A stretch of DNA of 64,000 nt from Dastarcus helophoroides (lineage: Eukaryota > Arthropoda > Insecta > Coleoptera > Bothrideridae): positions 33,148,411 through 33,212,410 of the forward strand of contig CM053331.1 of NCBI GenBank assembly GCA_028583605.1. The letters run 5' to 3'. Position numbers and translations under genes: made by a program. A model generated the notes under the pieces. That model did no database searches, had not been told where the DNA came from, and saw only the letters and a list, made by a program, of their open reading frames with translations. Of the stretch, positions 1 to 64,000 are shown one piece after another. Position 1 is the first letter of the stretch, and each line of letters opens with the position of its first letter.

Positions 1-229
1 AACCCGAACAGAACTCTCTAATTCATCGTTGAATTTTTCTTCTCCACTTTCCTAAAAGTGGGGATTCTGACGTCTTCTAGAAATAATGCTAATGACCTTT
101 GGGGATAAATACTTTTCTCAAAACTCTAATGATATTTGTAAGAAAGATCGTAAAATCCCAATGACGATAAGGTCATTAGGACGTAATGATAATACTATTT
201 ACGCCCCTACATTATTCCTAGAAGGTAGG

Positions 230-1870
230 CTACAGTTTGAATTTTTTAAATCCTAGTATTCTAAGAAAATTTTAAAATTTTTCGAAATTTCATTTTTCAA
301 AATTTTGATTTTTAAAAATATCTACTTTGCTTAAAATTTCACCCCTATTTAAAAATATCGATTTTTTTTAATCGACTCTTGTTGAAATTTTGGATTATTT
401 TGCATAACTTTCGTTGCATTTTAAAGGTTTGGTTTTATTTCCAAAATTTGAACTTTTTTCCAAATGTCGATGTTTTTCAACATTTTGGCCTCTTTGGAAA
501 TCATACCTTTTTTTTTGAAAACGAATTTTGATCCTTTTTCTCAAAGTTTTAATCAACAAAAAATAAAATTTTTGATACTTTTGGCCTTTTTTCGGAATTT
601 AGGGTTTCCGAAAATTTGGGTGTTTAGATTTCACTCAAAATTTTTTATTTTTTGTAAATCTCAACATTTCTATAAAAACTCGAATATTTTTTGAATTTCA
701 GACTCTTTTTTAAAATTAAAATTTTTTTTTTGAAAATTTGGCCATTTTTTAAATATTGGTTTTTTTGTAATTTTGAACTTTTTTTGGAAGTTTTAACTTC
801 TTCTATCATTTTTCAAAATTTTGACTTCTTCGGAAATTTTGTCTGTGTGAAGAATTTCCACTTTCTTTTAAAAAAAACCACGCAATTTAAAAATATCCAA
901 ATTTTTAAGAAACTGGGACGACTTTTTAAATTCATACGTAACAATGCATATATCTATTATAAAATTTGGTTGGGCGTTAGGGTGGGCACTGTGCCAAAAA
1001 AGGTCCACACGTGCCAACCTTGGCCCCGTCTTGGTGACGTCACTGTTTGAGATAAAAATTGAAACTTGAAAAATAGGTTAAAACCAGAAAAATGCAATTT
1101 TTAGCGTAAAGTTAAAATTCATAAAAAAGCGAAAAGTGTAAAATTTCGAATAAAAAGAAAAACAAAATTCATCAAAAAAATTTCGAGCTAAATTTAAAAT
1201 TTGGAAAAAAGGTCAAAATTTCTAATTTATGAAGTCATTTTATCGAAATTTCGAGTTTAACAAAATGGTAAAATCAAAGATAAAACTCATGAGGTTTTGG
1301 ATCCAGAGAAAAATCGAAAATTTGAAAATAAAAGTCAAAATTAAGACTCGAAAAATTCGAAATTTTAGGAATCAACTGACACTTTAATTTTAAAAGATAA
1401 CAGAAAATTGAATGTGCGAACTTGAAATGTTGAAGTTTTAAATTACTTCTAATTAGATTTTTTATTTTGTTCTCTAGACATTTCGAATAAAAAGTCTAAG
1501 GTCAAAAAATGTAATATTTTAGTTTAAAATACTGCGAAATCAGTCAAAATATCGAAAAAAACTGAAATTATTTAAAATTCCCAACGTTTCCACTGTGAAA
1601 TGTTCACTTTAGAACCCGAATGTAATACATTTTTGACAAAAATTGTCGGGAAGCTTCCAAATTTCTTAAAAAAAGCCGAAGTTTTGCGAAAATACTTCCA
1701 GAATTTCAAATTTATTTTCAAAATTGCAACACCTTTTCTCCAACATTTCAATTGTAGAGTTTTCCTAAAAATATGGAATATTTTTTCTCGAGATTTAGAT
1801 TTTTATTTAAAGTTTAATCTAATCTTTAAATTTCGAATGTTGCTCTTGGGGGACCAGAGTCATCAGTTCT
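230..1870. repeat. Degenerate AT-rich filler sequence
   Basis: The plus strand is T-rich to about 1030 and A-rich after that. It is built from endless variants of short words such as TTTCGAAATTT and AAAATTTTGAC. Open frames here have no recognisable domain and are biased to F, K, N, I and L, as expected from the base composition. The same kind of sequence fills the hAT-type elements elsewhere in the window, so this may be the inside of another element whose ends I cannot find. The stretch 970-1050 is less AT-rich but was not recognised. Confidence 0.6.
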
Positions 1871-2015
1871 TGCAAACATTTGGATTAGCACAGGATATAC
1901 TTGTTCCGAGATTGGACCGTGTCAAAGAACTACTAAAAGCGTTCGACGTTTTGCCCACCATCGTAGGGGGTTTTTTGAGGAACAATGAAAAGAAACAATA
2001 AATGAAAAGAGAAAT

Positions 2016-2028
2016 CTAAGGGAATATG
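2016..2028. repeat. Left 13-bp TSD of the hammerhead element
   Basis: CTAAGGGAATATG occurs here and, identical, at 3001-3013. The related PLE-2 sequence at about 23088-23104 has the corresponding sequence only once (ATAAGGGAATATG), which represents the unoccupied site. Confidence 0.85.
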
Positions 2029-2039
2029 AGATAATAAGC

Positions 2040-2063
2040 CTTGTATATACGAATATATACAAG
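2040..2063. other. Perfect 10-bp hairpin in the hammerhead unit
   Basis: CTTGTATATA, loop CGAA, TATATACAAG. The hairpin is repeated at 2506-2529 in the second unit and lies about 11 bp inside the left TSD, that is, near the 3' end of the minus-strand transcript. It may be a recognition structure for reverse transcription, but this is inference. Confidence 0.75.
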
Positions 2064-2287
2064 TCTATTACGGTGCAAATGAAATCTAATTTCATTAGAA
2101 TCTAATGAAAACTAGGCTGCAATTGCAAAGTTCACGTAGATGAGGCAAAGCTTGTATCACGGGTTGCGTCGCAACATCCATAGATACAAACGTCCTCGGC
2201 GTGACTTTACTTTCATCTAGTTTTGACAAACGACCAATTAAATGTTCTGTAATTAAACAGTTAAACGTGCTTAAAATTGAAAATATG

Positions 2288-2352
2288 TACAACCGCAACC
2301 ATAGACTAGTTTCGGCCTTCCTTGGCCTCGTCAGCATGGTACGGTGGTTGTA
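2288..2352 (-). ncRNA. Hammerhead ribozyme, type I, copy 1
   Basis: Read on the minus strand, the core is CTGACGA, then stem II GGCC/GGCC with loop AAGGAA, then GAAA, then a two-pair stem III (AC-TA-GT), then C17 of a GUC triplet. Position 7 of the core is free, so CTGACGA satisfies the consensus. Stem I pairs ACCAT with ATGGT next to the core. After an internal loop, a 7-bp outer helix (TACAACC/GGTTGTA) closes the fold. Predicted cleavage lies after the base complementary to 2304. All consensus core positions are present, so this copy should be able to self-cleave. A purine change in the outer helix relative to copy 2 is matched on the opposite strand, so pairing is kept. Confidence 0.88.
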
Positions 2353-2753
2353 TACACTTCCAATTTAAAGCCGTTAGTCAGTCGTATAAGTATCCAAGAG
2401 AGCAAACCTCCATTGGGTGACTTGTAACTGACTTTTAACTGTTTATTACGCAAACATTTTCGCCACATGCTAGTTGAAGCATTACTCTCTGCTGAGATAA
2501 TAAGCCTTGTATATACGAATATATACAAGTCTATTACGATGCAATTAAAATCTAATTTCATTAGAATCTAATGAAAACTAGACTGCAATTGCAAAGTTCA
2601 CGTAGATGAGGCAAAGCTTGAATCAAGGGTTGCATCGCAACATCCATAGATACAAATGTCCTCGGCGTGACTTTACTTTCATCTAGTTTTGACAAACGAC
2701 CAATTAAATGTTCTGTAATTAAACAGTTAAACGTGCTTAAAATTGAAAATATG

Positions 2754-2818
2754 TACAATCGCAACCATAGACTAGTTTCAGCCTTCCTTGGCCTCATCAG
2801 CATGGTGCGGTGATTGTA
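2754..2818 (-). ncRNA. Hammerhead ribozyme, type I, copy 2
   Basis: Same fold as copy 1, shifted by exactly 466 nt. The core CTGATGA and GAAA are intact. The base closing stem II next to GAAA is T instead of C, turning the usually strong G-C pair 10.1-11.1 into a G-U wobble, so weaker activity is expected. The outer stem I is TACAATC/GATTGTA. Predicted cleavage lies after the base complementary to 2770. Confidence 0.82.
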
Positions 2819-2868
2819 TACACTTTCAACTTAAAGCGACTGACTAACGGCTTTAAGTTGGAAGTGTA

Positions 2869-2933
2869 TACAATCACCGTACCATGCTGATGAGGCCAAG
2901 GAAGGCCGAAACTAGTCTATGGTTGCGATTGTA
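2869..2933 (+). ncRNA. Hammerhead ribozyme, type I, copy 3 (inverted unit)
   Basis: Best-preserved copy. CTGATGA is at 2887-2893, stem II is 2894-2897 with 2904-2907, loop II is 2898-2903, and GAAA is 2908-2911. Stem III is A2911-U2916 and C2912-G2915, and C17 is 2917. Inner stem I is 2881-2886 with 2918-2923. The internal loop is 2876-2880 facing 2924-2926. Outer stem I is 2869-2875 with 2927-2933, a 7-bp perfect helix. Internal loop I and loop II are placed where natural type-I hammerheads make their tertiary contacts. Confidence 0.9.
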
Positions 2934-3000
2934 CATATTTTCAATTTTAAGCACGTTTAACTGTTTAATTACAGAACATTTAATTGGTCGTTTGTCAAAA

Positions 3001-3013
3001 CTAAGGGAATATG
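3001..3013. repeat. Right 13-bp TSD of the hammerhead element
   Basis: Exact match to 2016-2028. PLE-1 sequence resumes immediately after it. Confidence 0.85.
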
Positions 3014-3155
3014 GAAAAATGAAAGAATGAAAAGGCCAATTTCAAAATATAAGAGCACGGTAACTCAGTATATCCACCATACCAGAGGTGAAACTCTTCT
3101 GAATTGAAAATTGGTACAAAGGATAAGAAAGTTTAGACAGAAGAGCATGGTAACT

Positions 3156-4354
3156 CAGTATGTCCACCATACCAGAGGCGAAACTCTTCTGAGAGGAAAG
3201 AGGGAAAGGGAAACTTTATATACCATTCGTCTGCGCGATGACTCCCGAAGATTTCCGATGATTGGTTTCCAGATGCAAGAAAGCATGTAATCGTCGTTTC
3301 TGTTGATGTTTTTGGGGAATTTTTGGATTTCAATGGCCTCGCGTATCTTCCTATTATAGTAATTGGGAATATTGGATATAATTGAAATAAATTCAAAAAG
3401 AATCTTATGTCCGGTCTCATGTTGATATTCCGCAGTGGCTGATTGAGAAAATAAACCAAATCTAAAACATCTTTGGTGCTCGGATATTCACGTCTTAAAT
3501 GATCGCGCCGTTTCTCCGATGTACACTGAACCACAAAAACAAGGAACCCTGTACACACCGTTAGAACGAAAGGATGAAATTTTATTTTAGGGAGATGGGA
3601 GAAGCTGTTGAATCTTTGAGGATGATGAAAAAATGGGTTTAATGTTTGTTTGCTCAATAATTTTCCGATTTGTTCTATTACTCCGTGAATATAAGGAAGA
3701 AAGGTTTTAGAAGAAATTATTGAATTTTGTGAAGGACGAAGGATAGGGTGAAGATGTTTAATGACAGTTTCAATGTCGTGTTATTGTAACCATTGTTGCG
3801 GAGGTTGAAACGAATTTTGTTTAATTCGTCTGAAAGATTTATCAGCTGTGAAATGCTACAGCTCGTGAAACCAGTGAATTTATGACAGAGAGTTTTTGGG
3901 AAGGGTGATGATGGGACTCTGCATGCAAATAACGATTAGTATGGGTGGGTTTTCGATAAACGGAATGAGAAACGCGACCGTTTGGTAAACGGGTGACCAG
4001 TACGTCAAGAAAAGGAAGAAAACCGTTGTTTTCGATTTCCATAGTGAAGCTAATGGAAGAATGTAAACTGTTTAGGTGTTCCAAAAATAAATTTAGTGAA
4101 TCCTTGCCATGTGGCCATACAATAAATGTGTCATCTACATAACGAAGCCAAACCTTGGGTTTTAAATCCGCAGTTTCCAACGCAGTGTTTTCAAAAGATT
4201 CCATGAAAATATTTGCTACGACTGGGGATAAGGGGTGCCGGAGAATTGTTTATAGAAGCTGCTGTTGAAAGAAAAATAAGTTGATGTGAGGCACATTTCA
4301 GTTAAATCAGCTAGAGAATCTTTTGCCTGAAAGTAATTGACGAATTATCGTTAT
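3156..4354 (-). pseudogene. PLE-1 reverse transcriptase and GIY-YIG endonuclease remnant
   Basis: The minus-strand frame at 3842-4204 shows the catalytic motif RYVDDTF and a downstream PFLD motif typical of PLE reverse transcriptases. From about 3559 down to 3156 another frame encodes a GIY-YIG domain beginning GVYRVPCFCG, with SVYIGETARS following. This frame is broken by TGA at 3488-3490, where CGA (Arg) is expected. The longest open frame over that stretch is a shadow in the wrong frame. The N-terminal half of the RT is missing because the copy is 5'-truncated near 4354. Several frameshifts separate the blocks, so no functional product is expected. Confidence 0.85.
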
Positions 4355-4358
4355 TACC

Positions 4359-4401
4359 GTTCCTGAAGAAGCCCCCTATGATGGTGGGCGAAACGTCAAA
4401 C
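4359..4401 (+). ncRNA. Hammerhead-like fold in the PLE-1 end, with one extra core base
   Basis: This lies in the inverted terminal segment of PLE-1: GTTC, CTGAAGA (4363-4369), one extra A (4370), stem II GCCC (4371-4374) with GGGC (4386-4389), GAAA (4390-4393), then CGTC and AAAC. The sister copies have GAAC after GTC, which would pair perfectly with GTTC as stem I. Only the additional A between A9 and stem II departs from the type-I consensus. The minus-strand copies at about 1944-1986 and 22999-23053 have lost core bases. Activity is uncertain; a two-pair stem III with no loop may need a dimer. Confidence 0.55.
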
Positions 4402-4499
4402 ACTTTTAGTAGTTCTTTGACACGGTCCAATCCCGGAAGAAGTATATCCTGTACTGACTCTGGCCGTGCAAGCCTTCGTTATCATATTTGGATTAGCAC

Positions 4500-6384
4500 T
4501 TTATAATGTAGAGCAGGTGTATAAATGAGCTGTTAAGTTTTAAAGTAAATAGTTTAAGAGCATCACTTCAGAAAACAAGAGATTCCACTGGAGCGTTAAT
4601 AGGTTTGTTTCTAAATTCTGTTGAATTTAAGTATATATATCGTGGGCGCATCGGTATTTATTTTATTCTACCATAAAACGGAGGTTTCCTGGTTTCCTGT
4701 TTAAAATTCGGAGCTTATATTTGGAAACCGAATCATATTTCAGGTGCATTATTAGGTTTTCATTTTAATTAGCCCGAATTCACCCTCTCATTAATCCTAG
4801 ATTTACTTTGTTCAATTAAATCTTAAGCACCCGCAAAGCTTAAGGTTTCATTACTGGAAACAGGATGCATATCAAATATTCAAAAGATGAGTTTTACGAT
4901 TTTATTTGTATTTCGTGTTTTTTGTTTAAATAATGTAAACAGAATAATCAATTTTTTATGCGTCTACTGTTTAAGAATTAACCGGGGAATAAGCGAGTGC
5001 AAAATATTTTAGATTTTAAGTGAAAATTTAATATAATTTGCAAAGGGTAAATAGCAATTTAACTAGAGCGTATTTGAAAGTAGTAGAAGTAATGGCTTTT
5101 CGCCTCAGTACCTTTCCGGTTATTGTGTTCTTGAAGAGTAAATTAATTCCCACTTTTGTAAACAACCGCAGATAACGATCCACAGAACAACTTGTTACAA
5201 TTTGTGGTACATTAAGGTGAACGAATCTCGAACTTCCCTGATTTAAAGCTAATAACATTGATGGAGGAATTCTGCGTTTTAGTTCCATCTTCGAGGGCGT
5301 TTGAATTACTTAAAAGAAATAAAAGTTGAGTAACCACATGTTTTTTTTATTACAGAGGCAGATCCCATGGGCGAAGTTAGGTCATTGGACCTGGGGCGGC
5401 TAAAACCTCTTTTCTGATCTACGACAATTTTTTTAGTTTTTAAATTATATTTTAATGCAGGATCATTTAGCTTGAAACCCACTTTGTTTTTTTATTTATT
5501 TCATGTAACTTTTTTGTTTAAAAGCTTTTTCTGAAAATTTCACCTTTTTTTATATCAAATTTATTCTAGCTTACGAGTCCAGTTTGTGAAATATTTAAAT
5601 AATTATTTAAATAAATTCAACTTTGTCAAAGTTATTAGTTTTTCAAGAATTTTCAAATATTTTTTTCTAAATTATTACTTTAAAATCGAAACTTAAGAAC
5701 GTCTCTCTAATGATTGAAAATTTTTAAAATGTTGTTTTTTTTAATAAATACAATACAATAAAAGATTTTGTTCAAATGAACTAATTTAATGAAGGTTGAC
5801 ATTTACCTCGAAAATGACACTTACCCGGGTGAAAAGTGTTTACTTTCCACCCGGGTAAATGTCACTTTGCACCTGGGAGTATGAAATTTGTTACTTTCAA
5901 ACTTTATTTCAGTTTGAAATGTCAACATTACATTTATGGCAGACGAGCGGTTTTCCCAACGTAAATGTTAAATACAATACGGGAAGATTTGTGTTTCCGC
6001 ACGTGATTAAAGTTGGAAAACTAGATCATAAGTATCTAAGGCTAAGGGATAAGTAATGCGTGTCAAGAAGAAGAAGGGCGAACAAACGGACAACTGCGTC
6101 AAAATCCGATGCATTATTGAAATGTGCGAAAAAAAGTATCGCAAACATACTTAGCTTGGGGCCATTTTAAATTGAAAAAGAACACTGCAGCCAACTTCGA
6201 ATATGCCAATATGAATGCAAATTTCATAATGTGGCCAATTTGAAACTTTATTCCTATATCAATATTTTACTCACTGCGTCTAAGAATTCCCAAAATATCG
6301 ATAGCGAGGCACTTTTACATAAATCCATGGATAAATGTCAAATTGAATTTTTTCGAAAGCTGTTTAAATATTTCACATTTTTCT
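4500..6384. other. Unassigned intergenic DNA
   Basis: Moderately AT-rich sequence with mixed composition, unlike the filler repeats. The open frames (for example 5028-5288 minus, 86 codons) show no recognisable domain. It contains the hairpin at 5815-5864. It could be old host DNA or eroded transposon. Confidence 0.4.
5815..5864. repeat. Inverted repeat with CCCGGG cores
   Basis: TGACACTTACCCGGGTG (5815-5831) is inverted as CACCCGGGTAAATGTCA (5848-5864) with one mismatch and a 16-bp spacer. A third related word, TTGACATTTACC, lies just upstream. No function recognised. Confidence 0.7.
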
Positions 6385-7895
6385 ATACTTGAAGTATAGT
6401 GAAAATATAATCTTATCAACGAAACAATTTATAAAATTTGCAATATATTCAATAAAAAAACAAATCTTCTTTAACCTGCTTACTTATTTTATACACTTAA
6501 GTTCAGATTTTTTGGTTAAAATATTGAAAATAAGTAGAGGCCAACCCAAGTTTGGTTTCTGTTTCTACCAAAAAGCGAGTTCGGTCGCAGTTTCGGTTTC
6601 AAAAATAGACCGAAACTTAGCTCTGCTAAAATTTCAAATTTTAAGATTAAATTAGGACTTTCAAGAAAAATTCTAACATTTTCAAAAAAAACTCGTCATT
6701 TATAAAACGAATTCAAGATTTAACTTGATCATTTTTCATTTTCAATGTTGGAATTAAAAAAAAAAAATTTCAAGTTTAAACTAAGAAATTTTATAAAATA
6801 TTCGAAATTTACAAAAAAAAGTAGAAATAAAAAATAAAAATTAATCAAATTTTCGAGTTTGGGAAACCAATTCAACAAGAACTAATTAAAGCTATTTAAA
6901 TAAATTGAATTTTCAAATGACATTTCGAAACTATGTAACATATTTCAAAAATATAACCGAAATTTAAATAAAAAGGGCGACTTTTTGAAAAAGGTCCAAA
7001 ATTCGAGATTTTGCAAAATAGACAGTAAATTTTTAAAAAATCGAAATTTTACAAAAAGCCGAAATTTTCTCAAAAAAATCAAAGGTGCAAAAAAGGTCAC
7101 AAAATACATGATTTTGAAAACAAAAAGAATTAAAAAAAAAATTAAAAATGGACAAAAATTTCAATTATTCAAAACATTTTGAAGTTTTGAATAACAGTCA
7201 AAATTTGCAAAAAAAGTCAAAATTTTAGGGTGGAATATTTTGAAAAAGGCAAAATTTTCAAAAAAAGTTTTAACGAAATTTTTACAATACAATTTATAAA
7301 AGAAATTAAGATTTTCAAGAAAAATCACAATTAATCAAATTTTTGGGTTTGGGAAAACAATCCAACAAGAAAAAATTAAAGCTAATTGAATAAATTAAAT
7401 TTTAAAATGGAATATCTAAAATTTGTTACATATTTCGAAAAGTTGAAAAAAGGATCAAAGCTTTAGGCGTAAAATTGAAATTTTGAAAAACAAAAATCGG
7501 GGATTTCCAAAAAAGTCCACATTTCCAGTTTTAAGTCGAAATTTTAGACAAAAGATTTAAAGTTTAAAACCAAAATTTTGCGAAGGTTTTAAAAAAATCA
7601 TAGTTTACGTAATAAAAAAATTAAAAATTCGATTTCAAACAGAAAATTGAATTCTTTTGTAGTTCCTACTCTTAAAACCTGGTTTCAATTAAAGCTTAAA
7701 TATATAAAAAAAACTTACAGTGTTGAGTTTAAAGCTGAAGATATTTGGAAAATATCCAAGGCTTCTAGATAAACCTAATTCGAAATTAAAAATGAGAATA
7801 TGAAACTTTTTTCGATTTGTCCCGTTTTTGATCTGGAAATTTTCTCTATTTCTATTTATAAAAAAATTTAAAATTTTTTAGAAAACAATTTAAGC
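6385..7895. repeat. A-rich filler sequence
   Basis: Long A-rich, AAAATTTCGAAA-like degenerate sequence on the plus strand. It includes a roughly 340-bp imperfect repeat (an ATTAATCAAATTTT-GGGTTTGGGAAA-like block near 6840 and 7330). No supportable gene. Confidence 0.5.
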
Positions 7896-7999
7896 TTTAG
7901 CACCAGTGGCGGCTGGTGCTAATAAAATTTGGGGGTTGCAAAGAGTCGAGTATTCCTTAAATTAAGTCCTCTTCTTTAAAGACATCGTTAATGCGGACA

Positions 8000-8595
8000 A
8001 TCTTTCCTGGCATAATGTATTTTTTTAAAAAGTATTCTTTCCAGACTGGAGAAGCACCACTCTGCTTCAGCAGAAGCCATTGGGATAGTTATCAAGATTT
8101 TTAAAAGATTTAGAGTTTCACTAAGCTCACTGTTTTCTCAAATAATGTTATAGAGTACAAGTAAACCAAAAGCCGATTAACACTTTTCTGTTTGGTAATT
8201 TACAGATAATTCAGCTCTTAGTTTTTGTAAATTAAAAAATTGATAAACCTTAGTGGTTTCTTTAAAATTCTTTTCGGGAAAAGTGATTTTATGTTGGTTA
8301 AACTTTTTAGAAAAAAATAAGGTTGCTGCAATTAAATGGCCAGTGAAGCTGAATCGTTCTTTAGCTTAGTAAATAACAATGTCACATAGGTACTGCTTTA
8401 GCTTCGCGAACTATTTCTGTTAAACCTTCGCTTTTTACAAAACACGGTCTGCACAATATTCAAGTCTGGAATAGGTCTTCCACGTCGCTTAATTTCCAGT
8501 TTTTTCGACATAGATCGATTACAGAATGGCTGTGCAATTAAACTTTGCACCGAATTCATTTTTATTTGTGTTTCAAGACTCGCACTATTGACCGA
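8000..8595 (-). pseudogene. hAT transposase C-terminal remnant
   Basis: On the minus strand at about 8030-8160 a broken frame encodes LLKILITIPMASAEAEWCFS followed by SLERI. This is the conserved C-terminal hAT dimerisation motif (consensus LLxIxxTIPVSSAxxERSFSxL). Further upstream a block reads AKERFSFTGHLIAATLF, also hAT-like. Stops interrupt it, including TGA before ENSELS and TAA in the AKERFS block. The DDE catalytic centre is not visible. Non-functional; it belongs to the 7904-12206 element. Confidence 0.75.
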
Positions 8596-8606
8596 TGACA
8601 GATTAT

Positions 8607-11600
8607 CAGTGGCGGCTCGCGTATATGCACTGAGTAACTGCAGCACCCCCAATTCAGCTTTCCAGTTTTTGTCTCAAACTGTTGGTTTTTTTTGAAAACT
8701 TTTCCTTAACACGTTTTTATAGAAATTTTAAATTTTCTCTGATTTCTTTTATAAAAATTTCATCTTTCTTTCTAAAATCTATTTTATTTCTAATGTTGAT
8801 GAAAAACGCATTTTCAAAAATTAATTTTTCTAAATCTTTTGATAAAGAAATTAATATTTCGAGAAAGAATTGAAATTTTGAAAAAAAAGGTTAAATTTCT
8901 CTAAAAGTGTCAAAATGTTGAGAAACTAATGAAAATTTCAAGAAGCAATCTAAATTCAACTCTTCTCGCATTTTATTTCTCTAAAAAAAATAATACCAAA
9001 TCTTCCCGTTTTTACCTGATTTTGCAATTTCTACTATATTGTAGAAATTTTTTTATTTTTTTCTAATATTTTCATTTTTTTTTGTTGGGAAAGTTTTTAT
9101 TTTCCCAAATACCAATAAATTTTCTCAAAACTACTTTTGCAGCAAATTTTGTTCTTAAAATTTTTCTGGAAATTTCAACTTCTAATTTTTTGTGTTCCTC
9201 TAATTTGCTTTAAAAATGTTAGGATCTCCACGGCATTTTGACATTTTAAAGTTTATTTTATAATTTTGACTAACAACTTTTAGAAAAAAATCCCTCCATT
9301 TCAGTAAAAATGTCAAAGTTTTGGAAAGAAACCAAGAAATGTTAGGAAAACTTTTCATTGCTTCCGCATTTTGATATTTTTCTTTAAAAAAAACTAATAA
9401 CCGATGGATTATTTTCATAAAATTTCGGCTTTTTTGTACAGATATTTCAAATTTTTTCTCGAAATTTCGATTTTCTTTCTACGAAAATTGGAATCTTTTA
9501 AAATGTTGACCTATTTCAGAATTTTGACTTCATTCGAAAATTTCCACTTTTGTTAAGAATTTCGTTCGTATGTTCCTAGAAATTTTGATATTTTGTGAGA
9601 ATTTCGGCACTTCTGACATTTTCGATTTAATTGCAAAATGTCAACCTCAAAAACTTCCGCATTTTACAATTTATTTTTTGAAATTTGACCGTTTTTCAAA
9701 TATTTGATTTGTTCTCCCAATTTTAACTTTTTTGACGATTTAGACATTTACAAAAATATTACTGTTTTAAAAACCTACTGCTTTCGTAAATACTTACTTT
9801 TTGTGGAAATTTAAACTTTTTTTAAGTGTTGAATCTTTCAAAATTTTGACCTTTTTGAAAAGTTCGATTTTCTCCGGTTAATTTCAACAATTCTGATGTG
9901 GCGTTTTTTCCAAATTTTGGACAATTTCGATTTACCAAAATTTGGAAAATTTCGATTTTCCAACATATGGAAAATTTTGATTTTTGATGATTTTCATTTT
10001 TATTAAAAATTCCAGTTATTTTTTAAATTTTCGATCTTTTCTCGAAGTTTTGATTTTTCTTTTGAAAGGACTTTTTTTTGAAAGCTATAACTTATTTTCG
10101 AAATTTCGGCTCTTTTGTTAAATTTCGACTTTTATTTGAAACATTTTTTTTTAATTTCGATTTTTTTTTAATTTCGATTTTTTTTAATTTCGATTTTTTT
10201 TTAAATTTGGACCTTTTTTAAAATTTCGTCCTGATTTAAAAAATAAGACCTTTTTTAAAAATTTCGATTTTTTTAAAACATTTTACAGTTTTTTCAAAAT
10301 GTTAACTATCGAAATTTTCAATTTCTTTTTGGAAATTTCGACATTTCAAAATTTTGTCTTGTTGAGCAAAAATTATTTTAGAAAGTGCCGACATCTTTTA
10401 ATATTCAATAATACCATTTGTCATCCCCTTAGGACTTAAAAATGCGTCTTGTTTCGAAATTTTTTTTCAGGTTTTCGAATATTTCGACTTTTTAAATGTT
10501 GTCTTGTTCGAACAAAATTGTTTTTCAAAACCCAATTTTTGGCTTGTAAAAGAAAATTTTAAATTTTAATGTTTAATTAAATATCCTTTTTCACCTCGCT
10601 TCGGGTTAAGATTTTTAAAATCGATTAAGTACGTGTTTAGTAATTGCTTTTCTGTATTCTTTATATAGAAATTTTAACAAAAAATGTTCAGGAAAAAAAC
10701 CATGAAGTTTCTCCAAAAATGTCAACATTTTGGGAAAAAACGAAGAAGTTAAAAAAAAAGTTATTTTAAATTTTGACAAAAATGTTGAATTTTCAGAAAA
10801 ATATTGAATTTTCAGAAATATTTAGAATTTTGAGAAAAATATTAAATTGTGAGAAAAATATTGAATTTCAAGAAACATAAACCTTCTAAATTTCAACTTT
10901 TTGCGATTTGATATTTCCCTAAAAAAAACTTACCACTATTATAGAACCAAAGAAAATTCTAAATCAAAATTTCCAATTTTTCTAAAACTGTTATTTTTAT
11001 TTGTTAAATTTATTCCCGGAATTGTCAAGTCCGTCAACTTTCGTTAAAAAATAGATTAAAATTTAAAGATTAAGCTCAAAATTTGGAGAAAAAGCGGACA
11101 ACATTTCAAGAAAAAAGGTGAAATTTGTTATTTTTACATAATATTTTTGAAAAAATAGCAATGTCGGAATCAATGAAAAAAAAAACAATTTTTAAATATA
11201 AATTAATTGTCAAATATATTTTCAAAATTTCGACTTTTAAAGTAGGAATTATTGAAATTTTCAAAAATGAGTCAACATTTCTAGAAAAGTCGAAATTTCA
11301 AAATTAAAAATAGTAAAAATCTCTAAAAAAATTAATTGACAATTTAATGTTCTAACTTAAATTTTTTCTAGTGATTTTGAAGTTACCAGAGAAGCTTCAG
11401 AGATCAAATATTTCAGCTTGAAGTCGATCCTTTGTAATTAAAATCCACATTTTTGGAATTTATTTTTAATGGAACTGCAAGTTCTTTTTCGAAATTTGTT
11501 TCAAAAATTCGAACAATTTAAAGAATAGAAATTTTTCTTAATATTTCTTTAATTTTGAGTTCGACATTTTTCTTAAAAAGTTTATATTTAAAAAGAAAAA

Positions 11601-11867
11601 AATATCGTTTTAAAAAATATATATTTCAAGCTCAGGAAACTTTCTAAAAAACCAGACAAAATTCATTATTTAATCACAAAATTCCAATTTTTCCTCGAAA
11701 TTTTGCATTTTCGACTTTTCCTAAAGTTGAGATTTCTATTGGAGGTTCATTGGGAAGCAACAGAGGTGGTTTATATTATTATTTTTTTGAACTAATTAGC
11801 TTTTACACAATTTTAACACAAACGCCGTCGCAGCACCCCCTCTAGTTTTAGCTACTAGCCGCCACTG
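8607..11867 (+). mobile_element. hAT-type non-autonomous element A1
   Basis: It is flanked by a perfect 8-bp TSD, CAGATTAT (8599-8606 and 11868-11875). The left end is CAGTGGCGGCTCGCG, followed by a GCAGCACCCC motif about 30 bp in. The right end has GCAGCACCCC and then TAGCCGCCACTG. The inside is T-rich on the plus strand to about 10600 and A-rich after that, made of degenerate TTTCGAAATTT-type repeats. It includes three near copies of AATTTCGATTTTTTTT at about 10150-10200. No transposase is visible. It shares termini with A2 and A3 and must have been moved by a transposase in trans. Confidence 0.88.
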
Positions 11868-12214
11868 CAGATTATAATAGCGAATCAATATTTGGTTTGC
11901 ACCCACAAGTACAACCTAATGCTTGCTTATGGGCAAGTATTTTAAGCGAACAAAATATGAGTTAAGGCGCAGGTGCATATGTGTAAAGCAAGGTTTGCAG
12001 GCTAGACTGCAAACCATGGACCCAATAATGTCGTCAAACCCTTACGAATCGGCGGAATCCGCTATAGTCAACAGTATGTTTGGTAACCATAAATCTGTTA
12101 TCAATAAATAAAATAAACAACATAAAGAACAATTTACTTTCTTTTTTATCCCAGCGTTTTTTTGGAGGTTGCGCAAACCTGCAAACCTTAGCACTGGCCG
12201 CCACTGTTTAGCAC

Positions 12215-13734
12215 GCTTTAGCATATTTTAAAAATCGTAATGAAGATTTTGAAAAAGTTTGCTTTTCGGGTATTTAATCGAAATTTTAGAGAAGAAATAA
12301 AAAATTTAAAAAATCTTGCGAAAAAACTCAACATTTTGAAAAAAATCGTTGTTTATGTATGACCATATGTTTTCTTTTTTTATTTTGAGTGCCTAAATAT
12401 TCGACTTAATTTCAAATGTTCGAATTTTTTTCGAGCTTTCTACATTTATTAAATCTGTTTCATCAATAACCACTTACGAAATTATAATTTTAAATTTAAA
12501 GACGGAGCTTCGAGGACAAATCCAACATTTTGAGATTGAACTGGAAATTTTGAGACAAACCGTAATTAAACCTTTTTCAAAATGTTGACTATGTTACTCT
12601 CGAAATTTTAGCTTTAAGCATAAGATTTGTCATAAGATTGTAGAATTTTTTAATAAAAACATATCAAGTTTGCAAAAGATTCAAAATTTATAGAAATTGA
12701 ATTTAAGTTTTAACGCGAAATTTCTAGAAAAAAGTCGAGATTTCGAGAAAAACTCGAAATTTTCAAAAATGTGTAAACATCCAGTCATTCCAGATTATGG
12801 CCAAAATTTTAAAAGGAAAGCCGAAGTTTGAGAAAATTTTATTTTGACCATGGAAATTTGAGAAAAAAGGTTAAATTTCCAGAAATAATTCTAACTTTCG
12901 AAAGTTTACATTTTGTAAGGGATGCTACGCTTTCGTCGCATAGCTTCTGTGAGGAATGCGCCCCTGCACACTGATATTAGTTCCACGAGAGTATTTATGA
13001 CAGTTTGTAATTCATATGCTGTCAATTTCTTTAATGACAAAAAATATGTAAACATCCAAATATCAGATAAACATAAAATTTGATAAAGTTACGAGGTTCG
13101 ACTTTTTTCTGAGAAACTTTTATAAAGAGCAAACTTTCAAAAATAGAAATTTACGTCAACAATTTGAGAACAATTTTTTTATAAATCTAATTTTTTTCGA
13201 AGATTGTGCTTTGATTCAAAATTTAGATTTTTTTATCAATTTCGAATGAAAAGTTAAACTTTTACATTTTCTTTTTTTATTAAACTCGGAATTTTGGGAA
13301 AGCACTTGACAACATGAAAAATATTTCAAAAATTACATTTTTATCTCAAAATATTGAGCTAGAACTTAAGTATTGGGTTTTTTGTTGATATCTGCTTCGA
13401 AATAATAATATTTTTGAAAAAATTGAAATCATGAGAAGCGTTTTGTTAATTAACTTATTTTTATAACTTTAATTACCTTTGAAACATTCGGAAACTGGTT
13501 AGTTTGAGTTTTGACTTCAAACTCGAAATGTTTACCTTTTTTTCAGAAATTTATATGTTGATTCTTAAAATTTCTCCTTTTTTTTGAAAACTAAAATTTA
13601 AATTCAAAGTTCAAGTTTAAAAAATTTGAAATCTTGTGAAATTATTAAAAATTGTCTTGGTTTTCTTAGCTTCGATTGAGAACATGAATAGAAGATTTTT
13701 TAAATTTAAATATTTGACTACTGAGTGAAGGTAA
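12215..13734. repeat. AT-rich filler and unassigned sequence
   Basis: Mostly degenerate AAATTTTGAGAAAA-type sequence. A less AT-rich island at about 12910-13020 was not recognised. No gene supported. Confidence 0.45.
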
Positions 13735-13821
13735 TACAAGGGTAAATCAAATATGAACCGAAATTTCTATCATGTCGCCATGAGAGCGTCGGGAGCGTGC
13801 GCATACTCTTGGACAGGTTAG

Positions 13822-14723
13822 GTGGGGATATCACGTGACTTCCTGCGCCCAAGCGAATTCCGTTCTCAGCGTTCGTCACTTGTAAATACATTAAGTAAGC
13901 AAGAGGTTCATCCGCACGTTGCGCAGCGCATTATTATTAAATTTCTTGCCGTTGAAGGTGTAAAACCCGCCGAAATTCTTCGTAGACTAGAAGCACAGTT
14001 TGTTTGAAGAAAACTCAAGTGTACAAATGACACAAAAATGTTTTGGAAGGACGAACTCAAGTTGAAAATGAACCCCATGCCCGTCGTCCTCGGACCAGTA
14101 TGACTGCGAAGAAGATTACAGCTGTTCAACGCCTTTTGAAAGCTGATCGCCACCTTGACGTTTTCAACTTTAAGGTGGTGGTTTTTTGCAACGTATCGTA
14201 ACGTGTAATGATACTTGGGTCCATCATTATACCCCTGAATCTAAACAAGCAAGCATGGAGTGAAGAAGAAAGGGGGAAGCTTCACCCGTCACGGCAAAAA
14301 TACGCCTCTCAGCAGGAGAGGTTCTTGCGCCAGTGTTTTGGGATTTTAAAGGAGTTGTGCGCGTCGATTTTCTGCGTGAGCGCCGTATAGTTAATGCTCC
14401 TACTACTGCCAGCTATTGGATCAAGCAAAACGTGCATATCGGTGGAAGAGGCGCGAATTTTCGGTCAGAAATGTGATTTTGCTTCACGACAGTGCCCGCC
14501 CCTACTCAGCCAATCTGACACATCAAAAACTAGAGGAAATGCATTGGGCAACATTAGAACACCTTCCTTATAATCCCGACTTATCGTCAAGCGATTATCA
14601 TATTTTTGGGCCACTGAAAGAAGCTCTAGGAGGTGAGCGATTCCATGATGATGCTGCTGTTGAGACATTTGGGTGCAATTAGCTGCAATCACGCCTCATT
14701 TCTTTTTGTGATGATGGCATTAA
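13822..14723 (+). pseudogene. Mariner transposase, frameshifted
   Basis: Recognisable blocks are in order but in different frames. The N-terminal helix-turn-helix region (QRIIIKFLAVEGVKPAEILR) is near 13930-13990. KKTQVYK with stops follows. CNDTWVHHYTPE is near 14205-14235, where mariners have CDETW, so the second catalytic Asp appears substituted. WDFKGV and FLRERRIVNAP follow. Finally an 88-codon frame at 14416-14682 has VILLHDSARP and YNPDLSSSDYHIFGPLKEA, matching the third catalytic region of the DD34D class. The frame ends at the TTAA where the Kolobok-like element inserted; the last residues lie beyond 20360. It cannot encode an active enzyme. Confidence 0.85.
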
Positions 14724-17008
14724 GGGGTAACACCACTGTAAATTTTTCAAAAAATCAATTATTTTTAGGCTTAAAAAATACTTTGAACCTTTTAGAATAT
14801 GGGGAAAAATATTTCATACCTCAAAGTATTTTTTTTTCTTGAAATTTCGAGCTCTTCCCCAAGCGCGTCGGACTGCTCCGAAACGACACCTGCGTCAGAT
14901 GAATACCTGCTGGGAAGGTACAGCCTAATGTCCTACGTTTTGATTTCTATCTTATCAAATACACTAACAGATGCCATTATAAAGCATTTATATTCAGGTA
15001 GAAGCATTTCTAATCAATAGAACGTTAGTGTAGAGTCAACTCGTGTACAAAAAGGACATAATTTCGTCGCATGAAATCACGATTTTTGTGTGTAGTGCTG
15101 ATTTTTAACAGTTTATTTGTAATCTCAGTGTGCTTGTAAGTTACAAAAAAAAAGTGCAAAAGTGTAACAGGGCAAGAAAGGTACGAAAAAATCGTATCCA
15201 ACGCGACGTCGGACCAACGAGACGACCGTTGAATAGATATGAGACTGAGAGTGATTCGAAAGGAGTCAGTGCTTCTGCGCAAAAATTAGAAGTTAGTGAT
15301 GAAGATTTTGATATTAATTATGAATTAAGCTATAGAATTATAAATTTTGTTGCCGTTTTCTCTGTCATTTCACAACACGTGAATTCAGACATCACGTTTC
15401 ATGAAAGGAGTCCTCGGGGCTTAGGCTTCAAAATAGTTATCGTTTGTCCGAAATGTCTAGATGCTGTTATTCCAAGTAGTAAATTCATACGAAATGCATA
15501 TGAAAGTAACCGTCGAATCATGTTAGCAACGCGACTACTAGGAATAGGACTAAATGTAATAACAAAGTTTTGTACTTTCATGAAATTGCCACGACCGATA
15601 TTTCAATCTTTTTACGACAAATTTGTGGATATGATTTCGATCGCAACAGCAACCATACGAGAGGCTAGTATGAAGAAAGCAGCGCTAGAAGAGAAAAAGA
15701 AAAGTGAAGAAGATGGACAACTTGAAGGGATAACTGTTTCCGGTGATGGCTCGTGGAGGAAACGCGAATTTTTTTCGCTTTTTGGAATCACCTCATTTAT
15801 TGGATGGTTTACAGGCAAAATCGTCGATATTGAAGTGAAGTCAAAGCACTGCAAATCTTGCGAGCACTGAAAGAATAAATTGGAAACAAGTGAGTATGAA
15901 GAATGGTACAAAAAACACGTCGATGAATGTCAAGCGAACCATGAAGGCTCAGCTGGTAAGATGGAGGTAGACTCTGTCGTCGAGATGTTCCAACGATCCT
16001 AAACGTTGCACGGTCTCAAATACGCAAACTACATCGGTGATGGTGACAGCAAAACCTTCAAAGGAATAATGGTTAAAATCCGTACAAAAATTTTAAAGTA
16101 CAAAAGAAAGAGTGCATTGATCATGTACAAAAGAGAATGGGCACTCGATTGGGAAATCTGAAAAAAAAGTTAAAGGCCTCGGAGGAAAAGGTAAATTAAC
16201 TGCAAAATTAATTGATCAATTAACAATTTATTAGGGCGTGGCTATACGTCGGAATCCGGATTCCTTGGAAAATATGAAAAATGAAATCTGGACAACCTTA
16301 TATCAAGAGTTATCAACCGACGGAAATCCGCAGCACGAGAAGTGCTCAGAGTTTTGATGTAACTGGAAGAAGGGCAGCTGTATGGTCCTGGGATAGCAGA
16401 TTAATAGTAAAAAAAATTAAACTGTCAAATTTTACATTTTTTCATGTCTATAATGCAGTTCAAAACTTTAAAGGCGTTTTTCTCGAAACACGATTTTTCA
16501 AAACGGCACGCAGCATAACTCCAACAATTTTCATTCTTTTCATTCGAATTTGTTAAAATATCTTTAAAATAAGATTTTGAAGAGAAATACGTAGAGGGTT
16601 TTCGATAAGTTAATTTAATCATTATTTATTAACAAATAATTATCTATTTTTTTTGTTGAAAATTTAAAGATTTAATTCAAATACTCGCCAATCACACCAA
16701 AATCAATATTTTTAAAATCCCCTACGTATTTCTCTAGCTATAAGCATGTACAATAAGTGTTTTTTTTCTAATTCCAAATTTGCAGCAGCTACACTGCGTG
16801 CCGCAGAGCGCCTCAAATTCTACGTGCCTCGCGAAAATGGCCCTGGTGGCGTCATTTTTGAATATTTTTTTATAATAATTCTCTATTTTGTTACTTAAAT
16901 ATACGCTAAATAACTTCCTCCAATATTATAATTTTATTACCTTTCCTTCCACCCAAAAAAAATTACAAACAAACACGTTTTTTTGGGCTCTTACAGTGGT
17001 GTTACCCC
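14724..17008 (+). mobile_element. Kolobok-like TTAA DNA transposon
   Basis: A perfect 18-bp terminal inverted repeat, GGGGTAACACCACTGTAA (14724-14741 and reversed at 16991-17008), is bounded by TTAA on both sides (14720-14723 and 17009-17012). TTAA duplication is shared by the piggyBac and Kolobok superfamilies. The coding remnant inside has the GDGSW...K motif series of the Mutator-like/Kolobok transposase family and nothing like piggyBac, hence the call. At 2285 bp it is close to autonomous size but coding-defective. It sits inside the mariner coding region. Confidence 0.8.
15130..16380 (+). pseudogene. Kolobok/Mutator-like transposase, with stops and a frameshift
   Basis: An open frame of 246 codons (15130-15870) starts with a basic region and contains VIVCPKC, then VSGDGSWRKREFFSLFGITS, then GKIVDIEVKSKHCKSCEH. 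After an in-frame TGA at 15868-15870 (probably a former Trp codon) the same frame continues with a Cys/His-containing stretch, a TAA at about 15999, and YIGDGDSKTFKGI, the second acidic motif. A further frame gives GGKGKLTAKLIDQLTIY and AIRRNPDSLENM. The Asp residues in GDGSW and GDGDS are presumably catalytic. At least three lesions make it a pseudogene. Family membership is from recalled motif similarity only. Confidence 0.75.
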
Positions 17009-17036
17009 TTAAAAAACTCTTAAAATGCGTAACAAA

Positions 17037-20000
17037 CAGGGGCGGCCTTAGCCATTGCGAGGCCCTCGTCTTTGTGGAATAAGTTTTAACATAGACATAG
17101 TCAGAATAGGGCAGGGTAGGGCGCTTGTCCCCTCCCCTAGCTCGTGTGGTTAACGAAAATTTATCTTAAACTGCGGAGACTTTCTCTAAAAAATTTCCAT
17201 TCGACAAAAGTCGTCCTTCTTTAAGTTATTGATATTTTCTCGAAATTTCGACTTATTTCACGAAATTCGTCTTTTTTCATAAATTTCTTTGGAAATTTCA
17301 AATGTATTCCTAAAATTCGATTTATTTTATCAGAATCCAACTTCTAAAAATTTCGAATTTTTAACATTTCTCAAAATTAGTTTTTTCTGAAAACTTCGAC
17401 TTCTCTTTAAACTTTGATTTTCTGAAAATTTCGACTTTTTTATCAAGATTTTCCCCGTTTGCTTAAAACTTGATCGATTTTTTGATAACAATATTTATCT
17501 GGAAATTTTTATAATGAATTTTTTAGAAATTTTGTAAAAAGACAAAAATTCCGAGAAAAATTCCCCTGGAATGGGAACATTCAACTTGTTTCTCAAAATT
17601 TCGACGATTTTTTCAATATTGGACATTTTCTGACTCAAGGTAGGGCAGAACAGGGCGCATGTCTGCCTCTAATTCAAGCGCTCAAGAAAAAATCTAGAAA
17701 TTACATTTTTCTCAAAATTTGTCCTTTTTCCAAAATTTCGACTAAATTTGACTCTCTCTGAAGAATTTCGAGTGTTTACTAAATTTTGACTTTTTTCTCA
17801 AAATTTCGATCTTTTTTTGTTTTTCAAGGGAAAAAAATCGAAGTTTCCAAAAAAAAACAAATTTAGAAAAATCGAAACTTTGATATTTTTCTCAAAATCC
17901 GGCTTTTTTCGCAAATTAAAAATGATCCTGAAATCCCATCCTGTATGTTCCCGGAAAACTGAATATTTTTCCTGAAAATTCGTATCTTTCTTAAAATGTT
18001 GACTTTTTTTTCAAGACTCGTTTTTTTCACAAACGGACGGCTATTCTCAAAGTTGCACTTTTTCTTTGTTTGAATTTTTTCTGGAAAATTTAGATCTTTG
18101 ATGCTTCATTTGGTAGTTTTTCTAGAAATGTCGACTGCTTTTCAGAGATTTCGTTTTTTTTAATTCCTTTATTTTTATTAACATCGGTTTTTTCTGAAGA
18201 TTTTGATCATTTGGAATTTGATTTTTCAAAACTTCTAACAGGTTTCTTAAAATTTGCCTTTTTCCCGATATTTTTATATAAAAATTCGAGATTCAACTTT
18301 GCTAAAAATTTTGAATTTCTCTTAAAATTAGTTTAATTTCGTCTTTTCAGAAATTTCGACTTTATTCTCAAAATTCCACTTTTTGGGTTCTTCTTTCGGA
18401 AATCATTTTTTCTATCAAAATTAGGCCAGTTTTCTGAATATTTGTCTTTTCTTTAAATTTTGACTTTTTTAAATTTGACTAGAAATTTCATCTTCATATT
18501 TCGCCTTATTTTCGAAATATTAACTTTAATTTCAAAATGCCATGCTTTAGTTTCTGGAACTTTCTGGACTTTTTTCTCCAAATTGGCTTTTCCTTTAAAT
18601 TTCAGTTTTTTCGAAATACGTCTGTTTTCTTTAAATTAGGTCGACATATTATCAAAAATTAAAAATGTTGCGAAAAATATTTTTGGGTAATTTCGAGAAA
18701 AAGATTTCTTGTACATTCAATTCCTTTATTGAAATTTAAATATTATGTCAAAATTAGAATAAAAAAGTAAACATTTCGAGAAAAGCGTTTTTGGAAATTG
18801 CAAATTTTTTCACAACATTTGGTCTTTGGAAATATTTTGGCCTATTTAGAAATTTCGAGTTCTTCTGAAAGGTTGGGTTTTTATTCAATTTGGGTTTTCT
18901 AAAAAATCCTTTTCCAAAATAGGGTTTTTTTAAAAAAATTGGTCGCTTTGGAAATTACGACTGTATTATTCTACATTTTTCTCTCAAAATTGAACTTTCA
19001 TTTTTTTAATATTCGTTTTTTTTCTGATTTTTTTTCAAATTTAAGTTTCCGAAAATTTCATGTTTCTCAAAAGTTGTCTTATTCTGGAAATTTTGACTCG
19101 TACTAGAAATCGGGATGTTTTATGCTTCCGAAAATTTCCGTTTACAGTGAAAAATTGTTCTCAAAGTTACAACTTTTTTTTGAAAATTACATCTTTTTTT
19201 TTACAAAATTCCACCTTTAAAAATATAATTTTTTCGAATTTTCAACAATTTTTGAGATTTTTCGAAAGGTTAGAATTTTATTTTAAACACGAATTTCTAA
19301 ACATTCCAACTTTTTCCCAAAATTCGTTTTTCCTCGTCTCTTTCAAAACTAAAATTTCTCTTGAAAATGTTCACTTTTCTTTAAGAGGTTTCAACCTTTT
19401 TCTTGACATTTCGACGGTATTTTTTAAAATCGTTATTTTTTGAAATCTTCGAAATTTGGATAGTTTTTAGTGTTCCGAAAGGATAGGTTTTTATTTTAGA
19501 TTCAATTTACTGACTGTTTTCGCAAAGTTCGACTCTATTTCCAAATTTCTAAGTTAATCTGAAAATTCGATTACTCAGTTCATGTAGTTAAATGAAAATA
19601 TACATATACTCGGAACGTTTCCGGTTTTCTTTTTTAATCAATTTTTCAAAATGATTCCTGCCCCTCCCTGAACTAAATCCTGCCTACGCTTATGTATTTC
19701 AATGATGATGCTTGACTAGAAATGCAAAGTCATAAATAAATATATTTGGACTTTTAAAATTGTTTATTGGAAACTAAGAAAAATTAATTAACACAAAGAT
19801 TTTTTTTGGTGGAACGGACCGGTCCTTGGGTATCTTCAAAAAAATCCTTCTTGGCTTCAGGGGACAAGTTTTATCCTTCAATTTTTAAACACAAAGATAA
19901 CAAACTATTAATCATGATAAATAAGGTGCGTTAATGTCTTAAAAGGATCAGGGATTTAGAAATGATAACGACTGTTCTAATATAAAAGCATAATCCGACG

Positions 20001-20351
20001 ACAGTTGACAGCTGAAATGAAACACGGGAATTCCCCGAATGGCAAACATGAAGAAAATGAAGTACTATCAGATTTTGTTTAGCCCTTGCAGTTGGCAGCA
20101 CTTGTGGCACTGGTACGAAATTTCGTCAATGTGAAAGAGAAAGAAAGGAACATTCATTGGAGCGAATGAGACAGATATCAGCGCGATAACTACCACGCAA
20201 GGGAGCAGCGAGTCCAGTTTTATAATGCGCGGTTAAGGCTCGAAATTCAAATGAACATTAGAATTCCTGCTATGCGCGAGTGCGCGAGGCCCTCTACAAG
20301 AGCGAGGCCCCGGGCGGTTGCCCTGCTTGCCACCCCCAAAAGCCGCTCCTG
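17037..20351 (+). mobile_element. hAT-type non-autonomous element B1
   Basis: Termini are CAGGGGCGGCCTTAGCC on the left and, reversed from the right, CAGGAGCGGCTTTTGGGGG. It is flanked by 8-bp TSDs GTAACAAA (17029-17036) and ATAACAAA (20352-20359), one mismatch. The interior at 17160-19600 is T-rich degenerate repeat; the last 700 bp are of ordinary composition. It carries a short PLE-end insertion at 19801-19887. The same element, including that insertion, occurs inverted at 57889-61255. No transposase recognised. Confidence 0.87.
19801..19887. mobile_element. PLE-3-type end fragment inside B1
   Basis: 87 bp of PLE-3-type terminal sequence (TGGTGGAACGGACCGGTCC and CAGGGGACAAG words) flanked by the 11-bp repeat AACACAAAGAT (19790-19800 and 19888-19898). 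The identical arrangement in B2 (58351-58438) shows that it was already in the element before B1 and B2 spread. Confidence 0.75.
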
Positions 20352-20550
20352 ATAACAAAATCAGGAGATTATGTAGAGAAATAGTTAATAACTTCCATGT
20401 ATATATCTTGTACCGATAAATTTTTAAAAACAAAGTCCGGTTTATATTTGATTTACCCTCGTATCTAAACTAGCTACTAGACTAGTAGCTACACATTTAA
20501 ATAATTTCTGCTTGTTTTTTTTCTATATTTTTTTGTATTGGTATATGAAT

Positions 20551-20733
20551 CGGTGCTGGATTTACGTATAAGCTATATAAGTTATGGCTTAGGGCCCTCG
20601 CCATCTTGAGGGGCCCCCAAATAGAGTTGAAGACTTCTTTTTCGGTCGATAAAATTATTGATGTTAACCTTTTTTTTTACAGGCCCCATTTCTCAAATAC
20701 CTTATGGCCTCATCAAGTCTAAATCCGGTCCTG
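20551..20733. mobile_element. Small hAT MITE
   Basis: 183 bp. Ends are CGGTGCTGGATTTA on the left and, reversed from the right, CAGGACCGGATTTA. Flanks are ATATGAAT (20543-20550) and ATACGAAT (20734-20741), an 8-bp TSD with one mismatch. The inside has GGGCCCTCGCC and GGGGCCCCC, typical of this MITE type. No coding capacity. Confidence 0.75.
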
Positions 20734-20981
20734 ATACGAATACAAATTTAGTTCGGTTTCGGCCGAAACCAGAATAAAAGCTGGAATTCGTTTTCGTTTT
20801 CAGTTTCAAGCAATAAACTAGTTTTAATCGCACTATAAAAATAATGTTGAAATTTTCATTGAAAAATAAAAACTTTTTTTTGATGGAACGGACTGGTCCT
20901 TGGTTATCTTCAAAAATTGAAACACAGAACTTGTCCCCTGAAACCAAGAAAAATTAAAATTAAAAAACACAACAAAGGTTG

Positions 20982-21022
20982 CTCTAACGCGTTTCGACAG
21001 CCAAGTTGTCATCTTCAGAGAG
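20982..21022 (-). ncRNA. Hammerhead-like fold in the PLE-3 end, with one extra core base
   Basis: On the minus strand: CTCT, CTGAAGA, one extra T, stem II GACA/TGTC, GAAA, stem III AC-GC-GT, T17, then AGAG pairing with CTCT as stem I. Every consensus element of a type-I hammerhead is in place, apart from the extra nucleotide between A9 and stem II and a GUU cleavage triplet. Copies at 45323-45513 and 46229-46396 have lost core bases. Confidence 0.55.
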
Positions 21023-21136
21023 AAACTAACATCTAATCTTAAAATTAACCCTTATATACTAAGAATATTCACTCCGTGCGTGATCGGCCGCACCCGAACG
21101 CGCATCCAATCATACACGTCGTTCTGTCACAATTTC

Positions 21137-22675
21137 TTATCTATCAATCTTAACTATTTTTAACAGAGTAGAATGGGTTAAAGGTCCAGCGCAACCATTC
21201 ATAAGGTTGTTTCCAGCCTTATGGATGGCTAAGCTCTTACATGCATTTAACATATAATTCTCATAAACTACTCTTAACAATTTAATATTATTATCTATCC
21301 TATGATCTAATTCAAAAGCATGTCGAGCCACACTTGACTTCTCAGTTCTTCCGTACCTCAAATGAGCCAAATGTTCTTTCAGTCGGATTTTAAGAGATCG
21401 TCTAGTTTGTCCGACATACTTTTGAGGACAATCCCTACATGACATTTGGTAAATACCAGACTTATCTGTTTGCTCTACTTTATCCTTTAAACTACCCAAA
21501 AGCGAATTTAATTTTCCGTTAGAAGTATAAATAACCCGAAAACCCTGATTTCGTAAAATTCCACCCAAACCTTGCGTGAGCGAGGGTTCAAATGGAAGTG
21601 AGACGAATTTAAAGTTTTTGTTTTCATCAGCTCGGAAAGTTGTAGTATTCACAAATTCACATTTAAATTTTTTCTTATTAATAATTTTATAAATAATATT
21701 TGGATCGAATCCATTAACTTCAGCTATATGTTTAATTGTCTTCAACTCCTTTCTGAATCTTTCCCTACTAAGAGGAAGACTCAGAAGGCGATGGGCAAGG
21801 AAGTTGAAGCTTGCCATTTTGTGCTGTATGCAATGGTTAGAATCGGAAGTTATATAGCGGAAGGTACTGGAATCTTTCCTATATACATCAAATTCTAATC
21901 TATTTTTATTCCTAATAACTAAAGTGTCTAAAAATGGTAAAGCGGCTTCTTTCTCTAATTCTACGGTGAATTTAACTGTTGGAAAACGTGAATTTAAAAC
22001 ATCAATGAAATTATCTAAATTTTGATTTTTTGTGTCAAAAATAGCAAAAATATCATCTACATATCTAATCCATACCCTAGGAAACAAACTACATTCGTTT
22101 TTAAGACGACTTTCAAAAACACCCATGAAGAGCTCAGCCATGAAAGGTGACAAAGGATTTCCCATGGCTGCTCCCTCAAGTTGTTCATAAAATTCGTTAT
22201 TAATTTGGAAATAATTTTGATCCATACATATTTTCGTTAATGAAATATATTCGTCAATAATTTTGCCTGAAAGGTTATTAGATTCCAACAGATCTCGAAG
22301 GTATAATAAAGTTTGAGGTATGGGTACACTGGGAAAGAGGGAAGAAACATCAAAAGAAACCAGCATTTCACCCTCCAACAACTCTTCATTCTGAATTTTC
22401 TGTACAAACTCTTGGGAATTCTTGACTGACAAACTGAGTTGTTGGAATTCTAATTTGCTGAATTCTTTTACTAGCCATTTTGATAATTTATAGGTCGGTG
22501 TTCCAATAGCTGACACAATTGGTCTCACCACCTTTCCGGGCTTATGTATTTTTGGCAGACAATATAATTTAGGTACGGTGGGGTTAGATACATGAAGGGA
22601 TCTTTTTAAAATTGGAGTAATAAGGTTGTTACTTTTGTCGAGCACTTTTTTCAGCCCGCTTAACATTTTACTCAA
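21137..22675 (-). CDS. PLE-3 reverse transcriptase with GIY-YIG endonuclease (5'-incomplete)
   Basis: A 512-residue open frame. It shows PKIHKP (residues 41-46), LVSFDVSSLFPS (105-116), AAMGNPLSPFMAELF (169-183) and the RT catalytic RYVDDIFAIF (204-213). PFLD follows at 247-250. A GIY-YIG endonuclease begins at GIYQMSCRDC (407-416), with KYVGQTRRSLKIRLKEH at 419-435. PLEs use the RT for target-primed cDNA synthesis and the endonuclease to nick DNA. The frame really begins further upstream: after an in-frame TAA at 22694-22696 the same frame carries FYIKADKGNKVVILDK, the PLE KADKGN block. It is therefore one stop codon plus a missing N-terminus away from full coding. The first codon of the open stretch is not a true start. 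Confidence 0.88.
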   Translation of the reverse strand: MSKMLSGLKKVLDKSNNLITPILKRSLHVSNPTVPKLYCLPKIHKPGKVVRPIVSAIGTPTYKLSKWLVKEFSKLEFQQLSLSVKNSQEFVQKIQNEELLEGEMLVSFDVSSLFPSVPIPQTLLYLRDLLESNNLSGKIIDEYISLTKICMDQNYFQINNEFYEQLEGAAMGNPLSPFMAELFMGVFESRLKNECSLFPRVWIRYVDDIFAIFDTKNQNLDNFIDVLNSRFPTVKFTVELEKEAALPFLDTLVIRNKNRLEFDVYRKDSSTFRYITSDSNHCIQHKMASFNFLAHRLLSLPLSRERFRKELKTIKHIAEVNGFDPNIIYKIINKKKFKCEFVNTTTFRADENKNFKFVSLPFEPSLTQGLGGILRNQGFRVIYTSNGKLNSLLGSLKDKVEQTDKSGIYQMSCRDCPQKYVGQTRRSLKIRLKEHLAHLRYGRTEKSSVARHAFELDHRIDNNIKLLRVVYENYMLNACKSLAIHKAGNNLMNGCAGPLTHSTLLKIVKIDR

Positions 22676-22696
22676 AGGGTTCTTCTGTAATTTTTA

Positions 22697-22862
22697 ATAT
22701 GGGCCATTATTAATGAGTGTGTCAACTCGTTCGTAATAGCCCTTTTTATCTAGAATCACAACCTTATTACCTTTATCTGCCTTTATATAAAAACAATCTT
22801 TCTCTCGTAGTCTTTTGACAATATGTCTGTTCGTTACGTGTGATGGTTTTACAAGAAAGCCC
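22697..22862 (-). pseudogene. PLE-3 N-terminal RT segment upstream of the stop codon
   Basis: In frame with the downstream 512-codon frame, and separated from it only by TAA (22694-22696). It encodes FLVKPSHVTNRH, then KADKGNKVV, conserved near the start of PLE reverse transcriptase. It ends where the element is truncated. Confidence 0.8.
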
Positions 22863-23239
22863 AAATTTAAAAATTTTCAGAAGCGGAAATTTTCAAAAAA
22901 ATATTTCAAAATAGACGAATTTTATAAAAAAAATAAAAATTTTTTTTTCAAAATCTTTTTTCAAGTACAGGATATACTTCTTCCGGGATTAGACCGTGTC
23001 AAAGAACTATTAAAAGTGTTCGACGTTCCGCCCACCATCGTAGGGGGCTTCTTTAGGAACAAAGAAAAGAAACAATAAATAAAAAGAGAAATATAAGGGA
23101 ATATGCAAACATCAGAGCACGGTAACTCAGTATGTCCACCATAGCAGAGGCGAAACTCTTCTGAATTGAAAATTGGTACAAAGGATAAAAAAGGGTAGAC
23201 AGAAGAGCACGATAACTCAGTATGTCCACCATACCAGAG

Positions 23240-24007
23240 GCGAAACTCTTCTGAGAGGAAGAAGAAAAAGAGAAACTTTATATACCGTTCGTCTACGCGA
23301 TCACTCCTGAAGATTTCCGATGATTGGTTTCCAGATGGATGAAAGCATGTGACCGTCGTCTCTGTTGATGTTTTTGGGGAATTTTTGGATTTCAATGGCT
23401 TCGCGTATCTTCCTATTATATTAATTGGGGGTATTGGATATAACTGAAATATTATCAAAGAGAATCTTATGTCCGGTCTCATGTTGATGTTCCGCAATGG
23501 CTGATTGCGAAAATAAGCCAGACCTAAGACATCTTCGGTGCTCGGATATTCACGTCTTAAATGATCGCGCCGTTTCTCCGATGTACACTGAACCACAAAA
23601 ACAAGGAACCCTGTACACACCATTAGAACGAAAGGATGAAATTTTATTTTAGGGAGATGGGAGAAGCTGTTGGATCTTTGAGGATGATGAAAAAATGGGT
23701 TTAATGTTGTGTTTGTTGTTGAAGGACGAGGGGTAGGGTGAAGATGTCGTTTAATGACAGTTTCAATGTCATGCGATTTGTAACCATTGTTGCGGAGGTT
23801 CGAAACGAATTTTGTTCAAATCGTCTGAAAGATTTATCGGTTGTGAAATTGCAACAGCTCGTGAAACCAGTGAATTTATGACAGAAAGTTTTTGGGAAGG
23901 GTGATGATGGGACTCTGCAAGCAAATAACGATTAGTATGGGTGGGTTTTCGATAAACGGAATTAGAAACGCGACCGTTTGGTAAACGGGTGACCAGTACG
24001 TCAAGAA
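23240..24007 (-). pseudogene. PLE-2 C-terminal half: RT tail and GIY-YIG remnant
   Basis: The frame at 23769-24004 encodes LDVLVTRLPNGRVSNSVYRK and SRAVAISQP, the RT tail. Below about 23610 another frame encodes GVYRVPCFCG...VYIGETARS, with TGA in place of Arg at the same codon as in PLE-1. It continues with FSQSAIAEHQHETGH. The long frame 22961-23623 over this region is a shadow. Non-functional. Confidence 0.82.
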
Positions 24008-26075
24008 TTTTTTTTTTAAGAAGGTGAAAATCCTTTACGGACATCTGGGAAGATAACCCAGATAGTGTCGGACTTCCGCTGAAATTACGGGTACCGACTA
24101 AAAACCCCTACTTTTTCGGGCCGGGCCCTTGGCCCCCAATCCCTCCGTCGGACAGTACAATAGTGCTGGAGCACTATTGTAAGCTGTTTTGCCTGAAACA
24201 TAAGAAACAAACAAAACAAAAATTTTCGAAATGGAAGTCGACGCCTTGGTATCCTAATCCTGGTTGGGACGTTTGGATCGTAATTCACTGCCTGTCGAAC
24301 TAGTTCGTTTGGATGCGTTTTCGCTCTCACCATCGCCCTGGAATTAATTTCCCTAAGAAAATCTCTTACCAAAGGTAGTTTAGTTTCCCTATGAAGTTGA
24401 TTGTTTCTTACAAACCATGGAGCGTCCATGGCTTGTCTTAGAAAGACGTGCTGGAACACCTGGAGTTTCTTCATCTGATTATCCGTCGCCTGTGACTAAG
24501 CTACAGATGCGTAGGTCATCGCTGGTCTTATGACTGATTTGTATAGTAACAATTTAAGTCCAATGGAAAGGTTACTATTTCTGCCAATCATCGCTTGCAG
24601 CAGCCCCTTTAACATTTTGGCTTTGGACACTACATAATCGATGTGTGCCTGGAAAATTAGTCTTTTGTCAAGAATTACACCTAAATACTTTGCCTTGAAT
24701 TCTCCAGTCGACGTTTTGCTAATGAACATTTACATGTCCATATAGTTGGAGTCTTCTTCGGGTGAAAAACACTGCTTGGGTCTTGTCTGTGTTAACTTGG
24801 ATTTTCCATTGACCGAAGTAATCTAGTTGCCTCCTGAAGTCGCCTGGTGACCACCTCTGGACTGTAAGAGTACACCACCAAAGTTGTGTCGTCTGCGTAA
24901 GTTGCCAATAAGGTGTGGTCGATTGTTGGATTGGTTCTCGGGATGTCTGCTGTGAACAGAGAATACAGCAGAGGTGACAAAGCAGAGGCTTGAGGCACCC
25001 CATACTGTAGCCTAAACTGGTTTGATAGTTCCTGTCCCACCTTTGCTGTGAATGAGCGCTGGTCCAGGAACGAGCTTACCAATTGAACCATCGTTAGATG
25101 CATTCCAAACTGGTGCATCTTGTAGACTAATCCTTGGTGCCAAACTATGTCAAATTCCTTGGAGATATCGAAGAAAATAGCTCCAACTACCTGGTTCCAG
25201 TTCATGAGTTGAGAGATTGTTTCAACCACTCTCATCAGCTGGTCTGAGGTAGAGTGCATAGGTTGGAACCCAAATTGTTCCTTAGAAATGATGTCGCGAT
25301 CGCTGATGATACTCTGCAAACGCTTCCTTAAAATCCTTTCCGCCACCTTACCCAAGTTGGATAAGAGGCTGATTGGCCTGTAATTTTGGGAAAATTTCCC
25401 ATCTTTACTTGGCTTAGAAATGAAGATAACGTTTGCAGTCTTCCATCTTGTGGGAAAATACCGGTACTTAAACATGGAATTGACTATTACTCCGAAGTAT
25501 TTGACAGCTTGGTCCGGAAGATACTTTAGAGCTTGGTTTGGAATTCCATCTGGACCTGAAGACTTTTTGACTTTTTGCGCAGAAAGCTTTGGATTTTCTC
25601 TTTGTTAGTCGGTTAGATAACGTCGTCTTCTTCTGGTACTTTCTCCTGAAGAACTTGAACCTCTTCTTCCACCTCCTCTACGAAGTCTAAGTCCACTTCG
25701 TCAAGCCTGACAGTGTCATTCAAAGGTCTCAGCGAAAGCTGCGGGCTTATCCTGATCTGAGTAAGCCATTCCTTGAGGTCCGTGGAACGGTGGGATAGGT
25801 TTCCTATCTCCTCTTAGAGCTTTGGCTGTGCGCCAGAGATCTGATGGAGTTTCGAGATTGCAACTTCTTAGGTGTTCCTGAAACTTAGAAATTTTGTGCT
25901 CTTGGAGCTCATACCTGAGCTCGTGGATGACCCTGTTGACTTCCGCCTTATCTGCTTGCAGATTGGTGCGTCTTGATCTCTTCTTGGCACGATTTTTCCT
26001 TCTCATCAGTTCCACCAAGTGATTTGGCAGTGGTTTCCTTCCTTCTATACGCCGGAAAGTTTTGGTCGCTGCCAA
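24008..26075 (-). mobile_element. Jockey-type LINE, 5'-truncated, inserted in PLE-2
   Basis: Flanked by the 7-bp TSD TCAAGAA (24001-24007 and 26076-26082). A run of ten T (24008-24017) at the low-coordinate end is the poly(A) tail of the minus-strand element. The interrupted PLE sequence is continuous in PLE-1 near 4004-4025, which confirms the boundaries. At 2068 bp it is a 5'-truncated copy, the usual outcome of target-primed reverse transcription. Confidence 0.9.
24085..26075 (-). pseudogene. Jockey-type ORF2 remnant
   Basis: Pieces in order: 25716-26075, a basic Arg/Lys-rich region before the RT (ELMRRKNRAKKRSRR, and SDLWRTAKALRG). Then 24792-25475 is the RT core, with FISKPSKDGKFSQNYRPISL, FFDISKEFDIVWH, YGVPQASALSPLLYSLF and ATYADDTTLVV (YADD box intact). 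Then 24719-24835, shifted by one base, has LDYFGQWKIQVNTDKTQAVF. 24496-24729 has KYLGVILDKRLIF, and 24085-24474 is the C-terminus. At least three frame breaks; the endonuclease domain is missing through truncation. The motif set fits the Jockey clade. Confidence 0.87.
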
Positions 26076-26747
26076 TCAAGAAAAGGAAGAGATCCGTTGT
26101 TTTCGATTTCCGTAGTGAATCTAATGGAAGAATGTAAACCGTTTAGGTGTTCGAAAAATAAATTTAGTGAATCCTTGCCATGCGGCCATACAATAAATGT
26201 GTCATCTACATAACGAAGCCAAACCTTGGGTTTTAAATCCGCAGTTTTCAACGCAGTGCTTTCAAAAGATTCCATGAAAATATTTGCTATGACTGGGGTT
26301 AAGGGGGCACCCATTAGGGTACCGGAGACTTGTTTATAGAAGCTGCCATTGAAAGAAAAATAAGTCGATGTGAGGCACATTTCACTTAAATCAGCTAGAG
26401 AATCTGCATTCTCTTTGCCTGAAAGTAATTGACGAATTATCGTCATGGAGTCGGAAACTGGAATATTAGTGAATAGTGAAGCGACGTCAAAACTTACCAG
26501 TATGTCTTTGGGGTCTAGAGTTAATTCGGACAATAATCCGACAAAGTGTTTAGAATTTAGGACGTATGATGATGTGTTTCCGGTGAGGATGTTAGATAAA
26601 TATTTGGAGACATTCTAAGAAGGTGAATTTATCGTGCTGACAATGGGCCTAAAAGGAATATTGGGTTTGTGAATTTTGGGGAGATCATAAAGACGAGGTG
26701 GTTTGGATTCTCTCGGAACAAGATGTCTGAGAGTGTCTGCGGACAAC
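26076..26747 (-). pseudogene. PLE-2 N-terminal half of the RT
   Basis: LPKIHKPNIPFRPIVS (about 26640-26690), a TAG stop near 26615, then an open stretch with LVSFDVASLFTNIPV, LMGAPLTPVIANIF and WLRYVDDTFIVW, the YVDD catalytic box, and PFLD where the LINE insertion cuts it. Together with 23240-24007 it covers most of one RT plus endonuclease. The 5' end is truncated at 26747. Confidence 0.85.
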
Positions 26748-26756
26748 TTTCAAGTA

Positions 26757-28361
26757 GTTAAGAAGAAAAAAACTGTTAAAAATTTTCAAAAGAGTCATTG
26801 TTTTAAAAAGGTAAAAATTTATGAGAAAAGTTCGCAACAACCATCTTTTTGGCATAATCTTTCATTTTGGACAGCCTCGTTAAATTCGTTCGAAACCGGA
26901 AGACGGTCACCACTAAGCTATACAAAAGCAATGTGTGACATTGTGACAATGTGTGACATTTACTCGGAGGAACCAATAGACTTTACGCAATTAAAAAAAA
27001 ACTGAATAGCAGAATTCAATTATTCTTTTTAGATCTTATGTTTTTATTATTATTTCTTATTGATCGGAAATACTACCATTATTAAGAAGAAATGTTAAAA
27101 TAAAATTAATAATGCAGAATTCAACTTAATTCCAATTGTGAACATCAACGTTGCCGAACAATTTTCCATTCAGTTAAAAAGTTATCAGAGCGAAAATAAT
27201 ATATATTTACGAATTATTAATACCGGTATAAATAACTGCGTTCAAAATGTAAAGTATAGATTCTTCGTTTTTTTAAATGGGTGTAGGTTACCGAAATGAA
27301 AATTTACCGATTTAATAACTGAATGAAAGAAATTCCTTGTTCCCTTTCAGGTTTGTACGTTAGCCAAATTGTTTCGTTAATGACAAGTTTTTGTAAGGAC
27401 AAAATAAAATGACTAAGAAATTTGGAATACCAGGCAGGTTGAATGAACTAAAGATGTTTTGCCGAATATTCAAGAGATTAACTAGCTTCTGAGTAGTAAA
27501 GTGTTTCAGCCAAATGCCACCACGTATTGTACATCAACCAACAAAAGCTCTACAGGGGCTGCTAATTGCATTACTTATTAGGGGATGGTTATATAATAGA
27601 TTGATGCACTGTGCTTTGAACCCAATTTCTGATGATATTACTATCCAAATAACATTTATTGTGTTTTTTAGCCATGAACGCTCGATAGCAGCTTGAATCA
27701 AGAATTGTAATAACTAGAGTCCGGAAGGTTTGCCATTTGATGCCATATTTGCCATTTTTGAGAGTACAAGTTTACAGTTTCTACATTTTCTGAAAAAAAA
27801 ATGACTTTGTACGAGAAATTTCAACCTAAATCAAAATTTTAAATTTTGATTTGAATTTTTTTCCTAAATTTCATATCCTTTTTTGAAACTTGGACTTTTG
27901 TTTCGAGATTACCCGAAATATTTTCTTTATTTTAAATAAAAAATTAAAAATGAGTCACTCGGAGCTGAACCAAAAACCGGAACGAAAATAATAACGGTTC
28001 GAAGCCTGGTTGTAACAAGCAGATTGATTTTCGGCAACCCATCAAAAAGGGGTTGTCGAAATTCAAGCAAATTTATCTGGAGAAAATAAAAGTACCACTA
28101 CTGGGTTCTGAGTTTCACACAATACGGATACAATTTTTCTTTGAAGAAATTACTAAATATTATAACCGATATTTTTTTTAAAGGTATACTTGACGTAAAA
28201 GTTTTTCAGCTTTTATGTTTTGACTGTGATTTATCTCAGATTTTTTAAATTGTCTTTCAGGAGAAAGGCAAAATCGAATTCAGTTTTGAGAAGAAAGTTG
28301 ACGTGAAAAATTCTAGATTCTCGGATTTTGGAAAGTTTGTGATTTGAAACATTTATTCGGT
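26757..28361. other. Unassigned DNA
   Basis: Mixed-composition sequence without recognisable repeats or domains. Small open frames (26703-27005, 27514-27696) show nothing identifiable. It could be host intergenic or intronic DNA. Confidence 0.4.
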
Positions 28362-28439
28362 TTGAAATACAAATTTTGTCCCCTGAAACCAAGAAAGATT
28401 AAAAAACACAACAAAGGTTGCTCTAACGCGTTTCGATAG
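28362..28439. mobile_element. PLE-3-type end fragment, interrupted by A2
   Basis: Contains GTCCCCTGAAACCAAGAAAG and TCTAACGCGTTTCGATAG, the PLE-3 terminal segment. It resumes after A2 at 32746-32757 with CCAAGCTATCAT. The A2 insertion point is within the hammerhead-like stem II. Confidence 0.75.
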
Positions 28440-31400
28440 CAGTGGCGGCTCGCGTATAGGCACTGTGGAACTGCAGCACCCCTAAGTTTTTTCTCAAAAT
28501 TTTCCGAAGACTCTCTTTTCCTTAAACAATTTTTTGTGGAGATTTTAAATTTTCTGATTTCTTTTTATAGAAATGTCAAGTTTCTTCTACAAAGTTAAAG
28601 GATTTTAAAATTTATTGTAGTTTTTTTTCTAATTTTTATAAACATTTTGAGAAAACAATTAAAATTTCAAAATAAAATCTAAATCTAACTTTTCCTGTAT
28701 TTTAATATTTTTCTAAAAAAAATTAATAGCAAATATTCGAGGTTTTACCTGAAATCTCAATTTCAACTGTTTCGTATGAAAATTTTGAGTTTCTTCTAGA
28801 TATTTCGATTTATTTAAGAAAATTTTAATTTTTTCTGCGAAGTTTCCATTTTTCTCAAATATTTTATAAAAAGGATTTTTTTATAAATTCCTATTTTCTT
28901 GAATACTTTGTCCTTAAAATTTCTTCTGGAATTTTCAATCTCTCCAGATTTTTTTGTTCCTTTAATTTGCTTTAAAACTGTCAAGTGTTTTCACTAGACC
29001 TTGACATTTCATAGTTCATTTTATTTTATAATTTCGATAAAAATGTTTAACAAAAAACCCTAAAATTTCTATAAAAATGTCTACGTTTTAGAAAAAACTA
29101 AGACATTTTAAGAAAAAAATTAATTTTTAACTCTTTTCGCATTTCGATATTTTTCTAAAATTAAATAACAACCGAGTTTTGGATTATTTTCGTAAAATTT
29201 CAATTTCAACCTTTCTCTAAAAATATTTTAAATTTTTTCTCAAATTTCGATTTTTTCTAAAAAGTTTTGATTTATTTCCCATGAAATTTATGTTTTTCTC
29301 TAAACATTTTATACAAAGGATTTTTTTTTTAGAATTTCGACTTTTGCTGAAGATTTTGTCTTTAAAATATTTTTTCTTGTAAAAATTTTGACTTTTCTAA
29401 TTTGTTTTAGAAATGTTAAGTTTTTTATGAATTGTTAATATTCCTTTTATTTTGTAATTTTAATAAGAAACTGAAAATTTTAAGTACTAGCTGGCCCTGG
29501 CCAACTTCGTACCACCTCAGAAGTAATAAATATTGTGTTAATTCATTAGCTGAATTAAATTTAACATTAAAATATTTAATACGCTCGCACGTTTCTAGAT
29601 GAATCCTACGCGAAAAACCGCAAAAAGGGGCCCTAATCTAAACAGATACATATTTAGGGTTAGTGTAGGTTGCGGTACATTTCTGTCATGTTCCTGTTAA
29701 GAATTAGAGATGGCGCTGTACAGAGATTCCTTATAAAATATGTGAATTTTTTCAATATTTTAGTCTTTAATCTGCTATTCGAGGCCGAGACAAATCCGTT
29801 TATCCGTTCTGCACTTATAATTAGTAAACTAACACGACATTGTTTTATGTATATAGATAAATTTAGAAACAATAAACTTCAAATTTGCATAGAAATAAGA
29901 AAACTTTGAGAAAAATGTTAAAACTTGAAGAAAAAATGAACCTTGTAAATTTCAACATTATTTGTAATTTCATATTCTCTAAAAAAATTACTACTACTGT
30001 AGGTAGGACCAAAGAAAATTCTGAATCGAAAATTCCCATTTTCCTAAAAATGTTAAATTTACTTTTAAAATTCTCAACTTCGAATTTCCTTAAGAGCAAA
30101 TTTTGAAGAAAAAGCAGACAATATTTCTAGGAAAAGTTGAAATTTCTTATTTGTATACAAAATTTTTAAAATAAAGAACAATTTAGAAATCACAGAAAAA
30201 AAACAAATTTTTAAAATAAATTAATTGTCAAAAATATTCTTAAAATTTCGAGTTTTAAAGTGTGAATTATTGAAATTTTTGAGAAAAAGAGTCAACATTT
30301 CAAGGAAAGTCTCAAAATTTGGAAAATAAAAACAATCCAATCAAAATGTTGCAAAAAAATTAATCAACAATTTAATGCTTGAATTCAATATTTTGAGCTT
30401 TAAATAAAAACTACAAGTTTTTTTTTCAAAATTTGTTTTAAAGCTTCGCACAATTTTAAAAATTAAAATTATTGTTACTAGGAGTAATATTTATTTTAAT
30501 ATAGTAATAAATAAATAGTACATATAATACCCAAAAGTTTAAATTAAAAAAATATCAGTTCCAAAAAATAAAGCCAAAGTTATCAGAAAAGCCAAAAGTG
30601 AAATTTTTAATAATTTCGAAATATTCATGGAAAGTCAAATTTCCAAAGGGAAATAAGGATTTAAAAAAATTTAACATTTAAAAAAAATCTTAATTTTTAC
30701 AATAGTCGATATTTTCAATAACTTTGCGAATGGAAAAAGGCAAAATTTTTGGAAAATATCGACATTTAAAATGAACTGCAGAATTTTTAATTAAATTTTC
30801 AAAGAAGCTGAATTTTTGAATATTGGAGAAAACTCAAAATAATCAAAAAATTCGTAATTATCAAACAGGATGACATTTTGACAAGAAAAAATTTTGGAAA
30901 AAGTAGAAATTTTGAGTAGTTCAAATTTAAAATAAAAACTCATTTTTTTAAAAGTTGAAGATTTAATTGGAAATGTTCGAAAAAAATTGTAAATAATATT
31001 TTGAATAAAGTTCGAACCTTTAAAAAAAAGTCAAGTTTTTATAGTTTTCAAAAATTTTGAAAAAAAAGTCGACGTTTTGAAATGGAGTCGAAATTTTTAA
31101 AAAAATTCGAAATTTTACGAATTGGTCAAAAAATTGAAAATAAGTTTTTAAGAAATGTCTCACTTAAAAGAAAAATCAAAATTTTTGAATCAAGGATCGA
31201 CAGTTTGCAAAGAATGTCAAAATTTTGAAAATAGTTAAAATTTAAAAAAATAGTCGAAATATTTAAGTGTTTCAAAAATTTTTAATTTTGAAAAATGCCT
31301 AAAATTTTGAAAAATTCGAACGTTTGGAAAAACCGAAATTTTCTACAACGTGGGAATTAAGAAAAAGTCGAAAATTTTAGAAAACTGTAGATTTAAGAAA

Positions 31401-32737
31401 AGGTTAAAATTTTCAAAAAAAAGTCGAAATATTTTGACACTTTGATCTTTCTAAATTTTGAGAAATGTGCAAAATATATAAAAAAATTAAGGATAATGCA
31501 AACATTTTCAGAAACTTTCAAATTTCCAAAGGAAGTCAAAATATTGAAAAAACTTTTTTTAAAATTTCGAGTTATTTTTAAAACTCGATAATAATTCTCA
31601 GATCTTTTGAATGTGTCTACTGTTTAGACGCATTAAAAAGATCTGAGAATTATTATCGAGTTTTTAAAATAACTCGAAATTATAAAAAAAGTTTAAAGTT
31701 TGAAAAATTGGGAAATTTTCACTCAAATTATCAAAAAAAAACCAAAATTTTCGAAGCCGAAATATTGCAAAAAAGTCAAACATTATCAGATAGATCAAGG
31801 TTTTCAAAAGTTGAAATATTGAGAAGTTAAAAATCTGAAAAAAGTTTAAATTTTTCGTAGTTAAAATTTTAAACCAAGGTTGAAGATTTTTTTAAAAAAG
31901 ATTGAAATTTTAGGTCAACAAAATTGAAATTCTGAAAAAATGTTAAACGTTTCGCAAAGCGTCAAGATTTCAACAAAAAAAATTGAAATTTTGAAAGAAT
32001 TTGGAAAATTAAAAAGTAGCCAAATTTAAAAAAAAAACAAAAATAGTCGAAAATGTAAAAAAGTCGACATCCTGTAAAATGTCTCCATTTTAAAATATCG
32101 AAACTTTGAAAAATAGTTGAAATTTTGTAAAATGGTCGACATTAAAAAAACAGTCGAAATTATTAAGAATTGAACTTTTTCATAAAAATATTATAATTTT
32201 TCAAAAAAAAATGGTGACATTTTGAAAAAGATCGAAAATTTAAAAAGTCAAAGGTCCATTTCAAAAAAAGTCAAAAGTCCAAATTTTTAGAAAAAGTAAA
32301 AATTTTCAAAGGGTGAAAATTCTGGAAAAATGTACTTAATTTTCAAAAAAAAATATAAAAAACAAAACACCGAAAAGATTAAATATTTTCGAAAATGGAG
32401 ATAATTTTAAAAGAGAGTATACACAGATTTTCGGAAAAGTCAATACTTAAAAATAAAATAGGGGTGAAATTACAAGAAAAGAATATACATTTTGGAATAC
32501 AATCGAAATTTGGAAAAAATCCAGTTTTTCAAAAAACGCGACATTGCTCAAAAATTTTCATTGTCAAGTTTTCTAAGAAATCTAATATTTTCGAAAAATT
32601 ACATTTTGAAAATGGCGAAATTTTTAGTCGAAATTTTAAAAAGTTAAAATTTTGAAGAAATCGAAATTTTGGATCAAACATAAAACTCTAAACATTGTCG
32701 CAGCACCCCCATTAGTTTTGGCTACGAGCCGCCACTG
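28440..32737 (+). mobile_element. hAT-type non-autonomous element A2
   Basis: Perfect 8-bp TSD TTCGATAG (28432-28439 and 32738-32745). Left end CAGTGGCGGCTCGCG; right end CTACGAGCCGCCACTG. GCAGCACCCC lies inside each end. The interior is T-rich for about the first kilobase (to about 29470), then A-rich to the end, with a central island at 29490-29870 of different composition. It contains the long hairpin at 31551-31694. No transposase. Same family as A1 and A3. Confidence 0.9.
31551..31694. repeat. Long hairpin inside A2
   Basis: A near-perfect inverted repeat: arms 31551-31608 and 31635-31694, with a spacer of about 26 bp. The arms carry CTCGATAATAATTCTCAGAT and its reverse. The spacer contains a smaller inverted word, GTCTAC/GTTTAGAC. 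Such an arm length would form a stable cruciform or RNA hairpin. Confidence 0.85.
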
Positions 32738-32757
32738 TTCGATAGCCAAGCTATCAT

Positions 32758-33770
32758 TGCATTGCAGTTATTTATTCAAGTTAGCTGACCAACTCGGTTA
32801 ACAGCTAGTATAAACAATTAAAAAATTGTTATATTTTGGGCAGCGTACAAAACGAAAATCAAGAAATTAAACACACTTCAATATAGAACCTTACGATATT
32901 CTGTAGGAAAGAGTTAGTATGAAACATTTAATAAAATATCTTTGCTATTGCGAAACAAGTGGAAATTTAGTTTCTAGGTTAATTTACTCCACAGAAATCT
33001 TATTGAATACACCCAAGTAACCGGGAAAATATTTCGTTCACTCGACTTAGTAAATTAGATTGGATTAGGTGAAAATTCTACTGAAAAAAAAACTAGCCGC
33101 TCGCGTTTTGAAATAAACCGAATGATTCAGTTTCTCTTTTCAGTCGGCCGCTCCTCCGTTCCCTTCAATTTCAATCACTTTTAAAATAAATGCCCCCAAA
33201 TGAGGTTCTTTTGCAAGTGTTGTCTTTAATGAAAGGTGAAGAGAAGAGGCTGGCAAAACCCTAAATAACGTAGGAAGTTATCGCCGCCTCCCCGAATACA
33301 CAGAAGCACCCTCGGCGCATGTTCCCCACTTTTCCTTCAAATACAAAATTGCTACCGCTGCAACAACTGCACATTTACCTAAAAGAGGTAAGTTAGATGT
33401 TACATGTGGTATTCCATTTTAAAAAATAATTGTGTTCTAAACATAAATTTGGGTGCTTAAATAGGTTTGTGGTAACTATTATTTCGAATAATTATTTAAT
33501 CTTAAAATTCTGATACACAAATAAAAAATTTGTAATTTTTTTTATAAAGTTTCGATATTTTATTTGTTTTTCGAAATATGAAAATTTCGATATTAAATTC
33601 AGCATTTTCAGATTAAAGAAATTCTATAGTTAAAAGTCAAAATTTCTTAATTAAATTGGAAATTTTTTGATTAACTTTGAAATTTCAATTTTGAATTTGA
33701 CATTTTAGTCTTTTTGGAAGTGAAAACTGCTTTAGGCGCGTTGAGCGATTTTTGATAACGGAAAATCTTG
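32758..33770. other. Unassigned DNA between A2 and A3
   Basis: About 1 kb. The part at 33110-33380 is less AT-rich than its surroundings but shows no gene or domain. The last 300 bp resemble AT-rich filler. Confidence 0.4.
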
Positions 33771-34137
33771 CTTTTGATCAGCTAAAACGAATGGGGTGCC
33801 CGACAATGTTTAGCGTTTTAAAATTTTTAACAGATTTTCAAATGTCCACATTTGAAAATGTCGACATTTTCAAAACGTTACTTTTCGAAAATTTTAGATT
33901 TCTTTGAAAACTCGACAATGAAAATTTTTGATAATGTCGCGTTTTTTGAAAGGTTGGATTTTTTCCAAATTTCGAATGTATTGCAAAATGTAGATTTTTT
34001 TTTGTAATCTCGACCTTATTTTATTTTTAAGTATTGACTATTATGAAAAACTGTGAATACTCTTTTAAAAATTTCCGTATTTTCGTAAATATTTAGACTT
34101 TTCGGTGTTCTGTTTTTTTTGTAATTTTTTTTTGAAA

Positions 34138-34391
34138 ATTAATTATTACAAAAAATAAAATTTGAATCTTGTCCCCTGAAACCAAGGTTTCAAGATTTAT
34201 ATTTAAATTTTTGAAGATAACCAAGGGCCAAGGTTCCACCAAAATTAATTATTACATTTTTTTTTTGACAATTAATTGTAACAAAAATTGCAATATAAAT
34301 CTTGTCTCATGAAACCAAGGTTTCAAGATTTATATTTAAATTTTTGAAGATAACCAAGGGCCAGTCCGTTCCACCAAAATTAATTATGACT
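34138..34391. mobile_element. Two PLE-3-type end fragments in tandem
   Basis: The first fragment, 34151-34243, is flanked by the 13-bp TSD ATTAATTATTACA (34138-34150 and 34244-34256). The second, 34284-34378, has the same unusual internal junction (CCTGAAACCAAGG followed by an inverted TTTCAAG) and eroded flanks. The two therefore probably arose by local duplication rather than two insertions. Confidence 0.75.
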
Positions 34392-34589
34392 TTTTTTTTT
34401 TAATTTTTACCATTTGAAAATTCTTACTTTTTTTAAAAATGTAAATTTCTTCAAAACTGGACTTTTGATTTCTTAAATTTTCGACTTTTTTCTAAATTCC
34501 ATCTTTTTTTATAATTATTTTGGAACATTATCATTTTTTTATTGAAAATTTCGATTCTTAGTAATTTTGACTGGTTTTTATTTAAATGT

Positions 34590-35890
34590 CAACTAGTTTT
34601 CAAAATTTCGACTTGTTTTGCAAAGTTTTGATTATTTTTTGATTTTTTGTTGTTGAAAATTTCGCTACTTCTTAATTTTCAAAATTATGTTAAAATTTCG
34701 ATCTTTTTGAAAATTTTGAAATTTTATAAAATGTTTGACATTTTTCAAAATTTTAATTTTTTTGACCTAAAATTTTAACTTTTTAAAAAAATGTTCCACT
34801 TTGATTTAACTACCAAAAACTTAAACTTTTTCCAACATTTTATCTTTTCAATATTTCGACTTTTGAAAACCTCAATCTATCTGATAATTTTCACTTGTTT
34901 TTAATATTCAGGTTTCAAAAATTTTAATTTTTATTGAAAAGTTGAGTGCTAATTTCCCAACTCTTAAAAATTTAAACTTTTTTAAAATTTCGAATTATTT
35001 CGTAAATTCAATAAAAATTCTTAAATCTTTTGCAAAGTGTTAATTATTTTTTGATTTTTTTTGTTGAAAATTTCGCTCCCTCTTAATTTTCGAAATTCTT
35101 TCAAAATTTCGATTTTTTTGAAAATTTTGAAATTTTATGAAATGTTTGACAATTTTTCAAATTTTAATTATTTGACCTAAACTTTCAACTTTTTAAAAAA
35201 ATGTTCAACTTTGATTTAAGATTTTAAGTACCAAAAACTAAAACTTTTTTCAAAATTTTATCTTTTAAATATTTCGACATTTGAAAACCTCAATCTATTT
35301 GATAATTTTCACTTCTTTTCAATATTCCGGTTTCAAAAATTTTGATTTTTATTGAAATGTTGAGTGCTAATTTCCAAACTCTTTAAAACATTTTTAAAAT
35401 TTCGAATTATTTCGTAAATTCAATAAAAATTCTCCAATCTTTTGCAAAGTTTTGATTATTTTTTGATTTTTTTTTGTTGAAAATTTCGCTACTTTTTAAT
35501 TTTCGAAATTCTTTCAATATTTCGATTTTTTTGAAAATTTTGAAATTTTATGAAATGTTTGACATTTTTTCAAAATTTTAATGTTTTTGACCTAAAGTTT
35601 CAACTTTTTAAACGTTCCACTTGGATTTAAGATTTTAACTACGAAAAATTTAAACTTTTTCCATAATTTTAACTTCTCAATATTTCGACCTTAGAAAACC
35701 TCGATCTATCTGATAATTTTCACTTGTTTTCAATATTCCGGTTTCGAAAATTTTGATTTTCACTGAAAAGTTTAGTGTAAATTTCCGAACTATTTAAAAT
35801 TTCAACTATTTTAAAATTTCGAATTATTTCGTAAATTCGATAAAAATTCTCAAATCTTTTGCAAATTTTGATATCTTCCTAATTTCAACT
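34590..35890. repeat. Three tandem units of about 415 bp inside A3
   Basis: The word CTCAATCTATCTGATAATTT and variants occurs at 34871, 35289 and 35700 (spacing 418 and 411). TTGATTATTTTTTGATTTTT and GTTGAAAATTTCGCT recur at the same spacing. The units are diverged by many substitutions. Confidence 0.8.
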
Positions 35891-37763
35891 AAATTTCGAC
35901 CTTTTCTTTTTAAAAATTTCCTCTTTTGCAGAATGTTGACTTCTTTTGAAATTTGAAAGATTTTGAAAATTTTTTCCGAGTCAGCAAATTTCGACTTTTT
36001 TTATTGAAAATTTTGGCCTTTTCTTAAATCTGCATTTTTTGAAATTTTCAACTTTTTATTTTAATTCCCACTTTGTCCGGCCTTTTTCGAATGTTCGAAT
36101 TTTCCAAGATTTAAAAATTTTGAAAAACTTAAATACTTCGACTATTTTCTTAATTTCAACTATTTTCAAAATTTTGACATTTTGTGCAAACTGTCAATCC
36201 TTTATTTGAAAATTGTGATTTTTTTAAAGTTAGACATTTCTTAAAACCTTTTATTGAAATTTTCGACTAATATTTCGTAAAATTTCGACTCAATTTTGAA
36301 ACTTCGACATTTTTTTCAAAATTTCGACTCTTTGAAAACTTGACTTTTTTTTGAAAAGTTCGAATTTTTTTTAAAATTTTATTTATACATTTTTTTAAAC
36401 ATTTCCAATTAAATCTTCAACTTGAGAGAAAAGATCCTTTTTAAACTTGAACTATTAAAAATTTCGACTTTTCTCAAAATTTTATCTTTTCAAAATTTCA
36501 ACTTTTTTGCTAATTACGAGTTTTTCGATAATTTTGAGTTTTCTTCAATATTCAAAAAATTCAGCTTCTTTGAAAATTTAATTAAAAACTCTGCAATTTA
36601 TTTTAAATGTCGATACTTTTCCAAAAATTCGTTTTTTATTCATATTTTCAAAATTATCGAAAATGTCGACCGTTTTAAACATTGAACTTTTTTGTCGAAA
36701 TCCTTATTTTCTTTTGAAAATTCGACTTTCTATAAAAATTTCATGATTTTAAAGATCGACTTTTTTGATAACTTTAGCTTTATTTTTTAAAAAAAAACAA
36801 GTATTTCGAAAAAAAATGTTCAATGTTTAAAACGGTCGACAGTTTTTTTTTTAAATTTGACTTTCCATGAAAATTTCTTTTTTTTCTTTTTTTTAGATTT
36901 GATTTTTTTTTAAGTTCGTTCTTTCTGATAACTTTAGCTTTAAGCTTTAAAAGTGGTAATGTTTTCCTTTTAAATTTACATTTTTTGAGAAAAAATTCGA
37001 ATTAACACTCGAATTTAAAAAAATAATAACAAAAATTTCTATTTTTAAAATTGTGCAAAGTTTTAAAACAAATTTCCAAAAAAAACTTGCATTTTATGTA
37101 CAAATAAATTTCAAAAATTTGAATTTTAATTACAAAAAATTGGCTTTAAGCTGGAATATTTCGATATTTCGATATTTCTCTAGAACTTCTAAATTACTAA
37201 AAAAAAGTTAAATTAAAACAGTGAATTCTTAATAAATTTTTTTCAACATTTTGATTAATTTGAATTTCGAAATTTTGAGACTCTTCTCTTTTTCTCAAAA
37301 ATTTCAATAATTGCCACTTTAAGAGTCGAAACTATAAGAATATTTTTGACAATTAATTTATTTCAAACAAGTTTTTTTTTTCTTTAATTCCGAAAATCTT
37401 ATTTTTTTTTGAAAAATGTTTACTAATAAGAAATTTCAACTTTTTTTAGAAAAATGATCTGCTTCCTCTTGAAATTTTGAGTTTAGTCTTTAAATTTCGA
37501 TCTTTTTTTTATCGAAATTTGAATTTTAAATTTGAACTTGAGAATTTCAAAAATAAATTTAACATTTCTAGAAAAATTGGAAATTTCGATTCGGAATTTC
37601 CTTTGGTCCTACAGTAGTAGTAATTTTTTTGAGAAATATCAAATTGTTAAAAAGATTGAAATTTATAAGGTTCATTTTTTCCTGAAATTTCAATATTTTT
37701 GCCAAAGTTTTCTTATTTTAGTGCAGATTTAAAGTCGATTTTCCCTAAACCTATACTTAATAA

Positions 37764-38995
37764 TTTTCAGTTTCTCATCAAAGTTACAAAATAAAATAAA
37801 CTTTAAAATATTAAAATTTCGTTAAAAAACTTTTAAATTTCCAAAACAAATTAGAGAAAAATCAAATTTGCTACAAGTAAAAATATTTTAAAGGCAAAAT
37901 CTCCAGGAAAAGTCGAAATTTCAAACAAAAGTCTTTGAATAAAATGCTTATAGAGAAACACAAATAGCATAGGAAAAAAAGCATAATTTCTTGAAGAAAA
38001 AATCAAAATTTGAAAAAAATTAGAAATATCTTTACAAAAAAGTCGAAATTTTTTATTTTTCCCAAAATGTTGAAATTTTTATAGAGCTTTCAGGGTTTTT
38101 TCCGAACATTTTGTGTCAAAACTACAAAATAAAATGAACTTAAAATGGTCAAAGTGTCGTGCAAAAACCTGACATTTTTAAAGCAAATTAGAGGAACTCG
38201 AAGAAAAATCGGGAGAAGTTGAAATTTTGAAATTTTTAGAACACTTTCAGGAAAAATGGAAATTTCGAGAACATTTCTTTTTATAATATATTTGGAAAAA
38301 TGGAAACTTTGCAGAAAAAATCAAAATTTCCTAAAAAAATCGAAATATCTGAAAAAAAAACTCAAAATGTTTACACAATACTTAATAGTTTTCGGTTTCT
38401 TATCGAAGTTACAAAATAAAATGAACTTTAAAATATTAAAATTTTGCTAAACAACTTTTAAATTTCCAAAACAAATTAGAGAGAAATCAAAATTTCTACA
38501 AGAAAAAATATTTTAAAGACAAAATTTCCAGGAAAAGTCAAAATTTCAAACAAAAGTCTTTGTATAAAATGTTTAGAGCGAAACACAAATTGCATAGGAA
38601 AAAAGAAGCAAAATTTCTTAGATAAAAAATCGACATTTAAAAAATCTTTACAAAAAAGTCAAAATTTTTTGTTTTTCCCAAAATTTTGAAATTGTTATAG
38701 AGCTTTCAAGGTTTTTTCCAAACATTTTTTGTCAAAACTACAAAATAAAATGAACCCAAAATGGTCAAAGTGTCGTGAAAAAACTTGACATTTTTAAAGC
38801 AAATTAGAGGAACTCGAAGAAAAATCTGGAGAAGTTGGAATTTTGACATTTTAAGAACAACACTTTCAGGAAAAATGGAAATTTCGAGAAAATTTCTTTT
38901 TATAATATATTTAGGAAAAATGGAAACTCTGCAGAAAAAATCAAAATTTCCTAAAAAATCGAAATATTTGAAAAAACTTAAAATTTTTAAACAAA
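37764..38995. repeat. Two tandem units of about 616 bp inside A3
   Basis: GAGCTTTCA plus GGTTTTTTCC recurs with a spacing of 616 bp (38084 and 38700), as do CAAAATAAAATGAAC and TTTTTATAATATATTT blocks. The copies are closely similar. Confidence 0.8.
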
Positions 38996-39440
38996 ATGCG
39001 ATTTGAGGCAAAAATTCGAAGCTACCGTATTAACTTATTTTTTGGAGAAATAGTAAAATGCGAGATGAGTTAGTATTAGATTTTTCTTGAAATTCTAATT
39101 ATTTTCTCAAAATCTTGATATTTTCAAAGAAATTTAAGTTTTTTTCTTAACATTTTAGTTCCTGCTCGAAATATTGATTTCTTCCTCAAAATTTTTACAA
39201 AAATTAGTTTTTGAAAATGTGATTTTGATCAAAATTAAAAATAAAATAGGTTTTTAAATGTTGGAACTTCGTGAAAGGAACCTAAAATTTCTATAAAAAG
39301 AAATCAAAATGTCTACAAAAAGTTGTGTAATGAAAAGTGTTCAGAAAATTTTGAGAAAAAAACTCGTTAGCGAAATTGGGGGTGCTGCACTTCCATAGCG
39401 CCTATACGCCTGCCTCCACTGATTTTGATGATGGTAGCGA

Positions 39441-39508
39441 AAAGACGAAACGTCTAATAAGACGTTTCGTCTTTCGTTACAAGAAGTTTTTTTATTAAAA
39501 AACTTCTT
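39441..39508. repeat. Two adjacent perfect hairpins
   Basis: First: AAAGACGAAACGTCT (39441-39455), loop AATA, and its exact reverse (39460-39474). Second: AAGAAGTTTTTT (39481-39492), loop of four, and its exact reverse (39497-39508). They lie just outside the A3 right TSD. No function recognised. Confidence 0.85.
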
Positions 39509-39509
39509 A

Positions 39510-40199
39510 TGCTATCTTGTAAAGGATAAAAAGTGTTCTTAGTCTGTTTAATACTTTAACATTAAAAACGAAAATTCAAAATTTTCCTTTTTTGAAAAAT
39601 CTTAAGAACAGCAAGAGATATTTTTGATTTCTTAACAGACTATTCCTGGTCGCTAAATAGTGCAGCTTTGCCCCAATTAACTGATGCTGTTCTCTTAGCG
39701 TTTTCGAGATCCCTGTAGTGTGAAGCAAATTTGTTACAACCTGTATAAGGAATTGAATGGGATGTAAATGTCGTGTTTAAGGAATTCTCTTCTAAAAGAT
39801 GCAAAACAGACGCTACATAGTTTGAAAAAGTTTAATAACTTATTATTAGACATATAATGTGACTACATATAAGCCTTTCATTCGTTAAAGACAGTTTAAG
39901 AAATGCGTGTCGTTAATATTTTATAACTTACCTCGTAAATTCTTAGCTTAGTGCTTTTTCTTAACCAATTTTCATTTTCTCTGCCTTCTTTGGTCTTTAT
40001 TTTGCTTATTAGAATGATTTAATGACATCTTGCCAAGAATAGTTTAAATTCCTAGTAAAATAGATCCACCGTCGCGATTCATAAGATGTATATAGGTAAT
40101 GTATAATCATTAAAATTTATTAAATAAATTTTTAATTCGGACCAAATTCATTAGGTTGAATAATTCAGTATTTCTTTTCTAATTCCAGTTCAGAGTTTC
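39510..40199. other. Unassigned DNA
   Basis: Ordinary-composition AT-rich DNA between the hairpins and the decayed hammerhead element. No open frame or repeat recognised. Confidence 0.4.
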
Positions 40200-40575
40200 T
40201 CAAACTTCTAGCCCAACTTATTCCTGTTAAATTTCAATTAAATGTTTTATAATAAAACAGTCGAACGTGCTACAGTTGAAAATATTTACAAACAATAATC
40301 ATAGATCGGTTTCCTTGGCCTTAAGAGTATGGTACGGTTGTTGAAGACATTTCAAATTTATAGCTATGAGTCAGCAACATAAATACCTAACGCATGTGAA
40401 TCCTATTGTGTGATTTGTAAATGACTTTCGACTGTACCTCACGAGATATACTTTCTCTACATGCTAATTGCTGATAATTACCACCAAGATGTACGATAGT
40501 TGACAAACTATTAGTAATGAGGTAACTTTCATTCATGTATTATGGGTTGCATAACAACATTCATTAAATACAAGC
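40200..40575 (-). mobile_element. Decayed relative of the hammerhead element
   Basis: Co-linear with the 466-bp unit of 2029-3000. AACGTGCT, TGAAAATAT, CTTGGCC, ATGGTACGG, then TGACTTT, CACATGCTA-like and GGGTTGCATAACAACAT words occur in the same order and orientation. It crosses the unit boundary, so it too was a tandem. The hammerhead core is destroyed: the CTGATGA box and the GAAA box do not survive at about 40290-40335. This shows a genomic family of different ages rather than a single insertion. Confidence 0.72.
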
Positions 40576-43500
40576 GAGGAATTTTGATAAATACTTTTAA
40601 TTTCGACTTTTTTGCCCCAAACTTCAATTTTTGGAAAAGTCGAAGTTTCTGGATGAAAATCGACATATTGATATTTCTTGAATGCTTTCAAGCTTTGACT
40701 TTTTTCAAAAATGTCGACTTTCTCTCTCGAAATTTGGGTGTTTCTTCGGAACTTCAATTAAAAATAATAAGGGCCTAATTTTTTGGACTTTTAATTTAAA
40801 ATTTCGGGAAAAATGTCTTAATTTAGAGGTTTCAGAAAAAGTATATGCTTCCAGTCAATTAGAATTTTGAAAAAGCAATCTGAATTTAATAATATTTCCC
40901 AAAATTTGGACTTTAATAACAATTAACCAGTTTTTCTAGAATTTTCGTGCTTTCGAGGCGAGATTTTTCAGAATTTCTAGTTCAAATTCGACATTTTCAA
41001 TTCTCGATTTCAAATTTTAATTCGAAATTCCAGAAAAAACTTAGAAATTTAATCTAAACTCTGATTTCGACTTTTTGCTCTTAACTTTAATTTTTGGAAA
41101 AGTCGAAATTTCTGGATGAAAATCGACATATTGATATTTCTTTAATGCTTTTAAGCTTTGACTTTTTCCAAAAATGTCGACTTTCTATCTCGAAATTTGG
41201 GGGTTTCCTCGGAACTTCAATTTAAAAAATTAAGGTCTTAATTTTTTTGAATTTTAATTTAAAATTTCGGGAAAAAGATTTAAATTTAGACGTTTCAGAA
41301 AACGTATATACTTCCAGTCAATCAAAATTTTGAAGAAGTAAACCGAATTCATTATTAATTCCCAAAATTTGGACTTTAATAACAAATAATCAAATTTTTC
41401 TAGAATTTTCGTATTTTCAAGGCGAGATTTTTCAGAATTTCTAGTTCAAATTCGACATTTTCAGTTTGCGATTTCGAATTTTAACTCGACATTCGAGAAA
41501 AAAAGTTGGAAATTTAATCTAAACTCTGATTTCGACTTTTTGCTCTAAACTTCAATTTTTGGAAAAGTCGAAATTTCTGGATGAAAATCGACATATTGAT
41601 ATTTCTTTAATGCTTTCAAGCTTTGACTTTTTCCAAAAATGTCGACTTTCTCTCTCAAAATTTGGGTGTTTCCTCGGAACTTCAATTAAAAAAATAAGGT
41701 CTTAATTTTTTCGATTTTTATTTTAAAATTTCGGGAAAAAGATCTAAATTTAGACGTTTCAGAAAAAGTATATACTTCCAGTCAATCAAAATTTTGAAAA
41801 AGCAAACTGAATTCATTAATAATTCCCAAAATTTGGACTTTAATAACAAATAATCAAATTTTTCTAGAATTTTCGTACTTTCAAGGCGAGATTTTTCAGA
41901 ATTTTTAGTTCAAATTCGACATTTTCAGTTTTCGATTTCGAATTTTAACTCGAAATTCGAGAAAAAAAGTTGGAAATTTAATTTAAACTCTGATTTCGAC
42001 TTTTTGCTCCAAACTTCAATTTTTGGAAAAGTCGAAATTTCTGGATGAAAATCAACATATTGACATTTCTTTAATGCTTTCACGCTTTAACTTTTTCCAA
42101 AAATGTCGTCGTTCTCTCTCAAAATTTGGGTGTTTCCTCGGAACTTCAATTAAAAAAATAAGGTCTTAATTTTTTCGATTTTTATTTTAAAATTTCGGGA
42201 AAAAGATCTAAATTTAGACGTTTCAGAAAAAGTATATACTTCCAGTCAATCAAAATTTTGAAAAAGCAAACTGAATTCATTAATAATTCGCAAGATTTGA
42301 ACTTTAATCACAAATAATCAAATCTTTCTAGAATTTTCGTACTTTCAAGGCGAGATTTTTCAGAATTTCTAGTTCAAATTCGACATTTTCAGTTTTCGAT
42401 TTCGAATTTTAACTCGAAATTCGAGAAAAAACTTGGAAATTTAATCTAAACTCTGATTTCGACTTTTTGCTCTAAACTTCAATTTTTGGAAGTCGAAATT
42501 TCTGGATGAAAATCGACATATTGATATTTCTTTAATGCTTTCAAGCTTTGACTTTTTCCAAAAATGTCGACATTCTTTCTCGAAGTTTGGGTGTTTCCTC
42601 GGAACTTCAATTTAAAAAATTAAAGTCTTAATTTTTTCGACTTTTAATTTAAAATTTCGGGAAAAAGATTTAAATTTAGACGTTTCAGAAAACGTAAATA
42701 CTTCCAGTCAATCAAAATTTTGAAGAAGTAAACCGAATTCATTAATAATTCCCAAAATTTGGACGTTAGTAACAAATAATCAAATTTTTCTAGAATTTTC
42801 GTACTTTCAAGGCGAGATTTTTCAGAATTTCTAGTTCAAATTCGACATTTTCAGTTTTCGATTTCGAATTTTAACTCGAAATTCGAGAAAAAAAGTTGGA
42901 AATTTAATCTAAACTCTGATTTCGACTTTTTTCCATAACTTCAATTTTTGGAAAACTCGTAATTTCTGGATGAAAATCGACATATTGACATTTCTTTAAT
43001 GCTTTCACGCTTTGACTTTTTCCAAAAATGTCGACTTTCTCTCTCGAAATTTGGGTGTTTCCTCGGAACTTCAATTGAAAAAATAAGGTCTTAATTTTTT
43101 CGACTTTTATTTTAAAATTTCGGGAAAATGATCTAAATTTAGACGTTTCAGAAAAAGTATATACTTCCAGTCAATTTAAATTTTAAAAAAGCACACTGAA
43201 TTCATTAATAATTCCCAAGATTTGGACTTTAATCACAAATAATCAAATTTTTCTAGAATTTTCGTACTTTCAAGGCGAGATTTTTCAGAATTTCCAGTTC
43301 AAATTCGACATTTTCAGTTTTCGATTTCGAATTTTAACTCGAAATTCGAGGAAAAAAGTTGGAAACTCTGATTTCGACTTTTTGCTCTAAACTTCGATTT
43401 TGGAAAAGTCGTAATTTCTGGATGAAAATCGACATATTGATATTTCTTTAATGCTTTCAAGCTTTGACTTTTTCCAAAAATGTCGACATTCTCTCTCGAA

Positions 43501-44870
43501 ATTTGGCCGTTTCCTCGGAACTTCAATTTAAAAAATTAAGGTCTTAATTTTTTCGACTTTTAATTTAAAATTTCGGGAAAAAGATCTAAATTTAGACGTT
43601 TCAGAAAAAGTGTATACTTCCAGTCAATTAAAATTTTGAAAAAGCAAACTGAATTCATTAATATTTCCCAAAATTTGGACTTTAATAACAAATAACCAAA
43701 TTTTTCTAGAATTTTCGTGCTTTCAAGGCGAGGTTTTTCAAAATTTCCATTTCAAGTTCGACATTTTCAGTTTTCGATTTCAAATTTTAACTCGAAATTG
43801 GAGAAAAAAAGTGGGAATTTTGACAAATACTTTTAATTTTGACTTTTTTGTCTCAAACTTCAATTTTTGAAAAGGCCGAAATTTCCGGATGAAATCAACA
43901 TATTGATATTTCCTTAATGCTTTCACGCTTTAACTTTTTCCAAAAATGTTGAATTTCTTTCTCGAAATTTGGGTGTTTCCTCGGAACTTCAATTTAAAAA
44001 AATAAAGTCTTAATTTTTTCGACTTTTAATTTAAAATTTCGGGAAAAAGATCTAAATAAAGAATAAAAAAAGAAAAAGTATATACTTCCAGTCAATTTAA
44101 ATTTTGAAAAAGCAAACTGAATTCATTAATAACTCCCAACATTTGGACTTAATAACAAATAATCAAATTTTTCTAGAATTTTCGTACTTTCAAGGCGAGA
44201 TTTTTCAGAGTTTCTAGTTCAAATTCGACATTTTCAGTTTTCGATTTCGAATTTTAACTCGAAATTCGAGAAAAAAAGTTGGAAACTCTGATTTCGACTT
44301 TTTGCTCTTAACTTCAATTTTTGGAAAAGTCGAAATTTCTGGATGAAAATCGACATATTGATATTTCTTTAATGCTTTCAAGCTTTGACTTTTTCCAAAA
44401 AATGTCGCCTTTTTCCCTCTAAATTTGGGTGTTTTCTGAGAACTTCAATTTAAAAAAATAAGGACTTTATTTTTTCGACTTTTAATTTAAAATTTCGGGA
44501 AAAAGATCTAAATTTAGACGTTTCAGAAAAAGTGTATACTTCCAGTCAATTAAAATTTTGAAAAAGCAAGCTGAATTCATTAATATTTCCCAAAATTTGG
44601 ACTTTAATAACAAATAATCAAATTTTTCTAGAATTTTCGTACTTTCAAGGCGAGATTTTTCAAAATTTCTAGTTCAAATTCGACATTTTCAGTTTTCGAT
44701 TTCGAATTTTAACTCGAAATTCGAGAAAAAAAGTTGGAAATTTAATCTAAACTCTGATTTCGACTTTTTGATCTAAACTTCAATTTTTGGAAGAGTCGAA
44801 ATTTCTGGATGAAATTCGAAATATTGACATTTCTTCAATGCTTTCAGGCTTTCTGGAAATGTTGATTTTT
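40576..44870. repeat. Tandem array, ten units of about 464 bp
   Basis: The word GGATGAAAATCGACATATTG (with variants) starts at 40651, 41114, 41579, 42043, 42504, 42968, 43420, 43887, 44341 and 44807, spacings 452-467. Each unit has the same order of blocks: CGACTTTTT, CGAAATTTCTGGATG, CTTTCAAGCTTTGAC, TGGGTGTTTCCTCGGAAC, ATTTCGGGAAAAAG, ATACTTCCAGTCAAT, CTTTCAAGGCGAGATTTTTC and AACTCGAAATTCGAG. The outer units are the most diverged and the middle ones very similar, as expected for satellite homogenisation. Non-coding. Confidence 0.92.
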
Positions 44871-45322
44871 TTTCTCGAATTTCGGAATTTTTCTCGAAAT
44901 TTCAACTTCAAAAATAAGAACTTTATTATTTGGAGTTTTAATTCGAGAGAAAAATCTTTTGAAGATTTCAGAAAACGTCTAAATTTCCAGTCGGTTGAAA
45001 GTTTAAGAAAACAGTCAGAATTTCTCAAAACTTCGACTTTAATCCCAAATTTTTATCTCTTTCTCAAATTTTTGAACATTCAAACAAAAATGAGTTTTAT
45101 AAAAATTTTTATTTCTTAATTTCGAATTTTAACCCATTTGAGGAAAAAGTCTAATTTTAGAAATTAAAGTTAAATTGCAAAGAATAAATAATAGTTTTTA
45201 GAACAATTCCACATTTTAAGTTTGAGGTCGAAATTTGAGATAAAAAATTATAAACATCGCAAATCTTAATCAGATGAGTAAAGTCAGAATTTCGAAGAAA
45301 ATTTAAATCTCTTAGTAACAAA

Positions 45323-45513
45323 AATTGAAATACAGAACTTGTCCCCTGAAACCAAGAAAGATTAAAAAACACAATAAAGGTTGCTCTAACGCGTTTCGAC
45401 AGCCAAGCTGTCAGAGCAACCTTTGTTGTGTTTTTTAATCTTTCTTGGTTTCAGGGGACAAGTTCTGTATTTCAATTTTTGAAGATAACCAAGGACCAGT
45501 CCGTTCCATCAAA
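45323..45513. mobile_element. PLE-3-type head-to-head mini-insertion with 13-bp TSD
   Basis: 191 bp flanked by the perfect 13-bp TSD TCTTAGTAACAAA (45310-45322 and 45514-45526). Two PLE-3 terminal segments are joined head-to-head around CTAACGCGTTTCGACAGCC, giving a palindrome with arms of about 65 bp. The right side continues into the terminal GGACCAGTCCGTTCC word. It lacks any coding sequence, so it is an extreme 5' truncation or a trans-mobilised end. Confidence 0.85.
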
Positions 45514-45526
45514 TCTTAGTAACAAA

Positions 45527-46228
45527 TTTTGACTTTCCTAAGATTTTGAGTATTTGAGATTTTTTCGACATTTTTACTTTTTTTAGAATCTTATATTTAT
45601 GTTTGGAATTTTTTTATTATTTTTTTTCAAGAGAAGAAAGTCTTCAGTTTCATAAAAATAAATTTTTAATGTTTTCAATGGTTCAAGCTGGAAAAGAATT
45701 AAATGTATCCAGCGAAAACTTCTGATTTCGACTGCAATCCTGAAATTTCAATTTTTCTAGAAGTTTTAAAGTTTAGAGCAAAAAATGAAATTTTATAAAA
45801 ATTTTACCCGTTTTCTCAAAATTTCTTAAAATGTTTAAACTCGAGAACTCGAGAGTTTTTTTACAAATTTTAATAATTCCTAAAAAAGAAATCTCAAAAC
45901 TTTTGGAATCTTGTTTTATTTTATATTTTCAATTTTTACTTCAAAATTTACACTTTTTTCTGTATATTTCACACCCCAAATCTCTAGATTTAAAAGTCAA
46001 AATATACCAAAAACATTCGAATAATCGAGTTTTTTTCGAATGCACACTGTACTTTTATTTCTGAATTTAAACATGCAATTTTTTCTCTAAAATTTCAAAT
46101 AAATCTCGGATTTAGGATTTTTTTGGGATTTTTTGATTTCTAAAAATTTCGAACCTAATTCCAAATGTCGATTATTTTCTCGAAGTTTCGAACCAGAAAT
46201 TTCGAGCTTTTTCTCTACATTTCGTAAA
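45527..46228. repeat. AT-rich filler
   Basis: Degenerate T-rich sequence without a recognisable gene or boundary. Confidence 0.4.
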
Positions 46229-46396
46229 TTGTCTCCTGAAACCAGGAAAGTCTTCTGAAACCAAGAAAGATTAAAAAACACAACAAAGGCTGCTCTAACG
46301 CGTTTCGATAGCCAAGCTATCATCTTGAGAGAGATTTTTGGACAAGATTTGTATTTCAATTTTTAAAGATAACCAAGGACCAGTCCGTTCCACCAG
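46229..46396. mobile_element. PLE-3-type end fragment
   Basis: Contains CTGAAACCAAGAAAG, TCTAACGCGTTTCGATAGCC and GGACCAGTCCGTTCCACC in PLE-3 order. The hammerhead-like core is CTCAAGA instead of CTGAAGA, so it would be inactive. No TSD recognised. Confidence 0.7.
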
Positions 46397-47470
46397 AATT
46401 ATAAATTTTGTGTTAAAATTTAATCTCTTAATTATTTTAAACGTTTTGAAAGTTACAACTGTAGTGGCTACTTAATATTATTGTACACGTAGCGTTTATC
46501 TTTCGACATATTTCCTTCCTTTATTAAGATTTGCGTTGGTTTACTTTCTATTGAAAGATTTAAAGTTTTTTAAACCGAAAGACACAAAAGTTCTCGCTAA
46601 AAACATTCAACTTAAATTTTCTTATAAAATCTCGTCCACGCGATTTCTGCTCTTACTTTATAAGGGAAATGCTACTCTCTTTGTACATCTGATTCTAAAT
46701 AATACAATACGAAAGCACTTATATGAAATGGAAAACCAAATTGCATATTTTGTCAGAATTTATATGCCACACATATCTGTTTATCCTCTTGATTTAGAAA
46801 CAATTTAAGGCGTATACGCTTCACGAATAAATAACTAAGGTAACGTCGTTCTTTTTTCATAAGTGGAGGTGGCACCCGAAAAGTCCTGTAAGAAGATTTA
46901 AATTTTAGAATTCACAGCTTTATCATTATGTTATTTGTACGAAATTAAAAAAAAATTAGGCAGCCTTGGAGGCTGCCAATAGAAGTGAAAACTTAAAACT
47001 AGGAAATAACAGCGTCGGTGTAATATAATTTGAATCCACAATAGTAAACAAGTTAGAATATTGGAAATATTTTTAAATAAATGCTGTCAAACTGACGCTA
47101 CCTTTTTATATTTGTGGTTGGTGGATGCTTGCAGTCATTTATAAAAAAGAATTAAAATGATAAGATTAACGTCGAAATATGGACTAATTTAACGTACCCC
47201 GGTGTTGTCATCGCGAAGAGTCATGTGCAACTGGGTAGACTCTCGCATATTTTAGACGTTTCCCGAATAGAAACCTCAAGAGGCAGGTGTCCCAAATAAC
47301 GGGCACCTCTTAGTGGCGTAAGCTAGTGACGGTGAATAATTTACTGCGGGATGCAGCATTTGGTGATTGTTTATTTCGTAATTAATATCATTCTTTGTCG
47401 TACGTTCTGCTTCCTTTTTTTTTAAATTTAATCCACTCGCAAAGGGTAACCCCATTATGCCTTCAAACCA
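46397..47470. other. Unassigned DNA with a GC-rich hairpin
   Basis: No recognisable gene. A hairpin GGCAGCC-TTGGA-GGCTGCC lies at 46959-46977 with A-rich DNA before it. A minus-strand frame at 47276-47506 has no known domain. Its start overlaps the possible LINE insertion site. Confidence 0.4.
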
Positions 47471-47724
47471 CTGCGAGCAGGATGTGGAAACAAGGATACG
47501 TGGCATTCTTAAACAAGGATAGGTTATAATTATTGAGAAAAATTCCTTTCTGTAACGGTTTCCATAGCTTGGAAGTTCTATAGAAAAAAGATGTCTCCGT
47601 AGACAGAAGTCCTTACCGTGTCAAGTTGGACCGAGCAGGAATTTTCTGTCTCCGACTGCCTTATATGCTTCAAGAATCTTGTCCTTGGGGGGATTAATGC
47701 TATTATTACTATATTAGTTGGTTA

Positions 47725-47977
47725 GAAATATGGCCATAAAGTTAGCGAATGTAAGACAGATGCAATTTGTGGTATCTGTGCACAAAAACATGAAAAAAGA
47801 AATTGCCGATTAAAAGAAAATAAGGATTCAATACAATGGAGATGCATTAATTGTGAGGAAAACAATAAAAAGTTTCAGACGGAATTAAACACCAACCACA
47901 GAGTATTTGATCATCAGTGTTGTATGTACCAAACTGTAAAAAAAGCTATAGGTAAAAAAATTACATACTCATTATAG
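47725..47977 (+). pseudogene. LINE ORF1 (gag-like) C-terminal zinc knuckles
   Basis: The frame encodes YGHKVSEC, then CGICAQKHEKRNC, then WRCINC followed by an NHRVFDHQCC block. This is the succession of Cys/His knuckles typical of LINE gag-like proteins that bind the RNA. It ends with TAG (47975-47977), and the next codons in the same frame already belong to the endonuclease of ORF2. The upstream part is missing or degraded. Confidence 0.7.
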
Positions 47978-50761
47978 CCATTAACGTATAATATTTTTTG
48001 TTTAAATGTGCAAGGGTTATGGTGCCATAGACATGAAATTGAACAATTTCTTACAGATGTTAAACCTGTATTACTTATATTAACTGAATCACACATATCT
48101 AACGATATCAATAACAACGAAATTTACATGAAACAGTACAATATCCTTCGCTGTGATTCACACAGTAGATTTACTGGCGGCATTACTGTTTACCTCCAAT
48201 AAGACATTGAATATGAAATAATTATAAATGAAAATATTATCTTACAATGCTGGATAACTGCTATAAAAATAAATCAGAGTATTTATATATGTGTATACAA
48301 ATCTCCTGTTTCTAGTATGACCATATTTTTACAGAACCTTGAAGAAATAATTATGCCTTTTATCAATGTCCCCAATGTGAATATTTTAGGCGACTTCAAC
48401 ATCAATATAAAGAAAGAGACTACTTATTCGAGAAGATTACTAGAAATGATGCTTGAAAAGGGGTTTGTACAACTAATTACTGATTATACCAGAATTACAT
48501 CACACAGCCGGACACTTATTAACTTGGTATTCACTAAGGGTATAAACATTCAGGCTAAAGTATTACATACACCAAAAATATCAGACCATTCAATGTTAGA
48601 AATCTCAGGAAATCAAAAAAGTAAGTCAACGTTTAAACCACGGGAAAATATTATAAGCACAATCTCGCACCGAAACATTACTAGAATGAACAAAAATTTA
48701 TTCCAAGTAAAATTTGAAACAATGAATTGGAATGATCCCTCAAATAATAATGTAAATTCTATGCTGGACGTATTTTATGAAAATATCACTATCGCCTTGG
48801 ATGAATTTGCACCTTTAAGAACATTTACCGTAAATAATAGTAAAAATAAATGGTACGACACGGAAATAAAAGAGTTAGCTAAACATCGAGATCTATATTA
48901 CCAGAAAGCAATTTTGATTAATTCCACCGACATTTGGAAAGAATACAGAAGATTAAGAAATAATGTGACCAAGCTTATAAGGGAGAAAAAGAAAAATTAC
49001 TATACAAATTTAATTAATCAAAACAAAAATGATAGCAAAAAGATGTGGAAAGTACTTAGAGAAATTATGGATGGTGCTCAAAAAACTTCTCCCGCAAAAA
49101 TGGAATTTGATAATATTAATTTAACTAACCCCCAAGACATTGCTGAAAATTATAACAAATTTATTGTAAATAGCATTGAGCTATTAGTACAATCAAACCC
49201 ATCAACAAGAACAACTATCTCAAATGAACCTATTGAGAGTACGTTTATCCTTAAATCATTTACGTACGAAGAAGTATCAAAGGCCATTAGGAACACAAGA
49301 AATTCATCGACTGATATAGAAGCCGGCGGAGGGTTCATTGCAACCAAATTGACCGATATATACAATAAATCAATTTCTACTACCACTTTCCCAACACGTT
49401 GGAAAACATCATTAATTTTCCCTAAACAAAAAGTACCAAATTCAATACAATCCAGTGATTATAGACCATTTAGTACTATGCCATTCCTCGAAAAAGTTTT
49501 TGAATCATTAATATATACTCAACTTATTAATTACATAAACTCCAATAATATTTTAATTAAACAGCAATCGGGTTTTCGTGAAAAACACTCCTATGAATCG
49601 TCTCTGCAATTAGTAGTATCAAAATGGAAAAAATGGTTGGACAATAATAACTGTGTAGTCATTGCGACATTCCTCGACTTAAAACGTGCTTTCGAAACTA
49701 TTGATAGATCGACTCTTCTAGTAAAACTGGAAAATATGGGCTTTCATGATTCTACAGTACAATGGTTTAGTTCATATCTATTTGGTAGAAGTCAGAGAAC
49801 AACGATCGATGGATTTTCCTCTAATCCTGTCGACAACATTTATGGAGTTCCACAAGGAACGATCCTGGGACCAATATTATTTTTAATGTATATTAATGAC
49901 ATGAATAATGTTATTAGTGATCCAAATACATTCCTAAACCTTTTTGCGGATGATACCCTTGTTACTGTGCTTGATGATAACATTGACAGTGCTATTGATA
50001 AAATGAACTTAGTGCTAGATTCAATGAGTCACTGGTTACAAACAAATAAATTGCTAATTAACACAAACAAATCCAAAGTAATGATAATGGGAAACTATGA
50101 TGCATCTAATATACGACCAATAATATTAAACCAAACAAATTTAGAATATGTCAATGAGATCAAATACTTAGGTATTATTATAGATTCATCCCTGAACTTT
50201 AAAAATCATGCTAAGACTACTATTGATAAACTTTCATCTAGAGTTAAATATTTTTGGCGTATTTGTCAATCTTTGAATCTTCCTGCTAGAATTGACCTCT
50301 ATAAGTCATGGATTGCCCCTTTATTCATCTATTGCCCAACAATTACGCATTATTTCACTCAAGAACTTTTAAATAAACTACAACTATTACAAAATAGAGC
50401 ATTAAGAATCATTTTGCGATGCAATAATCATGTTAGTGTTGATTTCATGCTTGAATGTCTCCAGTTCTTGTCCGTAAAACAATATCTGTTCTATCTTAAC
50501 ATGTGCTTTATTTTTAAAATAACTAAAAACCTTTTGCCGAATTATTTAAAAAGTTGTTTAATCAATGTTAGAGATATTCACAACCATAATACTCGCAACA
50601 CAACAAATTTTTATATAAACACAGTTAAAAAGCAAAGTACCAAAAGATCACTATTTTTTGATGGTTTATGTGAATTCAACAACTTACCTGTTGCAATAAA
50701 AAATTCTAATTCCCTCTATCAATTTAAGAGTCTTTTACGAAAAATTATCCCTAGAAAATAG
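47978..50761 (+). CDS. LINE ORF2: APE endonuclease and reverse transcriptase, one in-frame stop
   Basis: The frame starts directly after ORF1's TAG. It gives CLNVQGLWCHRHEIEQF and LTESHI (endonuclease N-terminus), has a single TAA at 48200-48202, then runs open for over 850 codons. Counting from 48317: LGDFNINI (24-31) and SDHSML (89-94) complete the endonuclease. RT motifs are DYRPFSTMPF (381-390), FLDLKRAFETID (452-463), YGVPQGTILGP (509-519) and the catalytic LFADDTLV (542-549). KYLGIIIDSSLNF and a conserved C-terminal tail with FNNLPVAIKNSNSLYQFK follow. The product would nick target DNA and reverse-transcribe the LINE RNA. Only the TAA prevents a full-length protein, so the copy looks young. 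Confidence 0.85.
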
Positions 50762-50933
50762 ATTCGGAATTTTATATATATGTATTTTTTTTTTAATATG
50801 TTAAATTAATTTATTGTCATTTTGTCATAATGTGTATCTATTTATTATTAATTTTATTATTGTTACCATTCTTTTATGCATCATTTGTAATTAATATGTA
50901 TTTTATACATTTAAAATAAACTACTACTACTTC
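50762..50933 (+). other. LINE 3' untranslated region
   Basis: AT-rich, with repeated TTTATTATTAATTTTATTAT-like words and an AATAAA signal just before the ACTACTACT end. Confidence 0.6.
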
Positions 50934-50942
50934 CTGCGAGCA

Positions 50943-51031
50943 CCTTCCATGGTAGTAATTGTAGTCACCAACCATTCGTCTGTGATCTAGTGTTTCAAGA
51001 GAATCGGTCAAACTTTCGTCATCAATTAGGC
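50943..51031 (-). pseudogene. LINE ORF2 C-terminal fragment
   Basis: On the minus strand it reads LIDDESLTDSLETLDHRRMV followed by YYHGRCSQE, the conserved tail of CR1/Jockey-group ORF2 proteins (LxxRR...YYHGxCS). Probably the same old LINE as 56312-56665, on the other side of C1. Confidence 0.65.
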
Positions 51032-51322
51032 CAAGGGGCGGCAAACTTTTAAACCGAAAGAGCCAACCACAATAAAAAAATTATTTCGTGAATTTCAAAG
51101 AGCCACAAATTTTTATTTCTGATTTTACATTTTATTTTAAAATTAAATGAGATAAATCAGATAAAATATGGGGCAGGGGGAGACCCCTTTGACTCATGTA
51201 GTCAAATGAAAACATATTCAGACCAAGAGACCTTTTATTTCTCAAAAGTAGGAGCTTTATTTCAAAATTCGTCTTTTTCTCGCAAATTCAACTTTTTTAA
51301 CTCTTTTCTGTATTCGTCTTTT

Positions 51323-52358
51323 TTTAACTATGTATTTTACTCCTAAAATTAGACTTCTTTCCTTAAATGTTCCTTTCTTCTGGAAACTTGACAATCTGTG
51401 AAAATGTTTACTTTTTTCTAATTCGACTGACTGGAAGATTCGACTTATTTCTCAAAAATTCATCTTTTGTCGATTTCTTAATAAAAAAAGTAAAACTTTG
51501 AAGTAATAAATTGGAGATGTTAAATAGTTTTTGAAGCTTCCGAACTTTTTCTCAAAGTTTTCTTTTTTCGAAATTTAGATCTATTCTTAAATTTGACTTT
51601 TTTGCAAAATTACATTTTTTTGACTTTGTTCTAAATTGCGACTTGTTTCTCGAAATTTCTATTCCTTTTAAATAAAGTTCCTTTTCCAAATTTCACCATT
51701 TTCCCCAAATATTGACTTTGGCTGAACATTTAAACTTTTATTTATTTTCTGGAAATGTCGACCTATTTCGCAAAATTGGGTGTTTCTCGAAATTTCAACT
51801 TTTAACTGAAAATTCGACATTTTATTATGTTTCTGCAATTTTTAACTATGTATTTTACTCCTAAAATTAGACTTTTTTTCCCCTAAATCTTCCTTTCTTC
51901 TGGAAACTTGACAATCTGTGAAAATGTTTACTTTTTTCTAATTCGACTGACTGGAAGATTCGACTTATTTCTCAAAAATTCATCTTTTGTCGATTTCTTA
52001 ATAAAAAAAGTAAAACTTTGAAGTAATAAATTGGAGATGTTAAATAGTTTTTGAAGCTTCCGAACTTTTTCTCAAAGTTTTCTTTTTTCGAAATTTAGAT
52101 CTATTCTTAAATTTGACTTTTTTGCAAAATTACATTTTTTTGACTTTGTTCTAAATTGCGACTTGTTTCTCGAAATTTCTATTCCTTTTAAATAAAGTTC
52201 CTTTTCCAAATTTCACCATTTTGCCCAAATATTGACCTTTACTGAACATTTAAACTTTTATTTATTTTGTGGAAATTTCGACCTATTTCGCAAAATTAGG
52301 TGTTTCTCGAAATTCCAACTTTTAACTGAAAATTCGACATTTTATTATGTTTCTGCAA
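51323..52358. repeat. 518-bp tandem duplication inside C1
   Basis: 51323-51840 is repeated at 51841-52358 with only a handful of differences over long runs (for example the GACTGACTGGAAGATTCGAC block at 51928 matches 51410 exactly). The copy in C2 near 61564 has the sequence once, so the duplication is recent and private to C1. Confidence 0.88.
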
Positions 52359-52899
52359 GTTGCGATTTTATCGACGAAATTCACCTATTTTCAGAATGTT
52401 TGACTTTAAAAATTTTATTTTCTTCTTAAAATTTGACTTTCTCTGGGAAATTTTGACCTTTTTTTAAAGTTCAACACTTTTCTTGAAACTGGAAGTTTTG
52501 TCGACATTCCTTTTTATTTAGAAATTATTTTACCAATTTTCTCAAAATTCGATTTAGCTGAAAGTTTTTAGTTTTTTTTTTAATTCGTCTTGTTCTTGAA
52601 ATTTTAAATTTATTCTTAAAATTTAACTTTCTCTGGAAATTGCAAATTATATATTTTCTTCTTCTCTGAAAAACTTTGACTTTTTAAAATTCGACCATTT
52701 TTTCTAAGCTTTGATTTTGTTACAATTTCTCTTTTCGAGATTTTACAATTTTTCACAAAATTCAAATTTGTCTAAAAATTTCAGGTTTTCAGTTTGTTCT
52801 GGGTATCAATTTAACGTTTTTTTTCTAAAATTTTGTTTTTTAAGAATTTTTGACAAATTCATATTTTTCGAAATCTCTTTTTTTTAAATTCGTATTTTT

Positions 52900-55800
52900 C
52901 CGACAATATCAACTTTAATTTCGAATGAAATTCATCTATTTTCAAATTTCAACATTTGATTGTTTTGCTTAAAATTTGACATTCTCTGGGAAATGTTGAT
53001 CCTTTTTTAAAGTTTAACACTTCTCGAAATTGGAATTTTTTTCAATATTCTTTTTCCTTTCAAAATTATTCTACCAATTTTCTCAAAATTCGATTTAGGT
53101 GAAAATTTTTAGTTTTTTTTTAATTCGTGTTGTTTTCGAAATTTCAAATTTATTTTTAAAATTTAATTTTCTCTGGAAAATTGCAAATTTTTGATTGACC
53201 TTTATCTTGAAAATTTCCCTAAAATGTGACTTTTTTCTACTTCTCTGAAAAACTTCAATTTTTTTAAAGACCGACACTTTTTTAAGATTCCAGTTTATTT
53301 TTACCATTTCTCTTTTATCTAAAAATTTCAAGTTTTTAAATTTGTTTTGCGGTTTCAATATATTTTTGAAATTCGACCTTTTTTTCTGAAATTTTATCCT
53401 CATTTGAGAACTTTGCTCAACTTTTTTTCTTGTCTCTTTATTTTTCCCAACTTTTTTTTGAAATCTCTTTGTCTCAAAATTTGGCTTTTTCTGGAACATT
53501 TTGACTTATTTTTAAAGTTCAACACTTCTCGAAATTTTCTTGGAATTTTCTTTCGAAAGTATTTACCAATTTTCTCAAAATTCGAATTTATCCAAAAATT
53601 TAGAGTCTTTTTAATTCGTTTTGTTTTCGAAATTGCAAATTTATTCTGATAATTGAATTTTCTCTAAAAAATTGCAATTTTTTATTTAAATTTCGAGCTG
53701 TTTCAAACTTTTTTCATGAAATTCTTCCCAAAATTAGACTTTTATCTTCTTCACTGAAAAACTTCAACTTTTTTAAAGATCGACGATTTTTTTTAAGGTT
53801 CCAGTTAATTTTCACAATTTCTCCTTTCGAAATTTGACTATGTTTCAAAAAATTCAAATTTGTCTAAAAATTTCAGGTTTTTAATTTGTCGTGAGTCTCA
53901 ATCTATTGTCGAATTTCAAGGTTTATTTTCTAAAATTTTACCTTTTATTGAGAACTTTTGATAAATTCATATTTTTCGAAATCTCTTCTTTTTTCTTAAT
54001 TTTTTCGAAATCTCTTCCTTTTTCTCAAAATTCGGCTTTTTCTGGGACATTTTGACCTATTTTTAAAGTTTAACACTTCTCGAAATTTTCTTGGAATTTT
54101 CTTTCGAAAGTATTTTACCAATTTTCTCAAAATTCGAATTTATCTGAAAATTTGGATTTCTTTTTAATCCCCTTATTTTCGAAATTTCAAAATTATTCTC
54201 AAAATTTAACTTTCTCTGAAAATTGTAAATTTGTTGTCGAAGTTTCGAGCTATTCTTAAAATTTAGACTTTTTCCTTGAAATTTTTCCTAAAATTTGAGT
54301 TTTTTCTTCTTCTCTGAAAGACTTCGACTTTTTTTAAATTTCAACATTTTTTTCTAAGCTTCCAGTTTATTCTTATAACTTCTCTTTTCGAAATTTTGCA
54401 ATTTTTCAAAAAATTCAAAATTGTCTACAAATTTCAGGTTTTTAAGTTTGTTTTGGGTTTCAATCTATTGTCGAAATTCGACGTTTTTTTCTAAAATTTT
54501 GCCTTTTTTGAGAACTTTCGATAAATTCATTTTCTTCGAAATTTCTCCCTTTTTCCCAATTAAGCAAATCATTTATTTTATCTCTTCATTTATCCTGATT
54601 TTTTTTCGAAATATCTTCCTTTTTCTCAAAATTCGGCTTTTTCTGGGACATTTTGACCTATTTTTAAAGTTCAACACTTCTCGAAATTTTCTTGGAATTT
54701 TCTTTCGAAAGTATTTTACCAATTTTCTCAAAATTCGAATTTATCCGAAAATTTGGAGTTTTTTTTTAATTCGTTTTGTTTTCGAAATTGCAAATTTATT
54801 CTGATAATTTAACTTTCTATAAAAAATTGCAATTTTTTATCTAAATTTCGAGCTGTTTCAAACTTTTTCCATGAAATTCTTCCTAAAATTAGACTTTTAT
54901 CTTCTTCACTGAAAAACTTCGACTTTTTTAAAGATCGACAATTTTTTTAAGGTTCCAGTTAATTTTTACAATTTCTCCTTTCGAAATTTTACTATATTTC
55001 AAAAAATTCAAATTTGTCTAAAAATTTCAGGTTTTTAATTTGTCCTGAGTTTCAATTTATTGTCGAGCTTCTAGGTTTTTTTTCCAAGATTTTACCTTTT
55101 ATTGAGAACTTTTGATAAATTCATATTTTTCGAAATCTCTTCTTTTTTCTTAATTTTTTCGAAATCTCTTCCTTTTTCTCAGAATTCGGCTTTTTCTGGG
55201 ACATTTTGACCTATTTTTAAAGTTCAACACTTCTCGAAATTTTCTTGGAATTTTCTTTCGAAAGTATTTTACCAATTTTCTCAAAATTCAAATTTATCCG
55301 AAAATTTGGAGTCTTTTTTTAATTCGTTTTGTTTTCGAAATTGCAAATTTATTCTGATAATTGAAGTTTTTCTAAAAAATTGCAATTTTCCATCTAAATT
55401 TCGAGCTGTTTTAAACTCTTTCCATGACATTCTTCCTAAAATTAGTTATCTTCTTTACTGAAAAACTTCGACTTTTTAAAGATCGATAATTTTTTTAAGG
55501 TTCCAGTTAATTCTTACAATTTCTCCTTTCAAAATTTTACTATATTTTAAAAAATTCCAATTTGTCTAAAAATTTCAGGTTTTTAATTTGTCCTGAGTTT
55601 CAATCTACTGTCGAACTTCTAGGTTTTTTTTTTCCAAGATTTTACCTTTTATTGAGAACTTTTGATAAATTCATATTTTTCGAAATCTCTTCCTTATTCT
55701 CAATTTTTTCGAAGTCTCTTTTTTATTCTCAATTTTTTCGAAGTCTTTTTTTTAAATTTTATCGAAGTCTTTTTTTCTCAATTTTTTCAAAATCCCTTTC

Positions 55801-55900
55801 TCTCAAAATTCGACTTTTTCTGGAAATTTCAGCTTTTATTTCGAACTTTGATATTTGCTGTTTCTATAAATTTATATTTTTTTTCTCACAAAAGTAATTC
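52900..55900. repeat. Array of 550-600-bp diverged units in C1
   Basis: AACACTTCTCGAAATTTTC followed by TTGGAATTTTCTTTCGAAAG starts at 53521, 54072, 54673 and 55226 (spacings 551, 601, 553). Related units occur in C2 after about 62700. Confidence 0.82.
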
Positions 55901-56311
55901 AACATTTTTTCACGAAATTTCAAGGCTGTAGAAAATTTACAAATTAAAAATTAAAAATCACGAGAAAAATATTTTTTAGAATTTTCGACTCCCCAAATTG
56001 GTCTTTTTCTAGAAGTTTCAAATGTTATGTAATTTTTCAAAATGTTAACACAAATAAGTCAAAAAGTTTGAAAAAATGCTTCTTGAAATCACAACGTTTT
56101 TGTCAAAATTTATGCAAAACGTAAACATTTCTAGAAAAGTATTTTTGGAAATTTCGGTTTCTGTTGGTCATTTGTTTAATGGGTACTCCTTTTCTGCATG
56201 TCTGTCCACTCTAGCTTTTATTTAGTTATTATTTTAATGGGATTTAAAGAGCCCCAATTGTCTTTTAAATGAGCCGCATGCGGCTCGCGAGCCGCGGTTT
56301 GCCGACCTCTG

Positions 56312-56665
56312 TCTTGGTTGATCCAAAGTGACGGATAATGGTTTGTCGGAGAAAAAAGATGACACAAGGCTACAATCATCTGCCTAGCTGTATATAGGAT
56401 TGGAAGTTGAAGCTATGAGATTGTTTATGTTTAACAGAAACATAGTAGGAGACAGGAGAGACCCCTGAGGCATCCCTGCAATAGCAAATGTCTTGGATGA
56501 GATGCCATCGACGACGCCCTGAAGAGATCTGTCAGTGAGAAAATTGAAAATAACAGAGTCCAGGAGGAAGATCATAAGATGCTAATTTGGCGAGAAGGGA
56601 TCGGTGCCAGACTCTGTCGAAGGCCTTTGAGATATCCAAAGCCACATAACCTCACCTTTAAATAA
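56312..56665 (-). pseudogene. LINE reverse transcriptase fragment
   Basis: The minus-strand reading gives VALDISKAFDRVWHRSLLAK, a frameshift, then FLTDRSLQGVVDG, PQGSLLSPTMFLL, and a TAG where YADD should start (S-stop-ADDCSL). The core of a CR1/Jockey-group RT, dead. C1 cuts it just after the catalytic box. Its C-terminus probably continues at 50943-51031, although about 200 expected residues in between are missing. Confidence 0.78.
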
Positions 56666-57880
56666 AATGTTGTAAATTCGCGACATCTGTAAATCGAATC
56701 CTACATCTAATAGTACGTCATGCATTTTATACGGACTTTTTCAGATCTGAAATTGAGATAAACAGAGTGGATTAACCGTTAGTGGATTTGCCAAATAAAA
56801 AGCCTCGTTGTGTAAAAACTGGAGGAGTTTAATATAATTCGCAACCGTCAGTTGTCTACTTATAAAATTAAACAATTTAGGATGAAAATTGCAAAAGTTT
56901 TGTTTGAATATGGTTAGCGAGCCGCTAAAGTCAGATATTTAACTAAATTTAATCCAGCTCTAAGATTCACCACAAGGCACAATAACTTTTTGTTTGAGTA
57001 ATATGATACAAATGATGGAAGGCATACAATTTTATAAAGCTCTAAGTAGTGATTTTATCCTGATATTGCAAAATATATTCAATTCAAATTAATTGTTCTT
57101 CATGGTAGACCATTATTGACCGGAAAATTATGTTTTTTTCAATTTATTTAACATTTCTTCGGCCGTAGTCGCATTTCAAAAACTGTTTAGAAAATTGTCA
57201 ACAAACCATAAAAATTTAAATATTTCCAAACTGGGTCGAAGAAATGTTAAATAAATTGAAAAAAATCAAATCAATTGGTCACATTTGTTACATTCCACAT
57301 GGTGATCTTCTAAATATACAGGATAATAAATAATCAATAATGACATAGGAGGATAATCCTCTAGATATAAAGGATAATAAATATTAAATAATTAAAAGTG
57401 ATACAACACTAATAATCAAAGCATTTACATAGCAATGTTTCTACATTTTTAATTAAAACAAATACGTTATTTTTAAACATCATTAGTTTGGATATCATTA
57501 AATTGTACTATGGTTTATAACCAAAAGCGGATTAAAACTAATATTATTAACTTTTAGTCAACCGGAAAAATTGGTAATGCAAGTTATAAATAGCAGTAGT
57601 AATTAAAATACCTAATGAAATTCGATCAGAATGAATTTAAAGTTAGTTGGTTCATTGGTAGTAATCGTAGCAGATTTTTTAGAACATTAGATGTCCGCTG
57701 CGAAACCGCCACTACTCGATTTTTAGCATAGACTGTACACGTGGATACAATAATACAATGTAGCAGATTTGCGGAACCAACAACACTGCACTGCTTATTT
57801 GTAATATTTTCGCGACGATGCTAAAGCCAAAGACATTTAAAAGGAATAGGGGAGCTGCTATATTGCCATTTATTTCAAGA
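56666..57880. other. Unassigned DNA
   Basis: No gene recognised. It contains the inverted repeat at 57133-57265 and a short diverged direct repeat (AGGATAATAAAT at about 57320 and 57370). Confidence 0.4.
57133..57265. repeat. Perfect 29-bp inverted repeat
   Basis: 57133-57161 (begins TTTTTTTCAATTTATTTAAC) is exactly inverted at 57237-57265, with a 75-bp spacer. No TSD or coding content was found, so it could be a small fold-back element. Confidence 0.8.
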
Positions 57881-57888
57881 TCTTTCCC

Positions 57889-60800
57889 CAGGGACGGCCT
57901 TTGGGGGTGGCAAGCAGGGCAACGGCCCGGGGCCTTGCTCTTGTAGGGGGCCTCGCGCACTCGCGCAATAGCACGAATTCTAATGTTCATTTGAATTTCG
58001 AGCCTTAACCGCGCATTATAAACCTGGACTAGCTGCTCCCTTGCGTGGTAGTTATCGCGTTGATATCTATCTCATTCGCTCCAATGAATGTTCCTTTCCT
58101 TTTCTTTCACATTGGCTAAATTTCGTGCCAGTGCCACAAGTGCTGCCAACTGCAAGGGCTAAACAAAATCTGATAGTACTCCATTTTCTTCGTGTTTACG
58201 ATTTGGGGAATTCCCGTGTTTCATTTCAGCTGTCAACTGTCGTCGGATTATGCTTTTATATTAGAGCAGTCGTCATCATTTCTAAATCCCTGATCCTTTT
58301 AAGACAATAATGCACTTTATTTATCATGATTAATAGTTTATCTTTATGTTTAAAAATTGAAGGATAAAACTTGTCCCTTGAAGTCAAGAAGGATTTTTTT
58401 GAAGATACCCAAGGACCGGTCCGTTCCACCAAAAAAAAATCTTTGTGTTTATTAATTTTTCTTAGTTTCCAATAAACAATTTTAAAAGTCCAAATATATT
58501 TATTTATAACTTTGCATTTCTAGTCAAGCATCTTCATTGAAATTCATAAGCGTAGGCAGGATTTAGTCAGAGAGGGGCAAGAATCATTTTGAAAAATTGA
58601 TAAAAAAAGAAAACCGGAAAACGTTCCGAGTATATGTATATTTTCATTTAACTACATGAACTGAGTAATCGAATTTTCAGATTAACTTAGAAATTTGGAA
58701 ATAGAGTCGAACTTTGCGAAAACAGTCAGAAAATTGAATCTAAAATAAAAACCGATCCTTTCGGAAAACTTTAAAAACTATCCAAATTTCGAAGATTTCA
58801 AAAAATAACGATTTTAAAAAATACTGTCGAAATGTCGAGAAAAAGGTTAAAATCTCTTAAAGAGAAGTGAATATTTGCAAGAGAAATTTTAATTTCGAAA
58901 GAGACGAGGAAAAACGAATTTTGGGAAAAAGTTGAAATGTTTAGAAATTCGTGTTTAAAATAAAATTCTAACCTTTCGAAAAATCTCAAAAATTGTTGAA
59001 AATTCGAAAAAATTATATTTTTAAAGGTGGAATTTTGTGAAAAAAAGATGTAATTTTCAAAAAAAAGTTGGAACTTTGAGAAAAATTTTTCACTGTAAAC
59101 GGAAATTTTCAGAAGCATAAAACATCCCTATTTCTAGTACGAGTCAAAATTTCCAGAATAAGACAACTTTTGAGAAACATGAAATTTTCGGAAACTTAAA
59201 TTTGAAAAAAAATCAGAAAAAAAAACGAATATTAAAAAAATGAAAGTTCAATTTTGAGAGAAAAATGTAGAATAAAGTCGTAATTTCCAAAGCGACCAAT
59301 TTTTTTGAAAAAACCCTATTTTGGGAAAGGAATTTTTAGAAAACCGAAATTGAATAAAAACCCAACCTTTCAGAAGAACTCGAAATTTCTAAATATGCCA
59401 AAATATTTCCAAAGACCAAATGTTGTGAAAAAATTTGCAATTTCCAAAAACGCTTTTCTCGAAATGTTTACTTTTTTATTCTAATTTTGACATAATATTT
59501 AAATTTCAATAAAGAAATTGAATGTACAAGAAATCTTTTTCTCGAAATTACCCAAAAATATTTTTCGCAACATTTTAATTTTTGATAATATGTCGACCTA
59601 ATTTAGAGAAAACAGACGTATTTCGAGAAAACTGAAATTTAAAGGAAAAGCCAATTTCGAGGAAAAAGTCCAGAAAGTTCCAGAAACTAAAACATGGCAT
59701 TTTGAAATTTAAGTCAATATTTCGAAAATAAGGCGAAATATGAAGATGAAATTTCTAGTCAAATTTAAAAAAGTCAAAATTTAAAGAAAAGACAAATATT
59801 CAGAAAAGTGGCCTAATTTTGATAGAAAAAATGATTTCCGAAAGGAGAGCCCAAAAAGTGGAATTTTGAGAAAGTCGAAATTTCTGAAAAAACGAAATTA
59901 AACTAATTTTAAGAGAAATTTAAAATTTTTAGCAAAGTTGAATGTCGAATTTTGATATAAAAATATCGGGAAAAAGGCAAATTTTAAGAAACCTGTTAAA
60001 AGATTCTGAAAAATCAAATTCCAAATGATCAAAATCTTCAGAAAAACCCGAAAAAATAAAGGAATTAAAAAAAAACGAAATATCTGAAAAGCAGTCGACA
60101 TTTCTAGAAAAACTACCAAATGAAGCATCAAAGATCGACCAGAAAAAATTCAAACTTAAAGAAAAAGTGCAACTTTGAGAATAGCCGTCCGTTTGTGGAA
60201 AAAACGAGTCTTGAAAAAAAAGTCAAAATTTTAAGAAAGATACGAATTTCCAGGAAAAATATTCAGTTTTCCGGAAACATACAGGATGGGATTTCAGGAT
60301 AATTTTAAATTTGCGAAAAAAGGCGGATTTTGAGAAAAATATCAAAGTTTCGATTTTTCTAAATTTGTTTTTTTTTGGAAATTTCGATTTTTTTCCCTTG
60401 AAAAACAAAAAAAAGATCGAAATTTTGAGAAAAAAGTCAAAATTTAGTAAACACTCGAAATTCTTCAGAGAGAGCCAAATTTTGTCGAAATTTTGGAAAA
60501 AGGACAAATTTTGAGAAAAATGTAATTTCTAGATTTTTCTCTTGAGCGCTTGAATCAGAGGCAGACATGCGCCCTGTTCTGCCCTACCTTGAGTCAGAAA
60601 ATGTCCAATATTGAAATAATCGTCGAAATTTTGAGAAATAAGTTGTATTTCCCCATTCCAGGGGAACATTTCTTGGAATTTTTGTCCTTTTACAAAATTT
60701 CTAAAAAAGTGATTATAAAAATTTCCAGATAAAAATTGTTATCAAAAAATCTATCAAGTTTTAAGCAAAAGGGTAAATCTTAATAAAAAAGTCGAAATTT

Positions 60801-61255
60801 TCAGAAAATCAAAGTTTAAAAAGAAGTCGAAGTTTACGGATTAAACTAATTCTGAGAAATGATAGAATTTCGAAAAATAAAACGATGAATTTTGAGATAA
60901 AAATTCGAAATATTTAGTTAAGTTGGATTCTGATAAAATAAATCGAATTTTAGGAGGAATACATTTGAAATTTCCAAAGAAATTTGTGAAAAAAGACAAA
61001 TTTCGTAAAATAAGTCGAAATTTCGAGAAAATATCAATAGCTTAAAGAAGCACGACTTTTGTCGAACGGAAATTTTTTAGAGAAAGTCTCCTCAATTCAA
61101 TATAAATTTTCGGTAACCACACGAGTTGGGGGGGGGGGGAAGCGCCCTACCCTGCCCTATTCTGACTACGTCTATGTTAAAACTAATTCCACAAAGACGA
61201 GGGTCTCTTAAAGATCTACCCGCCCGGAGCCTCGCAATGGCTAAGGCCGCCCCTG
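57889..61255 (-). mobile_element. hAT-type non-autonomous element B2 (inverted copy of B1)
   Basis: Perfect 8-bp TSD TCTTTCCC (57881-57888 and 61256-61263). The left end is CAGGGACGGCCTTTGGGGG; the right end, reversed, is CAGGGGCGGCCTTAGCC. It is co-linear with B1 over its full length in opposite orientation. The interior is A-rich on the plus strand where B1 is T-rich. It contains the same PLE-end fragment (58351-58438), and a run of about 12 G near 61126 that B1 lacks. Confidence 0.9.
58351..58438. mobile_element. PLE-3-type end fragment inside B2
   Basis: Orthologous to 19801-19887 in B1: same position in the element, flanked by ATCTTTATGTT and ATCTTTGTGTT (the duplicated target, one mismatch). 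Confidence 0.75.
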
Positions 61256-61268
61256 TCTTTCCCTAGAG

Positions 61269-64000
61269 CTGGGGTCGGTAAACTTTTAAGCCAAAAGAGC
61301 CAACTGCACTAAGAAAATTGGTTTCGTGAATTTCAAAGAGCCACAAAATTTTACTTCTGATTTTACATTTTATTTCAAAATTAAATCAGATAAATCAGAC
61401 GAAATATGGGACAGGGAGACACCTCTAACTCATGTAGTCAAACGAAAACATATACAGCCCAAAAAACCTTTTATTTCCCAAAATGTAGAGCTTTATTTAA
61501 AAATTTGCCTTTTTCTCGTAAATTCGATTTTTTTAGCTCTTCTCTATATTCATCTTTTTTTTTAACTATGTATTTGGTTCTTAAAATTAGATTTTTTTCC
61601 CTAAATCTTCCCTTATTCTCAAAACTCGACAATCTGTGAAAATGTTTACTTTTTTCTAATTCGACTTATTGGAAAATTCGACTTATATCTCAAAAATTCA
61701 TCTTTTGTCGATTTTTTAATAAAAAGAAGTACAAATTTGAAGTAATAATGTGGAGATGTTAAATAAAATAGTTTTTGAAGATTTCGACCTTCTCAAATTT
61801 TCATTTTTCGAAATTTAGACCTATTCTTAAATTTAGATCTACTCTTAAATTTGACTTTTTTCCAAAATTACATTTTTTTGACTTTGTCCTAAATTGCTAC
61901 TTTTCTCTCAAAATTTCTATTCTTTTTAAATTACGTTCCTTTTCCAAGTTTCATCATTTCCCCCAAATATTAACTTTTACTGAACTTTAAACTTTTATTT
62001 ATTTTCTGCAAATTTCGACCCATTTCGCAAAATTAGGTGTTTCCGAAATTCCAACTTCTAACTGACAATTCGACATTTTATTATGTTTCTGCAAGCTACG
62101 ATTTTATCGACGAAATTTATCCATTTTCACAATGTTTGACTACCTAAAAATTTGATTTTGTTCCTAAAATTTGACTTCTCTGGAAATATTTGATCTATTT
62201 TTAAAGTTCAACACTTTTCTCGAAAGTGGAAGTTTTATCGACATTCCTTCTTATTTAGAAATTATTTTACCAATTTTCCCAAAATTCGAATTTTTCTGAA
62301 AATTTGAAGTCTTCTTTTTATTCGTTTTGTTCTCGAAATTTCAAATTTATTCTCAAAATTTAATTTTTTCTGAAAAATTGCAAATTATTTATTTTCTTGT
62401 TCTCTGAAAAACTTCGACTTTTTAAACTTCGACAATTTTTTCGAAGCTTTCATTTTTTTACAACTTCTCTTATTGAGATTTTACAATTTTTCACAAAATT
62501 CATATTTGTCTAAAAATTTCAGGTTTTCAGTTTGTGGTAGGTTTTAATCTATTGCCAAAATTCAACGTTTTTTTCTAAAATTTTGTTTTATGAGAGTTTT
62601 TGACAAATTCATATTTTTCGAAATCTCTTTTTTTTAAATTCGTATTTTTCCGGTAATATCAGCTTTTATTTCGAACGAAATTCATCTATTTTTAAATTTC
62701 TTTCATTTTTTTCTTAAAATTTGACATTTCCTTTCCTTTCAAAATTATTTTACCAATTTTCTCAAAATTCGATTTAGCTGAAAGTTTTTAGTTTTTTTTT
62801 AATTTGTCTTGTTCTTGAAATTTCAAATTTATTCTCAAAACTTAATTTCCTCCGGAAAATTGCAAATTTGTGTGGCAAAAAAAACCGACACTTTTTTAAG
62901 CTTCCAGTTTATTTTTACAATTTCTGTTTTATCTAAAAATTTCAGGTTTTTAAATTTGTTTTGGGTTTCAGTATATTTTCGATATTTGACGTTTTTTCCT
63001 GAAATTTTGTCCTTATTTGAGAACTTTGAACAAATTCATTTCATTTTAAATCTCTTCCTTTTTCCTAATTTTTTTTCGAAATATCTTCCTTTTTCTCAAA
63101 ATTTGGCCTTTTCCGAGAAATGTTGACCTTTTTCAAAATTATTTTACCAATTTTCTTAAAATTCGATTTAGCTAAAAATTTTTAGTTTTTTTTAATTCGT
63201 GTTGTTTTCGAAATTTCAAATTTATTTTTAAAATTTAATTTTCTCTGGAAAATTGCAAATTTTTATCGAAATTTGGAACTTTTCTTAAAATGTTGATTGA
63301 CCTTTACCTTGAAAATTTTCCTAAAATTTGACTTTTTTCTACTTCTCTGAAAAACTTCGATTTTTTTAAAGACCGACACTTTTTTAAGCTTCCAGTTTAT
63401 TTTTACAATTTCTCTTTTATCTAAAAATTTCAGGTTTTTAAATTTGTTTTGGGTTTCAATATATTTTCGAAATTCGACGTTTTTTTCTGAAATTTTGTCC
63501 TCATTTGATAACTTTGGACAAATTCATTTTTTTTTAAATTTCTTCATTGATCCCAATTTTTTTTTAAATCTCTTCCCTTTTCTCAAAATTTGGCTTTTTC
63601 CAAGAAATGTTGACCTTTTTTTTAAGTTAAAACACTTTTCTCGACATTTTCTTGGACTTTTCTTTCGAAATTATTCAATTAATTGTCTCGAAATTTGAAT
63701 TTATCTGAAAATTTAGATTTTTTTAAAATCGTTTTGTTTTTGAAATTTCAAAATTTGACTTTTTTCTTGTTCTCTAAAAAACTTCGACTTTCTTAAATTT
63801 CAACCATTTTTTCTAAGCTTCCAGTTTATTCTTACAATTTCTCTTTTCGAATTTTGCCATTTCTCAAAAAATTCAAAACTTTCTACAAATTCCAAGTTTT
63901 AAATTTGTTTTGGGTTTCAATCTATTGTCAAAATTCGACGTTTTTTTCTAAAATTTTGCCTTTTTTTAGAACTTTCAATAAATTTATTTTTTTCGAAATT
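61269..64000 (+). mobile_element. hAT-type non-autonomous element C2, cut by the window end
   Basis: Begins CTGGGGTCGGTAAACTTTT, then AAAGAGCCAAC and AAAGAGCCACAAAATTTTAC, co-linear with the start of C1. The interior is T-rich. Blocks ACTATGTATTTGGTTC, GTCGATTTTTTAATAAAAAG and TTCAGGTTTT follow in C1 order. The right end lies outside the window. Confidence 0.8.

Follow-up and report, generated by a model that had tools for sequence, protein, structure and literature searches.

A retrozyme-like element in Dastarcus helophoroides with two fixed, paired insertion ends, and its probable dependence on Penelope-type machinery

What kind of element is a short, apparently non-coding insertion that carries three hammerhead ribozyme motifs, and by which machinery was it put in place? 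The question is raised by a 64,000-nt stretch of Dastarcus helophoroides contig CM053331.1, referred to here as the window. The original prediction, made from the letters of the window, described a retrozyme-like insertion at 2029–3000 with three type-I hammerhead motifs, two of them on the minus strand 466 nt apart. These coordinates proved exact, the insertion being bounded by CTAAGGGAATATG at 2016–2028 and 3001–3013; the motifs and their spacing were confirmed, and the label of a retrozyme-like element, non-coding, tandem and retrotransposed, with type-I hammerheads, is supported. Its features are as follows.

2029–3000, arms on the minus and plus strands: retrozyme-like insertion (972 bp) with a perfect 13-bp target duplication
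2016–2028, no strand: left target-site duplication, identical to 3001–3013; the joined flanks match paralogous empty sites
3001–3013, no strand: right target-site duplication
2029–2837, minus strand: tandem arm, 1.7 units of 466 nt, whose outer end (2029) is start site A
2829–3000, plus strand: inverted arm, a partial unit from p104 to about p274, whose outer end (3000) is start site B
2288–2352, minus strand: copy 1 of the type-I hammerhead; its cut is expected opposite 2304
2754–2818, minus strand: copy 2 of the type-I hammerhead; its cut is expected opposite 2770
2869–2933, plus strand: copy 3 of the type-I hammerhead; its cut is expected after 2917

Positions p1–466 number the unit in the RNA sense, with p equal to 2495 minus the window coordinate for 2029–2494. 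The two arms overlap by 9 nt; direct copies at 2027–2326 and 2493–2792 lie 466 nt apart and match at 97%, and 2850–3003 is an inverted copy that mirrors 2684–2837. The GC content is 0.370 for the element and 0.384 for the unit. As had been remarked, there is no convincing ORF: the largest listed ORF that overlaps the element has 80 aa, and none of the element's listed ORFs is a reverse transcriptase (RT) plus GIY-YIG frame.

The weight of the hammerhead case is carried by repetition of the motif across loci. Searching the genome with the window element yielded 466-nt tandem copies, and within 20 fetched loci there are 79 matches to the motif, 75 of them full length and 52 identical to the commonest form. 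Copies 1, 2 and 3 score 99.7, 93.9 and 99.1 bits with the model R1, which was built from this retrozyme family, so that its 94–100 bits are no independent proof. The proposed check against Rfam gave a divided answer: no family reached its gathering score in the 64-kb window, but Hammerhead_HH9 matched all three places below that score (22.7, 20.7 and 22.6 bits for copies 1 to 3, gathering score 52, E 0.013–0.057). Across the whole genome, 58 of 46564 candidates were scored with HH9, and 57 matches were listed, the best at 45.9 bits; since the same search gives below-cut-off matches in 11 of 14 control genomes, weak single matches mean little. A loose hammerhead descriptor found four sites in the window, namely the three motifs and an unrelated site at 56519–56588, and 24 sites in 200 Markov shuffles, a rate (about 0.12 per 64 kb) that makes a single site alone unremarkable.

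Within the unit, the hammerhead occupies p143–207 and the predicted cut falls after p191, following GUC at the places originally given. Read from the sequence, helix I comprises an outer part (UACAACC/GGUUGUA) and an inner part (ACCAUG/UAUGGU); then come the intact core CUGAYGA, helix II (GGCC/GGCC), GAA, helix III (ACUAGU) and the C at the predicted cut. Helix III is palindromic: it can form one A–U pair, which leaves CUAG as the loop, or a second pair as well, which leaves two bases between the strands. The expectation that a transcript would easily cut itself is not supported, helix III being in effect a single A–U pair with a palindromic loop. Amphibian motifs with a one-pair helix III cut poorly alone and well as dimers (PMC7229834). 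The newt and axolotl retrozymes described there are like the present element in this respect, HHR_Amex1 having a one-pair helix III with a palindromic tetraloop and performing better as a dimer, and are unlike it in their 330–350-nt unit and vertebrate host (PMC7229834).

Paired changes in the outer helix had been taken to argue for selection on structure, and here the change stood while the argument did not. The replacement of TACAACC/GGTTGTA by TACAATC/GATTGTA is real: C148–G202 becomes U148–A202 in window copies 2 and 3 only, beside the centre of the palindrome, and copy 1 is without it. It thus occurs in 2 of 75 full copies, both at the window locus, and copies 2 and 3 have four variants in common over p131–202, a pattern consistent with exchange inside the palindrome or with conversion of copy 1. 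The changes in the two copies are probably not independent and represent one event at most. Among 18 distinct motifs, 97.7% of 341 cells pair; the shuffle control for covariation gave 12/500 when cells with a double change were counted and 128/500 when pairs were counted, the corresponding values for 15 motifs being 16/500 and 156/500. Covariation as proof of selection was rejected on these grounds, that is, one locus, two copies and a weak shuffle control.

The strongest evidence on how the element moves is the anatomy of its insertions across the genome, which lay beyond the view of the original prediction. The genome in which the window lies, 539 Mb in 50 contigs, was searched, and the best-scoring 40 of 2132 first-look candidates, a sample that is not random, were grouped into 40 loci containing 41 insertions, locus L038 holding two. 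Twenty loci were fetched with flanks and the other 20 were read only at their ends. Thirty-one of the 41 insertions are two-armed, with the arms head to head, and ten are one-armed; in every one of the 31, the left arm is antisense and the right arm sense. The outer ends placed by BLAST fall at two sites about 196 nt apart, site A from p466 to p12 and site B at p267–283, and the two sites are paired: one A end and one B end are found in 30 of the 31 two-armed insertions, with no A/A and no B/B. Half of these 30 were fully fetched (L021, L022, L023, L026, L027, L030, L031, L033–L037, the first insertion of L038, L039 and L040) and half read at their ends (RZ21–25, RZ27, RZ28, RZ31–35, RZ37, RZ39 and RZ40). 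The single exception, L032, has a site A end and an end truncated at p178. At L030, BLAST stops at p244 and the B end was read by eye; at the one-armed L029 it stops at p446 and the A end was likewise read by eye. With L032 left out, 30 of 30 discordant ends would have a probability of 9e-10 if ends were independent and equally likely. Left–right orientation is balanced, with A on the left in 15 insertions and B in 15. The one-armed insertions end at A in L024, L029, the second insertion of L038, RZ26, RZ30, RZ36 and RZ38, and at B in L025, L028 and RZ29.

Target duplications of at least 10 bp, with up to one mismatch allowed, accompany 32 of 40 insertions (29/30 two-armed, 3/10 one-armed), 16 in each of two sets of 20, the count covering all 41 but the first insertion in L038. 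Their scored lengths run from 10 to 18, the longer of which can include chance matches with the element's ends, and exactly 12 perfect bases is the commonest form (14/32). For the window copy, the two flanks (198 + 211 nt) were joined and compared with the genome, and 40 of 3077 first-look candidates were scored. All 40 scored matches are contiguous across the junction, with an identity of 92–95% in 39 and 90% in one, so the window retrozyme sits in one copy of a high-copy repeat, the other scored copies of which are empty at that point. The host repeat belongs to a Penelope-like element (PLE), PLE-C, of which it forms the 3' part; the PLE-C copies L113–L115 contain stretches 89–92% identical to a reverse-transcriptase fragment at window 26045–26533. 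Beside the insertion, by-eye alignment with the intact motifs of L113–L115 places one further feature.

1947–1987, minus strand: decayed Penelope-type hammerhead-like motif of the PLE-C host repeat

These observations bear on whether the family is mobile at all, as hammerhead satellites are known, pDo500 being an example (PMC2837043), and the arrays might be satellite DNA spread by recombination. That reading is barely conceivable, for the sampled insertions are scattered over 12 contigs as short arrays with target duplications, and the window copy has paralogous empty sites. The pDo500 repeat of Dolichopoda cave crickets is like the present unit in coming from an insect and in being a hammerhead repeat of 463–505 bp, for which single or double hammerhead cleavage has been proposed, and unlike it in being treated as satellite DNA, with no account of insertion ends in the passages drawn on here (PMC2837043, PMC2808323). 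Its length also removes the suggestion that a 466-nt unit is unusually large (PMC2808323).

The explanation that we consider probable makes the element a non-autonomous retrozyme of the non-LTR kind, with a circular RNA that Penelope-type machinery copies from both target nicks, beginning at sites A and B. As we infer the sequence of events, a transcript would be cut by its type-I hammerheads into 466-nt units, and these units would be closed into circles. A Penelope-type reverse transcriptase/endonuclease, presumably encoded elsewhere, would then make a staggered cut of about 12 bp, the stagger itself being established by the target duplications. Each of the two target 3' ends would prime a cDNA on the circle, one of them at site A and the other at site B, and reverse transcription would complete a single lap or several; the arms observed reach 2082 nt, or 4.5 laps. 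The two cDNAs would finally meet head to head, giving antisense-left and sense-right tandem arms that end at A on one side and at B on the other, with the target duplicated.

Head-to-head palindromes might instead arise if reverse transcription started once and the cDNA then primed itself, a mechanism put forward for the Penelope elements of rotifers. Penelope insertions have inverted repeats, duplications of 8–10 bp and a tail at one inverted repeat, and self-priming is the explanation preferred for them (PMC3846280); in the present family, some junctions do overlap by a few bases. Snapping back, however, copies the arm to its own start and should leave like ends, A/A or B/B, of which there are 0 among 31 against 30 A/B, and arm lengths differ by more than one unit in some loci (2082 and 1379 nt in L026). 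Self-priming is thus very improbable here, and the A/B rule argues against it as the source of Penelope palindromes as well. Twin priming also produces inverted arms and target duplications, and a LINE-type reverse transcriptase using ordinary twin priming could account for that much of the layout. This too is quite improbable: the start sites are fixed, 30 of 31 insertions use two different ones, no A-rich end was seen, and an element of the same genome with Penelope-type coding capacity, PLE-A, has a like layout.

Which RNA the Penelope-type machinery would have copied was addressed with 92 units from the 20 loci that were fetched in full. Over 14 sites polymorphic at the family level, 242 of 269 cells agree within loci (mean of 200 shuffles 122.8, maximum 137), and across both arms 154 of 167 agree (shuffle mean 68.8). 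For such a pattern the simplest template would be one monomeric circle copied by both arms. The other candidate is a genomic array transcribed into one long, linear multimer, the hammerheads then having no role in transposition. It has several points in its favour: hammerhead cleavage is unnecessary for the in vitro insertion of an Anolis PLE, hammerhead mutants of which still insert (PMC11167929), and no arm in the 41 insertions ends at the predicted cut site, p191/192, so that the DNA holds no sign that cleavage occurred. The cut site was rejected as an insertion end, ends lying at p466–12 and p267–283 with L029, L030 and L032 as the exceptions. In addition, locus-private variants are present in only part of the units at L021 (2 sites), L023 (2), L030 (2) and L039 (5). 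A linear transcript should, however, hand on parental unit differences to its daughters, yet the younger insertions consist of units that are nearly identical: within-locus difference is 0.00–0.63% in 12 of 20 loci (L022, L024–28, L031–36), against 1.6–2.3% to other loci, and the nine units of L026, spread over both arms, have zero differences. Private variants occur, moreover, in every covering unit of both arms in L027 (5/5), L033 (5/5, two sites) and L031, L032 and L040 (3/3 each), and in all covering units of a single arm in L037 (3/3) and in L021 and L024 (2/2). Difference within the locus is 0.96% for L037 and 1.00% for L040. It is 2.9–5.1% for L021, L023, L029, L030, L038 (two insertions mixed) and L039 (a mosaic), and these loci look older. 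Taken together, the linear template is unlikely, though the least so of the rival explanations considered.

The folding energy computed for the majority unit is −171.3 kcal/mol (100 dinucleotide shuffles, z = −13.4), and for the window's own unit −155.4, a value obtained without shuffles. In circular folds of four real copies, site A lies in a junction rich in unpaired bases and site B near a small hairpin loop, the two flanking a three-hairpin domain at about p285–466. Mean unpaired probability at the start sites of these copies is 0.43–0.44 versus 0.26–0.27. At site B of PLE-A it is 0.19 versus 0.38 and at site B of a second hammerhead family 0.50 versus 0.58; strongly single-stranded start sites were accordingly rejected, the effect being modest in the retrozyme and reversed at the other two.

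Both LINEs and PLEs have been named as possible movers of retrozymes, with PLEs a strong candidate (PMC7229834). The window contains a coding element of the second kind.

21137–22675, minus strand: PLE-A, reverse transcriptase plus GIY-YIG (Pfam RVT_1 1.4e-13, GIY-YIG 6.6e-05)

Its closest organism-named relatives are from beetles, eleven unnamed proteins ranking higher: Molorchus minor (63% over 62% of the query), Tribolium castaneum (56% over 86%) and Aromia moschata (58% over 83%). Taken by themselves, these relatives point to an insect host, perhaps a beetle. Among 84 scored matches to PLE-A, 12 head-to-head pairs were recognised, and the ends of ten of the 12 were sampled, a choice that selects for the head-to-head form and not for tails. 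In 9 of 9 readable pairs there is one tailed end (p455–456) and one untailed end (p417–425); the right end of the tenth, PLE06, runs beyond the fetched sequence and was left out of the count. Duplications around the pairs were scored at 11–19 bp, with 12 in three. A scan of the PLE loci for CTGANGA...GAAA gave 14 rows, eight being the PLE-A motif, three the PLE-C motif and three chance-like. The PLE-A and PLE-C motifs have complementary flanks and lie shortly upstream of the element's end; as R1 and Rfam do not report them as hammerheads, they are termed hammerhead-like. Sequence similarity between the retrozyme and PLE-A was rejected, a blastn comparison of the retrozyme with the PLE loci having found no common sequence.

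The second hammerhead family, at L041–L046, is also arranged head to head. R1 matches all six loci, which were picked by HH9, with best E values per locus from 2.4e-06 to 0.0095. A tail of about 40 nt is found on one end only in 3/3 clear two-armed insertions (L041, L044, L045); that count leaves out L043 and L046, each with a single, tailed arm, as well as the fragmented L042 and the masked L047.

Retrozyme and Penelope insertions of one genome therefore have in common a layout, a one-tail rule, a similar duplication length, and hammerhead or hammerhead-like motifs, and these shared features give the guess that PLEs move retrozymes the form of a specific model that can be tested. An Anolis PLE is reported to cut and extend both strands and to have two internal RT start sites that match genomic tail ends, a chemistry that the A/B rule fits; the enzyme is predicted to dimerise, and no difference in start site between strands was seen, which fits the random orientation of A and B (PMC11167929). 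The comparison has its limits: PLEs are like the present element in their head-to-head repeats, one-end tail, target duplications and hammerhead motifs (PMC3846280, PMC11167929), and unlike it in that the element here is without an RT or endonuclease gene, and the segment between the start sites is about 196 nt here versus 30–40 nt in the PLEs so described.

Compared with the animal non-LTR retrozymes of PMC7229834, the present element is alike in having type-I hammerheads in short tandem units, a GC content below 45%, no convincing ORF, a dispersed distribution and target duplications longer than 4 bp. It is unlike them in its unit of 466 nt versus RNAs of ~170–400 nt, a difference in size range and not in mechanism, with type-I repeats cited at 150–450 bp (PMC7229834). 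The parts of that account drawn on here do not mention, for animal retrozymes, arms arranged head to head with a pair of fixed start sites (PMC7229834). Plant LTR retrozymes are further removed, having a type-III hammerhead in LTRs and a 4-bp duplication, in contrast to type I and at least 10 bp here. A literature search conducted largely outside the subscription journals found no account of retrozymes arranged head to head with start sites in pairs. For Penelope, a one-ended tail had been described before; what the present analysis adds is that the pairing is strict in a retrozyme.

A bolder reading, to which we give about even chances, is that the Penelope-type RT acts as an asymmetric pair on a single circular RNA, each insertion being a programmed twin priming that obliges one subunit to start at A and its partner at B, and that retrozymes are Penelope satellites that keep only the order hammerhead, B, tail, A. 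If the reading is true, the one-A-one-B rule would be a constant of the mechanism throughout the class, and would preserve in DNA a fossil trace of an enzyme that works as a dimer.

Several other repeats in the window were noted alongside the insertion. An old, decayed copy of the retrozyme family lies at 40200–40560 on the minus strand; its hammerhead core looks broken, and R1 matches a decayed relative at 40287–40345 (6.4e-05). The 464-bp tandem array at 40600–44852 (9.2 copies) was rejected as more retrozyme, as CTGANGA occurs on neither strand, and the closeness of its repeat length to 466 looks coincidental. At 45323–45513 there is a 191-bp head-to-head mini-insertion with PLE-A-like ends, untailed on the left and tailed on the right as judged by eye, with a 13-bp duplication, TCTTAGTAACAAA, whose copies lie at 45310 and 45514; the miRNA-family matches found below threshold there are probably due to this insertion. 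Two tandem PLE-like mini-insertions of ~105 bp, with a tailed right end and ATTAATTATT-like border repeats, were likewise read by eye at about 34140–34380. A Mutator-like transposase fragment (Pfam 1.8e-23) occupies 15130–15870 on the plus strand, and an 814-aa open frame at 48317–50761, also on the plus strand, resembles by eye an endonuclease/reverse-transcriptase protein of a LINE.
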